Positions 1 through 64,000 of a stretch of DNA of 64,000 bases are shown in pieces; the first letter of the stretch is position 1; each line of letters starts with the position of its first letter. The stretch spans positions 1,178,001-1,242,000 of the forward strand of contig REGP01000001.1 in the NCBI GenBank assembly GCA_004134995.1, read 5' to 3'. The position numbers and the translations under genes were made by a program. This DNA comes from Oxalobacteraceae bacterium CAVE-383 (GTDB lineage Bacteria > Pseudomonadota > Gammaproteobacteria > Burkholderiales > Burkholderiaceae_D). A model generated the notes under the pieces. It saw nothing but the letters and a program-made list of their open reading frames with translations. It ran no database searches and was not told where the DNA came from.

Positions 1-288
1 CGACTTGATCCTGATCGCCGGCCTCACGCCGATCCACTCGACCACCGTTCCTTGCAGCGCGCCGAACACCATGACGATGGGAATCATCATCCAGTAATTC
101 ATGTAGGGGCCGCCGTGGATATTGCCGACCAGGCTCAAGCCCACCAGCGCGCCCAGCATCAAGGCCTCGCCCTGGCCGAAATTGAGCGTGCCCGAGGTAG
201 CGAAGGTCAGCTGGTAGCCGAACGCAATGACCGCGTAAATCATCCCCAGCGCAATGCCGCTAAAGACCAGTTGTAAAAAGATGTCCAT
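1..288 (-). CDS. livH: Branched-chain amino acid ABC transporter permease, LivH family (partial, N-terminal 96 codons)
   Basis: This is the start of an inner-membrane permease that would carry leucine, isoleucine, valine or related substrates together with LivM, LivG and LivF. The reading frame opens at an ATG at 288 and runs off the window at base 1. The visible protein begins MDIFLQLVFSGIALGMIYAV and contains FATSGTLNFGQGE, the conserved N-terminal stretch of LivH-type permeases, followed by further hydrophobic segments. It lies 135 bp downstream of a substrate-binding protein gene on the same strand, the usual order for this transporter. A hairpin between the two genes probably lowers permease expression relative to the binding protein. 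The C-terminal part lies outside the window. Confidence 0.88.
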   Translation of the reverse strand, partial: MDIFLQLVFSGIALGMIYAVIAFGYQLTFATSGTLNFGQGEALMLGALVGLSLVGNIHGGPYMNYWMMIPIVMVFGALQGTVVEWIGVRPAIRIKS

Positions 289-355
289 GTTTTACCCGCC
301 GTGAATTATCGCCAACGCTTGCCCGCTTGCCTGCTTTCCGTTTTCCATCGTAAAA

Positions 356-385
356 GGGCCAGTCTCCCAAGGAAGAGACTGGCCC
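356..385 (-). terminator. Intercistronic hairpin (attenuator) between livK and livH
   Basis: GGGCCAGTCTC and GAGACTGGCCC form a perfect 11-bp stem with an 8-nt loop. On the minus strand the stem is followed by TTTTA, so it has the form of a weak intrinsic terminator. Such hairpins after a binding-protein gene usually give partial termination or protect the upstream mRNA, so the periplasmic protein is made in excess over the permeases. Confidence 0.75.
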
Positions 386-423
386 GATTTGCGATTGCGT
401 AAAGAAAGTCTAAGGGCGGCCGA

Positions 424-1578
424 TTATTTGGCCAGCAGAATGCGGCCGTTTTTCACTTCGCCCATGTGCACCAGGTCCGGCTCGATGGCTTCATGGTCGT
501 CATGCGAAAACGGCTTGTCATAGGTGGTGACCACGCCGTCGACTTTGTCCTTCAGGCTTTCCAGCGCTTCACGCACCTTTACGCCATCGGTGGTGCCGGC
601 CTGCTTGATGGCGGCCGCCAGCAGATAGACCGAGTCGTAACCCTGGGCGGCGGACACCGCCGAAGGCATGCGATCGACCTTGTAGGCTTTTTGATAGGCT
701 TCGATGAAGGCCTTGCGCTTGGGCGTATTGCCGTCCTGGATGAAGGTTTGCGGCATTCTTGCGCCGTCGCCGTTCTTGCCGGCATTGTCGATGAAGTTAC
801 CCATCGACAGCGGCCAGCTGCCGATGATAGGCACATGCCAGTTCAGCTTTTCCATGCCGTTGGCGATCTGCGCCAGTTCCGGGCCGATGCCGTAGGTCAG
901 CACCACCTGCGCCCCGCCCTGCTTGGCCTTGAGCAGCTGCGCCGTCATGTCGACGTCCTTGATATTGTATTTCTCGACGGCGACCGGCTTGATGCCCTTG
1001 GTCGACAAGGCTTTTTCCAGATCTTCGCGGCCCAGCTGGCCGTAGTTGGTGGAGTCGGCCAGGATCGCGACCTTGGTGAATTTGCGCTTGGTAATGGCTT
1101 CGTCGACGATCATCGCGGATTGGATGGTGTCGTTGGCGGAGGTGCGGAAGACGTAATTGTCCTTGTACTCCGGCGCCACGAATTGATGCGTGATCACGCT
1201 GCCGGTCGCCACGCTGTTCATGACCGGGATTTTCGCTTCCTGGTAGAAACGCTGGCTCGCCAATGCAACACCGGTATTGGCGAAGCCGATCGTGGCCACC
1301 ACTTTTTCCTTGTTGATCAGTTCCTGCGAAACCTGCACGCCGCGTTCATTCTTCGCTTCGTCATCGCGTTCGATCAATTGCAAAGGCCGGCCCAGCACGC
1401 CGCCCTTGGCATTGATGTCGGCCACTGCCAGCTTGGCGCCGTCGCGCATCGAAACGCCCATCGGCGCCGAGCCGCCCGTGAATGGACCCGACATGCCGAT
1501 CTTGATCGGATCCGCTGCAACCGCCGACAGCGAGGCCAGCATTGCGGTTGCCAGCAAAGTCATTTTCAGAAATTTCAT
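424..1578 (-). CDS. livK: Branched-chain amino acid ABC transporter substrate-binding protein
   Basis: The 384-residue product is a periplasmic ligand-binding protein of the Peripla_BP_6 / LivJ-LivK type, which captures branched-chain amino acids or similar small acids and delivers them to LivHMGF. It starts with a clear signal peptide (MKFLKMTLLATAMLASLSAVAA), followed by DPIKIGMSGPFTGGSAPMG, the typical start of the mature domain. Length is normal for the family. The ATG at 1578 is preceded by GGAGGT with good spacing. The permease gene livH follows on the same strand. The exact substrate cannot be read from the sequence, since this family also binds amides, urea and aromatic acids. Confidence 0.9.
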   Translation of the reverse strand: MKFLKMTLLATAMLASLSAVAADPIKIGMSGPFTGGSAPMGVSMRDGAKLAVADINAKGGVLGRPLQLIERDDEAKNERGVQVSQELINKEKVVATIGFANTGVALASQRFYQEAKIPVMNSVATGSVITHQFVAPEYKDNYVFRTSANDTIQSAMIVDEAITKRKFTKVAILADSTNYGQLGREDLEKALSTKGIKPVAVEKYNIKDVDMTAQLLKAKQGGAQVVLTYGIGPELAQIANGMEKLNWHVPIIGSWPLSMGNFIDNAGKNGDGARMPQTFIQDGNTPKRKAFIEAYQKAYKVDRMPSAVSAAQGYDSVYLLAAAIKQAGTTDGVKVREALESLKDKVDGVVTTYDKPFSHDDHEAIEPDLVHMGEVKNGRILLAK

Positions 1579-1675
1579 TTGTCTACCTCCAGATTTATTA
1601 TTTAATGGTCGTTCGCCACTGCAAGCCGATCATGTTCCTTCCACCTTGCGCGAAACTTACAAACCGATCGGCGGC

Positions 1676-2152
1676 CTATCCCTGCCGAGGATCCTCAAAC
1701 AGGCTGCCGCCAGGCAGGCGCTCGCGGATATGCCCCGGCAAGGCCATCGATTTCTCGTCCGCGAAACTGACCCAGACGATCTTCGCCGCGCCTTCCGCAT
1801 ACACCACGCCCGGCTCGTCCGAACGCTCCAAGCGATAGGCGGTTTCCATGCTGGAGCGCCCTATCGCGCCCACGAAAATATGCACGTCGACCGTGCCCGG
1901 ATAGCGCAATTGCCTCAAGAAGGTGCATCCCGCATTGATCAATACCGGGCCGTTGCCGCCTTCGCCGAGCGTGCCCAGCGAATCGCTGAACCAGCAGATG
2001 CGGGCCTGCTCCATATAGCGGAAATACACGGTATTGTTGACATGGCCGAAGGCATCCATATCGCCCCAGCGGATCGGAATGCCGGCCGTATAGACCAGGC
2101 GAAAAGGCTGTTCGGGGGACGCTTGCCCCGCAGCAATCGGCAGATTACCCAT
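1676..2152 (-). CDS. Acyl-CoA thioesterase, 4-hydroxybenzoyl-CoA thioesterase (YbgC-like) hotdog family
   Basis: The 158-residue protein has the hotdog thioesterase signature DMDAFGHVNN at residues 31-40, which includes the catalytic Asp of the 4HBT/YbgC group, followed by YFRYMEQARI. It probably hydrolyses an acyl-CoA thioester in the cytoplasm; the acyl group is unknown. The gene is divergent from the ETF-ubiquinone oxidoreductase gene, 183 bp away, and both could serve acyl-CoA metabolism. GAAGGA lies about 10 nt before the ATG. Neighbouring livK reads in the same direction, but the 97-bp gap gives no evidence of an operon. Confidence 0.85.
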   Translation of the reverse strand: MGNLPIAAGQASPEQPFRLVYTAGIPIRWGDMDAFGHVNNTVYFRYMEQARICWFSDSLGTLGEGGNGPVLINAGCTFLRQLRYPGTVDVHIFVGAIGRSSMETAYRLERSDEPGVVYAEGAAKIVWVSFADEKSMALPGHIRERLPGGSLFEDPRQG

Positions 2153-2335
2153 ATATTTTTCATCCTTCCCATCAGAAATTTCAGCTATTTCGATACCGAA
2201 TCATCATGTTTCGTCCGAACGGCACGCACACATGAGACGCATCACATAAAATGAACCCCAAAAAATGACGCGCTCATTTAGAATAGCAACAAAAGAACGA
2301 TCGTGCGAAAAACCCAAGTCTGCGAGGCAATATAC

Positions 2336-4027
2336 ATGAATCAAGCTACCCCGACGAGCAGCTCCTTGATTGCGCAATACGGCCCGCGCGAAGCAATGGA
2401 ATACGACGTGGTTGTGGTCGGCGGCGGCCCTGCCGGCTTGTCCGCGGCGATACGCCTGAAGCAACTGGCCGCGGAAAACGGCGGCGATGTCAGTGTCTGC
2501 GTATTGGAAAAAGGCGGCGAGCTGGGCGCCCACATCCTCTCTGGCGCCGTGATGGACCCGCGCGCCATCACCGAACTGTTCCCCGACTGGAAAGAACGCG
2601 GCGCGCCGCTGAACACGGCAGTCACCGAAGACCGCTTCCTGTTCCTGGGCAAGACCAAGGCGCTGAAAACGCCGGCCTGGATGCTGCCCGCCTGCTTCCA
2701 GAACCACGGCAACTACATTGTGTCGCTGGCCAACGTGGTGCGCTGGCTGGGCCAGCAGGCCGAAGCGCTGGGCGTCGAGATTTTCCCGGGCTTTCCGGCG
2801 GCGGAAATCCTGTACAACGGCGATGGCAGCGTCAAGGGCGTCGCCACCGGTAATATGGGCGTGGACCGCGAAGGCAAGCCCAAGGCCGACTTCCAGCTCG
2901 GCATGGAACTGCACGCCAAATACACCTTCTTCGCGGAAGGCGCGCGCGGCCATCTCGGCAAGCAGTTGATCGCCAAATTTGCGCTGGACCAGGGCAAGGA
3001 TCCGCAAACCTACGGCATCGGCATCAAGGAATTGTGGGAGATCGATCCCAAAATGCATCAGCCCGGCCTGGTCATCCATACAGCCGGCTGGCCGCTCGAC
3101 GCCAAGACCTACGGCGGATCGTTCCTGTATCACATGGAAGACAACCAGGTCGCGGTCGGCTACGTGGTCGGATTGTCTTATGAGAACCCTTACCTGTCGC
3201 CGTTCGAGGAATTCCAGCGTTACAAAACGCATCCTGAAATCCGCAAGTTCTTCGAAGGCGGCAAACGCATTTCCTACGGCGCGCGCGCCATTACCGCGGG
3301 CGGATTGCAGTCGCTGCCGGAACTGGTTTTCCCGGGCGGCGCGCTGATCGGCTGCGACGCCGGCTTCCTGAACGCCAGCCGCATCAAGGGCAGCCACGCC
3401 GCGATCAAGAGCGGCATGCTGGCCGCCGACGCCGCATTTGAAGCCATCGGCGCCAAGCGCGCATTCGATCGCCTGACTGCCTACAGCGAAGCTTTCAAAG
3501 CGTCCTGGCTGCATGAGGAATTGCACAAGGCGCGCAATTTCAAGCCGGCCATGAGCAAGGGGCTGTACGCCGGCACATTGATGGTCGGCATCGACCAGGT
3601 GCTGTTCGGCGGCAAGGCGCCCTGGACACTGCGCAATACGCATGCGGACCATGAATGCCTGAAGCCGGCGGCCGATTACGCCCCGATCGTTTATCCGAAA
3701 CCGGACGGCAAGCTGACCTTCGATAAATTGTCGTCGGTATTCATTTCAAATACCAATCATGCCGAGAATCAGCCGGTGCATTTGACGTTGAAGGATGCGA
3801 GCGTGCCGGTCGGCGTGAATCTGGCGACGTATGCCGGGCCGGAGGCGCGCTACTGCCCGGCGGGGGTGTATGAGTTCGTTCAGGCCGAAAGCGGCGGTGG
3901 CGAGCGGCTGCAGATCAATTCGCAGAACTGCGTGCATTGCAAAACCTGCGATATCAAGGATCCGACGCAGAATATTGTCTGGGTCACGCCCGAGGGCGGG
4001 GGCGGGCCGAATTATCCGAACATGTAG
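2336..4027 (+). CDS. Electron transfer flavoprotein-ubiquinone oxidoreductase (ETF-QO)
   Basis: This inner-membrane-associated flavoprotein passes electrons from electron transfer flavoprotein to ubiquinone, linking acyl-CoA and amino acid oxidation to the respiratory chain. The 563-residue protein has an N-terminal FAD-binding site (GGGPAG, residues 29-34), and four cysteines near the C terminus (C507, C532, C535, C538; [13 protein letters not shown]) that bind the single [4Fe-4S] cluster. Length matches the family. The ATG at 2336 is chosen because GAGG lies 8 nt upstream; an in-frame GTG at 2303 would add 11 residues not expected in the family. The genes for ETF itself (etfAB) are not in this window. 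Confidence 0.95.
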
Positions 4028-4058
4028 GGAAACCAAGATAGCGCGATGAAATGATCCG

Positions 4059-4076
4059 CTTGCGAGCCTTCGCAAG
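4059..4076. terminator. Small hairpin between convergent genes
   Basis: CTTGCGA and TCGCAAG form a perfect 7-bp stem with a GCCT loop in the 64-bp gap between the convergent ETF-QO and HxlR genes. No T-run follows in either direction, so termination is only a possibility. Confidence 0.3.
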
Positions 4077-4091
4077 AGGAGCGGCGCCATC

Positions 4092-4682
4092 TCAGTCAGA
4101 GGCCCCTGCCGCCGGCATGGCCGGCAATTCACAATCCGGATCTGCAGCGATATTCGTAGTTGCAGAACCGGCCGTGTTGCCGGCTTTGCGATGGCGCATA
4201 TTGCGCGATAGCCGCCAATGCGTCAGTTCGTCCGCGCCGGGACCTGCTTCGATGACAAGATCCGAAGCGCTTACCGCCTCGCCGGTATTCAGGTCGATGA
4301 AACCCCATCCGATATCGGCGCCGGTTTTTCGGTTCACAAACTTCAGCGGCGGCGCCGAACCGCCTGACACATCAAGGCTATCCCCGATCTGAGCGAGCAC
4401 CGCCATCACCGGGGCGATCTGCCAGCCCTTTTGGGTCAAGAGGTATTCGAATCGTTCCGGGTTCACCTGATAACGCCGCCGCTCGACGAGGCCATTGGCC
4501 TCCAGGTGCTTCAACCGGTCGCTCAACGTCGCATTGGTCACGCCGGACGATTGACGAAAATCGTCGTAGCGGCTGAGACCCAATACCAGATCGCGGAGGA
4601 TCAGCAAACCCCAGCGGTCGCCGATCGCCGCCATGACGCCCGCAATCGAACACACCATTCCGTCGAAACTCTTCGAGCGCAT
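4092..4682 (-). CDS. HxlR-family winged-helix transcriptional regulator
   Basis: The 196-residue protein has an N-terminal HxlR domain (about residues 5-95). It carries the conserved cysteine in FDGMVCSIAGVMAAIGDRW, and the helix-turn-helix and wing in TNATLSDRLKHLEANGLVER. HxlR proteins usually bind DNA as dimers, often sensing thiol stress or electrophiles through that cysteine. The roughly 95-residue C-terminal extension is unrecognised. I chose the ATG at 4682, preceded by GGAG and AGG; an in-frame TTG five codons upstream is an alternative. The gene is divergent from a membrane-protein gene across a 211-bp region with a repeated ATTATAAGA motif, so it probably regulates itself and that neighbour. 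Confidence 0.88.
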   Translation of the reverse strand: MRSKSFDGMVCSIAGVMAAIGDRWGLLILRDLVLGLSRYDDFRQSSGVTNATLSDRLKHLEANGLVERRRYQVNPERFEYLLTQKGWQIAPVMAVLAQIGDSLDVSGGSAPPLKFVNRKTGADIGWGFIDLNTGEAVSASDLVIEAGPGADELTHWRLSRNMRHRKAGNTAGSATTNIAADPDCELPAMPAAGASD

Positions 4683-4726
4683 AGAACCTGTCTCCAAGCC
4701 CGCTGAAATTCCCGGGCAACACTCTG

Positions 4727-4816
4727 ATTATAAGAAACACTCCCGTCTGCAACAACGGCTTATTCGAGAAACCCGCAAACAAATCGCTTGCGCGGCCATT
4801 AACTCTTATTATAAGA
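4727..4816. promoter_or_regulatory. Repeated ATTATAAGA motif in the HxlR / membrane-protein divergent region
   Basis: The 9-mer ATTATAAGA occurs at 4727-4735 and again at 4808-4816. The second copy lies in the palindrome CTTAT-T-ATAAG (4805-4815). Each copy sits near the start of one of the two divergent genes, so both are candidate operators for the HxlR protein or -10 regions of the two promoters. This is inference from position and repetition only. Confidence 0.4.
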
Positions 4817-4893
4817 TTTACTGGCGCTATCGTTGACGGGCCATCTGGATTGCTGAAACACGTCATCGAGTCCACCTTACAAGGAGTCTCAAA

Positions 4894-5730
4894 TTGCAGC
4901 CAAACAACACCGCCAACGCCATCAGCCCGCTGCTTGCATTCACCGGCACCGGGGTCGCAACCTGCCTCTGGCTCGGCGCGCTTGTCGCGATACCGGGGTT
5001 TCAACAATCGGGTTTACCTGTAATCGCCGCGCGTTTGGCTGTGCATCTGATCGTGCTCATCGGAGCGTGGGCGGCACTTTCGCGCACTTCGCTGACCGCA
5101 TCCGAACGCCTGTCGACCTGGCTGGCGATTGCAATTCCACTGACCGTCTGGCATGGCGCGGCATGGGTAATTGTCGCCAAGGGCTTGCTCCTGCCGGGAG
5201 CGACTTCAATTCCATTGCTGCCATTGATGATCGTCGTCCCGACGGCCGTCGTCATCACGGTACTTTGGCGTTCGCGCCGGATCGGCGCGCTGCTCGATGC
5301 AATGCCGGACAGCTGGCTGGTCGGCTTGCAGGCCTACAGAGTCATTGGCGCCGTGTTCTTCGTCAATTGGCTGGGCGGGGTTGCGCCGGGGGTATTCGCG
5401 GCGCCCGCGGGCACGGGCGACGTGATCACAGGTCTGTTGGCCCTGCCGACAGCCATTGCGCTGGCAAGCGGCCGGCCGGGCAGCGTCCGGGCTGCGGTGC
5501 TTTGGAACCTGTTCGGCATAGCGGATCTCGTGGTGGCAGTCACGATGGGCGCCCTTACCTCGCCTGGAGCCTTGCAGCGCTTTGCCTTGGACCATCCCAA
5601 TCTGACGACCGGCGCCTATCCCGCCGCCATCATTCCCGCCTTCACAGTACCTACCTCGCTGGTCCTGCATGCGCTGTCGCTGCGTCAGTTGCTCAAGCGC
5701 GCAAGACCCGTGGCGACGGTCGCCGCATGA
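4894..5730 (+). CDS. Conserved hypothetical integral membrane protein (TTG start)
   Basis: The 278-residue product is very hydrophobic, with about seven or eight predicted membrane-spanning segments across its length and short polar loops. No catalytic motif is visible and I do not recognise the family. The start is a TTG at 4894 because AAGGAGT, a strong ribosome binding site, lies seven nt upstream; there is no ATG nearby in frame. The gene is divergent from an HxlR regulator and is probably its target. HxlR neighbours are often oxidoreductases, efflux proteins or DoxX-like membrane proteins, but none of those signatures is evident here. Confidence 0.8.
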   Translation: MQPNNTANAISPLLAFTGTGVATCLWLGALVAIPGFQQSGLPVIAARLAVHLIVLIGAWAALSRTSLTASERLSTWLAIAIPLTVWHGAAWVIVAKGLLLPGATSIPLLPLMIVVPTAVVITVLWRSRRIGALLDAMPDSWLVGLQAYRVIGAVFFVNWLGGVAPGVFAAPAGTGDVITGLLALPTAIALASGRPGSVRAAVLWNLFGIADLVVAVTMGALTSPGALQRFALDHPNLTTGAYPAAIIPAFTVPTSLVLHALSLRQLLKRARPVATVAA

Positions 5731-5870
5731 CCGCCGGCCGAAAGGATTTTGGTCCGCCCCAGTAATATGTCAAAAGTATTACAGAACACCGAACTATATA
5801 TTGGACAACTCACCAGCCAAGCGGCACCCTACCGTCTTCTTTCGTTCGCGCCCCTGAGGAGACACCCGGC

Positions 5871-7733
5871 ATGCCCACTTACCGTTCCCATACCACTACC
5901 CAAGGCCGCAACATGGCCGGCGCCCGCGCATTGTGGCGCGCCACCGGCATGAAGGACGGCGATTTCGACAAGCCGATCATCGCTGTCGTCAATTCCTTCA
6001 CGCAGTTTGTGCCGGGCCACGTGCATCTGAAGGATCTGGGCCAATTGGTGGCGCGCGAAATCGAAGCATCGGGCGGCGTCGCCAAGGAATTCAATACGAT
6101 CGCCGTCGATGACGGCATCGCCATGGGCCATGGCGGCATGCTGTACTCGCTGCCGTCGCGCGATCTGATTGCCGATTCGGTCGAATATATGGTCAACGCG
6201 CACTGCGCCGATGCCATGGTTTGCATCTCGAACTGCGACAAGATCACGCCCGGCATGCTGATGGCCGCGATGCGCCTCAATATCCCGGTAGTGTTCGTGT
6301 CGGGCGGCCCGATGGAAGCCGGCAAGGTCGTGAAGGTCGTCAACGGCGACAAGAAAATCATCAAGCTGGATCTGATCGACGCCATGATCAAGGCCGGCGA
6401 CGACAGTGTGTCCGATGCGGATGTGGCGGAAATCGAGCGCTCGGCCTGCCCTACCTGCGGCTCCTGCTCCGGCATGTTCACAGCCAATTCGATGAACTGC
6501 CTGACCGAGGCGCTGGGCCTGGCATTGCCGGGCAACGGCACCATCGTGGCCACGCACGCGGACCGCAAGGAATTGTTCCTGCGCGCCGGCCGCCTGATCG
6601 TCGAACTGGCCAAGCGCCACTACGAGCAGGACGATTATTCGGTCCTGCCGCGCAGCATCGCCACCAAGGAGGCGTTCGAAAACGCGATGGCGCTGGATGT
6701 CTCGATGGGCGGCTCCACCAATACGGTGCTGCATCTGCTGGCGGCAGCGCACGAAGCCCAGGTGGCATTCACCATGGCCGACATCGACCGCATCTCGCGC
6801 AAAGTGCCTTGCCTGTGCAAGGTGGCGCCGATGACGGACAAGTTCCACATCGAAGACGTGCACCGCGCCGGCGGCATCTTCTCGATCCTGGGCGAGCTGG
6901 CGCGCGCCGGCCTGCTCGATACATCGCTGCCGACCGTGCATAGCCCGACCATGGGCGAGGCGATCGAACAATACGATATCGTCCGCAGCAAGGACCAGGC
7001 GGTGCATCAGTGGTTCCGCGCCGCGCCGGGCGGCGTCCCGACGCAAGTGGCGTTCTCGCAGTCCGAGCGCTACGAGAAGAACGACCTCGACCGCAGCGCC
7101 GGCTGCATCCGCGATCGCGCCCATGCGTATTCGCAGGACGGCGGCCTCGCGGTGCTGTACGGGAATATCGCCGAAAAGGGCTGTATCGTGAAGACGGCCG
7201 GCGTGGATGAGAGCATCCTGAAATTCTCCGGCAAGGCGCGCGTGTTCGAAAGCCAGGACGCGGCAGTCGAAGCGATCCTGGGCGACACCGTGCATGCGGG
7301 CGACGTCGTCATCATCCGCTATGAAGGCCCGAAAGGCGGCCCCGGCATGCAGGAAATGCTTTACCCGACGTCTTACATCAAATCGAAAGGGCTGGGCAAA
7401 GCCTGCGCACTGTTCACGGACGGCCGCTTTTCCGGCGGCTCCTCCGGCCTGGTGATCGGCCATGCTTCTCCCGAAGCGGCCGAAGGCGGCGCGATCGGCC
7501 TGGTGGAAGAAGGCGATACGATCGACATCGACATCCCTGCCCGCACCATCAGCCTGCGCGTAAGCACCGAAATTCTGGCGCATCGCCGCGCCAGGATGGA
7601 AGAGCGCGGCCAGGATGCATGGCAGCCGGTAAGCCGCGAGCGCTATGTCTCGCAGGCACTGCAGGCCTACGCTGCGCTGACCACGTCAGCCGACCGCGGC
7701 GCGGTGCGCGATCTGTCGCAACTGAAACGTTAA
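5871..7733 (+). CDS. ilvD: Dihydroxy-acid dehydratase
   Basis: This cytoplasmic Fe-S enzyme dehydrates 2,3-dihydroxy-isovalerate and 2,3-dihydroxy-3-methylvalerate to the 2-keto acids that precede valine, leucine and isoleucine. The 620-residue protein is the long bacterial form. The cluster-binding cysteines are visible in [12 protein letters not shown] (C122) and [20 protein letters not shown] (C193-C199). The ATG at 5871 is preceded by GAGGAG. It stands alone: the upstream gene is an unrelated membrane protein and the downstream gene converges. No leader peptide or attenuator is obvious in the 140-bp upstream region, although AGTAATA and TATTACA there form a small inverted repeat. Confidence 0.97.
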
Positions 7734-7761
7734 AGGCGGGACGGCAGAACGGCGGTGGCGG

Positions 7762-8316
7762 TCAGCCCGAAAAGCCGCCCCCATCGAGATACGCGCGTTC
7801 TTCCGGGGTGGTGCTGCGTCCCAGCGCCGTATTGCGATGCGGAAAGCGGCCGAATCTCCGGATGAGATCGCGGTGCAAGATGGCGAAACGCAGCGTATCG
7901 GGCTTGTTCAGGCTGCCGCACAAGATGACCGAACGCTCCTGAACGGCCAGCGATTCCGAATGCATGAAGGGCATGTAGAAGAAGGAACGCAGGTCATCTG
8001 ATTCGATCTGCCTGTCCAGGCCGGCGGCAATCGCCGCATCCGCGATCGCCAGCGCCTTGCCGTCGGTGGCAAACATGTGGCCGCTATCGCGCCACGCATT
8101 GCGCGGAAACTGATCGAGCAGCACCACCAGCGCCAGTGCGCCTTCGGCAGTCGCTTGCCAGCCGTCGAGCTCCCCTCTCGCGGCGGCATGATGCGCCGCT
8201 TCAAAGCGCGACTTGAAATCCGCGTCGAACGCCGCGTCTTTTGAAAACCATCGTTTTTTCAGGCCGGCGGCGCGCCAATAGTTGACAACATCGTGGGCGG
8301 TGGGAAGATAATTCAT
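7762..8316 (-). CDS. DUF924 family protein
   Basis: The 184-residue protein fits DUF924: an N-terminal AHDVVNYWRAAGLKKRWFSKD, the central GALALVVLLDQFPRN, and the C-terminal LRFAILHRDLIRRFGRFPHR followed by the typical ending EERAYLDGGGFSG. The fold is alpha-helical and TPR-like; the biochemical role is unknown. I chose the ATG at 8316 (MNYLPTAHDV) because homologues begin close to this motif; a longer frame opens upstream but has no family similarity. The gene converges with ilvD and is divergent from a VOC-family gene. Confidence 0.88.
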   Translation of the reverse strand: MNYLPTAHDVVNYWRAAGLKKRWFSKDAAFDADFKSRFEAAHHAAARGELDGWQATAEGALALVVLLDQFPRNAWRDSGHMFATDGKALAIADAAIAAGLDRQIESDDLRSFFYMPFMHSESLAVQERSVILCGSLNKPDTLRFAILHRDLIRRFGRFPHRNTALGRSTTPEERAYLDGGGFSG

Positions 8317-8405
8317 CGTTTCGTCATGTGTGCAGGCACTATTTTTAAAAAGGTAAATCGAAGAAGCCGCACGTCCATTATCCATTCCAATACAGGAGAA
8401 ACAAA

Positions 8406-8885
8406 ATGGTCAGCAAAAACACGATTTGCCTATGGTACGACGGCGCCGCGCTGGACGCGGCGAATTTCTATGCCAAGACCTTCCCGGACAGCAGCGTGGG
8501 CGCAGTCCATCGTGCGCCCGGCGATTATCCCGACGGCCGGGAAGGCGATGTCCTGACCGTTGAATTCACGGTGATGGGCATTCCCTGCCTCGGTCTGAAC
8601 GGCGGTTCCGCATTCAAGCACAGCCAGGCATTTTCATTCCAGGTTGCCACCGACGACCAGGCCGAAACCGACCGTTTGTGGAATGCGATTGTCGGCAACG
8701 GCGGCCAGGAAAACGCATGCGGCTGGTGCCAGGATAAATGGGGGCTATCGTGGCAGATCACACCGCGCGCCCTGACTGCCGCATATACCGATCCCGATCG
8801 GGCCGCGGCCAAGCGCGCATTCGAGGCCATGATGGGGATGACCAAGATCGACATCGCGGCAATCGAAGCGGCCCGCCGCGGCTGA
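8406..8885 (+). CDS. VOC superfamily protein, PhnB / 3-demethylubiquinone methyltransferase-like
   Basis: The 159-residue protein resembles the PhnB-like branch of the vicinal oxygen chelate fold: ICLWYDGAALDAANFYAKTF near the N terminus, then FTVMGIPCLGLNGG and WCQDKWGLSWQITP. Members are annotated as 3-demethylubiquinone-9 3-methyltransferase domain proteins, but there is no good evidence that they methylate. The ATG at 8406 is preceded by AGGAGA. It is followed at 111 bp by a diguanylate cyclase gene on the same strand, with no sign that the two work together. Confidence 0.86.
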   Translation: MVSKNTICLWYDGAALDAANFYAKTFPDSSVGAVHRAPGDYPDGREGDVLTVEFTVMGIPCLGLNGGSAFKHSQAFSFQVATDDQAETDRLWNAIVGNGGQENACGWCQDKWGLSWQITPRALTAAYTDPDRAAAKRAFEAMMGMTKIDIAAIEAARRG

Positions 8886-8995
8886 CGCTTGCAGGCAATA
8901 AAAAGGAGGGCAACACGCCATGATCCACATCCGGTGTTACATTATCCCGAGTGCCGGAAAATGGCGCGTTTGCCAACTCATTCAAAATCCAATTC

Positions 8996-9940
8996 ATGGC
9001 CGACCAAAACAATACCCCGGACGAAGTCGACAGCGCCGTCTACAAAACCCTGCTCGAATCCACCAAGGCAATTCCGTGGCGCATCGACTGGAAGACCATG
9101 AAGTTTACCTATATCGGCCCGCAGATCGAAGGCGTGCTCGGCTGGTCGGCGTCGAGCTGGGTTTCGGCCCAGGATTGGGCAAGCCGCATCCATGAAGAAG
9201 AGCGCGAACGCATCGTCAATTTCTGCGTGGCGCAGTCGCAGGCCGGCACCGATCATGAGGCCGATTACCGCGCGCTGACCAAGGATGGCCGTTATGTCTG
9301 GATCCGCGACGTGGTGCATGTAACGCGCAATGAGGCCGGCGAAGTCGAAGCGCTGATCGGATTCATGTTCGATATCGACGAGCGCAAGCGCAACGAGACC
9401 AAGCTCGAGCTTCTGCAAAAGGAATTGGAAGAGCTGTCCTTCAAGGACGGCCTGACCGGCATCGCCAACCGGCGCCGTTTCGATGCCGTCATGGCGGTGG
9501 AATGGAATAACGCGCTGCGCCACGGGCTGCCGCTGTCCGTGGTCATTATCGATATCGATTATTTCAAGCAATACAACGACCGCTACGGCCACATCGAGGG
9601 CGACACCTGTCTCAAGAAAGTGGCCCGGGTATTAAGCGCAACGCTGTATCGTCCGCGCGATTTCCTCGCGCGTTTCGGCGGCGAGGAATTCGTGCTGGTC
9701 TTGCCCGAGGCCGACGAAGCCGCGGCGTTGATGGTGGCGCAGCGTTGCAGCCAGACGCTGTCCGATGCCCGCATTCCGCATGCCGCATCGCTGGTCGGCC
9801 CATCCCTGACCGTCAGCATGGGCCTGGGCAGCATCGTGCCGGTCCATGGCGACGACATGAGCGGCTTTCTCAGCGAAGTGGATCGACGGCTTTACCAAGC
9901 CAAACAACGCGGGCGCAATCGCATTGCTGGATCGGATTGA
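8996..9940 (+). CDS. PAS-GGDEF diguanylate cyclase
   Basis: This soluble 314-residue sensor enzyme should make cyclic di-GMP from two GTP. A PAS/PAC domain (about residues 20-133) contains the DGRYVWIRD motif typical of PAS_3, followed by a short coiled linker. The GGDEF domain (about 150-314) has an intact active site, GGEEF at 228-232. It also has an RxxD inhibitory site (R219-D222) exactly five residues before it, so product inhibition is expected. No membrane segment is present. I chose the ATG at 8996; the frame extends further upstream, but no start there has a ribosome binding site. A TPR/glycosyltransferase-like gene starts 26 bp downstream and is probably co-transcribed. Confidence 0.92.
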   Translation: MADQNNTPDEVDSAVYKTLLESTKAIPWRIDWKTMKFTYIGPQIEGVLGWSASSWVSAQDWASRIHEEERERIVNFCVAQSQAGTDHEADYRALTKDGRYVWIRDVVHVTRNEAGEVEALIGFMFDIDERKRNETKLELLQKELEELSFKDGLTGIANRRRFDAVMAVEWNNALRHGLPLSVVIIDIDYFKQYNDRYGHIEGDTCLKKVARVLSATLYRPRDFLARFGGEEFVLVLPEADEAAALMVAQRCSQTLSDARIPHAASLVGPSLTVSMGLGSIVPVHGDDMSGFLSEVDRRLYQAKQRGRNRIAGSD

Positions 9941-9966
9941 CGACAGCCGATCGGACAGGATCGCAC

Positions 9967-11157
9967 TTGAACAATAATAATCATCCGGACCATGCGGCGA
10001 TTCGGCAAAAGGCTTTGGTCTTGCTCGACGAAGAACGTTTCAGGGAAGCGGAGGCATTGCTGCGTTTGACGCTGGCCTCCGGATCGGGATCGATCCCGCT
10101 ATGGAAGCAATTGGTTGCCGCAATCCGCCCGCAAGGCAAAGTCGATGAGGCCCGGCAGATTCTGGAAATGATCGTGCAGAAGAATCCGGACGACATGGCG
10201 GCGCGCTTCGACCTGTCGGAAACCCTGCTGCTGCAGGGCGAATACAGCCGCGGCTGGCGCGAATATCGTTTTCGTTACAGGATGGAACATACCCTCATGC
10301 TGGGCCGGCATCTGCAGAGTCCGCGCTGGGAAGGCCAGCCGATCCGCGGCAAGACACTGCTGATCCATGACGAGCAAGGCTACGGCGACACTTTCCAGTT
10401 TTTGCGCATGGTCGCCGCGGCGCGCGAACGCAGCGCCGCCCGCGTGATCCTGCAGGTGGATGCGGATAGCCATGCGCTGGCCAGGCGCTGCGCCGGCTAC
10501 GACGACATTATCCTGCACCGCGCAACTCCGCCGGTCTTCGACTTCCATTGCGAGCTGATGAGCCTGCCGCTGACGCTGGGCCTTCAATTGAGCGACCTCC
10601 CGATCAGCACCGGTTATCTGCGCGCCGACCCTGCCCGCGTCGAACAATGGCGGGCGCGCCTTGCATCATTGCCGCGTCCGCTGGCCGGCCTGGTGTGGGC
10701 CGGACGACCGGAGCACACCAACGATGCGCGCCGTTCCATGACTCTATCGGATATGGCGCCCTTTGCGCAGGAAGGCATTACCTTCGTCGCATTGCAAAAG
10801 GGCGCGGCGGCGGCGCAAGGCGCAACGCCGCCGCCGGGGATGGCGCTGGTTTCGCTGAGCGACGAGATCCGGGATTTTGACGATACGGCCGCTATCCTGA
10901 CATTGCTGGACGTCTTGGTGTCGATCGATTCGTCGCCGGTGCATCTGGCCGGCGCGCTCGATTGTCCCGCATGGGTGATGCTGCCGTTCGTGCCCGACTG
11001 GCGCTGGCTGCTCCAGCGCGAAGACACGCCCTGGTATCCCTCCGTGCGCCTGTTCCGTCAGCAGGCGCATGGCGAGTGGGGGCCGGTGCTGCAATCCGTT
11101 GCCGCCGCGCTGGGCAAGCTGCGCGATGACTTGCATTTTCCCGCCGGCCGCATATGA
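9967..11157 (+). CDS. TPR-repeat protein with glycosyltransferase-9-like C-terminal domain (TTG start)
   Basis: The 396-residue protein begins with about 100 residues of TPR-like helices (RQKALVLLDEERFREAEAL; DEARQILEMIVQKNPDD). The following region has features of the TPR/GT-B proteins linked to flagellin or surface glycosylation: SPRWEGQPIRGKTLLIHDEQ, GYGDTFQFLRM, LAGLVWAGRPEHTND and VSIDSSPVHLAGALDCPAWV. It may add sugars to protein or polysaccharide; the target is unknown. The start is TTG at 9967, with AGGA six nt upstream. Its location 26 bp behind a diguanylate cyclase fits a link between c-di-GMP signalling and surface glycans, which is inference. Confidence 0.82.
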   Translation: MNNNNHPDHAAIRQKALVLLDEERFREAEALLRLTLASGSGSIPLWKQLVAAIRPQGKVDEARQILEMIVQKNPDDMAARFDLSETLLLQGEYSRGWREYRFRYRMEHTLMLGRHLQSPRWEGQPIRGKTLLIHDEQGYGDTFQFLRMVAAARERSAARVILQVDADSHALARRCAGYDDIILHRATPPVFDFHCELMSLPLTLGLQLSDLPISTGYLRADPARVEQWRARLASLPRPLAGLVWAGRPEHTNDARRSMTLSDMAPFAQEGITFVALQKGAAAAQGATPPPGMALVSLSDEIRDFDDTAAILTLLDVLVSIDSSPVHLAGALDCPAWVMLPFVPDWRWLLQREDTPWYPSVRLFRQQAHGEWGPVLQSVAAALGKLRDDLHFPAGRI

Positions 11158-11219
11158 CTTTCCTGTTCCCCGTAAAGGGCGTCTTTTCGTTTTTTATGGC
11201 TTCCGAAACACGCAAAAAC

Positions 11220-11248
11220 TTGTTTTGCTCAATCTTGTAGTTGATAAT
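11220..11248 (+). promoter_or_regulatory. Predicted sigma-70 promoter of the DUF3297 gene
   Basis: TTGTTT (11220-11225) and GATAAT (11243-11248) are separated by 17 bp. Only 7 nt lie between the -10 box and the ATG at 11256, so transcription should start at or next to the start codon and the mRNA would be leaderless. No Shine-Dalgarno sequence precedes the ATG, in agreement. Confidence 0.6.
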
Positions 11249-11255
11249 TGCCGCC

Positions 11256-11504
11256 ATGAACGATACTTCACTCCGCCCCCCACTCCCCGATCGGCTCTCG
11301 ATCGATCCCCGCAGCCCTTACTACAATGCCGCCATATTCGAACATGAGGTCGGCATCAAGCTGAACGACAAGGAGCGCTTTGATGTTGACGAATATTGCA
11401 TCAGCGAGGGATGGATCAAGGTCCCGGCCGGAAAAGCGCTAGATCGGAAAGGCCATCCCCTGATGACTAAAGTAAAAGGCAAGGTTGAAGCTTTTTATCG
11501 ATAG
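11256..11504 (+). CDS. DUF3297 family protein
   Basis: This 82-residue cytoplasmic protein has the core of DUF3297: LPDRLSIDPRSPYYNAAIFE, then KERFDVDEYCISEGWIKVPA and a C-terminal KVKGKVEAFY. It covers the full family length. No function is known to me. The ATG at 11256 is chosen because homologues begin just before LPDRLSID. There is no ribosome binding site and a good promoter ends 7 nt upstream, suggesting a leaderless transcript. A strong terminator follows 42 bp after the stop codon. Confidence 0.9.
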   Translation: MNDTSLRPPLPDRLSIDPRSPYYNAAIFEHEVGIKLNDKERFDVDEYCISEGWIKVPAGKALDRKGHPLMTKVKGKVEAFYR

Positions 11505-11546
11505 GGACTGCTCTTGCCCCCCTACTTCCCCTGCAGACGATTGAGG

Positions 11547-11571
11547 AAAAGCCCACACGCGTGGGCTTTTT
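11547..11571 (+). terminator. Intrinsic terminator after the DUF3297 gene
   Basis: AAAAGCCCAC and GTGGGCTTTT form a perfect 10-bp stem with an ACGC loop, followed by a T-run. The A-run on the other side means it could also work for the converging esterase gene, which ends at 11628. Confidence 0.9.
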
Positions 11572-11627
11572 AATGTCTGGCTAAACGTATCCATGCGCCG
11601 CTATTTGCAGCTGGCAAGCGCTACGTT

Positions 11628-12647
11628 TTATTTCAAATGCACTTTCAATTCAACCGCTGCCTGTCTCATCGCAGCCTGCACAGCCGGCACGTTGCTGACG
11701 ACATTCAACAAGCCGAAGTCGTGAATCATGCCGCCGTAACGCACGCTGGTGACGGCAACACCTGCTGCATCCAGCTTGTGACCGTATGCTTCACCTTCAT
11801 CGCGTAACACGTCGAATTCTGCTGTTTCGATCAATGTCGGCGGCAGGCCTTTCAGTTGCTCGATGGTTGCTTGCAACGGTGAGGCATAGATTTCTTTGCG
11901 TTTAGCAGCGTCGGTTGTGTAATTGTCCCAGAACCATTTCATCATGTTGCGCGTCAAGAAATGGCCTTCAGCAAACTGTTTGTACGACGCGGTTTCAAAG
12001 TTGGCGTCGGTTACGGGCCATAACAATGCCTGGAAGCGCAACTTCGGTCCGCCTTTGTCTTTGGCCATCAATGCAACGACAGCTGCCATGTTGCCGCCGA
12101 CGCTGTTGCCGGCAACTGCCAGACGCTTGCCGTCGACGTTGATTTCCTTGCCGTGTTCAGCGACCCATTTGGTTGCAGCGTAGGCCTGATCGACGGCAAC
12201 GCCGTACTGTGCTTCAGGAGATGGGGTGTAGTTGACGAAGACGGCAACTGCACCGGAGCCGGATACCAGGTCACGCACCAGACGCTCATGTGTGGGGAAA
12301 TCGCCGAGTACCCAGCCGCCGCCGTGGAAGAACATGAATGCTGGTAATGTGCCTTTGACGCCTGCCGGACGCACGATAGTCAGATTGATCTGTTGGCCGT
12401 CGACAGTGATGGTCTTTTGCGATACGTCTGCCTTTGGCAGCGTCAGTTTGACGCTCGCCTGCGCGCCAATCAGCACATTGCGCGCATCAGTTGGTGACAA
12501 TTGTTCAAGTGGCTTGCCGCCGCCGGCTTCAAGCGCCTCCAGGAACTTTTGCGTATTGTGTTCGACGCCAGGACTGCCGGCCGCGAATGCGTTACCGATA
12601 GAGAGTGCGAGCGCCGACAAGCCGATGATCGATTTAATTGAGTTCAT
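11628..12647 (-). CDS. Secreted alpha/beta-hydrolase (HSL-family esterase/lipase)
   Basis: The 339-residue protein has an N-terminal signal peptide (cleavage after about residue 23, AFA) and so probably acts in the periplasm or outside. The mature part has the hormone-sensitive-lipase features: oxyanion motif HGGGW (108-112), nucleophile elbow GNSVG with Ser182, and candidate acid and base residues in FDVLRDEGEA and GMIHDFGL. GNSVG replaces the more usual GDSAG. It should hydrolyse short acyl esters. The upstream 178 bp contain two copies of TTAAATAGCA, matching the operator boxes before the neighbouring OhrR-like gene, so it is probably repressed by that regulator and induced by organic peroxides. 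Confidence 0.88.
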   Translation of the reverse strand: MNSIKSIIGLSALALSIGNAFAAGSPGVEHNTQKFLEALEAGGGKPLEQLSPTDARNVLIGAQASVKLTLPKADVSQKTITVDGQQINLTIVRPAGVKGTLPAFMFFHGGGWVLGDFPTHERLVRDLVSGSGAVAVFVNYTPSPEAQYGVAVDQAYAATKWVAEHGKEINVDGKRLAVAGNSVGGNMAAVVALMAKDKGGPKLRFQALLWPVTDANFETASYKQFAEGHFLTRNMMKWFWDNYTTDAAKRKEIYASPLQATIEQLKGLPPTLIETAEFDVLRDEGEAYGHKLDAAGVAVTSVRYGGMIHDFGLLNVVSNVPAVQAAMRQAAVELKVHLK

Positions 12648-12733
12648 GATGTATGCCTTAGATTGGATGAGTTGGTCGATTAGCAGCGATTTCTCTTACC
12701 GGCTCGCCAGCTTTACCGGATTAACATAGATAA

Positions 12734-12762
12734 CTATTAAATAGCACACTACTTAAATAGCA
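12734..12762 (-). promoter_or_regulatory. OhrR-type operator boxes upstream of the esterase gene
   Basis: The 10-mer TTAAATAGCA occurs at 12737-12746 and 12753-12762, exactly 16 bp apart. The first copy overlaps the palindrome CTATT-A-AATAG (12734-12744). The same TAAATAGC half-site forms the perfect palindrome before the ohrR-like gene at 13293-13310. This shared box supports control of the esterase by the adjacent regulator. Confidence 0.65.
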
Positions 12763-12825
12763 TTTTAAAAAAACGAATACATCTTCACTGCTTCAATTCA
12801 TTTCGTGTCGATCGGCGATCGCCGG

Positions 12826-13281
12826 TCAGGCGTTTCTCGCAAGCTTGCTTCGCAATTCGACCAGTTGCTCTTTCATTGCAATCACTTCATCGAGATTGCA
12901 TTCGGTTGCGCAGAACACTTCATTCTGCAATTCCGCTGCCTTGTCGCGTAACACGCTACCGCTCTTGCTCAAGGTGATGATGACCTGGCGTTCGTCGTTG
13001 GCAGCACGCACGCGTGTGATCAGTTCTGCGGCTTCCATCCGTTTCAGCAATGGGGTGAGCGTAGCCGAATCGAGAAACAGTCGTTCGCCTATATCCGATA
13101 CCGTCAATTCGTCCTGCTCCCACAACACCATCATCACTAGATATTGCGAGTACGTCAGTCCCAGCTTCGGCAACAGCTTGCGATACACCTTGCTCATCGC
13201 CAGTGAAGTCGAATACAGCGCAAAGCACAACTGGTTATCCAGTTTTGGTACGTCCGCGTTTTTGACTGATTTCGTTTGCAT
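12826..13281 (-). CDS. ohrR: OhrR-type organic-peroxide-sensing MarR-family regulator (two-cysteine type)
   Basis: This 151-residue winged-helix repressor starts with [19 protein letters not shown], the OhrR hallmark. C19 is the expected peroxide-sensing cysteine and C124 the resolving one. Their spacing (105 residues) equals that of C22 and C127 in the two-cysteine Xanthomonas OhrR. Y33 and Y44 correspond to the two tyrosines that hydrogen-bond the sensing cysteine there. The DNA-binding helix and wing lie around residues 60-100 ([20 protein letters not shown]). The ATG at 13281 has no Shine-Dalgarno sequence and lies 7 nt after a -10 box, so the mRNA is probably leaderless. No ohr peroxidase gene is adjacent; the likely target is the downstream esterase. 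Confidence 0.9.
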
Positions 13282-13288
13282 GAGCCGA

Positions 13289-13325
13289 ATAATAAATAGC
13301 TCGCTATTTAATTGCAAGCTATTTG
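13289..13325 (-). promoter_or_regulatory. ohrR promoter with overlapping operator
   Basis: On the minus strand TTGCAA (13312-13317) and TATTAT (13289-13294) are separated by 17 bp. A perfect palindrome, TAAATAGC-TC-GCTATTTA (13293-13310), fills the spacer and touches the -10 box. A third half-site, GCTATTTG, lies at 13318-13325 just upstream of the -35. This is a standard autorepression layout. Confidence 0.75.
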
Positions 13326-13372
13326 TAAAAATATTTTCTACCGATGTTGCATTTTTTGCCCATCCAGCTTCC

Positions 13373-14251
13373 TCAGGCAATCCCCTCATCCAGGCCAGAG
13401 CGCCGGCGCGCAACTTTAGCCACCACCGACCAGTCCTTTTCGCCCAGCCCCTGGTCGACGGCGGCAAGCATATTGTCGCGCACGATTTCCGCCGACGGCA
13501 GCGCCGCATCTTTGGCCTGCGCGGCTTCCAGCGCAAGGTTTACGTCTTTCAGGCCGAGGGTAAGCTTGAATCCGGGTTCGTAAGTGTCGGTCGCGATAAA
13601 ACCGCCGTAGCGTTGATAGCTCGGACTTGCAAAGATCGTGTTGGTGACCACGTCCAGAAAATCCGCCGCCTTCAAACCGTAGCTTTCGGTCAGCGCTGTC
13701 GCCTCGCCCATCGCTTCGATGGCCAGCGAGAGCATCATATTGCCGGCGATCTTAGCGACATTGGCGCGCTGCGGATCGCTGCCGAGAGGCCAGCTTTTCT
13801 GTCCCATGGCATCGAGCATGGGCTGGACTTTCGCCACCGCCGCCGGGTCGCCCGCGACCATGATGTTCAGCAAGGCCTTCGCCGCAGCGGCCGGCACGCC
13901 GAACACGGGCGCCGCCACATAGGCGATGCCGGCACTGCGATGCGCTTCCTGCAATTCGGCGACGAGCGCCAGCGAAATGGTTGCCATCATCACGTGTACG
14001 CAGTCCTTGCGTGCCGAAGCCAGTGCGCCTGATTCGAGGACAACGCTTCGTACCGCAGCATCGTTGGCCAGCATGGTGAACACAGCGTCGGTCTGAAACA
14101 CTTCTGCCGGCGATGCGGCGACGGTGACGCCCGCGAGCGCATGGCTGGCTTCAGGCGTGCGATTCCATACACTGACGTTGTGGCCCGCCGCCACCAGATG
14201 CGGCACCATCGCCGCGCCCATGCTGCCTATGCCGATAAAACCGATATTCAT
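13373..14251 (-). CDS. 3-hydroxyisobutyrate dehydrogenase / beta-hydroxyacid dehydrogenase family
   Basis: The 292-residue oxidoreductase has the N-terminal NAD(P)-binding Rossmann motif [10 protein letters not shown] (residues 3-12) and the family's catalytic lysine segment AKIAGNMML near residue 170. Members oxidise beta-hydroxy acids (3-hydroxyisobutyrate, tartronate semialdehyde, related acids); the substrate cannot be assigned. Length is normal. The start at 14251 (MNIGFIGIG) is preceded by GGAG and matches the usual N terminus; the frame is open further upstream but would add residues before the Rossmann fold. It lies upstream of ohrR on the same strand, with a promoter in between, so they are separate units. 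Confidence 0.9.
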
Positions 14252-14419
14252 GATGAAAACTCCAGCAAAGTCGATTGCTTTATGAAATGAAGGAAGGAAA
14301 GCCAGGAAGCGCCGCGTTATTGCCAGGCGCACAGAAACAGGTTCGATGATAACGGAGCAGCCGATTCTTCACAGGGCGGCCCGAAGCGATATGCGCCTGT
14401 TTCCGATTCAAGCCAACGG

Positions 14420-15244
14420 TCATTTATCTGGCCGCCCCTCGCCGTCATCGTCTTTCACCGGCGCCTCTACATCCGTGTCGATCATAATGACCGTGCACGA
14501 GCGCACGGAGCGGCTTGCATTGGTCAGCATATCGCCTTTCGCCGTGTATATCTTGGCGTTGCCTGTGAAGGTGCCGGAAAACTTGAATTGCCACGACACA
14601 TTGCGCTGTTGCAGGCGATAGCCCATGCCGTTCAACACCATGCCGTCGGCCGCGATGGTTCCCGACAAGACCTCTTCAACGACCGCATTTTTTCTGTGCA
14701 GCGTGACTTGATTACCGTTGACCTCGGCAATGAACTTGGTCTGGTAAGCAGGCTTGTCGGTCCGGAATCGGTTTGCATCGCAAGCCATCATGGCATTCCA
14801 TCTGCCGTTCGCAATCTGCTTCTTGCCGCCTGTGCCTGCTACAGTCCCCGTGCCGGCGAGAGGGCCGTGCCCCAGCTCGATCGTGACCGATTCGGGATAG
14901 TCGAAGCCGGCGCCGCTGGAACGGTCGATGGCATAACCGATCGCCCCCCCGATCAGTATGTTGCCCCAGACGTTGATGTTCGCCTTCGACGCCACATGGT
15001 CCTGACCGGACGCATCATTGTTCGCGCACTCCACAGTCAGGTCGCCGGTACTTTTCTTGACCGTGACGCTGCCGGGCGTCTTGACGAACCACTTGCCGGT
15101 ATCGTTGGTCAGGGTACAACTGGCGCCTAAAACAATGGAGGAGCCTTGCGTGGTTTTAATCAAGATCGGTTGCGTACTCGACCCCGTAATGGAGGCGCAG
15201 CCACTGAGCAAGACGGCGAGCGAAAAAACCAAAATTTTGAACAT
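14420..15244 (-). CDS. Hypothetical lipoprotein
   Basis: The 274-residue product has a lipoprotein signal with lipobox LLSGC, so Cys16 should be lipidated. It is followed by a stretch (QPILIKTTQGSSIVLGASC) that resembles the start of many small Gram-negative surface lipoproteins, and a glycine-rich hydrophobic segment NILIGGAIGYAIDRSSGAGF near residue 100. The C-terminal half (about 130-260) is a separate soluble region without a motif I recognise. The ATG at 15244 is preceded by GGGGA. It stands alone beside a 641-bp gene-free stretch. Envelope location is predicted; function is unknown. Confidence 0.78.
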   Translation of the reverse strand: MFKILVFSLAVLLSGCASITGSSTQPILIKTTQGSSIVLGASCTLTNDTGKWFVKTPGSVTVKKSTGDLTVECANNDASGQDHVASKANINVWGNILIGGAIGYAIDRSSGAGFDYPESVTIELGHGPLAGTGTVAGTGGKKQIANGRWNAMMACDANRFRTDKPAYQTKFIAEVNGNQVTLHRKNAVVEEVLSGTIAADGMVLNGMGYRLQQRNVSWQFKFSGTFTGNAKIYTAKGDMLTNASRSVRSCTVIMIDTDVEAPVKDDDGEGRPDK

Positions 15245-15885
15245 TGAATTCCCCGTTTTTTATTGTCATTTATCAGCAGTGATTTCTTCACGCTGGGTAT
15301 TAAAAAAAGTTGAAACCTACTTTTTCAAGAGCCGCTTCAATGCAATGCAACGCCTTCCGATCCAAATAAATCGGAGGCGGGAAAGCTGCTGAGGGTGCCT
15401 GGGTGCAAGGAGGGTAAAACGAGACGCGACGAAATATTTTTGCATTTATTTTATGTATTTTTTTTAAATCTACTTTATGCCATAAAGAGATACGAACAAC
15501 ATTTCTGTACGCCGCTTATGAGGATGCTAACCTGCGATTTAATCGCTCGATGTTAAAGAATGTAAAGGCGCCGAGCACCGGTATATTCTTTCCACGACAG
15601 CGATGTTTAAACTTACTTATGTGACATCGGCTCCAAGAAGATAAATTTGCTAAACGCGTTGCCGCCACAAAAGCCCGCCAACAGCATGGCGAGGGTTTTA
15701 TAGCCGCTTTTCTCACCTATAGATGCTGCTCTGCGGATAGTTTCGTGTTGGGAGATGAAATCCAGACTATCTTTACGGCAATTAACCAGTTACATTTTCG
15801 GTTAACACTAGCTGTGTGCAGTGCAGCACTGCCTGAATTTTTCACATTATGGTATAAACATGTTTTGTTTTCCCAATTCAAAGCC
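15245..15885. other. 641-bp AT-rich gene-free stretch
   Basis: This is the only gap over 300 bases in the window. It is clearly more AT-rich than its surroundings, above all near 15440-15480. Short open frames exist on the minus strand but lack ribosome binding sites and recognisable products. An imperfect hairpin followed by TTTTA occurs near 15662-15701. The right end holds the presumed IclR promoter region and a palindrome. I see no RNA gene and no repeat shared with the rest of the window. Confidence 0.6.
15818..15832. promoter_or_regulatory. Palindrome upstream of the IclR gene
   Basis: GCAGTGC and GCACTGC form a perfect 7-bp inverted repeat around a central A. It lies 53 bp before the iclR-type start codon, with -10-like sequences (TATGGT, TATAAA) between. 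The size and position fit an operator for the IclR protein acting on its own gene. Confidence 0.45.
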
Positions 15886-16665
15886 ATGAAAGAAGCGCGC
15901 CCCGAAAACAGCGCAACTTCCATCCAGGTCATCGAACGCATGATGTCCCTGCTGGATGCGCTTGCCAGCTACCCGGACCCGGTCAGCCTGAAGGAATTGT
16001 CGGCGGTGACCAATCTGCACCCGTCGACGGCGCACCGCATTCTCAACGATCTGGTCTTGAAACGGCTGGTGGAGCGCTCCGAACCCGGCGCCTACCGGCT
16101 GGGCATGCGCTTGCTGGAATTAGGAAATATCGTAAAAAGCCGCCTCAGCGTGCGTGAAGCAGCCATCGATTTCATGCGCGCGCTGCACCGCAAGACACAT
16201 CAGACGGTCAATCTGTCGGTGCGCCAGAGCGATGAGATCGTGTATATCGACCGGGCTTTCTCCGAGCGTTCAGGCATGCAGGTGGTGCGCGCCATTGGCG
16301 GCCGCGCGCCGCTGCATCTGACCTCGACCGGCAAGCTGTTCCTGTCGATCGACGAACCGAAAGCCGTACGCGCCTACGCCACGCGCACCGGTCTGGCGGG
16401 GCACAACAAGAATTCGATTACGGATTTGATCAAGCTGGAACGCGAACTGAGTTCGGTGCGCGCTTCCGGCTGCGCACGGGATAACGAGGAGCTGGAACTG
16501 GGCGTGCGCTGCATGGCAGCGGGCATTCGGGACGACTCGGGCAAGCTGATCGCCGGACTCTCCATTTCGGCGCCAGCCGACCGGCTGCAGGAAGAATGGA
16601 CGGAAGACCTGATGCAGACCGCCAATCAGATCTCGCTCGCGCTGGGTTATATACCGGGCGCTTGA
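15886..16665 (+). CDS. IclR-family transcriptional regulator
   Basis: The 259-residue protein has an N-terminal winged helix (about residues 10-70; VSLKELSAVTNLHPSTAHRI) and a C-terminal ligand-binding domain (RIGGRAPLHLTSTGK-type core, here AIGGRAPLHLTSTGKLFLS, and the ending GLSISAPADRL). IclR proteins control carbon-source catabolism in response to small organic acids. The ATG at 15886 is chosen because upstream sequence in frame is AT-rich and unlike the family. No catabolic operon is adjacent, so the target is unknown; a palindrome upstream suggests autoregulation. The stop codon region contains a short tandem duplication of GCTTGAGGAG. Confidence 0.9.
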   Translation: MKEARPENSATSIQVIERMMSLLDALASYPDPVSLKELSAVTNLHPSTAHRILNDLVLKRLVERSEPGAYRLGMRLLELGNIVKSRLSVREAAIDFMRALHRKTHQTVNLSVRQSDEIVYIDRAFSERSGMQVVRAIGGRAPLHLTSTGKLFLSIDEPKAVRAYATRTGLAGHNKNSITDLIKLERELSSVRASGCARDNEELELGVRCMAAGIRDDSGKLIAGLSISAPADRLQEEWTEDLMQTANQISLALGYIPGA

Positions 16666-16690
16666 GGAGTGCGGGCTTGAGGAGCGCCGG

Positions 16691-17833
16691 CTAACTCTGG
16701 TCGGCTTTGCTGCTTACCAGGCGCGTCAGATTCTGCGTAGTATGGCTGGCAACCCATTGCCGCATGCGTATCGCATCGGCGACGTGGGAATAGCGCCCTT
16801 TGGAATCCAGGAATACCATCACCACCGGACGGCCGTCGATGCGCGTCTGCAGCACCAGGCAGTGGCCGGCTTCGTTGATATAACCGGTTTTCTGCAGGCC
16901 CAGATCCCAATCCTTGTTCAGCGTCAGGCGCGGATTCGAACTGCCGTACTGCATCGTGACGTGGCCGTTCGGTTCGACCAGGTATTTGGTGTCGGTCGAA
17001 TACTCTCGAATAATCGAATGCTGATAGGCCGCCACCACCAGTTTCGCCAGATCGCGCGCGCTGGCGACGTTGTTTTTGGAGAGACCGGTCGAATCATTGT
17101 AGTGCGTATCGTTCATGCCCAGCGATTTTGCCTTGGCGTTCATGGCCGCCACGAACGCCGGCAGGCCGCCCGGATAGTTTCTGCCCAGCGCCGACGCGGC
17201 GCGGTTTTCCGACGCCATCAATGCGATGTGCAGCATATCGTCGCGCGTCAGCCTGGAACCGACCTTCAGGCGCGAGGTGCTGAATTTTTCGCGATCGACA
17301 TCGTCGTCGGTCACTTCCAGCACTTCACTCATGTCCTGGTGCGATTCGACCACCACCATCGCCGTCATCAGCTTGGTGACCGAGGCGATCGGCAGCGCCA
17401 CATTGGCATTCTTTTCAAACAGCACTTGCGAACTGGCCTGGTCCATCACGTAGGCGACATTCGATTTCAGCGCCAGCGGATCGCGCGTCAGATTCAGGCC
17501 CGCCAGTTCACCCGCCGAAATGACCGGCGGCACGACCGGCGCCGCGGGCGTCAGGGCCACGCGCTGATAGACGACATGGCGCTTGCCGCGCGCGACAACG
17601 CTTTGCTTGAGCAATTTTTCGTGGGGATTCAGCGAGCCGACAGTCGCGTTATGTTTGGGCGCGGCCTTGATTGCCACCGGCTTGACGGCGTGTGCAGGGT
17701 GCACAGGTTTCTTGACGATTTTTTTTGCAACAACTTTTTTATGCGGTGCCGGGGGCGGCGATTTTGCCTCTGCGCTGGAGGCACTGACAACAAAAAATAG
17801 CGAAGAAATTATTACCAGCGCAGTTTTCATCAT
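16691..17833 (-). CDS. pbpG: D-alanyl-D-alanine endopeptidase, penicillin-binding protein 7 type (peptidase S11)
   Basis: This periplasmic serine peptidase should cut D-Ala-meso-DAP cross-links in peptidoglycan. The 380-residue protein has a signal peptide (about residues 1-23), then a Lys/Pro/His-rich linker of about 80 residues, then the S11 domain. The three active-site motifs are visible: SxxK in ASVTKLMTAM, SxN in ASENRAASAL, and KTG in LQKTGYINEAG. It lacks an obvious C-terminal amphipathic anchor, as in PBP7. The ATG at 17833 is preceded by GGGGGTAG; a second ATG follows directly. The basic linker is longer than in E. coli PbpG and may bind the cell wall. Confidence 0.9.
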   Translation of the reverse strand: MMKTALVIISSLFFVVSASSAEAKSPPPAPHKKVVAKKIVKKPVHPAHAVKPVAIKAAPKHNATVGSLNPHEKLLKQSVVARGKRHVVYQRVALTPAAPVVPPVISAGELAGLNLTRDPLALKSNVAYVMDQASSQVLFEKNANVALPIASVTKLMTAMVVVESHQDMSEVLEVTDDDVDREKFSTSRLKVGSRLTRDDMLHIALMASENRAASALGRNYPGGLPAFVAAMNAKAKSLGMNDTHYNDSTGLSKNNVASARDLAKLVVAAYQHSIIREYSTDTKYLVEPNGHVTMQYGSSNPRLTLNKDWDLGLQKTGYINEAGHCLVLQTRIDGRPVVMVFLDSKGRYSHVADAIRMRQWVASHTTQNLTRLVSSKADQS

Positions 17834-18057
17834 CGACTACCCCCTTACCCGGATTCTCTATCCCGCATTTAACTATTCGGAAGTGTAGCAAAATCATCAA
17901 AAACCACAAGGGAATTAGTGGCTTAGCGATGTAAATTAAACGAAATTCTACTGAAAGCAACGGTCTTGGCCTATTTGCCGCGCATTGGCCTGACCTTGGC
18001 GCGAATCCTGGCTTAAAATCAAAGGCTCGCCGATGCCTTCGTAAATCATTTACGCCG

Positions 18058-18984
18058 TTACCGCAGCACCTCTGCGTCGACCTTCTCAACCTTCTCGACC
18101 TTCTCCTTGCGCACGACAAACGCCACGCCGATTACCGCGACCACCATGCCGAGCGCGCCGGTCAGTGAAAATTTTTCCCCGAACATCAGCCACGCCATTA
18201 CGGCCGTCGTCGGCGGCGTCAGGTACATCAGGCTGGTCACGCTGGTCGCGGCGCTTTTGCGGATCAGCATGAACAGCAGGAAGATCGCGCCGATCGACAG
18301 CGCCAGCACCGACCATGACAACGCGCCGATAAACTGCGGCGTCCACTGCACGCGCACCAACGACAAATCGAACTGTTCGAAATAGATGGCGAACGGCAGC
18401 ACCACCACGGCCGACGCGGCGAACTGCACGATGATGCCGGTGCGCAGATCGAAATGCGGACAGAAACGCTTCTGGTACAAGGCCCCGGCCGTGATCGACA
18501 ACAGCGCCATCACCGAACAGCCCAGGCTTTGCCAGGACAATCCTGCCAGCGAGATTTTGCTGGCGACCACCAGCGCGACGCCGCACAATCCGAGCACCAG
18601 GCCGATCCATTGGCGCGGCCGCACCGATTCGCCGACAAAGGAGGCGGCAAACGCAGTCAGGACAGGCTGCATGCCGACGATCAGCGCCGACAGTCCGGCC
18701 GGCATGCCGAGTCCGATCGCGCACCACACGCCGCCCAGATAACCGGCCTGTATCAAGATGCCGGCCACGGCGATATGGCCGATTTTCCCGACCGGCCAGG
18801 CAGCGCGCAGCAGCAATACCAGCGGCAGCAGAATCACCAGCACGCCGGCGAACCGCAGCAGCAGGAACGTCAGCGGCGGCGCGTATGGCAGACCGAATTT
18901 GGCGACGATGAAACCGGTGCTCCAGATCACGACGAACAGGGCCGGCATCAGCGCCAGCCAATGTTTTTGCCGGCCGGCGCTCAT
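18058..18984 (-). CDS. DMT-superfamily EamA-type transporter
   Basis: The 308-residue inner-membrane protein has two EamA repeats of about five membrane helices each (residues 8-145 and 155-290), starting with LMPALFVVIWSTGFIVAKFG. Members export amino acids, amines or other metabolites; the substrate is unknown. Its start codon overlaps the stop of the DUF349 gene by ATGA, so translation is probably coupled. The C terminus ends in a charged tail built from three EKV repeats encoded by a 9-bp tandem repeat. Confidence 0.88.
   Translation of the reverse strand: MSAGRQKHWLALMPALFVVIWSTGFIVAKFGLPYAPPLTFLLLRFAGVLVILLPLVLLLRAAWPVGKIGHIAVAGILIQAGYLGGVWCAIGLGMPAGLSALIVGMQPVLTAFAASFVGESVRPRQWIGLVLGLCGVALVVASKISLAGLSWQSLGCSVMALLSITAGALYQKRFCPHFDLRTGIIVQFAASAVVVLPFAIYFEQFDLSLVRVQWTPQFIGALSWSVLALSIGAIFLLFMLIRKSAATSVTSLMYLTPPTTAVMAWLMFGEKFSLTGALGMVVAVIGVAFVVRKEKVEKVEKVDAEVLR
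18079..18105 (-). repeat. Three tandem 9-bp repeats in the transporter C terminus
   Basis: The 9-mer GACCTTCTC (middle copy AACCTTCTC) occurs three times without a gap and encodes EKVEKVEKV. Such a short in-frame repeat can change length by slippage without breaking the protein. Confidence 0.85.
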
Positions 18985-21635
18985 CCTGCCGATGCAGCCG
19001 TTGCCGCGATTGCGCGCCGCACCACCTCGCCGATGCGGGCCAGCGTGGCCTGGTCCGCCAGCGCCGGCAATTCACACAGGCGCTGCAGATGCTGGCGGCC
19101 GCTCATGACGGAAGCGCCCGCTTTGAGCGAGGATTGCAGCAACGCGACCTGCAATTGCATGCGCTGCCGCGCCAGTTGCGGCGGGCTTTCCAGGCCCAGC
19201 GCCACTTCCGCTTCCAGCAAGGCATCGTCGAACTGCGCGCGTTGACGCGCCAGTTGCGCGGCATAATTTTCCGCGCCGCTGTCGACTGCCGCCAGCGTCG
19301 CGTCGAATCGGCGCGCCAGCGCCTGCTCCACCGCCGACGAGGCGGTGCGCGGCAATACCGGCATCTCTTGCCAGCGCGCACGCCAGTCGCCGATATCCGC
19401 CGCGCCGATCCGGCCTTGCGCCAGTGCCGCATCCAGCGCGAAACACATCGCCAGGCGCGTATCGATCTGCGAAGCTTCGGCTTCGCGCGCGGCTGCCGCC
19501 GCCTGCTCCTGCACGGTTTGCAAACGACGCTGCACCGCATCGGCGGCTTGCTTGAAACGCTGCTCGATGGCGCGTTCGGCGCCGCGCGGCGCGGGACCGG
19601 TTTTCGACCATGCCGCCCTGCCCTGTTGCAATGCGGCCTGCGCGGCTGCCGCGTCGAAAGCGGCTGCATCGGCGAATTGTTCCAGTTGCACGCAAATCGC
19701 TTCTTTGTCCTGCAGATGCGCCTGGCGCTGGGCATCCTGCTGCGATGCGTTTTCCTTGCGCTGCGCGAAGATAACGTCGCATGCGGCGCGGAAGTCTTGC
19801 CATAGCGCCTGTTCGTCCTTGCGCGCGAGCGGCACGCTTTGCGCGCGCTGTTGCCAGTCCGTCTGGATGCGGCGCAATGTATCGAGCGCCTGACGGTCGT
19901 CGGCCGTCAATCCGGCGACTTCGGCGATCAATGCCCGGCGCGCCTCGGCTTCCTGCTTCTGGCGTTCGCGCAGCGGCTTCTGCACCGTTTTCAGCGCGTT
20001 ATTGAAGGCGCGTTCCAGCACGCGATGTTCCTTGTGGCCCAACGGCCCCAGGCGCTGCCAGGCCTGGCGCATGCGGGCGTCGAACCCTGCCAGGCGCTTC
20101 CAGTCCGGATCGGCGCTTTCGACGGAATCCGTCGCGCCATGCTGTTGCGCGAACTGCTCGGCTTCCGCGATCAGCGCTTCGGCCGCGAGGCGGTTTTGCC
20201 GGCGCTCCTTGTCCTGCAGTTCGAACTGCGCGGCCGCGGGCGCATAGGCGGCCGTGCAGGCTGCATCGAATTGTTCCCACAAGGCTTGCGGCGACGGTCC
20301 GGCGGAGGCGTTCAGCAATTTCCAGCGCGCCCGCAGTCCGCCGATTTTCTGGACCAGTTCCGGCACCGGCAAGTCCTGTCCCGGCAATGCCAGCGCCGCC
20401 TGCAGCAACTCCTCGCGGGAAATATTGCCGCCCCAGCGCGCCCATCCCTGCAGATGATGCAAGGCGGCGTAGGCGGCGTTCAGGCGCGATGTCTCGACCG
20501 CGGCCGGCTTGACCAGTTTGACGTCGAATGCCCGCAGGCCGCGCTCGGCCTCGCTTGCCGCCTGCAGCGCGCCCTGCTCCAGCGCGCTTTCCAGCTGCGC
20601 CAATAATGCCTGCCATTGCGACAGCTGTTCGGGCGTGGCGGCCGGTTTCGGCTTCGGCGCCGGTTTGGCGGCTTTCGGCGGTGAATCCGATTGCGGCCCG
20701 GTGGATTGCGGCAATGTTTCGGCTTCGGCCGGCGCCGGCGCATCGGACAGAGCGGCGGCTGTGCGCTGATGCGATGTTTGCTGCGCCTGCTGTTCGCGCG
20801 CCAGTTTTGCGGCGGTTTCAGCCGCCATGCGGGCATGCGCGGCGCTGCATTCATCCAGCAGGCGTTCGCAGTCGGGCAGCAATTGCTTCGGCAGCGCCGG
20901 CGCCTCCGGCGCATTGCGTTCGTCCTCGATTTTTTGCCGCAGCCGCGCCAGCGTATCGGAGAGGGAATCGGCATCGGCGGCGGCTTCAGCGGCAGCGTCA
21001 GTCTGTTGCAGACCGCCAAGAATATTTTGCAGATGCTGACGGGTGTCGATCAGGGAACGCTGCAATCGGGTCTGCTGCGCCAGACGCTCGCTCAATGCAT
21101 TGCGCAGCGCTTCGAATTGCGCGTTCAGATTCTCATCGACGGCCGCGCCGGCATTGATGCCGTTGGCGGCGCGCCATGCGCGATCGGCATCGGCGGCGCG
21201 ATCGGGCGTCAGCGCGGGATCGCGCAGCAACGCTTCGGCCTGCTCCAGCACCGCCTGCATTTGCTCGTGCGCGCGTTGGGCGCGCTGCAGCTCGTCGAAA
21301 CGCGTTTGCAGCAGTTTCGCGACGCGGCGGTCGCTGTTGCGCACCGCCTGCAACGCCTCGGACAGCGCAGCGCCGCTTTGCAGCCATTGCGCCGCCTGCA
21401 GCCGCGCATCGGCAAATTCGCATTGCACGATAAACGCCAGTGCGGCGACTTCGTCCTGCAAGGCGGCGGCCTCTTGCATTGCCTGCTCGCGCGCCAGTTG
21501 CCGGGCTTGCGCGCGGGCGGCGCCGGCGGCCGCGGCCTCTGCGCTCTCGGCCGCATCGCCCTTTTTACCCTTTGCTGCAGGCGTGGAAGAAGTGGTCGCG
21601 GCGGAAGGCCGCTTTTTAAACAGGAAATCGAACAT
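18981..21635 (-). CDS. DUF349 multi-repeat coiled-coil protein
   Basis: The 884-residue cytoplasmic protein begins MFDFLFKKRP, the usual N terminus of the proteobacterial DUF349 proteins, followed by an Ala/Gln/Arg-rich coiled coil with AARAQARQLAREQAMQEAAA. Repeats of the DUF349 type follow, with WKRLAGFDARMRQAWQRLGP and LRRIQTDWQQRAQSVPLARK near the centre and WSKTGPAPRGAERAIEQRFK later. No enzyme motif is visible and the role is unknown. The ATG at 21635 is preferred over an in-frame TTG 42 bp upstream because it gives the family N terminus, although neither has a good ribosome binding site. It overlaps the downstream transporter gene by ATGA. Confidence 0.87.
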   Translation of the reverse strand: MFDFLFKKRPSAATTSSTPAAKGKKGDAAESAEAAAAGAARAQARQLAREQAMQEAAALQDEVAALAFIVQCEFADARLQAAQWLQSGAALSEALQAVRNSDRRVAKLLQTRFDELQRAQRAHEQMQAVLEQAEALLRDPALTPDRAADADRAWRAANGINAGAAVDENLNAQFEALRNALSERLAQQTRLQRSLIDTRQHLQNILGGLQQTDAAAEAAADADSLSDTLARLRQKIEDERNAPEAPALPKQLLPDCERLLDECSAAHARMAAETAAKLAREQQAQQTSHQRTAAALSDAPAPAEAETLPQSTGPQSDSPPKAAKPAPKPKPAATPEQLSQWQALLAQLESALEQGALQAASEAERGLRAFDVKLVKPAAVETSRLNAAYAALHHLQGWARWGGNISREELLQAALALPGQDLPVPELVQKIGGLRARWKLLNASAGPSPQALWEQFDAACTAAYAPAAAQFELQDKERRQNRLAAEALIAEAEQFAQQHGATDSVESADPDWKRLAGFDARMRQAWQRLGPLGHKEHRVLERAFNNALKTVQKPLRERQKQEAEARRALIAEVAGLTADDRQALDTLRRIQTDWQQRAQSVPLARKDEQALWQDFRAACDVIFAQRKENASQQDAQRQAHLQDKEAICVQLEQFADAAAFDAAAAQAALQQGRAAWSKTGPAPRGAERAIEQRFKQAADAVQRRLQTVQEQAAAAAREAEASQIDTRLAMCFALDAALAQGRIGAADIGDWRARWQEMPVLPRTASSAVEQALARRFDATLAAVDSGAENYAAQLARQRAQFDDALLEAEVALGLESPPQLARQRMQLQVALLQSSLKAGASVMSGRQHLQRLCELPALADQATLARIGEVVRRAIAATAASAG

Positions 21636-21703
21636 TGGAGAGAATCTGGTGAAGCGGCGTGACGCCGTGATTGACAAAGGCTTGCATCATTGCCGGAGCG
21701 GCC

Positions 21704-22525
21704 TTAAACCTGTCGGTATTCGGCATGCAGCTGATCGAGTCCGAGCAGCATGCTGGCGAACGCGGCGTCCACATCTTCCGCCTTGCCCTTGACGCCAAGA
21801 TCGATGTGCTGCCTGACCTGCTCGTCGCCGACATGCGGCAGGCTGAATACCTTGATCGCGGGATGGCTGGCTTCCAGGTTTTCCATCAACGGCGTCAGCA
21901 CGGATTCCGGCTTGTCGAACACCAGCACCGATCTTTCGACTGAAACATCGACGTGAAACAGATGCGCATAATAAGTATCGAGCACCCACTCGAACATCGG
22001 CCACGCCATTACCGGAAAACCCGGAACGAAATAATGCGCGGCGCCGCCGTTGCCGGCGCCATCGCCGCCTATATTCGATACCGAGAAACCCGGAATCTTG
22101 TTGTAGACGTTTGGAATAATGGATGCGCCCTGCGGAAATTCACCGAGTTTCAGGCGCTGCAGATTGTCCGGCGAAGAAAAATCGACCGCGATGCCGGCAT
22201 TGCGCGCGGTATCGGCGATGCGTTCCTGGATCTTGATCTTCGCTTCGGGATGCAGCGCCAGGGGCACGCCCAGCGCGCGCGCCGCGCATTGCCGCGTATG
22301 GTCGTCCGGCGTGGCGCCGATGCCGCCGGTCGAAAAAACGATGTCTTTGCTGCGCAGGGTGCGTTCCAGCGTCGACACGATGCGCGCCGGCTGGTCGCCG
22401 AGATATTCGGCCCAGCCCAGTTGCAGACCGCGCGCCTGCAGCAACTCGATCATTTTCGGCAGATGCTTGTCGACCCGCTTTCCCGACAGGATTTCATCGC
22501 CGATAATAATTAGTCCGATAGCCAT
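21704..22525 (-). CDS. CinA N-terminal-domain-like molybdopterin-binding-fold protein
   Basis: The 273-residue protein starts MAIGLIIIGDEILSGKRVDK and contains DIVFSTGGIGATPDDHTRQC, both hallmarks of the MoCF/CinA N-terminal fold. It lacks the C-terminal nicotinamide-nucleotide amidase domain of full CinA. Such stand-alone proteins have been linked to ADP-ribose or nucleotide hydrolysis by family similarity; none is proven here. The ATG at 22525 has AGGA eight nt upstream. It is the last gene of a minus-strand run that begins with a beta-propeller gene at 26278, 67 bp after the EI24 gene. Confidence 0.86.
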   Translation of the reverse strand: MAIGLIIIGDEILSGKRVDKHLPKMIELLQARGLQLGWAEYLGDQPARIVSTLERTLRSKDIVFSTGGIGATPDDHTRQCAARALGVPLALHPEAKIKIQERIADTARNAGIAVDFSSPDNLQRLKLGEFPQGASIIPNVYNKIPGFSVSNIGGDGAGNGGAAHYFVPGFPVMAWPMFEWVLDTYYAHLFHVDVSVERSVLVFDKPESVLTPLMENLEASHPAIKVFSLPHVGDEQVRQHIDLGVKGKAEDVDAAFASMLLGLDQLHAEYRQV

Positions 22526-22592
22526 ACCATTTTCCTTGTGTCGCCCGGAATGGCGCACATGCGTGCGGCCTGCCCGGCGTTCGATTCCGCGA

Positions 22593-23444
22593 TTATGCCC
22601 TAATTGGCGCTTCCGCCGCCGCTGTTGCATTCGCCGCGGAAGCCGTTGCGGCATCGGCCCGATAACGGCTCAAGGCCTCCAGGCAGTAATACTGAAACCA
22701 AAGTCCGGCAAAAACGAATACCAGTACGTAAAGCCAGATCGACAGGCCCGCGAATAACGGAAAGAAGAACCACGACAGGACGCCGCCCAGCCACAGCAGC
22801 GTCGGCGCGGTGCCGGCGATGCCGGTGGCGGTGCCGACCGCCAGCAGTGGCCAGCGATGCAGGCGCAGGATGGCGCGGCGTTCCGCGGCGCTGGCATGTT
22901 CGGACAAGGCGTCGTAAGCCATCACGCGATAAGTCAGCCAGCCCCACAGCAAGGGATGCAGCGCGAAATTGAGCGGCGGCACCAGCAGCAGCGGCAGCGT
23001 CATCAGCCACAGCGCGGCAAATACCAGGAAACACCAGAGCGAAGTCCACAGCGTACCTGTCCACGAACCGCCGCGCGCCCGCGCCAGTTGCGGATAATGG
23101 CGCCGCGCCACATGTTCGAGAATCGCCGGCACCGCGATCAGCGCAACGAACATCAATGCGGTCAGGATCATCAGCGGCAGCAAGGCCCACATGGCGATCA
23201 GCGGCACCAGCACGCCCTTCAGCATGCCCATGCTGAACCAGTTCAGGATGGCGCCGGATGCGCCGAACATGTCGTTGACGACGAAGTATTGCTGCAGGCT
23301 GTCGATCAGCGGCTGCAGGCCCAGCCACAGCACCACGCCCCACAGGACCAGCGACAGCAGGAACGGCAGCAGCGTCAGCAGCAGCATCCTGACGTGCAAC
23401 TGCGACAGCATCGCGCGGCCGAATGAAACAATCAGCGCACGCAT
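22593..23444 (-). CDS. EI24 / CysZ-like integral membrane protein
   Basis: The 283-residue inner-membrane protein has about six hydrophobic segments (LLTLLPFLLSLVLWGVVLWL near the start) and fits the EI24 domain family, which includes the sulfate permease CysZ. It ends with an Ala-rich tail. Transport of sulfate is possible, but the family is broad and the genes around it are not for sulfur assimilation. Its ATG shares one base with the stop codon of the fatty acid hydroxylase gene (TGATG), so the two are almost certainly translationally coupled. Confidence 0.82.
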   Translation of the reverse strand: MRALIVSFGRAMLSQLHVRMLLLTLLPFLLSLVLWGVVLWLGLQPLIDSLQQYFVVNDMFGASGAILNWFSMGMLKGVLVPLIAMWALLPLMILTALMFVALIAVPAILEHVARRHYPQLARARGGSWTGTLWTSLWCFLVFAALWLMTLPLLLVPPLNFALHPLLWGWLTYRVMAYDALSEHASAAERRAILRLHRWPLLAVGTATGIAGTAPTLLWLGGVLSWFFFPLFAGLSIWLYVLVFVFAGLWFQYYCLEALSRYRADAATASAANATAAAEAPIRA

Positions 23445-24433
23445 CAGAGGGCGGCGCGTCCGGTCAGCGCGCGCAACAGGCGCAGCAGGCCGAGCCACTG
23501 CTGCGACAGAAAGCCGGCGCCGTAATCGCGTCCCTTGCCCTGCGGCGGCGGCAATTGATCCCGCACGCCGGTCAGGGCGAAGTTCTTGCCGAAGCGCGCG
23601 CTGCGGAACAGCAAGTCCCAGCCGGTGAACAGCACCGCGTAATTGCAGCCGCCCAGCGATCCGGGGCCGCGGCTTTCATGGCCGACGCCGATGGCGTGAT
23701 GCAGCCGGTGAAAGCGCGGCGACACCAGCAGATACTCGCCCCAGCGTCCGAAATGCACGCGCACGTTGGCATGCTGCAGGCTCTGCAGCATGCGCGACGC
23801 CACCACCAGCAGCACGTACTGGGCCGGCGCAACCCCGATGGCCAGCGCAACCAGTCCCATCAATACATCATGCAGGAAGACGTCCAGGATGTGATTGCGG
23901 TCGTCGCTCCACAGGTTCATGTCGCGCTGGCTGTGATGCAGGCTGTGCAGCGCCCACATCCAGCGCACATTGTGCTGCGCGCGGTGATACCAGTAGTCGA
24001 AAAAATCCAGCACGACCAGATACAGCAGGAAGGTCACCAGCGGGCGGTCGCTCACGCCCGGCCACAGATTGTCCAGGTTGAAAGGCTGCACGCTGTACAG
24101 GTGCAGTTCCTCCATGACCATGTTGACCAGCGGATCGAGCAGGAAAAACACGACCACGGTCAAAATGCCGAGGCGGTTCAGTACGGTGTAGGTGAAATCG
24201 TTCCAGCGCGCGCGCGATCCTTCGATGCGATGCACGGGAATCAGGGCTTCCAGCGGCCGCAGCAGGATGAACAGCAGCGTCAGTTCGCATACGCCGACCA
24301 GAAACCATTCGGTGCCGGTAAACGCTTCTTCCAGATAGGCGCCGAGATCGAGCGCCAGCATCAGCGGCTGCACCACGGCCTCGAACAGGATGTCCTGCAC
24401 CTGGGCGAAGTAGTCGATAAATGTTTGTATCAT
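23444..24433 (-). CDS. Sterol desaturase / fatty acid hydroxylase superfamily membrane enzyme
   Basis: The 329-residue membrane protein carries the histidine boxes of the di-iron fatty acid hydroxylase superfamily: HRAQH, HSLHHSQ and FHRLHHAIG, with a later GCNYAVLFTGWDLLFRSA. Three or four membrane spans precede the first box. It should hydroxylate or desaturate a lipid alkyl chain using oxygen; the substrate may be a lipid A acyl chain, hopanoid or other envelope lipid, which is inference. Its ATG overlaps the stop of the deacetylase gene (ATGA) and its stop overlaps the EI24 start (TGATG), so it is the centre of a tightly coupled operon. Confidence 0.9.
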   Translation of the reverse strand: MIQTFIDYFAQVQDILFEAVVQPLMLALDLGAYLEEAFTGTEWFLVGVCELTLLFILLRPLEALIPVHRIEGSRARWNDFTYTVLNRLGILTVVVFFLLDPLVNMVMEELHLYSVQPFNLDNLWPGVSDRPLVTFLLYLVVLDFFDYWYHRAQHNVRWMWALHSLHHSQRDMNLWSDDRNHILDVFLHDVLMGLVALAIGVAPAQYVLLVVASRMLQSLQHANVRVHFGRWGEYLLVSPRFHRLHHAIGVGHESRGPGSLGGCNYAVLFTGWDLLFRSARFGKNFALTGVRDQLPPPQGKGRDYGAGFLSQQWLGLLRLLRALTGRAAL

Positions 24434-25272
24434 TGCGCAGGCTGTACGGCAGGTTTTACGGCATGAGATTTAAAATCGGGGCGATCGCGCAGGGTTGCAA
24501 AGCAGAAGCCCTTGCGCTCCAGGCCATCGATCAGCGGTTCCAGCACGGCCGGCGCCCACGGATCCTTGCGCGACCAGATTCCCAGGTGGGCCATGACGAT
24601 ATCGCCGTCCTTGAGGCCATCCAGCGCACGCCGTAACAATAGCGCGTTCGGCCATTTTTCGCTCGGCAGTTCGTCGCCGGAAAAACCGGCCGGCGACCAG
24701 CCCGCATGTGCGTAGCCGCAGGCGGCGCCGGCGGCCAGCAATGCCGGGCTGGTCTTGCCGCCGGGCGCACGCCAGAAATGATCGATGCGAGCGCCCGTCA
24801 GTTCATGAAAGCGATCGGCCACACGATTCATTTCGGCGCAATATTGCGCCGGCGTCCAGCTCACGCGCCGGCCGGCATTGGCGCCGAACTGGGGCTTGAC
24901 CGAAAATTTGCCGTCCGGCAGATCGCCCTGCCAATAAACGTGATCGAAAGTATGGGTGCCGAAGGCATGGCCGTCGGCGACCAGCCGCTTCCAGAACGGC
25001 GCCCATGCGGGATCCAGCGTGTAATCGCCGTGGATGGTCTTTTCGTTCGCCATGAAAAACGTGGCTTTGATATTGTGTTTCTTGAGGGTGTCGGCGATCA
25101 GTTCGGCCTGCGACTGGCTGCCGGTGTCGAAAGTCAGATAGAGGGTGCCGCTGCAGGATGCCGTGGCAGCCGATGCGCCTGCCGGAGCAGCAGCGGCGCC
25201 GGCGATCAGCGCCGACAGCGCCGCGGCGCCCATTCTGCGCCACCGCTCCGCCGGGCGATTCGGGACGGCCAC
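24430..25272 (-). CDS. Polysaccharide deacetylase (NodB-like) family protein, secreted, GTG start
   Basis: The 280-residue protein has a signal peptide (Ala-rich, cleavage near AGASAATA) and a NodB-like domain. Motif 1 is TFDTGS instead of TFDDG, so the second Asp, normally a metal ligand, is Thr. Motif 2 HTFDHVY keeps both zinc histidines, and motif 3 FWRAPGG is intact. It may be a metal-dependent deacetylase with altered metal binding, or act on a different amide. The GTG at 25272 lies 1 nt after the beta-propeller stop, with GGAG eight nt upstream; an in-frame ATG at 25311 would overlap that gene by 38 bp. Confidence 0.85.
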   Translation of the reverse strand: MAVPNRPAERWRRMGAAALSALIAGAAAAPAGASAATASCSGTLYLTFDTGSQSQAELIADTLKKHNIKATFFMANEKTIHGDYTLDPAWAPFWKRLVADGHAFGTHTFDHVYWQGDLPDGKFSVKPQFGANAGRRVSWTPAQYCAEMNRVADRFHELTGARIDHFWRAPGGKTSPALLAAGAACGYAHAGWSPAGFSGDELPSEKWPNALLLRRALDGLKDGDIVMAHLGIWSRKDPWAPAVLEPLIDGLERKGFCFATLRDRPDFKSHAVKPAVQPAQ

Positions 25273-25273
25273 C

Positions 25274-26278
25274 TTACATCTCCGCTGCGCGGTTTTGCAG
25301 ATAAATCCCATGCGGCGAACGTCCGACCGCGATGGTCTTGATCAGCTTCCTGGTATTGAGGTCGATCACCGCCACCTTCTTGATCCAGCGCAGCGTCACC
25401 CACATGGTCTGGCCGTCTTCGGTCACTTCCATGCAGTCCGGCCCGCCGGGCGCGGCGATGGTGCCGACGTTTTCCAGCGTATTCACGTCCAGGATGCTGA
25501 TGGTGTTGGCGACGCGGTTCGATACGAATATGTGGCGCTTGTCGCCCAGCGCGCGGAAGTTATGCGCGCCGTCGCCGGTGACGATGCGCTTGACCGCCTT
25601 TTGGGTGCGCCAGTCGATCACCTCGACGTAATCGCGTCCCATCACGCCGACCAGCAGGTATTTGTTATCCGGCGTCATCATCACGCCCGCCGGCAGCTTG
25701 CCGGTGGCCATGGTCCATTTGATCTGCTGCGTGGACAGATCGATCGCGCTGATGCGGTCGTTGCCCTGCTGGGTCACGAAGGCCGTGGTGCTGTCGGCAT
25801 CGAAAGCGATATGGCTGGGCATCTTCGACAGCGGCACGCGCTTGCTGAGCACCAGGTTGCCGCCTTCGTAGCGGTAGATATCGACGCGATCCAGCCGCAG
25901 CGCGGCCGACACGAACCACTTCTGGTCGGGTGAAAAACCGATCTGGTAGGGATCGATGACATCGCGCATCTGGCGCTGGATCTGGCCGGTGCGCGGGTCG
26001 AGGAAGGTCAGCTGATTGCCGGTGGCGTTGGCGACGATCAGCGATTTGTTGTCCGGCGTCGCCATCAGGTGATGCGGCTCCTTGCCGACCACATAGGTCT
26101 GCTTGACCGCGTAGTCGGCGGGGTCGATCAGGGAAATGGTTGCATCGCCTGAATTCAGGACCACCACGACATTGCCGGCGGTGGCCGCATTGGCCGCACT
26201 AGCCGGCGCGGCCAGGGCGGACGCGCCGCCCGTCATCAGAATCGGCAGCAGCAGCAAGCGAGTAAAGCGACGCAACAT
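25274..26278 (-). CDS. Secreted YVTN / YncE-type seven-bladed beta-propeller protein
   Basis: The 334-residue protein has a signal peptide (MLRRFTRLLLLPILM…ALA) and repeats of the YVTN type, such as NVVVVLNSGDATISLIDP, KSLIVANATGNQLTFLDP, RHIFVSNRVANTISILDVN and MWVTLRWIKKVAVIDLNTRK. These form a periplasmic beta-propeller used for binding, often of DNA, metals or partner proteins; no enzyme motif is seen. I prefer the ATG at 26278 because it gives a compact signal peptide. It is the first gene of the five-gene run ending with the CinA-like gene and is divergent from an FKBP gene. Confidence 0.86.
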   Translation of the reverse strand: MLRRFTRLLLLPILMTGGASALAAPASAANAATAGNVVVVLNSGDATISLIDPADYAVKQTYVVGKEPHHLMATPDNKSLIVANATGNQLTFLDPRTGQIQRQMRDVIDPYQIGFSPDQKWFVSAALRLDRVDIYRYEGGNLVLSKRVPLSKMPSHIAFDADSTTAFVTQQGNDRISAIDLSTQQIKWTMATGKLPAGVMMTPDNKYLLVGVMGRDYVEVIDWRTQKAVKRIVTGDGAHNFRALGDKRHIFVSNRVANTISILDVNTLENVGTIAAPGGPDCMEVTEDGQTMWVTLRWIKKVAVIDLNTRKLIKTIAVGRSPHGIYLQNRAAEM

Positions 26279-26519
26279 AGAAGAACTTGTAAATAAAAAT
26301 GGCATTTTACATGGCATGAATGGGAACATTTGCTAAAAACAACAAAAACTCACAAAAGAACCGGTCCGCGCGCGATTCTTTCCTCCATTCCGGCGGATTC
26401 CGGCGCTTCCCGTTAGATGGTGAATCCCCGCGCTTTTTGGTTTAAACTGCCTTCCCAGCGGTATTTGCCGGTTCCGCCCCATGCGAACGCGGCGTTCTTC
26501 TCAATTTGAAAGGTTATTG

Positions 26520-26876
26520 ATGTCCACAATTACGACAGTGTCCGGCTTGCAATATGAAGATATCAGCGTCGGCGAAGGCGCGGAAGCGGCCGGCGGCGCG
26601 CACGTTACAGTGCACTATACCGGCTGGCTGCAGAACGACGACGGCAGCGCCGGCAGCAAATTCGATTCCAGCAAGGACCGCAACGAGCCGTTTTCGTTTC
26701 CGCTGGGCGCCGGCCATGTCATCAAGGGCTGGGACGAAGGCGTGCAAGGCATGAAGATCGGCGGCGTCCGCAAACTCACGATCCCCGCCGCGCTCGGCTA
26801 TGGCGCACGCGGCGCCGGCGGCGTCATTCCTCCGAACGCCACGTTGATCTTCGAAGTGGAATTACTCGGCGTCTGA
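26520..26876 (+). CDS. FKBP-type peptidyl-prolyl cis-trans isomerase
   Basis: The 118-residue cytoplasmic protein is a single FKBP domain: [54 protein letters not shown] and the ending [20 protein letters not shown]. It catalyses proline isomerisation during protein folding. All core aromatic and FDSS residues of the active site are present. The ATG at 26520 has AAGG upstream and matches the family N terminus. It is followed by two hairpins and then the acyl-CoA-binding protein gene. Confidence 0.95.
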
Positions 26877-26900
26877 TTCGCCAATTCAGAAACGACCTAG

Positions 26901-26929
26901 AGGCTGTAGCAAAAACCTTGCTGCAGCCT
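26901..26929 (+). terminator. Hairpin after the FKBP gene
   Basis: AGGCTGTAGCAA and TTGCTGCAGCCT form a 12-bp stem with one G-U pair and a 5-nt loop, 24 bp after the FKBP stop. There is no strong T-run, so it may be a weak terminator or an mRNA-stabilising structure. Confidence 0.5.
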
Positions 26930-26942
26930 TCCGACTTTCACG

Positions 26943-26967
26943 ACGGCGGCTTCAGGCTGCCGTTTTT
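26943..26967 (+). terminator. Second hairpin, intrinsic terminator-like, before the acyl-CoA-binding protein gene
   Basis: ACGGCGGC and GCTGCCGT pair over 8 bp (one G-U) around TTCAG and are followed by TTTT. This is a usable terminator only 17 nt before the next ATG, so it may separate FKBP from the following operon or attenuate read-through. Confidence 0.6.
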
Positions 26968-26984
26968 GCCTAAAGGATGATCTC

Positions 26985-27239
26985 ATGAGCCTGCAAGCCG
27001 ATTTCGAACAAGCCGTCGCCGACTCCAAGAACCTCGCAGAGCGTCCGGACAACATGACGCTGCTGAAAATGTATGCGCTGTACAAGCAAGGCAGCCTGGG
27101 CGACGCACAAGGCGAACGGCCCGGCATGACCGATTTCATCGCGCGCGCCAAATGGGATGCCTGGAACGAGCTGAAAGGCGAATCGCAGGACGGCGCCATG
27201 CAGAAATATCTGGATTTGTTCAACGATTTGAGGGGCTGA
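26985..27239 (+). CDS. Acyl-CoA-binding protein
   Basis: This 84-residue four-helix protein has the ACBP core: LKMYALYKQGSLGDAQGERP and FIARAKWDAWNELKGES with the expected Tyr and Lys residues for CoA contacts. It binds long-chain acyl-CoA in the cytoplasm and buffers its supply. Length equals the eukaryotic-type single-domain ACBP found in some betaproteobacteria. AAGGA precedes the ATG. The next gene starts one base after its stop codon, so they are co-transcribed. Confidence 0.95.
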   Translation: MSLQADFEQAVADSKNLAERPDNMTLLKMYALYKQGSLGDAQGERPGMTDFIARAKWDAWNELKGESQDGAMQKYLDLFNDLRG

Positions 27240-27240
27240 G

Positions 27241-28128
27241 ATGCATTCCGCCATTCGCAAGACAGGCATTGCCGCAGCCCTGTTGTCGGCGGCGCTGCTG
27301 CTCAGCGCCTGCGGCAGCGCCGGCACGGCATCCGGTTCGGCCGCCAAGGCAAGCGGCAATGCCACGCTGAGTCAGCAGGAAATCGCCGCGATCGTCGCCA
27401 GCCCCGACCGCAGCGCCGCCGATCGCAACAGCGATGCGCAGCGCAAGCCCGCCCTGGTACTGGCCTTCATCGGCATACGGCCCGGCATGGTGGCGCTGGA
27501 CCTGAACGCCGCCGGCGGCTACACCACGGAATTGCTGGCGCGCGCGGTCGGTCCGAATGGACGCGTCTATGGGCAAAGCCCGCCCCCGCGCGATGCGAAC
27601 AGCCCGCCGCAAAAGCCGGTTACGCCGGAAGGCAATTCGGCGCCGCCGCGGCCCGCATCCGGCACGCCGGCGGTGCGCCTGACTTCACCGCAGGCCCTGG
27701 CCGCGCGTACCGCCGCCAACCCGTCGCTGGCCAACATCGTTCCGCTCGTGCGTCCATTTGAAAATCCGGCGCCGCCGGAACTTGCCGGCAACGGGCTCGA
27801 TCTGGTCACCCTGATGTTCAATTATCATGACACCGGCAACTGGGGCACCAACCGCGCGCAAATGAACCGGAGCGTGTTCAATGCGCTCAAGCCCGGCGGC
27901 GTCTATGTCATCGCCGATCATGCCGGACGGCCGGGAACCGGCATCTCCGAATCGGGCACGCTGCACCGCATCGAAGAAGCATTCCTGCGCCGCGAAGTCG
28001 AGGCGGCCGGCTTCCACCTGATCGACGAGGGATTCTTCCTGCGCAATCCCAACGATCCGCGCGATAAAAATACCCCTGAACCGCCCCAACCCAAAGACGA
28101 TTTCATTTTGAAATTCGTCAAACCGTAA
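27241..28128 (+). CDS. Methyltransferase-like lipoprotein (COG4798-type)
   Basis: The 295-residue protein begins with a lipoprotein signal (lipobox LLSAC, Cys about 25), then a Gly/Ala/Ser linker. The rest resembles predicted class I SAM methyltransferases: LDLNAAGGYTTELLARAVGP in the position of the SAM-binding loop, DLVTLMFNYHD, and NALKPGGVYVIADHAGRPGT. A proline-rich stretch of about 40 residues interrupts the fold after the first strand. A periplasmic, membrane-anchored location is unusual, because SAM is a cytoplasmic cofactor, so the enzyme activity is uncertain. It starts one base after the ACBP stop. Confidence 0.82.
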   Translation: MHSAIRKTGIAAALLSAALLLSACGSAGTASGSAAKASGNATLSQQEIAAIVASPDRSAADRNSDAQRKPALVLAFIGIRPGMVALDLNAAGGYTTELLARAVGPNGRVYGQSPPPRDANSPPQKPVTPEGNSAPPRPASGTPAVRLTSPQALAARTAANPSLANIVPLVRPFENPAPPELAGNGLDLVTLMFNYHDTGNWGTNRAQMNRSVFNALKPGGVYVIADHAGRPGTGISESGTLHRIEEAFLRREVEAAGFHLIDEGFFLRNPNDPRDKNTPEPPQPKDDFILKFVKP

Positions 28129-28138
28129 TGGAACCGCA

Positions 28139-28507
28139 ATGACACGCAATATTCTCGACGAAGCGCAAATTCATCCGGCCATCCGCCAAACCATTACGGA
28201 CAAGCATGCCGACATCGTGCGGGAAGTGCAGGCGGCGGTGGCCGCCAATATGGTGGTCGTGGTCGGCATGCGGCAGAATCCGTTTCCGAAAAAAGCCCGC
28301 AAGGCGCTGGATGCGATCGCCGCGCCCTACAAATACCTCGAATACGGCAGCTACCTGGGCGCCTGGAAACCTCGCACCGCACTGAAGATGTGGACCGGCT
28401 GGTCGACATTTCCGATGATATTCGTCAAGGGCACGCTGATCGGCGGTTCCAGCGATCTGGAAAAACTGATCGCCAGCGGCGAATTCGCACGTATGGTCGG
28501 TAACTAG
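28139..28507 (+). CDS. Glutaredoxin-fold protein lacking the active-site cysteine
   Basis: The 122-residue protein has a thioredoxin-like fold close to monothiol glutaredoxins: VVVVGMRQNPFPKKARKALD, the cis-proline motif TFPMIFVKG and GGSSDLEKLI. Where glutaredoxins have CGFS or CPYC it has QNPF, and there is no cysteine anywhere in the protein. Thiol-disulfide or Fe-S cluster chemistry through the usual cysteine is therefore excluded. It may bind glutathione or a partner protein without redox catalysis. It follows the lipoprotein gene by 10 bp and converges with an ankyrin-repeat gene. Confidence 0.87.
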   Translation: MTRNILDEAQIHPAIRQTITDKHADIVREVQAAVAANMVVVVGMRQNPFPKKARKALDAIAAPYKYLEYGSYLGAWKPRTALKMWTGWSTFPMIFVKGTLIGGSSDLEKLIASGEFARMVGN

Positions 28508-28509
28508 CC

Positions 28510-29187
28510 TCAGGGCTTGGCGGGCTTATTGAGCAGATTGGTAATGTCGTCGAGCACGTAGGTCTGCCTGGCTTCCTGCGCAAAGTCGAGCGCGGTCATC
28601 CCGACATTGTTCTTCAGCGTCGGATCGGCACCTTCGTCGAGCAGCAGCTTGACGGTCGTCACGCGTCCGCTGCCCGCGGCCATCATCAGCGGCGTGGTGC
28701 TGTTGGGCGATTCGGCGTCGATGTAGGCGGATTCTTCCAGCAGCATGCGGACGATTTCGTCATTGCCGATCGCGGCCGCATAGTGCAGCGCGGTCCAGCC
28801 CTGGTTATTGACCTGCGCCTCTTTCGCCAGCAGCGCCTTGACCGCGGCGACATTGCCCTTGTAGGACGCGATCATGAGGGCGCTGTCGCCGTTCCTGGCG
28901 CGTATTTCCAGATCGATGCCCGGCGTATTGATCAAAATATCGAATACCCTCTTCGAATCTTCGCGCAAGGCCAGAATCAGGCCGCTGTCGCCCCGGGTTT
29001 CTTCCACCAGATTGGGACTCAGGCCGCGCTCCAGCAGCGACTTGACCACAGTGTAATTATCATTCTTGACCGCTCTGAAAAAATCGGAAAGCGTATCGGC
29101 GAAGGCCGCGCATGGCGCCGCCAGCATCACCAGGCAGGCCAGGACGGCAGCGGCGTGCCGGCGATAATCAGGCAAGGCTGTCTTCAT
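28510..29187 (-). CDS. Secreted ankyrin-repeat protein
   Basis: The 225-residue protein has a signal peptide (AVLACLVMLAAPCAAFA) and about five ankyrin repeats, for instance NGDSALMIASYKGNVAAVKA, GWTALHYAAAIGNDEIVRML and STTPLMMAAGSGRVTTVKLL. It should be a periplasmic binding protein; bacterial periplasmic ankyrin proteins have been linked to catalase or envelope function, but no partner is evident here. Its start overlaps the stop of the TatD gene by 20 bp, so the two are co-transcribed. Confidence 0.9.
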   Translation of the reverse strand: MKTALPDYRRHAAAVLACLVMLAAPCAAFADTLSDFFRAVKNDNYTVVKSLLERGLSPNLVEETRGDSGLILALREDSKRVFDILINTPGIDLEIRARNGDSALMIASYKGNVAAVKALLAKEAQVNNQGWTALHYAAAIGNDEIVRMLLEESAYIDAESPNSTTPLMMAAGSGRVTTVKLLLDEGADPTLKNNVGMTALDFAQEARQTYVLDDITNLLNKPAKP

Positions 29188-29974
29188 GGGCGGCCGGGGC
29201 TTCTATGTTGAATAAACGGAAAAAATTGGCCGTCGTGTGATGCGCGACTTCGGCCACGGGAATGCCGCGCAGATCGGCAATGAATTCGGCCACGTGCCGC
29301 ACCAGGCCGGGTTCATTCATCTTGCCGCGATGCGGCACCGGCGCCAGGTAGGGCGAATCGGTTTCGATCAGCATGCGTTCGAGCGGAATCGCACGCGCCA
29401 CCGCCTGCAGATCCTTGGCGCTCTTGAAGGTGACGATGCCGGACAGGGAAATATAGAATCCCAACGCAATCGCCGCCTCGGCCACTTCCAGCGACTCCGT
29501 AAAACAGTGCATCACGCCGCCGACGCCGCCGGCTTCCGGCGCGGCGCCCTCTTCCTGCATAATGCGGATGGTATCCTGCGCTGCCGAGCGGGTATGGATA
29601 ATCAGCGGCTTGGCCGTCAGGCGCGAGGCCCGGATATGGGTGCGAAAGCGCTCGCGCTGCCATTCCAGGTCGCCGCTCAGGCGGAAATAATCCAGGCCGG
29701 TTTCGCCGATGGCGACAATTTTAGGATCGGCGGCCAGGGCAACCAACTGTTCGACGCTGGGTTCGGGGGTGTCTTCGTAATCGGGATGCACGCCGACCGA
29801 AGCATAAATATGGGGATAGCGATGCGCCAGGTCCAGCACTTGCGGAAAATCTGGCAAATTGACGGACACGCACAAAGCATGGCTGACCTGATTCTCGTGC
29901 ATTTTGCCGAGAATATCGGGCAGCCGCACAACCAGTTCGGGGAAATTGATATGGCAATGGGAATCGATAAACAT
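29168..29974 (-). CDS. TatD-family metal-dependent DNase / hydrolase
   Basis: The 268-residue cytoplasmic metallohydrolase has all TatD metal-binding motifs in order: FIDSHCHINFPEL at the N terminus, AIGETGLDYFR, IIHTRSA, GVMHCFTES and ETDSPYLAP. TatD-type enzymes are 3'-5' DNases or related hydrolases that act in DNA repair and RNA quality control. The start at 29974 (MFIDSHCH) is fixed by the motif at the very N terminus. The gene overlaps the following ankyrin gene by 20 bp, and its start codon region overlaps the divergent peptidase start by about 24 bp. Confidence 0.93.
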   Translation of the reverse strand: MFIDSHCHINFPELVVRLPDILGKMHENQVSHALCVSVNLPDFPQVLDLAHRYPHIYASVGVHPDYEDTPEPSVEQLVALAADPKIVAIGETGLDYFRLSGDLEWQRERFRTHIRASRLTAKPLIIHTRSAAQDTIRIMQEEGAAPEAGGVGGVMHCFTESLEVAEAAIALGFYISLSGIVTFKSAKDLQAVARAIPLERMLIETDSPYLAPVPHRGKMNEPGLVRHVAEFIADLRGIPVAEVAHHTTANFFRLFNIEAPAAHEDSLA

Positions 29975-30862
29975 GGGCAATATTGTACGCGCTTGCGCCG
30001 TAGTCTGTCCCACCTATACGGCAGCGGTCTGTCCCGCCTGTTCGGCATTGCCCTGCTCCTGATGGGGCCGGCGGCGGCCGGGGCTGCGGAGATGGCCGGC
30101 GTTTCATCCGGCATCACGCCCTTGAACGACGGCGATTGCCGGGCAATGCTGGCCGCCAATGTCATCAGCGAACGCAATCCGCTGCCCTGCCGGCGCCTGG
30201 CGCGCGTGCGTTTTTCCTATGTGGATTTCGACGGCCGGCGGAAAGACGACGGGGAGATGATCGTGATGGATGCCGTCGCGCCCTATGTGCAGCGCCTGTT
30301 GGCGCAATTGCTTGCAGCGCAATTTCCACTGCATAGCGCGCACGATTTAAGCTATTACCACGGCGACGATCTGGCTTCGATGGCCGACAACAACAGTTCG
30401 GCATTCAACGGCCGGCCGATAACCGGCGGCGGCGGCTGGTCGAAGCATGCATACGGCGCCGCCATCGATATCAATCCCCTGCAAAACCCTTATTTTGGCC
30501 ACGATGCGCAAGGACGTCCAATGGTTTTGCCGCCGGCCGCCGCGGCGCTGCATGCCGATCGTGCCGCCGACCGTAGCGCCGAAGGCAAGCCCTTGCAGGC
30601 GGGCATGGCCGAAGCCGTGCGTACGATATTCGCGGAAAATGGCTTTCTGATATGGGGCGGCGCCTGGCATGAGCCGGTCGATTACCAGCATTTCGAAATC
30701 GGCGAACGCGCCTTTATCGAAAAGCTGGCGCATGCCACGCCGGCCAAGGCGGCGCGCATGTTCGAACGCTACGTCCGGACCTACCGCAATTGCGCCGCGC
30801 TGCGCACGCCGGCCGTACGCGAAGCCCAGTGTGCCCAAAAGACCATGCGCAGCGTGGATTGA
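29951..30862 (+). CDS. Secreted M15-family (VanY-like) peptidase
   Basis: The roughly 303-residue protein has a hydrophobic N-terminal segment (LFGIALLLMGPAAAGAAEM), read as a signal peptide. The zinc-peptidase signatures of family M15 follow: WSKHAYGAAIDINPLQNPYF with the His and Asp ligands, and WHEPVDYQHFEIG with the final His. It probably cleaves peptide stems in peptidoglycan. The start is uncertain: ATG at 29951 has GGGGA seven nt upstream, and ATG at 29957 is the next choice. Either overlaps the divergent tatD start. The signal peptide lies about 30 residues in, longer than normal, so a later start is also possible. Confidence 0.82.
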   Translation: MAMGIDKHGQYCTRLRRSLSHLYGSGLSRLFGIALLLMGPAAAGAAEMAGVSSGITPLNDGDCRAMLAANVISERNPLPCRRLARVRFSYVDFDGRRKDDGEMIVMDAVAPYVQRLLAQLLAAQFPLHSAHDLSYYHGDDLASMADNNSSAFNGRPITGGGGWSKHAYGAAIDINPLQNPYFGHDAQGRPMVLPPAAAALHADRAADRSAEGKPLQAGMAEAVRTIFAENGFLIWGGAWHEPVDYQHFEIGERAFIEKLAHATPAKAARMFERYVRTYRNCAALRTPAVREAQCAQKTMRSVD

Positions 30863-30874
30863 CTATTTGGCGTA

Positions 30875-31795
30875 TCAGCCGGCCTTGTTCTGCGACTTGA
30901 CGACCTGCATCGCAGTGGCGATCAGCCCGCTCATATCGCCGAGATTGGCCGGAACGATGATCGAGTTATTGGTTTTGGCCAGATTCGCAAATGCGGTCAC
31001 ATATTGTTCGGCAACCTTCAGGTTGACCGCATCGATGCCGCCCGGCTCGCGAATGGCCGATGCCGTCTTCCGAATCGCTTCCGCGCTCGCGGTGGCGATG
31101 GCCAGTATCGCCGCTGCCTGACCCTGGGCGCGGTTGATCGACGCCTGCATCTCACCTTCCGATTTGGCGATCGATGCCGCCCGTTCGCCGCTGGCGATAT
31201 TGATCTGCTCCTGCTGGCGGCCTTCCGAGGCGGCGATCAGCGCGCGCTTTTCGCGTTCGGCGGTAATCTGGGCCTGCATCGCATGCAGGATTTCCTTCGG
31301 CGGCGTGAGGTCCTTGATTTCGTAGCGCAGCACCTTGACGCCCCAGTTCTGGGCCGACTCGTCGATCGCATTGACGATGGTGGTATTGATGTGATCGCGT
31401 TCCTCGAATGTTTTATCGAGCTCCATCTTGCCGATGACCGAACGCAACGTGGTCTGCGCCAGCTGGGTGATTGCCGCGATGTAATTGGAAGAACCGTACG
31501 ATGCGCGCATTGCATCGGTCACCTGGAAATACAGGATGCCGTCGACGTTGAGCTGGGTATTGTCGCGCGTGATGCAGACCTGCGGCGGCACATCGAGCGG
31601 GATTTCCTTCAGGACGTGCTTATAGGCCACCCGATCGACGAAAGGCAGCACGATGCTCAGGCCCGGCCCGAGCGTGCTGTGATATTTGCCGAGCCGCTCG
31701 ACAACCCAGGCGTGCTGTTGCGGCACCACCTTGACCGTCTGGACGACAAAGATGATCGCAACGAAAACGATGACAATCGATACACTTTCGAACAT
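30875..31795 (-). CDS. SPFH/band-7 (stomatin/QmcA-like) membrane protein
   Basis: The 306-residue protein has one N-terminal membrane anchor (ESVSIVIVFVAIIFVVQTVK) and a band-7 domain (VPQQHAWVVERLGKYHSTLG; LNVDGILYFQVTDA), then a coiled-coil region (AQITAEREKRALIAASEGRQ) and conserved SAEAIRKTASAI. It should form large ring-like oligomers in the inner membrane and affect membrane microdomains or protease access. The NfeD-like gene lies 17 bp upstream on the same strand, the standard partner pairing. AGGAGA precedes the ATG. Confidence 0.94.
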   Translation of the reverse strand: MFESVSIVIVFVAIIFVVQTVKVVPQQHAWVVERLGKYHSTLGPGLSIVLPFVDRVAYKHVLKEIPLDVPPQVCITRDNTQLNVDGILYFQVTDAMRASYGSSNYIAAITQLAQTTLRSVIGKMELDKTFEERDHINTTIVNAIDESAQNWGVKVLRYEIKDLTPPKEILHAMQAQITAEREKRALIAASEGRQQEQINIASGERAASIAKSEGEMQASINRAQGQAAAILAIATASAEAIRKTASAIREPGGIDAVNLKVAEQYVTAFANLAKTNNSIIVPANLGDMSGLIATAMQVVKSQNKAG

Positions 31796-31812
31796 GGCAC
31801 TCTCCTGATTTT

Positions 31813-32274
31813 TTAGTTCGTTATGGGATGATCGGAATGATCGGCCGCGCAGACAATCAGGCGGCTGCCGCGAATTTCAAGGATGCGGAATTGCCCCGGC
31901 AGCGGATTCGATCCGCTTTCGAGATCGACATCCCATAGCGCGCCGCGATACGGCACGCGGGCCACGTAGGAGGCGCCGACGCGTTGCCAGGTATCGATGA
32001 CGATGAGCTGGCCGATATCCATGGAGACGTTGGGGTCGCGTTCCGCGGCCTGCTTGCGCAATTTGCCGAAGCGGCTGCGGCGCAGCGCAACAGTGGCGGC
32101 GATGCCGACCACGGCTGCCGCGATCAATTGCCATTCCGTGGCCATCCCCGCATACGCCGCGGCGCCGCCGGCCACCATGCCGAACGCCAGCATCAGTAAA
32201 TAAAAGGTCCCGGTAAACAGCTCTGCCGCGAGCAGCACGCCAGCCAGCAGTATCCAGATCGACCAGTGCTCCAT
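31813..32274 (-). CDS. NfeD-family membrane protein, short form
   Basis: The 153-residue protein has two or three membrane spans in its first 65 residues (IWILLAGVLLAAELFTGTFY) and a C-terminal OB-fold domain (IGQLIVIDTWQRVGASYVAR; YRGALWDVDLESG), which is the short NfeD1b/YbbK form without the protease domain. It is the usual operon partner of stomatin-type SPFH proteins and probably anchors or regulates their assembly. GAGGGGAT precedes the ATG at 32274. Transcription reads into the SPFH gene 17 bp downstream. Confidence 0.93.
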   Translation of the reverse strand: MEHWSIWILLAGVLLAAELFTGTFYLLMLAFGMVAGGAAAYAGMATEWQLIAAAVVGIAATVALRRSRFGKLRKQAAERDPNVSMDIGQLIVIDTWQRVGASYVARVPYRGALWDVDLESGSNPLPGQFRILEIRGSRLIVCAADHSDHPITN

Positions 32275-32374
32275 GACATCCCCTCGCGCGATTCCAGAAG
32301 CGCCAGTCTACCCTATTTGCGCGCGGGATCAATCGGCTATCCGGCATACTCCCAGCAGGCGGCGCGCATAAAAA

Positions 32375-32403
32375 AAGCCAACCCTGGAATAGCGGGTTGG
32401 CTT
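32375..32403 (-). terminator. Intrinsic terminator of ppsA
   Basis: AAGCCAACCC and GGGTTGGCTT form a perfect 10-bp stem with a 9-nt loop. On the minus strand it is followed by a run of T, and it starts 18 bp after the ppsA stop. Confidence 0.93.
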
Positions 32404-32421
32404 CGTTTGTTGCGGTCGAAC

Positions 32422-34857
32422 TTACGCCGGCTTTTTGACCGCCGCCAACTTCTGCCAGGTATCGATGATCGAGTCGGGATTCAGCGACATCGAGGAAATC
32501 CCCTGCTCCATCAGCCACGCTGCAAAGTCAGGATGATCCGAAGGCCCCTGGCCGCAGATGCCGACGTATTTGCCCTTGGATACGCAAGTCTTGATGACCT
32601 TGGAGAGCAAGGCCAGCACCGCCGGATCGCGCTCGTCGAAATCGGCCGCCAGCAATTCGAGGCCGGAATCGCGATCGAGGCCGAGCGTCAATTGGGTCAG
32701 ATCGTTGGAACCGATCGAAAAGCCGTCGAAGTGTTCCAGGAACTCTTCGGCCAACACCGCATTGGAAGGCACTTCGCACATCATGATGACGCGCAGGCCA
32801 TTGACGCCGCGGCGCAAGCCGTTCTTGTCGAGCAGGCCCAGCACTTTTTCGGCCTGGCCCAGCGTGCGCACGAACGGCACCATGATTTCGACATTGGAGA
32901 GCCCCATGTCTTCGCGGACCCGCTTCATCGCCTGGCATTCCATTTCGAACGCTTCGGCGAAATCGGCCGACAGATAGCGCGCCGCGCCGCGGAAACCCAG
33001 CATCGGATTTTCTTCGTCCGGCTCGTAGCGCGATCCGCCGATCAGCTTCTTGTATTCGTTCGACTTGAAGTCGGACAGGCGCACGATCACCGGCTTCGGC
33101 CAGAAAGCCGCGGCGATGGTGGCGATGCCTTCGGCCAGCTTGTCGACATAGAATGCCTTCGGCGAGGCATGGCCGCGCGCCACCGATTCGACCGCCTTTT
33201 TCAGGTCGGCGTCGATATTCGGATATTCCAGGATCGCGCGGGGATGCACGCCGATATTGTTGTTGATGATGAATTCGAGACGCGCCAGGCCGACGCCGCC
33301 GTTCGGAATCGACTGGAAGTCGAAAGCCAGTTGCGGATTGCCGATGTTCATGGTGATCTTGACCGGAATATCGGGCAATGCGCCGCGCGCGACTTCGGAT
33401 ACTTCGGTTTCCAGCAAGCCGTCGTAGATCTTGCCTTCGTCGCCTTCGGCGCACGATACCGTCACCAGCGTGCCTTCCTTCAACGTATCGGTGGCGTCGC
33501 CGCAGCCGACCACAGCCGGCACGCCCAGCTCACGCGCAATGATTGCCGCATGACAAGTCCGTCCGCCGCGATTGGTGACGATCGCCGCCGCGCGCTTCAT
33601 TACCGGCTCCCAGTTCGGATCGGTCATGTCGGCGACCAGCACGTCGCCCGGCTGCACGCGCTCCATTTCGGAAGCATCGCGAATCACGCGCACCGGACCG
33701 GCGCCGATCTTCTGGCCGATCGCGCGGCCCGACGCCAGCACATTGCCGGAACCCTTGAGTTTGTAGCGCTGCTGCGCGTCGGTGTCTTTCTGCTGCGATT
33801 TGACGGTTTCCGGACGCGCCTGCAGGATGTACAGCTTGCCGTCGCGGCCGTCCTTGCCCCATTCGATGTCCATCGGACGCTGATAATGCTTTTCGATGAT
33901 GGTCGCGTACTTGGCCAGTTCGACGACTTCGGTGTCGTTCAGCGAATAGCGGTTGCGCATTTCGATCGGCACGTCGACGGTTTTCACCGAGCGGCCGGCC
34001 TTGGCCTCGCCGGTGAATTCCATCTTGATCAGCTTGGAGCCGATATTGCGGCGGATGATCGGCAATTTGCCCTGTTCCAGCATCGGCTTGTGCACGTAGA
34101 ACTCGTCCGGATTGACCGCGCCCTGCACCACGGTTTCGCCCAGGCCGTAGCTGGAAGTGATGAAAACCACATCCTTGAAGCCGGATTCGGTATCCAGCGT
34201 GAACATCACGCCGGCCGCGCCGACATCGGAGCGCACCATGCGCTGCACGCCGGCCGACAAGGCGACTTCCGCATGGGTAAAGCCCTTGTGGACGCGATAG
34301 GAAATGGCGCGGTCGTTGTACAGCGACGCGAACACGTGCTTCATGGCTTCCAGCACGTTGTCGATGCCGACGACGTTGAGGAAGGTTTCCTGCTGGCCGG
34401 CGAAGGATGCATCCGGCAGATCTTCCGCGGTTGCGGATGAACGCACGGCGAACGACATTTCGCTGGAGGAATCGGCCACCAGTTTTTGATAGAAGGCGTC
34501 GATTTCCTGCGCCAGCCGCGGCTGGAACGGGGTATCGATGATCCATTGGCGGATTTCGGCGCCGGCCTGGGCCAGCGCGCGCACGTCTTCGGTATCGAGC
34601 GTTGCAAGACGATCGGCGATGCGTTGCGACAGCGGCGTGCCGCCATCGACGCTATGTTCGAGAAAATCGCGAAATGCCTGGGCCGTCGTGGCGAAACCGC
34701 CCGGCACGCGCACGCCGGCGCCGGCCAGTTGGCTGATCATTTCGCCTAATGATGCATTTTTGCCTCCGACGGAATCGACATCCGTCATCCTCAAATTTTC
34801 AAAGGAGACGACGTAAGCGGCCCCCTGGGTAGTACCCATCTTTGCTGCGTTGGACAT
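32422..34857 (-). CDS. ppsA: Phosphoenolpyruvate synthase (pyruvate, water dikinase)
   Basis: This cytoplasmic enzyme makes phosphoenolpyruvate from pyruvate and ATP for gluconeogenesis. The 811-residue protein has an N-terminal ATP-binding domain ([15 protein letters not shown]), a central phosphohistidine domain with [20 protein letters not shown], where the His is phosphorylated, and the C-terminal pyruvate-binding barrel ([20 protein letters not shown]). Length matches the family. The start at 34857 has GAGG upstream. The regulatory kinase/phosphorylase gene ppsR is divergent from it, as usual, with a long inverted repeat between them. Confidence 0.97.
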
Positions 34858-34913
34858 AACAACCTCGTTTGATGATAGAAATCTTCACTTGTGCCTTGTG
34901 TGCCTCAAAGGCC

Positions 34914-34969
34914 GTTGCAAAATGAATCTGGCGGCCATGACCGCCGCCTTGCCAATTTCATTTTGCAAC
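34914..34969. promoter_or_regulatory. Long inverted repeat between ppsA and ppsR
   Basis: GTTGCAAAATGAA (34914-34926) and TTCATTTTGCAAC (34957-34969) are perfect 13-bp arms. Inside, GGCGG and CCGCC (34930-34945) form a second stem. The whole lies in the 241-bp divergent region. It could be an operator for a shared regulator, or an RNA hairpin in the ppsA leader. On the plus strand it is followed by ACCTTTTATT, so it may also terminate transcription. Confidence 0.6.
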
Positions 34970-35098
34970 AACCTTTTATTAATGGTTTTTGTTATTCTTC
35001 GTCGATACGGCTGTTAATTTACGTTGTGGCCATTTTACATGCCTGCATCTGTTTTGTTATCCGGACCCGTCTTTTTTTATTATTTACAGCCGCCAACC

Positions 35099-35947
35099 AT
35101 GCAAGACGCCATGACACAACCCTTACCGCTTGCGAATCGTACTGTCTTTTTCGTCTCGGACGGAACAGGTATTACTGCTGAGACCTTCGGCCATTCGGTG
35201 CTGACGCAGTTTCCGCTGCGCTTCAAACAGGTGCGGTTGCCCTTCATCGATACCATTCAGAAAGCGCATGACGCCACCCGCAAGATCAATGAGGCCTTTG
35301 TCAGTGACGGCTTGAAACCTATTGTCTTTTCGACACTGGTCAAGGCGGACCTGTCGCGGCTCATCCGCGCCGCCAACGCCAAGCATATGGATCTGATCCA
35401 GACCTTTGTCGAGCCGCTGGAGCAGGAACTTGAAATCAAGGCCAGCCATACCATCGGCGGCAGCCACAATACGGCCGATTCCGAAGAATATAAAAACCGC
35501 ATCGAAGCGATCAATTTTTCGCTGGCGCACGACGATGGCCAGTCGAACAAGAACCTGTCGGCGGCGGACGTGATCCTGGTCGGCGTATCGCGCTCCGGCA
35601 AGACGCCGACCAGCCTGTATCTGGCGATGCAATACGGCGTGAAGGCGGCGAATTATCCGCTGATCCCGGAAGATTTCGAACGCGAAAAGCTGCCCAGCGG
35701 CCTGCTGCCCTATAAAAACAAGATTTTCGGCCTGACCATTTCGCCGGACCGCCTGGCCGCGGTGCGCAACGAGCGCCGGCCAGGCAGCAAATATGCATCG
35801 CTGGAAAGCTGCCGTTATGAGATCAATGAAGCCGAGAAGATGATGCGGCGGGAGGGCATACGCTGGATGTCGTCGACCGCGAAATCGATCGAGGAAATTG
35901 CGGCGACGATATTGCAGGAAATCAAGACCGAGAACCGCGGGTATTGA
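35099..35947 (+). CDS. ppsR: PEP synthase regulatory protein (pyruvate, water dikinase kinase/phosphorylase)
   Basis: This bifunctional enzyme inactivates PEP synthase by ADP-dependent phosphorylation of an active-site residue and reactivates it by phosphate-dependent dephosphorylation. The 282-residue protein has the DUF299 signature: [20 protein letters not shown] at the N terminus and a P-loop-like [19 protein letters not shown] near residue 160. ATG at 35099 and ATG at 35111 are both possible; the second gives 278 residues, closer to E. coli PpsR. The gene is divergent from its substrate gene ppsA. A long hairpin element begins 15 bp after its stop codon. Confidence 0.95.
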
Positions 35948-35961
35948 TAAATAATATAAAT

Positions 35962-36084
35962 AAAAAGACGCTCTCGGGCGGGGAGTGGGTGTTGTACTTC
36001 GTTCGTGTCCCCCGGAGGCCTGCGGCTCCTCCTCCTTTACCTCACTGCGCACAACACCCACTCCCCGCCCGAGAGCGTCTTTTT
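35962..36084 (+). repeat. Long hairpin element with conserved loop, copy 1
   Basis: Two perfect 34-nt arms (35962-35995 and 36051-36084) enclose a 55-nt loop (35996-36050). The arms begin and end with A5 and T5, so this copy also resembles a bidirectional terminator. The inner end of the stem is GGGTGTTGT / ACAACACCC. Within the loop GGAGGCC-TGC-GGCTCC (36014-36029) forms a small hairpin, and CCTCCTTT (36031-36038) matches the 16S rRNA 3' tail. A second copy with the same loop but a different stem lies at 53410-53545 in reverse orientation. The family is not one I can name. Confidence 0.93.
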
Positions 36085-36110
36085 CACTGCCATGAAGAAT
36101 CTGGATAAAA

Positions 36111-36136
36111 AAAATGCCCGCATCAGCGGGCATTTT
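36111..36136 (-). terminator. Intrinsic terminator of the tRNA-Val/tRNA-Asp unit
   Basis: AAAATGCCCGC and GCGGGCATTTT form an 11-bp perfect stem with a 4-nt loop. On the minus strand a run of eight T follows. It lies 10 bp beyond the tRNA-Asp 3' end. Confidence 0.94.
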
Positions 36137-36146
36137 CTCTTTAACT

Positions 36147-36223
36147 TGGCGGAGCGGACGGGACTCGAACCCGCGACCCCCGACGTGACAGGCCGGTATT
36201 CTAACCAACTGAACTACCACTCC
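36147..36223 (-). tRNA. tRNA-Asp (anticodon GTC)
   Basis: The minus strand folds as a complete 77-nt tRNA: acceptor stem GGAGTGG / CCGCTCC with one G-U pair, D-arm with AGTTCAGTTGGTTAGA, anticodon loop CTGTCAC with GTC, TΨC arm GGGTTCGAGTCCC, and an encoded CCA. It follows tRNA-Val on the same transcript and ends before a strong terminator. Confidence 0.97.
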
Positions 36224-36267
36224 TTGGTACTGCAAACTAAATAGATATTTAGTCGATTCGACTGGTC

Positions 36268-36343
36268 TGGTGGGTGCTGAGAGGCTCGAACTCCCGACCT
36301 ACGCCTTGTAAGGGCGCCGCTCTACCAACTGAGCTAAGCACCC
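36268..36343 (-). tRNA. tRNA-Val (anticodon TAC)
   Basis: The minus strand folds as a complete 76-nt tRNA: acceptor GGGTGCT / AGCACCC, D-arm TAGCTCAGTTGGTAGA, anticodon loop CTTACAA with TAC, TΨC arm GGGAGTTCGAGCCTC, and encoded CCA. It lies between hupB and tRNA-Asp, an arrangement often seen in Burkholderiales. Confidence 0.97.
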
Positions 36344-36375
36344 GCATCCTCGCGGTCATCCTAGCAGTCGAACTC

Positions 36376-36399
36376 TTCGGCGTTTGTCACCACGCCGAA
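36376..36399 (-). terminator. Hairpin between hupB and tRNA-Val
   Basis: TTCGGCGT and ACGCCGAA form an 8-bp stem with an 8-nt loop, just after the hupB stop. There is no T-run on the minus strand, so some transcripts probably read through into the tRNAs, with the hairpin protecting the hupB 3' end. Confidence 0.5.
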
Positions 36400-36405
36400 A
36401 GACGA

Positions 36406-36678
36406 TTAGTTTACAGCATCTTTCAAACCTTTGCCAGGTTTAAATTTAGGAACTTTGGCTGCCTTGATCTTGATGGCTTCACCGGTACGCGGATTGCGGC
36501 CGGCGCGCGCAGCGCGTTTGCTAACGGAAAAAGTACCAAAACCGATCAGAGTCACGGAACCGTTCTTCTTCAGAGTCTTGCTCACAGCCTCGATCAGTGC
36601 GTCCAATGCACGGTTAGAAGCGGCTTTCGAAATGCCCGCTTTATCAGCGATTTGCTCAATCAATTCAGTCTTATTCAC
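36406..36678 (-). CDS. hupB: DNA-binding protein HU-beta
   Basis: The 90-residue nucleoid protein is a complete [22 protein letters not shown], the dimer core [18 protein letters not shown], the DNA-clasping arm [20 protein letters not shown] and the end [11 protein letters not shown]. It bends and compacts DNA as a dimer. It lies downstream of lon, as commonly seen, but has its own near-consensus promoter 114 bp upstream, and a strong terminator after lon separates the two. Confidence 0.98.
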
Positions 36679-36791
36679 TTACGCCCCTTTTAACAATTGT
36701 TGACATGAGCGCGGTCAGCGACTCGCTTTCCGCTTACTCGATTTACTCACGCGTTCGGTCGAGAGTAACGCAGAAAAAAACTGCAACGTGT

Positions 36792-36820
36792 ATTAAACAA
36801 GCCGCAAAGCACGCTGTCAA
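36792..36820 (-). promoter_or_regulatory. hupB promoter (near-consensus sigma-70)
   Basis: On the minus strand a perfect -35 box TTGACA (36815-36820) is followed after 17 bp by TTTAAT (36792-36797). The spacing is ideal and the strength fits an abundant nucleoid protein. The 5' leader would be about 110 nt. Confidence 0.82.
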
Positions 36821-36894
36821 GCGCTTTACAGCGCGATGACGCATAAAATTCCATTTACTTTCAGAGCCAGCCAAACAGGTTTCGATTTCCCAAA

Positions 36895-36920
36895 AAAATA
36901 CGCTCCGAAGAGCGTATTTT
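36895..36920 (-). terminator. Intrinsic terminator of lon
   Basis: AAAATACGCTC and GAGCGTATTTT form a perfect 11-bp stem with a tetraloop (TTCG on the minus strand). A T-run follows on the minus strand, 29 bp after the lon stop. Confidence 0.94.
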
Positions 36921-36948
36921 GATGAAAACTGCCTTGCAGATCACGCCA

Positions 36949-39366
36949 TCAATGCTTCACGACGCTGCTGTCCGAAGTCTCGTTGCCTTTGGCGACGGCC
37001 GGATCGACCGCCGCGGCCGTTTCGGCTTCCACCAATTCAACCGGCTGGCTTTCCAGCGCAACTTCGAGCGCCTTGTCGATCCAGCGCACCGGAATGATCT
37101 CGAGCTTGTTTTTCACGTTGTCCGGAATCTCGGCAAGATCCTTGACGTTCTGCTCGGGAATCAGCACGGTCTTGATGCCGCCGCGATGGGCCGCCAGCAG
37201 TTTTTCCTTCAAGCCGCCGATCGGCAAGACTTCGCCGCGCAAGGTGATTTCGCCGGTCATCGCCACATCGGCGCGCACCGGAATGCCGGTGAAGATCGAT
37301 ACCAGCGCCACGGTCATCGCAACGCCTGCCGAAGGGCCGTCCTTCGGTGTGGCGCCTTCCGGCACGTGAATATGGATATCGCTCTTTTCGAACACATCGC
37401 GCTTGATGCCGAGCTTGTTGGCCCGGCTGCGAACCACCGTGCGCGCCGCTTCGATTGATTCCTTCATCACGTCGCCCAAAGTACCGGTGCGGATGATGTT
37501 GCCCTTGCCCGGCATGGTCACGGCTTCGATCGTCAGCAGATCGCCGCCGACTTCGGTCCATGCCAGTCCGACCACCTGGCCGATCTGATTTTCCTTTTCC
37601 GCGATGCCGAAGTCGAAACGACGCACGCCGAGGAACTTGTCGATGTTCTTCGAAGTGACGCTGACTTTCTTGTCCTGCTTTTTCAGCAGCAGCATCTTGA
37701 CGACCTTGCGGCAGATCTTGGAAATTTCGCGCTCGAGCGAACGCACGCCGGCTTCCCGCGTGTAATACCGGATGATGTCGCGAATGGCCGCTTCCGCCAC
37801 GCTGATTTCTTCCGCCTTCAAACCGTTGTTCTTGATTTGCTTCGGCAGCAGATAACGCTGTGCGATATTGGTCTTCTCGTCCTCGGTATAGCCCGACAGG
37901 CGGATCACTTCCATCCGGTCCAGCAGCGCAGGCGGAATATTGAAGGAGTTCGAAGTCGCGACGAACATCACGTCCGACAGGTCGAAATCGACTTCGATAT
38001 AGTGATCCGAGAACGTATGGTTCTGTTCCGGATCGAGCACTTCCAGCAATGCCGACGACGGATCGCCGCGGAAATCCATGCCCAGCTTGTCGATTTCGTC
38101 GAGCAGGAACAATGGATTGCGCACGCCGACCTTGGCCAGGCTTTGCAGGATCTTGCCCGGCATCGAACCGATATACGTGCGGCGATGGCCGCGAATCTCG
38201 GCTTCGTCGCGCACGCCGCCCAACGCCATCCGCACGAACTTGCGGTTGGTGGCGCGCGCGATCGACTGGCCGAGCGAGGTCTTGCCGACGCCCGGAGGCC
38301 CGACGAAGCACAGGATCGGCGCTTTCAGCTTGTCCACGCGCTGTTGCACGGCGAGGTATTCCAGGATGCGTTCCTTGACCTTGTCGAGGCCGTAGTGATC
38401 GCCTTCCAGAACTTTCTCGGCATTGCCCAGTTCGTTATTGACCTTGGATTTTTTCTTCCACGGCAGCCCGATCAGCGTGTCGATGTAATTGCGCACGACG
38501 GTTGCTTCAGCCGACATCGGCGACATCAGCTTGAGCTTGCGTAATTCGCTTTGCGCTTTTTCCGATGCCTCTTTCGGCATTTTCGCGGCGATTATTTTCT
38601 TTTCCAGTTCCTCCAGATCGGCGCCTTCTTCACCTTCGCCCAATTCCTTCTGGATCGCCTTGACCTGCTCGTTCAAATAATATTCGCGCTGCGATTTTTC
38701 CATCTGGCGCTTGACGCGGCCGCGAATGCGCTTCTCGACCTGAAGGATGTCAAGTTCGCCTTCCAGTTGGCCGAGCAGATGCTCGTGCCGCTTGGCGACG
38801 TCGAAAATTTCCAGAATGACCTGCTTCTGTTCGAGTTTCAGCGGCAAATGCGCGGCGATGGTGTCGGCCAGGCGGCCGGCATCGTCGATTCCAGACAGCG
38901 AAGTCAGGATTTCGGGCGGAATCTTTTTGTTCAGTTTGACGTACTGGTCGAATTGCTGAACGATGGTGCGGCGCATCGCTTCGACTTCGGATTCGTCGCC
39001 CGCTTCCGAGTCGACCGGCGTCAGATCCGCGACAAAATGCGTATCCAGTTCACTGATGTGGTGAATGCGCGCGCGCTGCACGCCCTCGACCAGCACCTTG
39101 ACAGTGCCGTCCGGCAACTTCAGCATTTGCAGGATATTGGCGACACAGCCGATTTCATAGATGTCGTCAGCCGACGGCTCGTCCTTGGCGGCAGCCTTCT
39201 GGGCGGCAAGCATGATGCTCTTGCCTTGCTCCATCGCGGCTTCCAGCGCCTTGATGGACTTTGGGCGTCCCACGAACAATGGGATCACCATATGAGGAAA
39301 GACGACAACATCCCGTAACGGCAATAACGGCAGTTGCGTATGGTCAAGCAAAGTGGAGGTTGTCAT
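36949..39366 (-). CDS. lon: ATP-dependent protease Lon
   Basis: This cytoplasmic AAA+ serine protease degrades misfolded and regulatory proteins. The 805-residue protein has the N-terminal LON substrate domain (LPLLPLRDVVVFPHMVIPLF), the coiled-coil region, Walker A GPPGVGKTSLGQ, Walker B LFLLDEIDKLG, and the protease domain with catalytic Ser in KDGPSAGVAMT and Lys in LKEKLLAAHRGG. The ATG at 39366 is the family start (MTTSTLLDHTQLPLLPLRD) and has AAGG upstream. It follows clpX on the same strand, with a terminator and its own promoter between them, so heat-shock control can be separate. Confidence 0.98.
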   Translation of the reverse strand: MTTSTLLDHTQLPLLPLRDVVVFPHMVIPLFVGRPKSIKALEAAMEQGKSIMLAAQKAAAKDEPSADDIYEIGCVANILQMLKLPDGTVKVLVEGVQRARIHHISELDTHFVADLTPVDSEAGDESEVEAMRRTIVQQFDQYVKLNKKIPPEILTSLSGIDDAGRLADTIAAHLPLKLEQKQVILEIFDVAKRHEHLLGQLEGELDILQVEKRIRGRVKRQMEKSQREYYLNEQVKAIQKELGEGEEGADLEELEKKIIAAKMPKEASEKAQSELRKLKLMSPMSAEATVVRNYIDTLIGLPWKKKSKVNNELGNAEKVLEGDHYGLDKVKERILEYLAVQQRVDKLKAPILCFVGPPGVGKTSLGQSIARATNRKFVRMALGGVRDEAEIRGHRRTYIGSMPGKILQSLAKVGVRNPLFLLDEIDKLGMDFRGDPSSALLEVLDPEQNHTFSDHYIEVDFDLSDVMFVATSNSFNIPPALLDRMEVIRLSGYTEDEKTNIAQRYLLPKQIKNNGLKAEEISVAEAAIRDIIRYYTREAGVRSLEREISKICRKVVKMLLLKKQDKKVSVTSKNIDKFLGVRRFDFGIAEKENQIGQVVGLAWTEVGGDLLTIEAVTMPGKGNIIRTGTLGDVMKESIEAARTVVRSRANKLGIKRDVFEKSDIHIHVPEGATPKDGPSAGVAMTVALVSIFTGIPVRADVAMTGEITLRGEVLPIGGLKEKLLAAHRGGIKTVLIPEQNVKDLAEIPDNVKNKLEIIPVRWIDKALEVALESQPVELVEAETAAAVDPAVAKGNETSDSSVVKH

Positions 39367-39424
39367 AGTGAGCCTTATCAAGAAAAACTATTAATGATGT
39401 TGGCGCGGGCGGCCAAAACACAAG

Positions 39425-39454
39425 CCCATACTGCAATAAAAATAAAAACTTCAA
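39425..39454 (-). promoter_or_regulatory. Candidate lon promoter
   Basis: On the minus strand TTGAAG (39449-39454, in CTTGAAG) is followed after 18 bp by TATGGG (39425-39430). CTTGAA is also the core of a sigma-32 -35 box, but the -10 region does not match the heat-shock consensus well. Confidence 0.45.
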
Positions 39455-39478
39455 GTTACATTTCAAATGGATGAAAAA

Positions 39479-39510
39479 AAGCCACCCACAAATTGACTTT
39501 TGGGTGGCTT
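39479..39510 (-). terminator. Intrinsic terminator of clpX
   Basis: AAGCCACCCA and TGGGTGGCTT form a 10-bp perfect stem, which AAA/TTT can extend across a bulge. On the minus strand a T-run follows. It lies 112 bp after the clpX stop. Confidence 0.9.
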
Positions 39511-39622
39511 ATCGATGCAAGCCAGCAATTTAAGCTAATCGTGCGGAACCATTGTAACGCTTTTACACGATTCAACCTGTCAGCAATACGCGATTTTCAG
39601 GCGCCTTGATCAGGCTTTCCTG

Positions 39623-40888
39623 TCAGCCTCCCGATACCTTGGCTTGTTCATGGTAAATCAACAACGGTTTGGCGCCGTTAGTGATTGTGCTTTCGTCAAT
39701 AACCACTTTTGCAACATTCTGTTCGCTCGGCAGTTCATACATGACGTCGAGCAATGCCTGCTCCAGAATCGAGCGCAAGCCGCGGGCGCCGGTTTTGCGC
39801 GCCAGCGCCTTCTTCGCGATCGCATCCAGCCCCGCGGGACGGATTTCCAGTTCCGCGCCTTCCATCTGCAGCAGCTTGGAATATTGCTTGATCAGCGCAT
39901 TCTTCGGTTCCAGCAAAATTTGGATCAACGCCGCTTCATTGAGTTCATTGAGCGTAGCCACCACCGGCAAACGGCCGACCAGTTCCGGAATCAGGCCGAA
40001 TTTGATCAGATCCTCGGGTTCCGCCGCCAGTAGGACTTCGCCCGCGGTACGCTGCGCCTGGCTCTTGACGTTGGCCGAAAAGCCGATGCCGCTCTTTTCG
40101 GAACGTTCCGAAATGATCTTGGTCAGGCCGTCGAACGCGCCGCCGCAGATGAACATGATGTTGGTCGTGTCGATCTGCACGAAATCCTGGTTTGGATGCT
40201 TGCGGCCGCCTTGTGGCGGCACAGAAGCCATCGTGCCTTCGATCAATTTCAGCAAGGCCTGCTGCACGCCTTCGCCCGAAACGTCGCGCGTAATCGACGG
40301 ATTGTCGGACTTGCGGGAAATCTTGTCGATTTCATCGATGTACACAATGCCGCGCTGTGCCTTTTCGACATCGTAATTACAGTTCTGCAACAGCTTCTGT
40401 ATGATATTTTCAACATCTTCGCCCACATAGCCGGCTTCCGTCAGCGTGGTGGCGTCGGCGATCACGAACGGCACGTTCAGCATGCGCGCCAGCGTCTGCG
40501 CCAGCAGCGTCTTGCCGGAGCCTGTAGGACCGACCAGCAGGATATTGCTCTTGGCCAGTTCGACGTCATCCTTGGCGCCCAGATGCTTGAGGCGCTTGTA
40601 ATGGTTGTACACCGCCACCGACAGGATGCGCTTGGCGTTTTCCTGGCCGATCACGTACTGATCGAGCAGCTCGGTGATTTCCATCGGCGTCGGCAGATCG
40701 GACTTGGCGTCCGAAACCGAACTCAGGGTCGAAATTTCATCGCGAATGATGTCGTTGCACAGATCGATGCATTCATCGCAGATGAATACGGACGGGCCGG
40801 CAATCAGCTTTTTCACCTCGTGCTGGCTCTTGCCGCAAAATGAGCAATACAACAATTTCTCGCCACTGGAAGTTTTTTTGTCAGACAT
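39623..40888 (-). CDS. clpX: ATP-dependent Clp protease ATP-binding subunit ClpX
   Basis: This AAA+ unfoldase feeds substrates to ClpP. The 421-residue protein has the N-terminal C4 zinc domain (YCSFCGKSQ and [10 protein letters not shown]), Walker [13 protein letters not shown], Walker [10 protein letters not shown], the pore RKH motif (GGRKHPNQ) and the ClpP-docking IGF loop ([11 protein letters not shown]). All elements are intact. It lies downstream of clpP with a strong hairpin between, which implies at least partly separate expression levels for protease and unfoldase. Confidence 0.98.
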
Positions 40889-41081
40889 ATTTGCAATTAA
40901 AAAGAATGTTTGTTTGATCTTACCCGTGAATCAGGCCGCCGTCATCGCCTTCGCCGAATGCGTTGGATTGTAAGCAACAATCATGCGCAAACGGCGGATA
41001 TGAATTCGCGTAAATCAAATGCATGCGGGCAGTATAAGATATCCGGCCTGCCGATAGCAAAAATGTATCCAAAAAGAAAAA

Positions 41082-41108
41082 TGCCCGAACGCACATCACG
41101 TTCGGGCA
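41082..41108 (-). terminator. Terminator/attenuator between clpP and clpX
   Basis: TGCCCGAACG and CGTTCGGGCA form a 10-bp perfect stem with a 7-nt loop. TTTTTCTTTTT follows on the minus strand. It lies 25 bp after the clpP stop, so most clpP transcripts probably end here. Confidence 0.9.
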
Positions 41109-41133
41109 CTTGGACGTTATGCGTTTGCGGCGA

Positions 41134-41760
41134 TTACTCGCGATTGGTCAGCACTTTATCGATCAGGCCGTATTCCGCCGCAGCGTCGGCCGACATGAAA
41201 TTGTCGCGATCGGTGTCCTTGCTGATCTGGTCGATCGAGCGGCCGGTTTTCTCGGCCAGGATTGCGTTCAGGCGTTCACGCAGATACAGGATTTCGCGCG
41301 CCTGGATTTCAATATCCGAAGCCTGGCCTTGCGCGCCGCCCAGCGGCTGGTGAATCATGATGCGCGAATTCGGCAGGGAGAAACGCTTGCCCTTGGCGCC
41401 GGCCGCCAGCAGGAACGCGCCCATCGACGCGGCCAGGCCGGTGCACAGGGTGGAAACGTCCGGCTTGATGAACTGCATGGTATCGAAAATCGCCATGCCG
41501 GCGGAAACCGAACCGCCCGGCGAATTGATGTACAGCGAGATATCCTTGTCCGGATTTTCGCTTTCCAGAAACAGCATCTGCGCGACGATCAGATTGGCCG
41601 ACATGTCGTTGACCGGGCCTACCAGGAAAATCACGCGTTCCTTCAGCAGACGCGAATAGATGTCGTATGCGCGTTCGCCGCGGCCGCTTTGTTCCACCAC
41701 CATCGGCACCAGGCCGAGCATGTCCGTATCCAATGCCGAGTGTCGTATCAAGCCAGTCAT
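41134..41760 (-). CDS. clpP: ATP-dependent Clp protease proteolytic subunit ClpP
   Basis: The 208-residue serine peptidase forms the tetradecameric chamber of ClpXP. The catalytic triad is visible: Ser in [14 protein letters not shown], His in [10 protein letters not shown], and Asp in the [10 protein letters not shown] region. The N-terminal propeptide-like stretch precedes [20 protein letters not shown]. It follows tig by 27 bp on the same strand, so tig and clpP are co-transcribed. Confidence 0.98.
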
Positions 41761-41787
41761 TTACTTTCCTTATGCAGTCAGTACAGC

Positions 41788-43137
41788 TTATGCTTGGGCG
41801 TTATTACCCATCAGCTCATCGAATGCCACGGATTTTTCCGTGACCTTGGATTTGCCCAGAACGTAGTTGACGACGTTTTCTTCCAAAACAAGAGCTTCGA
41901 CTTCGGCCAGGCGGCTGCGGTCGCTGAAATAGTACTTCAGCACCTGTTGCGGATCTTCGTAGCTTTGCGCGAAGTCTTCGACCTGCGCCTTGACCTGCTC
42001 AGGCGTGGCTTCCAGCTTGTTCTGCTTGACCACTTCGGCCAGGATCAGGCCCAGGCGCACGCGGCGCTCGGCTTGCGCCTTGAACAATTCCTTCGGCAAT
42101 TCGATTTCCTTCGAATTCATGCCGCGCTGCGCCATGTCCTGGCGGGTCATTTCGGCCAGGCGCTCGACGTCCTGGTCGATCAGCGCCTTCGGCACTTCCA
42201 GTTCGCAGATCTTGATCAGCGCGTCCATCACGCTGTCCTTGGTCTTGGCCTTGACGCGCGAGCTGACTTCGCGTTCCAGGTTCTTTTTGATGTCTTCGCG
42301 CATCTTGCCCAGATCGCCGTCTTCGATGCCCAGCGACTTTGCGAATTCGGCGTCGACTTCAGGCATGTGCGGCCATTCGATCTGCTTCAGGGTGACCGTG
42401 AATTCAGCGGTTTTGCCGGCCACGTCCTTGCCGTGGTAATCGGCAGGGAACGGCAGCGGGAATGTCTTGGCTTCGCCGACCTTCAGGCCGACCACGGCGG
42501 CTTCGAACTCCGGCAGCATGCGGCCTTCGCCGAGCACGAACGGATAGGCATCGGCCTTGCCGCCCTGGAATTCGACGCCGTCGATCTTGCCGACGAAGTC
42601 GATTGTCACGCGGTCGCCGTTCTTGGCTGTCAGGTCGCCGCCGCCGTCGCCGTGCGCGCTTTGCTCGCCCTTGACGTGGTAGTGCACGCGTTGCTTGCGC
42701 AGGATATCGACGGTCTTGTCGATTTCGGCGTCGGATACCGCCGACTGGGTCTTTTCGACGTCGACGCCGGAAAGATCGCCGATGACGACTTCCGGATACA
42801 CTTCAAACGTCGCATCGAATGCGACCGTGCCTTCGACGGCGGCGTCGCCCGACTTCGGCTGGATATCGGGATAGCCGGCCACGCGCAGATTGCTTTCGGT
42901 GACGGCTTCCGAGAAGCTTTGGCCGATCTTGTCGTTCAGGACTTCGGATTCAACCTGGTAACCATATTGCGCAGCGACCATTTTCATTGGCACTTTGCCG
43001 GTGCGGAAACCCGGGGCCTTGACGGTGCGGGCGCGCACTTTCAGCCGCTTTTCGACTTCTGCCTGCACGTCGGCCAATGGGAAGGAAAGCGTGATGCGAC
43101 GCTCGAGTTTGCTCAGGGTTTCGACTGCTGTTGCCAT
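41788..43137 (-). CDS. tig: Trigger factor (ribosome-associated chaperone)
   Basis: Trigger factor binds nascent chains at the ribosome exit tunnel. The 449-residue protein has the ribosome-binding domain with the signature [12 protein letters not shown] near residue 50, a central FKBP-like isomerase domain ([20 protein letters not shown] and [20 protein letters not shown]), and the C-terminal helical cradle ending in [15 protein letters not shown]. The ATG at 43137 gives the family N terminus ([14 protein letters not shown]), with GGAC upstream. It is the first gene of the tig-clpP-clpX-lon cluster and has a promoter at 43241-43269. Confidence 0.97.
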
Positions 43138-43240
43138 GTGAATCGTCCAAAAATTAAAGAATTCCGTGGTACGAGGGGGATGTAAGGAGGACGCAAACCG
43201 TTCCAGGCTCCGACCGCCCTCTCGCGCTAAAGTCCGATAT

Positions 43241-43269
43241 TCTATACGCAAATCGAATCCTTGCGCCAA
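43241..43269 (-). promoter_or_regulatory. Predicted tig promoter
   Basis: On the minus strand TTGGCG (43264-43269) and TATAGA (43241-43246) are separated by 17 bp. The boxes lie just after the DUF1501 stop codon, so the tig cluster has its own promoter, with a leader of about 100 nt. Confidence 0.6.
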
Positions 43270-43284
43270 AACGCCGGCTTGCCC

Positions 43285-44601
43285 TCATAACAATATATTC
43301 GGCGGCGGCGGCGGCCGGAAGCCCGGAAACAGCTGCTGCAGCGCGGCGTCGCCGACCCGCATGTGGCGCTCGGCCAACAGCGCCAGCACCGTGCGGAAAT
43401 CGGTTGTCACCGCCAGATCCCGTCCTTCATGCAGCGCCGCCGGCGTCAAACCCGGCCATTCGCCGTAAATACGGCGTCCGCGCACGTTGCCGCCGAGCAG
43501 CCAGATGACATTGCCGTGCCCGTGATCGGTGCCGCCATTGCCGTTTTCGCGGAAGGTGCGGCCGAATTCCGACACCACGACGATGACGGTATCGTTGAAT
43601 GCCGGCCCCAGTTCGCTCGCCAGCGTCGCCAGTCCCTGCCCCAGCGGCTCCAGCCTGCCCGCCAGCTGGCCCCGGCCGCTGCCCTGGTTGATGTGGGTAT
43701 CCCAGCCGCCGAGGGCCAGGAAGCCGAGCCTGATGCGGGGATCGCCGCGCATCAGGCGCCCCAGCCGCGCGGCATCCGGCGACAAGCCGTTCGGCAGCGG
43801 CGCGCCGTTGTCCGCGATGCGCTGCTCGTCGTTCATTTCGGCCAGCAAGGTGCGGCGCGCGGCGAGTCCGTCGCGGTAGGCCTTGCCCAACACGGCATCC
43901 TCGGCGTACATGGCGCCGAAAGCGCGGTTGAGTTCGGGCCGGTCCAGCGCCGTGGGCTGGGCGCCATTGCGGCCGGTCGGCATGTTCGCCACCACTTGCG
44001 GTCCGCTCAGGATGCGCGGCAAGGCTTCGCCGACCGTCAGCGCCCGCACCGGCGAATCGGCATGCGGCAACTGGCCCAGCATGCGGTTGAGCCAGCCGTC
44101 GCGCAGCGCATGCTGGCCGGGCGTGCCGGTTTCCATGTAATCCTGCGCTTCGAAATGCGAGCGCGAGGGATCGGGCGAGCCGGCCGCATGCACGAACGCC
44201 AATTGACCGCTTTCCCAATAGGGATGCAAGGCGCGTAACGCGGGATGCAATCCGAAGTAGCCGGTCAGGTCGATCGCGCCGTTGGGCGTGCCGGGCCGTC
44301 CCACGGCGATGGTGGGCCGGGCCTGGTAATACGCCGGATCGCCATGCGGCACGACCACGTTCATGCCGTCCACCGCGCCGCGCAGGAACACCACCACCAT
44401 GCGCGGCGCGCCATCGCCGCCGGCGCGCGGCCGTTGCTTCGCATCGCCGTACGACAGCGCGGCCGCCACGGCGCTGTCCGCGCTGTCGCCCCGATCGCCG
44501 CTGTGCTGCCTGGCCGGCGGCGCCACCGCGCAGGCGCTTAATCCGACGGGTATCAGCAAGGCGCCGCCGAGGCGCTGCATGAATTCACGGCGAGCTATCA
44601 T
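43285..44601 (-). CDS. DUF1501 family protein with twin-arginine-like signal
   Basis: The 438-residue protein begins MIARREFMQRLGGALLIPVG, a twin-arginine-type signal, followed by a cysteine-containing site (LSACAVAPP). The DUF1501 domain includes VVVFLRGAVDGMNVVVPHGD, AAGSPDPSRSHFEAQDYMET, LALGGWDTHINQG and VSEFGRTFRENGNGGTDHGH, which place conserved His and Asp residues like those of sulfatase/phosphatase-type folds. It is probably an exported protein partner of the DUF1800 product encoded 17 bp upstream. The precise reaction is unknown. Confidence 0.9.
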   Translation of the reverse strand: MIARREFMQRLGGALLIPVGLSACAVAPPARQHSGDRGDSADSAVAAALSYGDAKQRPRAGGDGAPRMVVVFLRGAVDGMNVVVPHGDPAYYQARPTIAVGRPGTPNGAIDLTGYFGLHPALRALHPYWESGQLAFVHAAGSPDPSRSHFEAQDYMETGTPGQHALRDGWLNRMLGQLPHADSPVRALTVGEALPRILSGPQVVANMPTGRNGAQPTALDRPELNRAFGAMYAEDAVLGKAYRDGLAARRTLLAEMNDEQRIADNGAPLPNGLSPDAARLGRLMRGDPRIRLGFLALGGWDTHINQGSGRGQLAGRLEPLGQGLATLASELGPAFNDTVIVVVSEFGRTFRENGNGGTDHGHGNVIWLLGGNVRGRRIYGEWPGLTPAALHEGRDLAVTTDFRTVLALLAERHMRVGDAALQQLFPGFRPPPPPNILL

Positions 44602-44618
44602 TTCTCTACTCCTTGCAT

Positions 44619-46190
44619 TCAGCGCTTCATGAAGCCGGGCGAGCCCAGGATCAGCCCGGCCTGCGCGGCATGCGGCGCGGCGTCGATCTGCTCCAGCGCG
44701 CTGGCGGAAAATGCCGGTCCCAGCGTTTCCAGCATCTGCCGCGGATCGGGCGCCTGCGGCCGTTCCGATGGCGGCAATGCGGCGATCGCAACGCCCGCTT
44801 CACGCGCGATCGGCGTCCTGCCGTTTGCCAGGGTAGCCGCGAAATTGATCCTGCGCAGCAGCGCATCCGGATTCAGCCAGACCGACTGTGCGTAGCTGTA
44901 TCCCTCCGGCGTCAGCCAGCCGTAAAGCGGCATGCCGAGCTGATACAGAATATTATCGACCGGCTTGACGTTGCGCACCGGCGTGCCGCTGGCGCGCAGA
45001 CTGGATATGACGTATTGATAGGGCGTCTTGAATTGGGACTGATAATTTTTGCGATCCCAGAACTGCGGGCTGTCGAACAATTCCCGCAGGACCGCCTTGA
45101 TATCGCCGCCGCTGGCCTGATAGCGGCGCGCCAGGCGATCCACCAGCGCCGGGTCGGGCTGGTCGGAGACGAAATATTCGACCAGCTTGGTAGAAATGAA
45201 GCGCGCGGTCGACGGATGCGCGGCCAGCAGATCCAGCGCCCGCTCGCCCTCGCGTGCGCCGTCGGCCATCTGCAGCGTCTGGCCCAGCAATACCTTCGGG
45301 CCGCTATCGTGGCGGCGCGGATTGAACACGAATCCCGCATCCTCCCTGCCGTGCTGCATGCCCTGCACATCGATGGTCCAGCCGCTCAACACGCGCGCCA
45401 TGGCCACCACGTCGCTCTGCGTATAACCGCCATCCACGCCCAGCGTATGCAATTCCATCAGCTCGCGCGCGTAATTTTCATTGAGGCCCTTGAAGCGCCC
45501 TCTGGCCTCGGGCGCGCCGACGCCGCTGCTGAGCCAGTTGTCCAGATAAAACAGCATGGCCGGATGATGCGCGACCGCGCCCAGCAGTTGCCGGAAATTG
45601 CCGAGCGCATTGGGCCGGATCGCCTTGTTTTCGAAGTCGGCGATCCAGTACCGGTCCCAGCCCTTGCCTTCAAAAACATTGAAATGATTGAACCAGAATT
45701 CGGTCATCACTTCCTGCAACTGACGCGGGCTTTGCGCGGCCAGCCAAATGCGCGCCTGATGCGTTTGCGGCGTCAGTTCGCGGGCGGCGCGCTGGCGCGA
45801 CCGGTTCTTTTCTTCGACGGAAGCGTTGTCCGCAGCGAATGAGGGCGGGCCGTATTGCACGAACGCCTGGGACGGCGTCAGCGTGGCGGACGGCAAGCTG
45901 TCGAGCCTGGCCTGCAAGTCCGCGGGCAGCGGAATCGACGCCGGGTTCAGTTGCGCGTCGATATAGGCTTTCACGCCCTCGCGGCGAATCTGCGCCAGAT
46001 CGCCCGGAGCGGGGCCGTACGCGAGGCGGTTCAGGACGTGGAGCGCGCGCTCGTCGGCACTCAAAGGAAGATTCGGGGATGGATCCGGTTGCGCCGTCTG
46101 CGCCCGCGATGGCGCCGGCGCGGACAACGATGCAAGCATCAGGACCAGCGACAGTACAGGCAACAGCGGAATCCTACTCGGCGCTCTCAT
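44619..46190 (-). CDS. DUF1800 family secreted protein
   Basis: The 523-residue protein has a signal peptide (LPVLSLVLMLASLSAPAPSR region) and the DUF1800 pattern: ALHVLNRLAYGPAPGDLAQI near the N terminus, EVMTEFWFNHFNVFEGKG, NENYARELMELHTLGVDGGY and LSGWTIDVQG. DUF1800 genes almost always sit with DUF1501 genes, as here (17-bp gap). The pair is exported and of unknown biochemical role. The start at 46190 overlaps the end of a GNAT gene by 17 bp. Confidence 0.9.
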   Translation of the reverse strand: MRAPSRIPLLPVLSLVLMLASLSAPAPSRAQTAQPDPSPNLPLSADERALHVLNRLAYGPAPGDLAQIRREGVKAYIDAQLNPASIPLPADLQARLDSLPSATLTPSQAFVQYGPPSFAADNASVEEKNRSRQRAARELTPQTHQARIWLAAQSPRQLQEVMTEFWFNHFNVFEGKGWDRYWIADFENKAIRPNALGNFRQLLGAVAHHPAMLFYLDNWLSSGVGAPEARGRFKGLNENYARELMELHTLGVDGGYTQSDVVAMARVLSGWTIDVQGMQHGREDAGFVFNPRRHDSGPKVLLGQTLQMADGAREGERALDLLAAHPSTARFISTKLVEYFVSDQPDPALVDRLARRYQASGGDIKAVLRELFDSPQFWDRKNYQSQFKTPYQYVISSLRASGTPVRNVKPVDNILYQLGMPLYGWLTPEGYSYAQSVWLNPDALLRRINFAATLANGRTPIAREAGVAIAALPPSERPQAPDPRQMLETLGPAFSASALEQIDAAPHAAQAGLILGSPGFMKR

Positions 46191-46725
46191 CGCTAGCCAC
46201 TCCTCTTCCCATGATCACCAGATCGCGCCGCGTGCCGTCGAGCCGCGCCACTCCCGGCAAATTGCCCCAGCGCTCGAAACCGAAGGCTTCGAACAGGGCC
46301 AGGCTTGGCAAATTGTGGCCGAAAATAAAACCCAGCAGCGTATCGATGCCGTAATCGGCCGCGTTCAGCAGCGCCTCGGTCATGAAATAACGGCCGAGGC
46401 CTTGCCCGCGCGCGGCCGGATGAATATAGATCGACAGTTCGGCCGTCGCCGCATATGCCGGCCGCCCGTAAAAATCGGAATACGATAGCCAGCCGATCAC
46501 TTCGCCGCCGCGTTCGGCCACCCACAAGGGCCGCCGCTGCGGCGTATGGCGCTCGAACCAGTCGCGGCGCGAGGCCACCGTTACCGGTTCGGTATCGGCG
46601 GTTACCTGGCGCGAGGCGACGGTGGCGTTATAGATCGCCACGATGGCCGCCAGATCCTCGGCGGTGGCGTCGCGGTGGACATAATCGCCCAGCCTGGCGT
46701 TGCGGAAATCAGAATAGCGCCGCAT
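46174..46725 (-). CDS. GNAT-family N-acetyltransferase (phosphinothricin acetyltransferase-like)
   Basis: The 183-residue cytoplasmic enzyme has the GNAT fold of the PAT group: VHRDATAEDLAAIVAIYNAT, RPLWVAERGGEVIGWLSYSD, and the acetyl-CoA loop HPAARGQGLGRYFMTEAL, followed by GHNLPSLALFEAFGFERWG. It should acetylate a small amine, possibly an amino acid analogue or methionine sulfoximine-like compound. The ATG at 46725 overlaps the end of holB by 17 bp, and its own end overlaps the DUF1800 start by 17 bp, so it is packed between two unrelated genes. Confidence 0.88.
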   Translation of the reverse strand: MRRYSDFRNARLGDYVHRDATAEDLAAIVAIYNATVASRQVTADTEPVTVASRRDWFERHTPQRRPLWVAERGGEVIGWLSYSDFYGRPAYAATAELSIYIHPAARGQGLGRYFMTEALLNAADYGIDTLLGFIFGHNLPSLALFEAFGFERWGNLPGVARLDGTRRDLVIMGRGVASDESAE

Positions 46726-47731
46726 ACGCCAGCAGCATGTCTTCGACGAACAATTTCGGCGACAGCGGATGATCGGCGATGGCGCGCCGCTCGCCGATCT
46801 GCTTGAGCGCGCCCAGCAGCGCATGTTCGTGCAGCTTGCCTGCCAGCGCGGTCAATTCGCGCTGGTGGCGCGGATAATAGCGAATGACCGAAGCCATCCG
46901 CGCCGACAGTAAATCGTACAGCCAGCGCTGGGTCCAGCCTACCGATAACGTTACCGGCGTCTTCTGCAGGCGGTCGGCGGTCTTCAGGGCGCGCTCGATG
47001 TTCGGCGCGCGCAGGAAGTCCAGCAATTCATCCAGCATTTCACGGCCGTCGGCTTGCGCCGCATTCAATGCCGCCAGCGGCGCGCCGCCCTGCTCGGCCA
47101 GCCAGACATCGGCATCGGCAAGCTGCTGTTGCTTGAGCCAGCTCACGGCATCTTCGCGCGCCGGCAACGCCAGGGCGAATTTACGGCAACGCGAAAGAAT
47201 GGTCGGCAGCAGCCTGTCCAGCCGATTGCATGACAACAGGAAAATGGTGTTCGGCGGCGGTTCTTCCAGCGTCTTCAGCAAGGCGTTGGCCGCGGCGTTG
47301 TTGAGCGCCTCGGCCGGATACAGCACCACCACGCGCATGCCGGAACGATGCGTCGAAACGTTCATGAAATCGGACAGCGCGCGAATCTGGTCGATCTTGA
47401 TTTCCTTGGAAGGCGCCCTGGCGGCCTTGGCGGTTTTCTTTTCTTCGCCGTCGGCGGCCTCGCCCGTGTCGTCTTCCAGCGCTTCCGGCCGCACCCGGCG
47501 GAAATCCGGATGGTTCTGCTGGAGAAACCAGCCGCAGGCGCCGCACACGCCGCAGGCATGGCCGTCCGACAGCGGCGTCTCGCACAGCAGCGACTGCGCG
47601 AACGCTTCGGCAAAATGGGTTTTTCCGATGCCCTCGGCGCCGTACAGCAGGATGGCGTGCGGCAAGCGCGCGCGCAGCTGCTGCAATTGCCGCCAACTGT
47701 CGTGCTGCCACGGATAGAGAGAGTCGCTCAT
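46709..47731 (-). CDS. holB: DNA polymerase III subunit delta'
   Basis: Delta' is a rigid clamp-loader subunit that helps open and load the beta sliding clamp. The 340-residue protein has a nucleotide-binding loop YGAEGIGKTHFAEAFAQSLL, a zinc module with CGVCGACGWF, and the segment MRVVVLYPAEALNNAAANAL. A charged insert of about 25 residues (EDDTGEAADGEEKKTAKAAR) follows the zinc module. It is in the common mltG-tmk-holB order, 9 bp after tmk. Confidence 0.95.
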   Translation of the reverse strand: MSDSLYPWQHDSWRQLQQLRARLPHAILLYGAEGIGKTHFAEAFAQSLLCETPLSDGHACGVCGACGWFLQQNHPDFRRVRPEALEDDTGEAADGEEKKTAKAARAPSKEIKIDQIRALSDFMNVSTHRSGMRVVVLYPAEALNNAAANALLKTLEEPPPNTIFLLSCNRLDRLLPTILSRCRKFALALPAREDAVSWLKQQQLADADVWLAEQGGAPLAALNAAQADGREMLDELLDFLRAPNIERALKTADRLQKTPVTLSVGWTQRWLYDLLSARMASVIRYYPRHQRELTALAGKLHEHALLGALKQIGERRAIADHPLSPKLFVEDMLLAYAALF

Positions 47732-47740
47732 TGATCCAGT

Positions 47741-48409
47741 CTATTTCAAATCGAAAAAAGGCTGCAGCAGCGTGCGCAGCCGCACCTCGATGTCCGCGAT
47801 CGGCCTGCTCGAATCGATCACGCGAAAACGTTCCGGGAATTGCGCCGCGCGGCGCAGGTATTCGGCGCGTGTCGCGGCGAAGAAATCGGTTTTCTCCTGC
47901 TCGAATTTATCCGGCGTGCGTTCCGCGTCCAGACGCGCGCGCGCCACTTCCAGCGGCACATCGAACAACAGCGTCAGGTCCGGCTGCAGATGCGGGTGCA
48001 CCCATTGCTCGAGCGCGTCCAGCTTGCCCAGCGCCAGCTTGCGGCCGCCGCCCTGGTAGGCAAAGCTGGCGTCGGTGAAGCGGTCCGATATCACCCAGTC
48101 GCCGCGCGCCAGCGCCGGCTCGATCACCTGCGCCAGATGCTCGCGGCGGCCGGCGAACATCAGCAGCGCTTCGGTTTCCAGATGCATTTTTTGATGCAGC
48201 AGCAGATCGCGCAGGCTTTCCCCGAGCGGCGTGCCGCCCGGTTCGCGCGTGGTGACGACGTTCAGCCCGTGTGCGCGCAGCAAACCCGCGACAAAGGGAA
48301 TATGCGTCGACTTGCCTGCGCCGTCGATACCCTCGAAGGTGATGAAGCGCGGACGAGCTACGCGGGGGGCATTGCCCTGGCTCTGGTCTGTAGTGGTCAT
48401 TAAATGCAT
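47741..48409 (-). CDS. tmk: Thymidylate kinase
   Basis: The enzyme phosphorylates dTMP to dTDP in the cytoplasm. The 222-residue protein has the P-loop [12 protein letters not shown], the DR-type motif [19 protein letters not shown] and the base-binding [19 protein letters not shown]. The ATG at 48409 or the one three codons later may be used. It lies between mltG and holB on the same strand, a conserved arrangement that suggests one operon. Confidence 0.96.
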
Positions 48410-48439
48410 GGAAATTGAATGGGATCCGGCCGTGCGGCT

Positions 48440-49432
48440 TCAGCGCTGCGTCAGCCGCTGGTACAGATTGACCGCGCGATTGTGATCGCTGAGGTTATTC
48501 GAAAACTGGCTGCTGCCGTCGCCGCGCGCCACGAAATACACCGCATCGGTGTGCTCCGGCGCCAATGCGGCCGCCAGCGATGCCGCGCCCGGCAGCGAGA
48601 TCGGCGTCGGCGGCAGGCCGCGGCGGGTATAGGTGTTGTGCGGCGTATCGGTCTGCAGATCGATCTTGCGCAGATTGCCGTGATAACGCTCGCCCATGCC
48701 GTAGATGACGGACGGATCGGTCTGCAGCGGCATGCCCTGCTTCAGGCGGTTGACGAAAACGCCCGCAATCATGCTGCGATCGGCTTTCTGCCCGGTTTCC
48801 TTTTCGACGATCGAGGCCATGGTCAGCGCTTCATAAGGCGTGCGGTATGGCAGCGACGGATCGCGCAATTCCCATGCCTCGCCTAGCTTGCGGATCATGG
48901 TCGCATAGGCCTGCTTGTAGATCTGCAGATCGCTGGCGCCCTTGGCGAACAGATAGGTATCGGGGAAGAACAGTCCTTCCGGCAGCGCATAATCGCTGCT
49001 GATCCTGGCCATCAGCTCGCTGTCGGATAATGCCGCGGTATCGTGCCGCAGCCCCGGATTGGCGGCGATCGCGGCGCGCATCTGCCTGAACGACCAGCCT
49101 TCGATGATGGTCAGCGATTCCTGCGCGAATTCGCCGCGCACCAGTTGATTCAGCAGGCGCAGCGGGGAAGCGCCGGGCTTCAGTTCGTAACTGCCTGCCT
49201 TGATCCTGCTTCCCTTGCCGGTAAGACGGGCCAGCAGCGAAAACAGCGTCGGGTCCAGCGGAATCCCGGCGGCGGCGATCTGTTCGCTCGAGCCGGCCAG
49301 GCTGCTGCCGGCTTCGATCGCGAAAGGCAACGGCGCCTGCTGCCCGGCCAGAATGGGCTGTTTGGCCCAGTACGCCAGTCCGCCGCCGGCCGCGGCTGCC
49401 ACTATCAGGATCAGGAGTAAAAATTTTTTCAT
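48440..49432 (-). CDS. mltG: Endolytic murein transglycosylase MltG
   Basis: MltG cuts newly made glycan strands within the inner-membrane-facing peptidoglycan and ends their growth. The 330-residue protein has an N-terminal membrane anchor (LLLILIVAAAAGGGLAYWA), a LysM-like region, and the YceG domain with LFFPDTYLFAKGAS, the catalytic glutamate in MASIVEKETGQKADRSMIAG, and LQTDPSVIYGMGERY. It is divergent from ygfZ and heads the mltG-tmk-holB run, with gaps of 30 and 9 bp. Confidence 0.96.
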   Translation of the reverse strand: MKKFLLLILIVAAAAGGGLAYWAKQPILAGQQAPLPFAIEAGSSLAGSSEQIAAAGIPLDPTLFSLLARLTGKGSRIKAGSYELKPGASPLRLLNQLVRGEFAQESLTIIEGWSFRQMRAAIAANPGLRHDTAALSDSELMARISSDYALPEGLFFPDTYLFAKGASDLQIYKQAYATMIRKLGEAWELRDPSLPYRTPYEALTMASIVEKETGQKADRSMIAGVFVNRLKQGMPLQTDPSVIYGMGERYHGNLRKIDLQTDTPHNTYTRRGLPPTPISLPGAASLAAALAPEHTDAVYFVARGDGSSQFSNNLSDHNRAVNLYQRLTQR

Positions 49433-49523
49433 GCGGAAATCGGGCGCAATCCAACGGATTTTCGAGACGGTTCTATAATCATGGCATCAATGATAATCGC
49501 TGAACCGGAAAGTAGCCTAATTT

Positions 49524-50600
49524 ATGACTGAAACGACCCTCCCCGCCAATCAGTGGACCGCATTTCTGGCGCAGCAGGCCCAGCCTGCCGCGGGCGCAGG
49601 CGATGGCGCCGGCTCCGCGGATTTCGTCGCGGCGCTGGGCAGCCTGGGGCTGCTCGCGTTCAGCGGCGCCGACGCCGCTTCCTTTTTGCATAATCAGTTA
49701 ACCAACGATGTCGAACATCTGGGCGCCGGCGAAGTGCGCCTGGCCGGCTATTGCACGCCGAAGGGGCGGTTGCTGGCCACCATGCTGCTCTGGAAAAGCG
49801 GCGATGCGATCATGCTGGCGCTGCCGCGCGCGCTGCTGCCGGCCATCCAGAAGCGGCTGCAGATGTTCGTGCTGCGTTCCAAGGTGAAGGTGCAGGACCT
49901 GAGCGAACAGCAGGCTGTCATCGGCCTGGCCGGCGGCCGCGCCGCCGCCGCGCTGCAGCCCTGGTTTCCCGATGCGCCGGCCAGGCCCTACGCCAAGATC
50001 GACAATGCGGCCGGCACGCTGATGCGGCTGGCCGACGGCGCCGGCAACATGCCGCGCTATCAATGGATCGCCGCCAACGATACCGCCATCGATGCCTGGC
50101 CGGCCCTGAGCGCCGCGCTGGCGCCGGCCGCGGAAGCCGCGTGGATGCTGGGCGACATCCAGGCCGGGGTGCCGCAGATCACCTTGGCGACGCAGGAAAA
50201 ATTCGTGCCGCAAATGATCAATTTCGAATTGATCGGCGGGGTCAACTTCAAAAAAGGCTGTTATCCGGGGCAGGAAATCGTCGCCCGCAGCCAATACCTG
50301 GGCAAGGCAAAGCGCCGCATGATGCTGGCGACGGTCGAGCGCAAAGATGCCAACGCCGCCGATGCCGCCACACTCGCGCCCGGTCTCGACATTTTTTCCG
50401 GCGACGATCCCGGCCAGCCGTGCGGCATGATCGTCAATGCGGCCCGGGCCAACGACGGCAGTATCAGTTGCCTGGTTGAGATCAAGCTGGCGGCGCAGGA
50501 AAGCGGCGCAGGCGCCATACACGCGGGATCGGCCGACGGGCCGTTGCTGCACTTCCATCCACTTCCCTACTCACTGGCCGAATCGGCCGAACCGGCATAA
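49524..50600 (+). CDS. ygfZ: YgfZ/GcvT-domain folate-binding protein
   Basis: This cytoplasmic protein helps maintain some Fe-S enzymes in a folate-dependent way. The 358-residue protein has the YgfZ signature KGCYPGQEIVARSQYLGKAK, with the conserved cysteine, and an N-terminal GcvT-like domain (GADAASFLHNQLTNDVEHLG). It starts a three-gene plus-strand unit with DUF4936 (2-bp gap) and NRDE (10-bp overlap). It is divergent from mltG, a common neighbour in this group. Confidence 0.93.
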   Translation: MTETTLPANQWTAFLAQQAQPAAGAGDGAGSADFVAALGSLGLLAFSGADAASFLHNQLTNDVEHLGAGEVRLAGYCTPKGRLLATMLLWKSGDAIMLALPRALLPAIQKRLQMFVLRSKVKVQDLSEQQAVIGLAGGRAAAALQPWFPDAPARPYAKIDNAAGTLMRLADGAGNMPRYQWIAANDTAIDAWPALSAALAPAAEAAWMLGDIQAGVPQITLATQEKFVPQMINFELIGGVNFKKGCYPGQEIVARSQYLGKAKRRMMLATVERKDANAADAATLAPGLDIFSGDDPGQPCGMIVNAARANDGSISCLVEIKLAAQESGAGAIHAGSADGPLLHFHPLPYSLAESAEPA

Positions 50601-50602
50601 CC

Positions 50603-50917
50603 ATGGATCTCTACATTTATTACCGCGTCGCGCGCACGCAAGCCGCGCAATTGCAAGCCAAGGTCCATGCGATGCAGGCGCAGCTGCGCCATGAACACGG
50701 TATTACGGCGGCGCTGAAACGCCGGCCGCGGCCCGACAACGGCCCCGACGACGCGAATCCGCCGCAGGCTCCGGATACCTGGATGGAAGTCTACCTGGCG
50801 GTGCCGGACGATTTTGAAAACACGGTCGACCGCGCCTTCGACGCCGCGGGTTATTCCCCGCTGATCGACGGCACCCGCCATATCGAATATTTCCTGGACT
50901 GCACGCCATGTGTCTGA
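50603..50917 (+). CDS. DUF4936 family protein
   Basis: This 104-residue protein fits DUF4936, with MDLYIYYRVARTQAAQLQAK at the start and DTWMEVYLAVPDDFENTVDR, ending with HIEYFLDC. It is small, soluble and of unknown function. It begins 2 bp after ygfZ and overlaps the next gene by 10 bp, which indicates coupled translation in the ygfZ operon. Confidence 0.86.
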   Translation: MDLYIYYRVARTQAAQLQAKVHAMQAQLRHEHGITAALKRRPRPDNGPDDANPPQAPDTWMEVYLAVPDDFENTVDRAFDAAGYSPLIDGTRHIEYFLDCTPCV

Positions 50918-51711
50918 TCGTGTTCAGTTGGCGGGTGGTCCCTGGCTTGCCCTTGATAGCCGCCGCCAACCGCGATGAATCGTACGACAGGCCCGCCACG
51001 CCGGCAGCCTGGTGGCAGGATCATCCGAACGTGTTTGCCGGACGCGATCTGCAGGGCGGCGGCACCTGGCTCGGCGTGACCCGCAACGGCCGCTTTGCCG
51101 CGCTGACCAATGTGCGGGCGCCGGGGGAACGGCGGCTGGACGTGCCCACACGCGGCGCCTTGGTTTCGGATTACCTCGCAGGCGAGGCCAGCCCGGAACA
51201 ATATTTGCAGCAACTGGCGCCGCGCGCGGCCAATTACAACGGTTTCAATCTGCTGGTCGGCGACCTGAACGCGCTGCACTGGTTTTCAAACCGGGCCGAA
51301 GGCGATCCGCGCAACGGCCGGCCGCTGGAATCGGGTGTTTACGGCTTGTCGAACGCATTGCTCGACACCCCATGGCCCAAGGTCACGCGGGCCAAGGCGC
51401 AGTTTTGCAGCCTGCTCTGCCAGTGCGCTCCCGATGAAGCCTATTTCGAAATGCTGGCCGACACGACCCGCGCCACCGATTGCCGCTTGCCCGATACCGG
51501 CGTGGGCATCGAGCGCGAACGCGCGTTGTCGTCGGTGTTCATCAACACGCCCGGCTACGGCACGCGCAACTCCACACTGGTGCGCATGAACGGCGACGGC
51601 GTCGCGACGCTGACTGAAGTCCTGATCGATCCCGCATCCATTCCGTTGCAGCCGGCGGTTTCGGATACGCCGCAAGGACATGGCCGCTGCGGCTTGAAGA
51701 TCGTCGAATAG
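50908..51711 (+). CDS. NRDE / TANGO2-family protein
   Basis: The 267-residue protein starts MCLIVFSWRVVPGLPLIAAA and contains NRDESYDRP, the motif that names the family, as well as GGGTWLGVTRNGRFAALTNV. The N-terminal Cys2 is a candidate Ntn-type nucleophile. Bacterial members have been linked to haem handling by homology with TANGO2; that is not shown here. Its start overlaps DUF4936 by 10 bp. An imperfect hairpin lies just after its stop (about 51733-51763). Confidence 0.9.
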   Translation: MCLIVFSWRVVPGLPLIAAANRDESYDRPATPAAWWQDHPNVFAGRDLQGGGTWLGVTRNGRFAALTNVRAPGERRLDVPTRGALVSDYLAGEASPEQYLQQLAPRAANYNGFNLLVGDLNALHWFSNRAEGDPRNGRPLESGVYGLSNALLDTPWPKVTRAKAQFCSLLCQCAPDEAYFEMLADTTRATDCRLPDTGVGIERERALSSVFINTPGYGTRNSTLVRMNGDGVATLTEVLIDPASIPLQPAVSDTPQGHGRCGLKIVE

Positions 51712-51788
51712 CGCACCGGAAAACGGCAAGCGTCGCCGGTTTCACGCTGCCGTATTCGACAGTTCAAACGCGTATGAAAAAAGCGGAT

Positions 51789-51815
51789 TCTCCTGATCTC
51801 AACTTGTTCAGGAGA
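51789..51815 (+). promoter_or_regulatory. Hairpin that masks the ribosome binding site of the small protein gene
   Basis: TCTCCTGA (51789-51796) and TCAGGAGA (51808-51815) form a perfect 8-bp stem with an 11-nt loop. The 3' arm contains the whole Shine-Dalgarno AGGAG of the gene starting at 51820. The mRNA can therefore hide its own ribosome binding site, as RNA thermometers and other translational switches do. Confidence 0.7.
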
Positions 51816-51819
51816 TTTC

Positions 51820-52065
51820 ATGCAATCGATGCGCCGCACATTTTTCCTCGGGGCTCCCGCCCTCGTTTTCGTTTTTTCCCTGTTGGGCGCTACCGGGCCT
51901 GCGATGGCCGGCCCGCTCCCCGACGGCGAGGTCTTGTGCGACGCACTTGAGCAGGCGCGCGATCCGCTGTACGAAGTGCCGATGGGCACCGAGGACTGGC
52001 CCAGAATCAATGCCCTGGAGAACGCCGCCAGGGCGATTGACTGCGCATTCATGATCAATGAATAG
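51820..52065 (+). CDS. Small secreted two-cysteine protein (A)
   Basis: This 81-residue protein has a signal peptide (RTFFLGAPALVFVFSLLG…AMAG) and a mature part of about 50 residues with two cysteines (LCDALEQ and IDCAFMI) 35 positions apart, likely to form a disulfide. No family is recognised. It resembles the 81-residue product at 53162 in length, signal and cysteine spacing, and the two are probably distant paralogues. AGGAG lies 5 nt before the ATG but is masked by a hairpin, so translation is probably conditional. Confidence 0.8.
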   Translation: MQSMRRTFFLGAPALVFVFSLLGATGPAMAGPLPDGEVLCDALEQARDPLYEVPMGTEDWPRINALENAARAIDCAFMINE

Positions 52066-52082
52066 AGGCTTTTAGCCGATCA

Positions 52083-52523
52083 TCAAGCCGGTTCGAATCG
52101 GCGCCGCATCGTGACATGCGCAATCCCCGCATCCATGTATTCGGCGCCTTCGCGCGCGAAACCGTGGCGCAGATAAAAAGGCTCGGCCTGGATTTGCGCG
52201 CTCAGTACAACGCCTGCATCGCCACGCTCACGCGCGGCTTGCATCAGACACCGCAGCAGCGCGCTGCCGACACCGGCGCCGCGCGCGGCCTTGCGCACTG
52301 CCATGCGGCCGATATGCGCATCCGGCAATAAGCGGCCGGTGGCGATCGCGTTGCCGCCCGCGTCGTACACAACCGCATGCAGGCAGGCGACATCCATTTC
52401 ATCCAGCTCCATTTCCTCCGGCACCCGCTGCTCCAGCACGAAGACCTCGCGCCGGATAGCCGCGGCATCCTTTGCCAGGACATCCCAGCCGCCGGTCTCG
52501 ATCCTGAAAGCGGGAAAATGCAT
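52083..52523 (-). CDS. GNAT-family N-acetyltransferase (ElaA-like)
   Basis: The 146-residue protein has the ElaA/YjdJ-like pattern: VLAKDAAAIRREVFVLEQRV with EEMELDEMD, then HIGRMAVRKAARGAGVGSAL as the acetyl-CoA loop, and AEPFYLRHGFAREGAEYMDA. It should transfer acetyl to an unknown amine in the cytoplasm. The ATG at 52523 lies 8 bp after the stop of the thioesterase gene, so the two form an operon; longer upstream frames have no family similarity. Confidence 0.88.
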   Translation of the reverse strand: MHFPAFRIETGGWDVLAKDAAAIRREVFVLEQRVPEEMELDEMDVACLHAVVYDAGGNAIATGRLLPDAHIGRMAVRKAARGAGVGSALLRCLMQAARERGDAGVVLSAQIQAEPFYLRHGFAREGAEYMDAGIAHVTMRRRFEPA

Positions 52524-52531
52524 GCCGCGGC

Positions 52532-52990
52532 CTAGGCGTCGTCGCGCCCGCCGGGCGTGCTCAGCCGGCCGACATTGTCGAGCTGTTTCAGATATTTGAA
52601 CGTACCCGTGCCGCGCACCACCAGACTGTCGCCGTTGCGGATTTCCGCTTCGCAAAAACACATGGTGCTGGAACGATGAAACGCTTTCCCGATGGCGACC
52701 AGGCGATCGCCGGGCTTGCCGCCGGGCTGCAGGAATTGGGTATTCAGATCGACCGTCACGCAGGAGCGCATGCCGGGATTCAAACTGCGTCCGGCCAGCG
52801 CCATCGCAACATCGATCAAGGTCATCGAGACGCCGCCATGCGTGACATGCCAGCTGTTCATATGGTCCGGCCGCAGAATCAGGGCCAGCTCGGAAACGCC
52901 ATCGGCGGCGCGCAGGACTTCGACGCCAAGACTTTCGAGAAACGGATTGCCTCTGGGGAAAAAATCGTTGGCGGGCGCTAAAAAATTCAT
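52532..52990 (-). CDS. PaaI-family hotdog thioesterase
   Basis: The 152-residue protein has the PaaI-type hotdog core: SWHVTHGGVSMTLIDVAMAL with the HGG motif and catalytic Asp, then TVDLNTQFLQPG and RGTGTFKYLK. It should hydrolyse an acyl- or aryl-CoA in the cytoplasm. It is followed by a GNAT gene in the same operon and is divergent from the second small secreted protein. Confidence 0.9.
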   Translation of the reverse strand: MNFLAPANDFFPRGNPFLESLGVEVLRAADGVSELALILRPDHMNSWHVTHGGVSMTLIDVAMALAGRSLNPGMRSCVTVDLNTQFLQPGGKPGDRLVAIGKAFHRSSTMCFCEAEIRNGDSLVVRGTGTFKYLKQLDNVGRLSTPGGRDDA

Positions 52991-53161
52991 TCAATACCTG
53001 TCGGTTCTCTTAGTTCAAACACACTTAAAAAGGGAGGATTCTTCTCACACCGGAATCGTCCTATATCGGCACAAAAAAATCCTTAAAAAAGGATAGCCAC
53101 AAACGATATAGCGCGATACGACCGGCCTTCAACCACAATCCATCACTACCCAGGAGCCACC

Positions 53162-53407
53162 ATGAAATCGTTATTCGGAAAACTTCTCGCCTCCACAATG
53201 TTTGCCGGCATGCTGGCCATCAGCGTACCGGCATCGGCCGCCCCTAATGGGCCGCCGGTCAACATTTTATGTCAAATGCTTCAAAATTCCGTGAACGCCT
53301 TGCTGCAGGTGGGTGAAGAGTCCGTGCTCGGTCAAGCAGCCGGCCTGGTCAACCAGATGGTCTCCATGGGCTGCCCGGGCGACATGATACCGATATTGCC
53401 GAGGTAA
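53162..53407 (+). CDS. Small secreted two-cysteine protein (B)
   Basis: The 81-residue protein has a strong signal peptide (LLASTMFAGMLAISVPASAA) and a mature part of about 53 residues with two cysteines (ILCQMLQ and MGCPGDM) 34 positions apart. The pattern LCxxLxxx…V…C matches the protein encoded at 51820. No function is recognised; a disulfide-stabilised periplasmic or secreted helix pair is likely. AGGAG precedes the ATG. The long hairpin element copy 2 begins 3 bases after the stop codon. Confidence 0.8.
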   Translation: MKSLFGKLLASTMFAGMLAISVPASAAPNGPPVNILCQMLQNSVNALLQVGEESVLGQAAGLVNQMVSMGCPGDMIPILPR

Positions 53408-53409
53408 GC

Positions 53410-53545
53410 CAGTCAAGGCGCCCTCAGGCAAGGCGTGAAAGGGTGTTGTGCGCAGTGAGGTAAAGGAGGAGGCAGCCGCAGGCCGCCGGAGGACACGAAC
53501 GAAGTACAACACCCTTTCACGCCTTGCCTGAGGGCGCCTTGACTG
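53410..53545 (-). repeat. Long hairpin element with conserved loop, copy 2
   Basis: Two perfect 40-nt arms (53410-53449 and 53506-53545) enclose a 56-nt loop (53450-53505). Read on the minus strand, the loop differs from copy 1 by two substitutions and one insertion. The stem is only partly similar: 53419-53436 (CGCCCTCAGGCAAGGCGT) aligns with 35969-35986 (CGCTCTCGGGCGGGGAGT) with five differences, and an extra GAAA (53437-53440) is present, all matched in the other arm. The apical hairpin is at 53471-53487. On the plus strand the loop carries AAAGGAGG (53462-53469). Confidence 0.93.
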
Positions 53546-53564
53546 AGTCGCCTCATCATTTTTT

Positions 53565-53604
53565 GTAAGTTTCCGTAAGTTTCAAGCAAGCACCGCGTAA
53601 GTTT
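53565..53604 (+). repeat. Three phased GTAAGTTT repeats upstream of the MHS transporter
   Basis: GTAAGTTT occurs at 53565-53572, 53575-53582 and 53597-53604. The starts are 10 and 22 bp apart, i.e. one and about two turns of DNA, so bound proteins would sit on the same face. They lie about 90-130 bp before the transporter start and are candidate activator sites. Confidence 0.7.
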
Positions 53605-53691
53605 AGGGTTGCACACTCCAATCGGGAACAAGCGAGCGGGCCACCGATCGCCGCACCCGGATCAATACAATAATTAATCAGGAGACAAACC

Positions 53692-55359
53692 ATGGCGACA
53701 GTACCGACCAGCCAGGCTGCGCACGTCATTACGCCCGAAGAGCGCAAGGTTATTTTTGCCTCATCGCTCGGCACCGTGTTCGAATGGTACGATTTTTACC
53801 TCTACGGCTCGCTCGCGGCAATTATCGCGAAACAGTTCTTTGCCGGCGCCGATCCAAACACCGCCTTCATCTTTGCCTTGCTGGCATTCGCGGCCGGTTT
53901 TATCGTGCGGCCGTTCGGCGCGCTGGTGTTCGGCCGCCTCGGCGACATGATCGGACGCAAATATACCTTCCTGATCACCATCATCATCATGGGCGCCTCG
54001 ACGTTCATCGTCGGCATCCTGCCCAACTACAACTCGATCGGACTGGCCGCGCCGGTGATCCTGATCGCGCTGCGCATTCTGCAGGGACTGGCGCTGGGCG
54101 GCGAATACGGCGGCGCGGCAACATACGTGGCCGAGCACGCGCCGGATCACAAGCGCGGCTCATTCACCTCCTGGATTCAAACCACCGCGACCCTGGGCCT
54201 GTTCCTGTCGCTGCTGGTGATCCTGGGCGTGCGCACTTCGGTCGGCGAAGAAGCGTTTGCCGATTGGGGCTGGCGCATCCCGTTCCTGGTATCGGTGCTG
54301 CTGCTGGCGGTATCGGTCTGGATCCGTTTGTCGATGAATGAATCGCCTGCCTTCGCCAAGATGAAAGCGGAAGGAAAAACCTCCAAGGCGCCGCTGACCG
54401 AAGCTTTCGGCCGCTGGAACAACCTGAAACTGGTGATTCTGGCGCTGATCGGCCTGACCGCCGGCCAGGCCGTGGTCTGGTACACGGGGCAATTCTATGC
54501 GCTGTTTTTCCTGACGCAATCGCTGAAAGTCGACGGCGCCACCGCGAATATCCTGATCGCCCTGGCGCTGCTGGGAGCAACGCCGTTCTTCGTGGTCTTC
54601 GGCATCTTGTCCGATAAAATCGGCCGCAAGCCCATCATCATGGCCGGCTGCCTGATCGCCGCGATCACCTATTTCCCGATTTTCCAGGGCCTGACGCATT
54701 ACGCCAATCCGGCGCTGGAAGCCGCGCAAAAGAACGCGCCGGTAATCGTCACGGCCGATCCGGCTACCTGCCAGTTCCAGTTCAATCCGACCGGCACCAA
54801 GAAGTTCACATCTTCCTGCGACATCGCCAAGGCCAAGCTGGCGGCGGCTTCGGTCAACTATGAAAACGTGGCGGGCGCGCCCGGTTCGCTGGCTACCGTG
54901 AAAATCGGCGACAAGGTGCTGACATCCTATGATGCGGGCGGCCTGTCGAAGGAAGACGCGGCAGCCAAGGACAAGGCCTTCTCGACCGAACTGGCGGGCG
55001 ACATCAAGGGCGCCGGCTATCCAAGCAAGGCCGATCCGGCACAGATGAACAAGCCGATGGTATGGCTGCTGCTGTTCATCCTGGTGATCTACGTCACCAT
55101 GGTATACGGCCCGATCGCCGCCATGCTGGTTGAAATGTTCCCGACCCGCATCCGCTATACATCGATGTCGATGCCCTACCATATCGGCAACGGCTGGTTC
55201 GGCGGCCTGCTGCCGACCACCGCATTCGCGCTGGTCGCGTTCAAGGGCGATATTTATTACGGCCTGTGGTACCCGATCCTTGTGGCGGGCGCCACCTTCA
55301 TCATCGGCATGCTGTTCATCCGTGAAACCAAGGACGTCGATATCTACGCCGGCGACTGA
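53692..55359 (+). CDS. MFS transporter, metabolite:H+ symporter (MHS, ProP/ShiA-like) family
   Basis: The 555-residue inner-membrane protein has 12 predicted spans and the MHS signatures FEWYDFYLYGSLAAIIAKQF, VFGRLGDMIGRKYTFLITII and RILQGLALGGEYGGAATYVA. An insert of about 100 residues (roughly 340-450) with two cysteines (ATCQFQF, SSCDIAK) lies between helices 9 and 10 and probably faces the periplasm. Members import organic acids or osmolytes with protons. AGGAG precedes the ATG at 53692. Three phased repeats upstream suggest control by an activator. A strong terminator follows. Confidence 0.92.
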   Translation: MATVPTSQAAHVITPEERKVIFASSLGTVFEWYDFYLYGSLAAIIAKQFFAGADPNTAFIFALLAFAAGFIVRPFGALVFGRLGDMIGRKYTFLITIIIMGASTFIVGILPNYNSIGLAAPVILIALRILQGLALGGEYGGAATYVAEHAPDHKRGSFTSWIQTTATLGLFLSLLVILGVRTSVGEEAFADWGWRIPFLVSVLLLAVSVWIRLSMNESPAFAKMKAEGKTSKAPLTEAFGRWNNLKLVILALIGLTAGQAVVWYTGQFYALFFLTQSLKVDGATANILIALALLGATPFFVVFGILSDKIGRKPIIMAGCLIAAITYFPIFQGLTHYANPALEAAQKNAPVIVTADPATCQFQFNPTGTKKFTSSCDIAKAKLAAASVNYENVAGAPGSLATVKIGDKVLTSYDAGGLSKEDAAAKDKAFSTELAGDIKGAGYPSKADPAQMNKPMVWLLLFILVIYVTMVYGPIAAMLVEMFPTRIRYTSMSMPYHIGNGWFGGLLPTTAFALVAFKGDIYYGLWYPILVAGATFIIGMLFIRETKDVDIYAGD

Positions 55360-55374
55360 ACCGGCAGCGCAAGT

Positions 55375-55409
55375 AAAAAAGCCGCAACGTATTCGTTGCG
55401 GCTTTTTTT
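55375..55409 (+). terminator. Intrinsic terminator of the MHS transporter gene
   Basis: GCCGCAACG and CGTTGCGGC pair perfectly, extended by six A-T pairs, with a TATT loop. A long T-run follows. It starts 16 bp after the stop codon. Confidence 0.95.
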
Positions 55410-55529
55410 CGTCCTGCGATTCCTTTTGCCCTGCAATTCCAATGCTTACTCAAATCGCGCAAACCAAATATTCTTTGCTTTCCGCAACGCTAAACTTGCG
55501 CTTTCCCTGTTGTTCTCAAAGGTTGCCGC

Positions 55530-56777
55530 ATGCCGTCGGAAATCGCTTCACTCCTGGACTGGCTGGCCGGCCACATCGAATTGCATGCCGCGGCGGCCGT
55601 CGGCCTGCTGCTGACGCTCGCGTGGATAGCGAACCGGCTGGTCAAACGCGTGCTCGCGCGCGGACTCTACCGGCAATTGCTGGCCGCGTTCGGCATCGAT
55701 CGCGCCGGCAGCCGCCCCTTGAACGTCCTGATCGCGCGGCTGGCCCAGATCGTGCCGGCCCTGATCATTTATGGCGGCATCGAACTGGCGTCGCCGCGGC
55801 TGGACAGCCAGATCGTCGCCATCCTGCGCAATATTGCCCAGGCCTCGATCGTGCTCGCCGTCGCCCTCGCGCTCGGCAGCATGCTGAGCCTGGCCGAACA
55901 GGTATATCAGGGCCGTCCCGGCGCGCACAACCGTCCGATCAAGGGCTACCTGCAGATCGGCAAGATCGCCGTCTACGCGATCGCAACGGTGCTGATGATC
56001 GCCACCCTGTCCGACCGTTCGCCGCTGATCCTGCTTTCGGGACTCGGCGCCATGGCCGCGGTGCTGATGCTGGTTTTTCAGGACACGCTGCTGTCGATGG
56101 TGGCCAGCGTCCAGATCAGCTCCAGCGGCATCGTGCGGGTCGGCGACTGGATCGAAATGCCGCAACTGCATGCGGATGGCGCCGTGATCGACATTGCGCT
56201 GCATACGGTGAAGGTGCAAAACTGGGATCTGACCATTACCACCATCCCGACCAAACGCCTGATCAGCGAAGCGTTCAAGAATTGGCGCGGCATGCAGGAA
56301 AGCGGCGGCCGGCGCATCAAGCGCGCCCTGCTGATCGACCAGAACAGCATCCGTTTCCTTGACCAGGCGGGCAGCAGCCGCCTGCGCGGATTCAGTCTGC
56401 TCGATGACTATCTCGGCGGCAAACAGCATGAGCTCGATGTCTGGAACGCCGAACTGGCGCAGCGCGGCGTCCCTGCGCTGAACGCCCGCAAGGTCAGCAA
56501 TATCGGCACTTTCCGCAGCTACGTCGAACGCTATCTGCGCCGGCACGGCTCGGTGCGCCAGGATATGAGCCTGATCGTGCGCCAATTGAACCCGACGCCG
56601 GAGGGCCTGCCGCTGGAAATCGTCTGTTTCGCCAATGTCACGGCCTGGGCCGCCTACGAGGCAGTGCAGGCGGATATCTTCGATCATCTGCTGGCGATCA
56701 TCCCGGAATTCGGCCTGCGGCTGTACCAGCGGCCGGCCGGCGCCGACATGCAGTCGCTGCAGGGCCAGCCAGGCTGA
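55530..56777 (+). CDS. Mechanosensitive ion channel, MscS family (YbdG-like)
   Basis: The 415-residue inner-membrane protein has about five spans, then the MscS pore and beta domain: ILLSGLGAMAAVLMLVFQDT, VASVQISSSGIVRVGDWIEM, and a long cytoplasmic C-terminal domain with NIGTFRSYVERYLRRHGSV. The layout matches YbdG/MscM-type channels, which open under membrane tension and release osmolytes. The ATG at 55530 lies about 120 bp after the terminator, so it has its own promoter. Confidence 0.9.
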   Translation: MPSEIASLLDWLAGHIELHAAAAVGLLLTLAWIANRLVKRVLARGLYRQLLAAFGIDRAGSRPLNVLIARLAQIVPALIIYGGIELASPRLDSQIVAILRNIAQASIVLAVALALGSMLSLAEQVYQGRPGAHNRPIKGYLQIGKIAVYAIATVLMIATLSDRSPLILLSGLGAMAAVLMLVFQDTLLSMVASVQISSSGIVRVGDWIEMPQLHADGAVIDIALHTVKVQNWDLTITTIPTKRLISEAFKNWRGMQESGGRRIKRALLIDQNSIRFLDQAGSSRLRGFSLLDDYLGGKQHELDVWNAELAQRGVPALNARKVSNIGTFRSYVERYLRRHGSVRQDMSLIVRQLNPTPEGLPLEIVCFANVTAWAAYEAVQADIFDHLLAIIPEFGLRLYQRPAGADMQSLQGQPG

Positions 56778-56875
56778 TTATGCGGCTGCAACGCGCAATC
56801 TGAGGGAAACGGCTGGGCAAACGGGCCAAGATTTGGTATCTTCGCCGCTCCGCTACCATCGCCAAACCCGCTTTC

Positions 56876-58084
56876 ATGAAAACGCCCGCCCGTCTCGGTA
56901 CCCCTCTTTCGCCCTCCGCCGTCAAGGTCATGCTGCTGGGCTCCGGCGAACTCGGCAAGGAAGTGATCATCGCGCTGCAGCGGCTGGGCGTCGAAGTCAT
57001 CGCCGTCGATCGCTATCCGGACGCGCCCGGCCATCAGGTCGCGCATCGCGCCCATGTCATCGACATGACCGACGGCACCGCACTGGCCACACTGATTGCC
57101 AAGGAGCAGCCCGATCTGATCGTGCCCGAAATCGAAGCCATCGCCACCGAAACCCTGATGAAGCTGGAACAGGCCGGCGCCGTCACCGTGATTCCAACCG
57201 CGCGCGCGGCCTGGCTGACCATGAATCGCGAAGGCATTCGCCGCCTGGCCGCCGAAACCCTGTCGCTGGCGACATCGCCCTATCGTTTTGCCGATAGCCT
57301 GGAACAATTGCAGGCCGCCTGCGACCAGATCGGCTATCCCTGCGTGATCAAGCCCGTGATGTCGTCTTCCGGCAAGGGCCAGTCCAAGATCGACGGCCCG
57401 CAGGAAGTCGCCACGGCCTGGGATTACGCCGCGGCCGGCGGCCGCGTCAATGCGGGCCGCGTGATCGTCGAAGGTTTCATCGATTTCGATTATGAAATCA
57501 CCCTGCTGACCGTGCGCGCCCTGAATGCCGACGGCAGCGTCGGCACCCATTTCTGCGAGCCGATCGGCCACGTCCAGGTGCAAGGCGATTACGTCGAATC
57601 GTGGCAGCCGCATGCAATGCATCCGGCCGCGCTGGAAAAAGCCCGCGATATTGCCGCCAAGGTCACCGGCGAACTGGGCGGACTCGGCCTGTTCGGCGTC
57701 GAATTGTTCGTCAAGGATCAGATGGTCTGGTTTTCCGAAGTCAGCCCGCGCCCGCACGATACCGGCATGGTCACGATGGCCAGCCAGGTCCAGAGCGAAT
57801 TCGAATTGCATGCCAAGGCCATCCTCGGCCTGCCGGTCGATGTGTCGCTGAGAACGCCGGCGGCCTCGGCGGTAATCTACGGCGGCCTGGAAGCCAAGGG
57901 CATTGCCTTCGAGGGCGTCGCCGACGCCCTGCGCACGCCGGGCGTGGATATCCGCCTGTTCGGCAAGCCGGAATCATTCCTGCGGCGGCGCATGGGCGTG
58001 GCGCTGGCCGCGGCCGCCGATGTCGATGCGGCGCGGGTCAACGCAAAGGCCGCGGCCGCCAAGGTCAAACCGGTATTAAAATAA
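56876..58084 (+). CDS. purT: Formate-dependent phosphoribosylglycinamide formyltransferase
   Basis: PurT makes formyl-GAR from GAR, formate and ATP in the third step of purine synthesis. The 402-residue ATP-grasp protein has the N-terminal [20 protein letters not shown], the ATP-grasp loop [15 protein letters not shown], the segment [20 protein letters not shown], and the metal and phosphate site [16 protein letters not shown]. Length is normal. The ATG at 56876 has no clear ribosome binding site. It reads in the same direction as nadB, 52 bp downstream. Confidence 0.97.
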
Positions 58085-58136
58085 ACCGGCAAAACAGCCA
58101 ATAATCTCCATAGCCACGCAACAACTCCGGAATTCT

Positions 58137-59720
58137 ATGAAATTCGACGTCGTCATCGTCGGCAGCGGCCTGGCCGGCCTCACGGTCGCGCTGCAGCTTG
58201 CGCCCACGCATAAAGTCGCTATTGTTTCCAAGGGTGCGCTACTCGACGGCGCCAGCAATTGGGCGCAGGGCGGCATCGCCGCGGTGCTGGATTCCGGCGA
58301 CAGTTTCGAACAGCATATCGCCGATACCCACGACGCCGGCGCCGGGCTGTGCGACGTGGAAGCAACCCGCTTCATCATCGAAGGCGGCCGCAAGGCGATC
58401 GACTGGCTGATCGAACGCGGCGTGCCGTTTACCCCTGACGACAGCGCCGAACTCGGCTATCACCTGACGCGGGAAGGCGGCCATTCGCAACGCCGCATCA
58501 TCCATGCCGCCGACGAAACCGGCCACGCCGTGCAAATCACGCTGGAACAGCTGATTCGCGCGCATCCGAACATCACGCTGCTGGAGCAGCATTGCGCCAT
58601 CGACGTCATCCGTTCCGGCGCCGGCGCCTCGGCGCACTGCGTCGGACTGTATGCGCAGAATATCGCGGGCGGCGAGGTGATCGGCATCGCCAGCAACCGC
58701 GTGGTGCTGGCCGCCGGCGGCGCCGGCAAGGTTTATCTGTACACCTCGAATCCGGATTCCTCCACCGGCGACGGCATTGCCATGGCATGGCGCGCCGGCT
58801 GCCGCGTAGCCAATATGGAATTCATCCAGTTCCATCCGACCTGCCTGTATCACCCTTACGCCAAATCGTTCCTGATCAGCGAAGCGCTGCGCGGCGAAGG
58901 CGCGGTGCTGAGGCTGCCGGCCGGCGCCGGCAAGGACGCCGGCGAACGCTTCATGCCGGCCTACGATGCGCGCGCCGAACTGGCGCCGCGCGACATTGTC
59001 GCGCGCGCCATCGATTCCGAAATGAAGAAACGCGGCCTCGATTACGTCGATCTCGACATCACGCATCAGCCGGCGGCATTTTTAAAGGAACATTTCCCGA
59101 CCATCCAGGCGCGCTGCCTGGAATTCGGCATCGACATTACCAGCCAGCCGATCCCGGTGGTGCCGGCCGCGCACTACACCTGCGGCGGCGTAATGACCGA
59201 CAGCAGCGGGCGCACCGACCTGCCCGGGCTGTACGCCGTCGGCGAGACCGCTTATACCGGCCTGCACGGCGCCAACCGCCTTGCCAGCAATTCGCTGCTG
59301 GAATGCCTGGTCATGGGCCGCGCCGCGGCCGACCATATCCGCGGCCAGCCGCACAGCATGCAGGCCGATCTGAAAGCATGGGATCAGAGCCGCGTCACCG
59401 ATGCCGATGAACAGGTGGTGATTTCGCATAATTGGGATGAACTGCGGCGCTGCATGTGGAATTACGTCGGCATCGTGCGCACCGACAAGCGGCTGCAGCG
59501 CGCCGGCCATCGGATTGCCTTGCTGAAACAGGAAATCGATGAGTATTACGCCAATTTTCGGGTCACGCGCGATTTGCTCGAGCTGCGCAACCTGGTGACG
59601 GTGGCGTCGCTGGTGGTAGACAGCGCATTGGCGCGCAAGGAAAGCCGCGGCCTGCATTACAGCCTGGATTATCCGGATCTGCTGCCGGAGGCCCTGCCGA
59701 CGATTCTGACGCCGCCCTGA
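58137..59720 (+). CDS. nadB: L-aspartate oxidase
   Basis: NadB oxidises L-aspartate to iminoaspartate, the first step of NAD synthesis. The 527-residue flavoprotein has the FAD-binding [40 protein letters not shown], the active-site segment [20 protein letters not shown], and the conserved ALRGEGAVL and [21 protein letters not shown] helical domain follows at the end. NadA, the next enzyme, is encoded by the convergent gene 19 bp away, so the two steps are adjacent but not in one operon. Confidence 0.97.
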
Positions 59721-59739
59721 CCTGAGCCTTGCCCCCTTG

Positions 59740-60873
59740 CTAGGCCGGCCCGATTCCCACAAACAGTTTCTGCTCCCGCGCCAGATCGCCTGACGGCCTG
59801 ACGCGCGCCTTCTGTTCGGCCGCGAAGTCCAGCATGCGGTCGATGCACAGCACCGCCTTGGCGGCGACGGCGGGATCGACATGGATTTCGTTGCTTCCGG
59901 ATTCCAATACATCGATCAGATTCTGCAGGCCGTTCATCGCCATCCATGGGCAATGCGCGCAGCTCTTGCAGGTGGCGCTGTTGCCCGCGGTCGGCGCGTC
60001 GTAAAAACGCTTGCCGGGCGCCGCCATGCGCATTTTGTGCAGGATGCCGTTATCGGTGGCGACAATGAATTCGTCGGCGTCCATGCTTTGCGCGGCGGCG
60101 ATCAGCTGCGATGTCGAACCGACCGCATCGGCCTGCGCTACCACCGCGGCCGGCGATTCCGGATGCACCAGGATCTTGGCCAGCGGATGTTCCCGGCGCA
60201 GCAATTCCAGCTCCACGCCCTTGAATTCGTCATGCACCAGGCAGGAACCCTGCCACAGCAGCATGTCGGCGCCGGTTTTCTGCTGGATGTAGCCGCCCAG
60301 ATGCTTGTCGGGCGCCCACAGGATTTTTTTGCCCTGCGCATGCAGATGCGCAACGATGTCGAGCCCGATCGAGGACGTCACCATCCAGTCGGCGCGCGCC
60401 TTCACGGCCGCGCTGGTGTTGGCGTAGACCACCACGGTGCGGTCCGGATGGGCATCGCAGAATGCGCTGAATTCATCCACCGGGCAGCCCAGATCGAGCG
60501 AACAGGTCGCGTCCAGGTCCGGCATCAGGATGCGTTTGTGCGGACTGAGTATCTTCGCGGTTTCGCCCATGAAGCGCACGCCGGCCACGGCCAGCGTCTG
60601 CGCCGGATGATCGCGGCCGAAACGCGCCATTTCGAGCGAGTCGGATACGCAGCCGCCGGTTTCCTCGGCCAGATCCTGCAGATCGGCGTCGACGTAATAA
60701 TGCGCCACCAGCACCGTGCCGGTCTGTTTCAGCAATTGCCGCGCGCGTTCCTTCAGCGCCGCCCTTTGATCGGACGTCGGCGCGGCCGGCACGCGCGCCC
60801 AGGCCTGCGCGGTGCAACTGCCGCCCAGATCCGCGCCCGTGGGCCGTTCGAATTCAATGGTCTTGATGGTCAT
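59740..60873 (-). CDS. nadA: Quinolinate synthase A
   Basis: NadA condenses iminoaspartate with dihydroxyacetone phosphate to quinolinate using a [4Fe-4S] cluster. The 377-residue protein has [36 protein letters not shown] (a cluster ligand), [38 protein letters not shown] and the C-terminal [20 protein letters not shown] with the last cluster cysteine. It converges with nadB. The nearby ABC-F gene reads in the same direction, 33 bp upstream, and could be co-transcribed. Confidence 0.97.
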
Positions 60874-60906
60874 GATTGAATAATAATACGCAAAATACGC
60901 AAAAAA

Positions 60907-62508
<1,602 letters not shown>

Positions 62509-62664
62509 TGAAATGTGTAATAAGCTGTTGATTCGGAGAATTGAATTCGAAGGTCTGGATGCGCAGGTCCAAATTCGAGGAAGCCGCGATTTTACCATTG
62601 TGCGGCGGGATTTTTCGGCCCGCCGAGGGCTCCAACCCTGATCCATCCATGAGGATTGCAATAG

Positions 62665-63228
62665 ATGCGTGTCAAAACATTACTTTCAAGCGCGGCGGCG
62701 GCTTTTGCCCTGGCCTGCAGCGCCGGCGCCGCCCTTGCCGGCTACAACGTCTGGACCGGCGACTATACGTTTTCGCGCCAGGAACTGGAAAATGGGGTCA
62801 AATCCCGCTTTCCGCAAGACTTGCGTTACATGCAAGTGGTCGATGTCAGGCTCAGCAATCCGGAATTGGCGCTGGATCCGGCCAATAACCGCATTATTAC
62901 CAAGATGAAGGCGCATGCCGTCAGCCCGTTCCTGGCGGCGCCGGTGGACGGCTTGCTGACCATCAGCAGCGGCCTGAAATACGATGCATCCGCGCGCGCA
63001 GTGCGGCTGGACCGTCCCGCGGTCGAACGCGTGGACACGCCCGGCATGCCGCCGGCTTACGCCCAATTGCTCAACGACGTCGGCAAAAGCGCGGCGCAGC
63101 AGGCGCTGGCCGACTATCCGCTCTACACCTTCAAGCCGGAAGAACTGCAATTGAACGGGCAGCAATTCGAACCCGGCGCGATCACCGTCACCGCCGACGG
63201 CCTCAAGGTGGAAGTGCGTCCGTTGTAG
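62665..63228 (+). CDS. DUF1439 family protein
   Basis: The 187-residue protein has a signal peptide ([20 protein letters not shown]) and the DUF1439 pattern [20 protein letters not shown], with [18 protein letters not shown] and [21 protein letters not shown] cysteine lies in the signal region (ALACSAG), so lipidation is possible but the lipobox is poor. Family members resemble lipid-binding YceB-type proteins of the envelope. It is divergent from the ABC-F gene and converges with a diguanylate cyclase. Confidence 0.86.
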
Positions 63229-63234
63229 ATATTC

Positions 63235-64000
63235 CTAGCGCATGCGGCGGTCCAGCTGCATATCTTCGTAGTAGCGCACTTTTTCTTCGTACATATCGCG
63301 ATCCGCCGCATTGATGCAGGCTTCCAGCTGATGCCCGGCATGGCAGCACGCAATCCCCATCGACATGCTGAGGGTCTGGCCGGGATAGAACTGGTTGTTC
63401 AGCTCCAGCACCGACAGGATGCGCTCCTTCAGGGCCTGGGCGGCGCGCTCGTCGGCGGCCGGCATCAGGATGATGAATTCGTCGCCGCCGATGCGCGCCA
63501 CGCAGGAGCTGTCCTCCTCCGCGCTTTCGGCCAGCACTTCGCCGGCGCGGCGCAGCATTTCATCGCCTGCCGCATGGCCCTGTTCGTCGTTGACCACCTT
63601 CAATCCGTTCAGATCGATCGCCAGCACCGCCAGCGGCCACGGGCCCTTGCGCGACAGGCGGTTCAATTCTTCGACGTAGAAAGTGCGGTTGCGCAGCTTG
63701 GTCAGCGTATCGTGCTTGCCCAGGTATTCCATATAGGCTTCGGCCTTCTTGCGCGCAGTGATGTCGACCAGCGATATCAGCACCAGATCCCAGGCCTGCT
63801 CATGACCGGCCAGCACCGAAAACTGCATGTGGATATTGATCAGCGTGCCGTCCAGCGAATAATTGATCACTTCGCGCTGCTGCACGATCACGCCGTTCCA
63901 CAAGTCGATCAGCTGTTCGGCGAAGGAATCCTGCATCTCATCGCGGAATACATCGCCGAGCCGGTTGAACAGCGTGACCTTGTCCGGCGATGCAAACATG
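63235..64000 (-). CDS. PAS-GGDEF diguanylate cyclase (partial, C-terminal part)
   Basis: The frame runs from the stop at 63235 to the window edge; the N terminus is outside, and the ATG at 63999 may be internal. The visible 254 residues hold the second half of a PAS domain (VINYSLDGTLINIHMQFSVL; LVLISLVDITARKKAEAYME) and a complete GGDEF domain with intact RIGGDEFIILMPAADE and the LTKLRNRTFYVEELNRLS start. There is no RxxD inhibitory site before GGDEF, unlike the cyclase at 8996, so product inhibition is not expected. It should make cyclic di-GMP. Confidence 0.9.
   Translation of the reverse strand, partial: MFASPDKVTLFNRLGDVFRDEMQDSFAEQLIDLWNGVIVQQREVINYSLDGTLINIHMQFSVLAGHEQAWDLVLISLVDITARKKAEAYMEYLGKHDTLTKLRNRTFYVEELNRLSRKGPWPLAVLAIDLNGLKVVNDEQGHAAGDEMLRRAGEVLAESAEEDSSCVARIGGDEFIILMPAADERAAQALKERILSVLELNNQFYPGQTLSMSMGIACCHAGHQLEACINAADRDMYEEKVRYYEDMQLDRRMR

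Follow-up and report, generated by a model that had tools for sequence, protein, structure and literature searches.

Dispersed long hairpins with a conserved internal loop and covarying arms in Herbaspirillum and other Burkholderiales

The window, that is, the whole 64-kb stretch of DNA analyzed here, contains two long hairpins of the same kind. Copy 1 starts after a gap of 14 nt behind the stop codon of a ppsR-like open reading frame (35024..35947, plus strand; from the list of open reading frames, with the gene name taken from the initial annotation). It consists of a left arm of 34 nt (35962..35995), a 55-nt loop (35996..36050, plus strand) and a right arm (36051..36084) that pairs with the left arm with 100% complementarity; the arms are not assigned to a strand. 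Within the loop, the conserved core, in its pyrimidine-strand reading CGTTCGTGTCCCCC and CTCCTTTACCTCAC on the two sides of a smaller hairpin, spans positions 36000-36045. The purine strand of copy 1 (35962..36084, minus strand) is the one whose fold is apparently preserved across the family, as indicated by the wobble asymmetry described below. The gap that separates copy 1 from the tRNA genes contains a short hairpin of the ordinary type with a T-run (36115..36136, no strand assigned), which was identified by eye and is unlisted by a terminator- and promoter-type scan of positions 35700-36300; a similar hairpin is visible by eye in two other genomes, G029 and G030, both of which lack a copy at that site.

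Copy 2 occupies approximately positions 53410..53545 on the minus strand, with the core at 53455-53501 in the orientation opposite to that of copy 1, and was extended by a repeat finder to 62 nt per arm with 84% complementarity. Its outer arm starts within a few nucleotides of the TAA stop codon (53405-53407) of a small open reading frame (53162-53407), so that the stop nearly abuts the hairpin; the 81 aa product has, by eye, a signal-peptide-like start. The initial annotation described copy 1 as a perfect 34-bp stem around a 55-nt loop and copy 2 as the same loop on the opposite strand, with two substitutions and one inserted base, and both descriptions proved accurate. Its description of the stem of copy 2 as a different one has to be corrected, because the stems are not unrelated: the inner nine stem pairs (GGGTGTTGT/ACAACACCC) are identical in copies 1 and 2, and farther out the two stems appear to have diverged from each other. 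Two stretches of 19-20 nt at the loop ends each occur twice in the window with at most 3 mismatches, with 0 occurrences expected from 100 shuffles, and the folding of both hairpins is 11.8 to 13.0 standard deviations better than that of dinucleotide shuffles.

We aligned 53 copies to construct a covariance model, which identified 90 copies, the loop of copy 1 among them, in the genome to which the window belongs (G000, Herbaspirillum, 4.12 Mb), and 90 again in a rescan of the window together with the regions retrieved around these copies. A unit, about 90-140 nt long, folds into a hairpin whose conserved part is an asymmetric, purine-rich internal loop, with the outer arms on one side and an apical hairpin of variable sequence on the other; the core, which is about 47 nt long and conserved over genera, reads on the purine strand GYGARGTAAAGGAGGA-(variable apical hairpin)-GGGGGACAYGARCG. 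Over the whole hairpin, 26 of the 28 pairs have changed on both sides, 88.0% of the cells are paired (62.6% in shuffled data), and the covariation score is 0.529 compared to 0.147 for the shuffles, none of which (0 of 500) reaches the observed value; slid structures score below 0.1. Within the core, two pairs covary, one of them being G-C in 111 copies, A-T in 27 and others in 2 (n=140), and the second one T-A in 44, C-G in 8 and other in 1 (n=53); the two are separated by two constant mismatches, which are of the G.A type on the purine strand. The middle letters (A or G) of two G runs are linked as well: A/G in 111 copies, G/A in 12, A/A in 6, G/G in 0 and other in 16 (n=145), which corresponds to GGAGG with GGGGG, the swapped combination, GGAGG twice, GGGGG twice and other words, respectively. 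A G-quadruplex in the loop, with GG-N-GG on both sides, was considered; the A/G covariation of the middle letters also fits an A.G pair. A possible Shine-Dalgarno mimic, AAAGGAGG, was noted as well.

The initial annotation proposed that the hairpins are either a structured RNA family or palindromic elements that are mobile, a proposal supported by the 90 copies in G000, the many carriers among Burkholderiales and the strong covariation. Neither of the two outcomes that it named as contrary to this proposal was observed, namely the presence of only two copies or the loss of complementarity between the arms, and the covariance-model search that it recommended recovered many copies with covarying stems.

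The mismatches in the arms carry information on which strand folds. Among 174 unique copies, 381 outer-arm cells are not Watson-Crick pairs; read on the pyrimidine strand, 299 of these are A.C or C.A, 20 are G.T or T.G and 62 are other combinations. The 299 A.C/C.A cells are G.T (G.U) wobbles on the purine strand, a total that is inflated by two positions at which the wobble is fixed in Herbaspirillum. With the fixed positions left out, the copies from outside Herbaspirillum retain 163 purine-strand wobbles, 21 reverse ones and 28 other mismatches, and the inner arm of the G000 copies retains 19, 5 and 12, respectively; over 36 pairs, the G000 copies have wobbles in the ratio of 65:16 and 95 other mismatches. 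Outside the two fixed positions, the wobble bias in G000 is weak. Outside Herbaspirillum, where copies lie between tandem genes, the bias is 30:4 when the genes read the pyrimidine strand and 32:4 when they read the purine strand (fixed positions left out). Because this bias is independent of the direction of the neighboring genes, it appears to be a single strand, the purine one, that folds, and the need of host mRNAs is not evidently the cause of this fold. The tandem copies of G000 (0:0 in the 14 copies of pyrimidine sense and 4:3 in the others) are too clean to tell.

The distribution of the family is patchy. A BLAST search of 34 Herbaspirillum genomes with a 76-nt core query yielded matches in three, namely G000, G029, a second Herbaspirillum with many copies, and G013, with one match. 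At the family level, the exact core pattern was found in 4 of 392 genomes (38 occurrences in G000, 17 in G029, one each in G013 and G341), with 0 matches for reversed-pattern controls. By this count, the family is rare in other Oxalobacteraceae, the group in which the initial annotation had suggested a search with the loop. At the order level, 14 of 300 genomes pass the E-value threshold of 1e-4, with per-genome counts that are lower bounds because at most 14 candidates were scored in each genome. Named genomes contain at least 98 stretches with the core pattern; the titles among the matches listed include Hydrogenophaga, Rhodoferax, Rhizobacter, Rubrivivax, Variovorax and a Herbaspirillum MAG, and most of the listed titles are of genera of the Comamonadaceae type. 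By the model, 13 named Burkholderiales genomes have 3-32 copies each. The nearest relative of G000 in a ppsR comparison, G030, has 0 model copies, and among seven further Herbaspirillum genomes scanned with the model, six have 0 copies and G013 has one. The 55-60 nt of printed flanks of this single G013 copy (L033/L371) are identical to the flanks at L101 and L136, both from Hydrogenophaga; hence this copy probably arrived by transfer, and the identity of the flanks suggests transfer together with the neighboring genes. Phages and viral contigs gave no match to the family, and plasmids gave one, in a dmp gene row: the conjugative Burkholderia anthina plasmid NZ_CP071828.1 (L395) carries a related hairpin, 83% identical over 51 nt, between two genes of a meta-cleavage pathway.

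Outside Herbaspirillum, many copies come in inverted pairs. In 91 scanned loci, all 48 close pairs (<400 nt) from outside Herbaspirillum, which include orthologous sites and hence are partly non-independent, have the same order, with the pyrimidine strands converging, and two Herbaspirillum pairs show the same converging order. The distance between the modeled ends is 59-66 nt in 21 of the 40 pairs with both genes called and ranges from 36 to 173; several genera repeatedly show about 147-156 from start to start (138 and 220 are exceptions), and the corresponding distances in genus g55 and in G558 are about 200-270. Unlike in many hosts outside Herbaspirillum, the copies in G000 are mostly single. 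An early sign of orientation bias outside Herbaspirillum was discarded, many of the apparent singles having proved to be paired once the model was applied. In G029, hairpin pairs that resemble one another in their arms and spacer are present at four loci (L038, L047, L053 and L057), seemingly a larger repeated unit that recurs.

With respect to genes, 47 of the 90 G000 copies lie in convergent and 34 in tandem contexts, and at most 8 in divergent ones; one copy borders the end of a contig, and no copy falls within a called gene. These counts come from a custom open reading frame scorer that misses small genes, and the number of divergent contexts is an upper bound because copy 2 was scored as divergent although the 81-aa open reading frame ends just before it. 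In the tandem contexts, the arm, assumed to extend 22 nt past the modeled part, begins 0-30 nt behind the upstream stop codon in 28 of the 34 copies, and the upstream stop is nearer than the next start in 33 of the 34. Without the final 80 nt that precede the start, the trend is weaker and still there (upstream stop nearer in 23 of 33, p = 2.5e-5). The orientation of the tandem copies shows no bias (14 vs 20, p = 0.39). In G000, the pyrimidine strand tends weakly to coincide with the G-rich strand (54 of 89, p = 0.06; 22 of 31 at strong local skew, p = 0.03). A cobalamin riboswitch was found near one hairpin copy (L030:1658-1881).

When double changes in G000 are scored against the subfamily consensus, transversions exceed transitions (210:115 and 192:170), and several G000 copies carry mirrored indels in both arms, for example, the 14-nt insert in L354 (by eye). 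Indels run through both arms in 13 of 25 and 16 of 21 cases, as counted in a loose alignment, of which we inspected only the named examples by eye; L343, with an 8-nt insert on one side only, goes against the mirrored rule. Mirrored indels can arise if one arm is copied from the other, whereas independent compensating mutations cannot easily produce them. At seven orthologous Hydrogenophaga-type loci (four titled Hydrogenophaga, two titled only Betaproteobacteria or Burkholderiales and one without a listed title), the core is 98.3% identical, the arms are 77% identical, and the flanks are 46-57% identical ungapped or 70-78% gapped, so that the letters of the arms are kept no better than the gapped flanks. 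With an eighth locus (L146) included, the replacing pair types at the orthologous loci are transitions in 7 cases and transversions in 2; given the preserved core and the prevalence of transitions, in-place selection on the core and the fold seems to be active too. The sites of three G000 copies were also compared with G030, where these copies are absent: the sequences are about 80% identical, ragged and too diverged for exact ends, and neither a target duplication nor a clean empty site could be demonstrated at these three sites.

Taken together, the evidence leans toward a mobile DNA palindrome over an RNA function. We tentatively favor, at slightly less than even confidence, a dispersed palindromic DNA element with a REPIN-like architecture, although not of the Y1/RAYT kind, the purine strand of which would be recognized in the folded form and the arms of which would be renewed by copying. 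Under this scenario, a host or element protein would recognize the purine-strand hairpin through the internal loop, and the recognized hairpin would spread as single-stranded DNA. The arms would only have to form a good stem and would be renewed one from the other, either by fold-back synthesis or by template switching during replication. The copies would survive mainly behind stop codons, where they would be harmless and could possibly stand in for a terminator. The mobile reading draws on the covariation, the wobble bias, the pairs of one order, the mirrored indels, the excess of transversions among double changes, the gene contexts and the lack of orientation bias in G000, and mobility is further suggested by the presence of 90 copies in G000 compared to 0 in G030 and 0 in six of the seven further Herbaspirillum genomes. 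Counted against it are the core that is 98% identical in place at the seven Hydrogenophaga-type loci while the flanks have diverged, which points to use in place, the low copy numbers in the 13 named genomes, the comparison of three sites with G030, which revealed neither a target duplication nor a clean empty site, and the weak wobble bias in G000 outside the two fixed positions. In addition, a search for an enzyme that moves the hairpins, covering REP-type Y1 in two copy-rich genomes, found none, and mirrored arms could result from ordinary template switching without mobility. A more specific version, that of a new class of mobile palindromes in which a non-Y1 protein binds the folded strand via the purine-rich loop, and copies are born perfectly paired by fold-back copying, with the arms drifting thereafter, appears rather unlikely.

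The main rival to the mobile DNA element is a cis-acting structured RNA, a possible reading to which we assign well below even probability. Here, the purine-strand hairpin would be part of 3' untranslated regions or would form a small transcript of its own, the GUAAAGGAGGA/GGGGGACA loop would bind a protein or the ribosome and would end or protect transcripts, and the inverted pairs would serve both directions. The G.U-type wobbles, the purine-purine covariation in the loop, the core conserved in place with mostly transitional replacement of pairs, and the tight placement behind upstream stop codons all speak for such an RNA, and so does the location of copies in the spacers of the dmp gene row and of a gene row that, from a translation, we take to be box-like. 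Furthermore, gaps that contain a copy less often have an ordinary terminator (4 of 66 vs 21 of 89 gaps without a copy, p = 0.004, pooled), although the depletion is not significant for tandem contexts alone (1 of 23 vs 15 of 70, p = 0.11). The terminator sample was centered on copies, with multi-copy loci left out and 23 of the 34 tandem copies used, and we regard the depletion as suggestive only. Conversely, the G000 copies have no orientation bias relative to transcription, the wobble bias outside Herbaspirillum is unchanged when the genes read the other strand, and no promoter-like site was found in 35700-36300. Rfam identified only the two tRNAs in the window at the gathering score, and in four copy loci searched by E-value, the only matches over the copies, all far below the cut-offs, were to eukaryotic miRNA models, a virus element (AEV_CRE), an lncRNA model (Six3os1_2) and isrG.

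It is improbable that the hairpins are an old repeat kept perfect solely by quasipalindrome template switching, with no present function or mobility. As stated in PMC8604942, template switching homogenizes the arms of inverted repeats and inverts their spacers. This process fits the mirrored indels and the transversions, and spacer inversion would also account for the random orientation; however, it leaves unexplained the strand-specific wobble bias, the 98% identity of the core in place and the fixed order of the pairs, as well as the presence of 90 copies in one species compared to none in the nearest relative analyzed. Finally, the hairpins are most improbable as ordinary intrinsic terminators that share a loop by chance: they do lie behind stop codons, and copy 1 ends in T5, but the combination of a GC stem, a small loop and a T-run was not found, the loop being large and internal and the T-run after the arm not being the rule in the copies displayed (by eye), the terminator scan lists none at copy 1, separate ordinary terminators adjoin copy 1 and the copy at L348:3850-4200, and the core is conserved over genera.

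Should the DNA reading be true, gene ends are the target of an undescribed enzyme that moves the hairpins; should the RNA reading be true, many Burkholderiales share an undescribed RNA-binding system. Under either reading, the wobble asymmetry and the mirrored indels provide direct tests of palindrome upkeep in genomes. In the literature outside subscription journals, none of the titles listed for these taxa on hairpins, small RNAs and repetitive or palindromic elements describes the family, and a text search with core strings returned unrelated matches only; the queried taxon names are absent from two REP surveys (PMC3733652, PMC12306157).

The hairpin family resembles the REP and REPIN sequences in that it consists of dispersed extragenic hairpins with many copies (90 in G000, none inside called genes) and with inverted pairs (48 of 48 in one order outside Herbaspirillum). 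REP elements form a strand-specific hairpin and favor gaps between convergent genes, and both traits are found in the present family as well. REPINs are moved by a Y1 transposase, and the RAYT gene is flanked by its repeat. However, G573 and G558, each of which carries at least 14 copies, have no Y1_Tnp match, a model scan of 17 Y1 loci (16 from copy-bearing genomes) found 0 copies, and Y1_Tnp is present in all 34 Herbaspirillum genomes, with or without copies (one match each, two in G016); a Y1 transposase is therefore an unlikely agent. In G000, Y1_Tnp is located at G000:C5:478193-478483, and the lowest scores among the 34 genomes are those in G000, G022, G029 and G030. The REP palindrome of 20-40 bp carries a GTAG or CGTC tag at one end (cf. 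PMC3733652). No constant tetranucleotide was seen by eye at the hairpin ends; in contrast to REP, the present family has a conserved internal loop instead of a terminal tag, a length of about 90-140 nt compared to 20-40, and arms that differ within one genome. With no tag and no Y1 match in two carrier genomes, membership in the REP/RAYT group is rejected.

BIMEs and other composite palindromic repeats share the alternating orientation and regular spacing; we know of no sequence relation between them and the present family. Integron attC sites are imperfect palindromes with variable arms, one folded strand of which is recognized, and are located behind stop codons, all of which is reminiscent of the hairpins described here. 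The attC sites end in the boxes RYYYAAC and GTTRRRY; across the present family, by eye, there are no fixed end boxes and the arm letters vary among genera, which does not fit this assignment. Template-switch quasipalindromes show the same mirrored changes in both arms, but the arms of the present hairpins flank a conserved, strand-specific core that is spread over many loci. We file the family as a kind of dispersed bacterial palindromic repeat, to our knowledge the only one to combine a conserved internal loop, an inferable folding strand and concerted change of the two arms.
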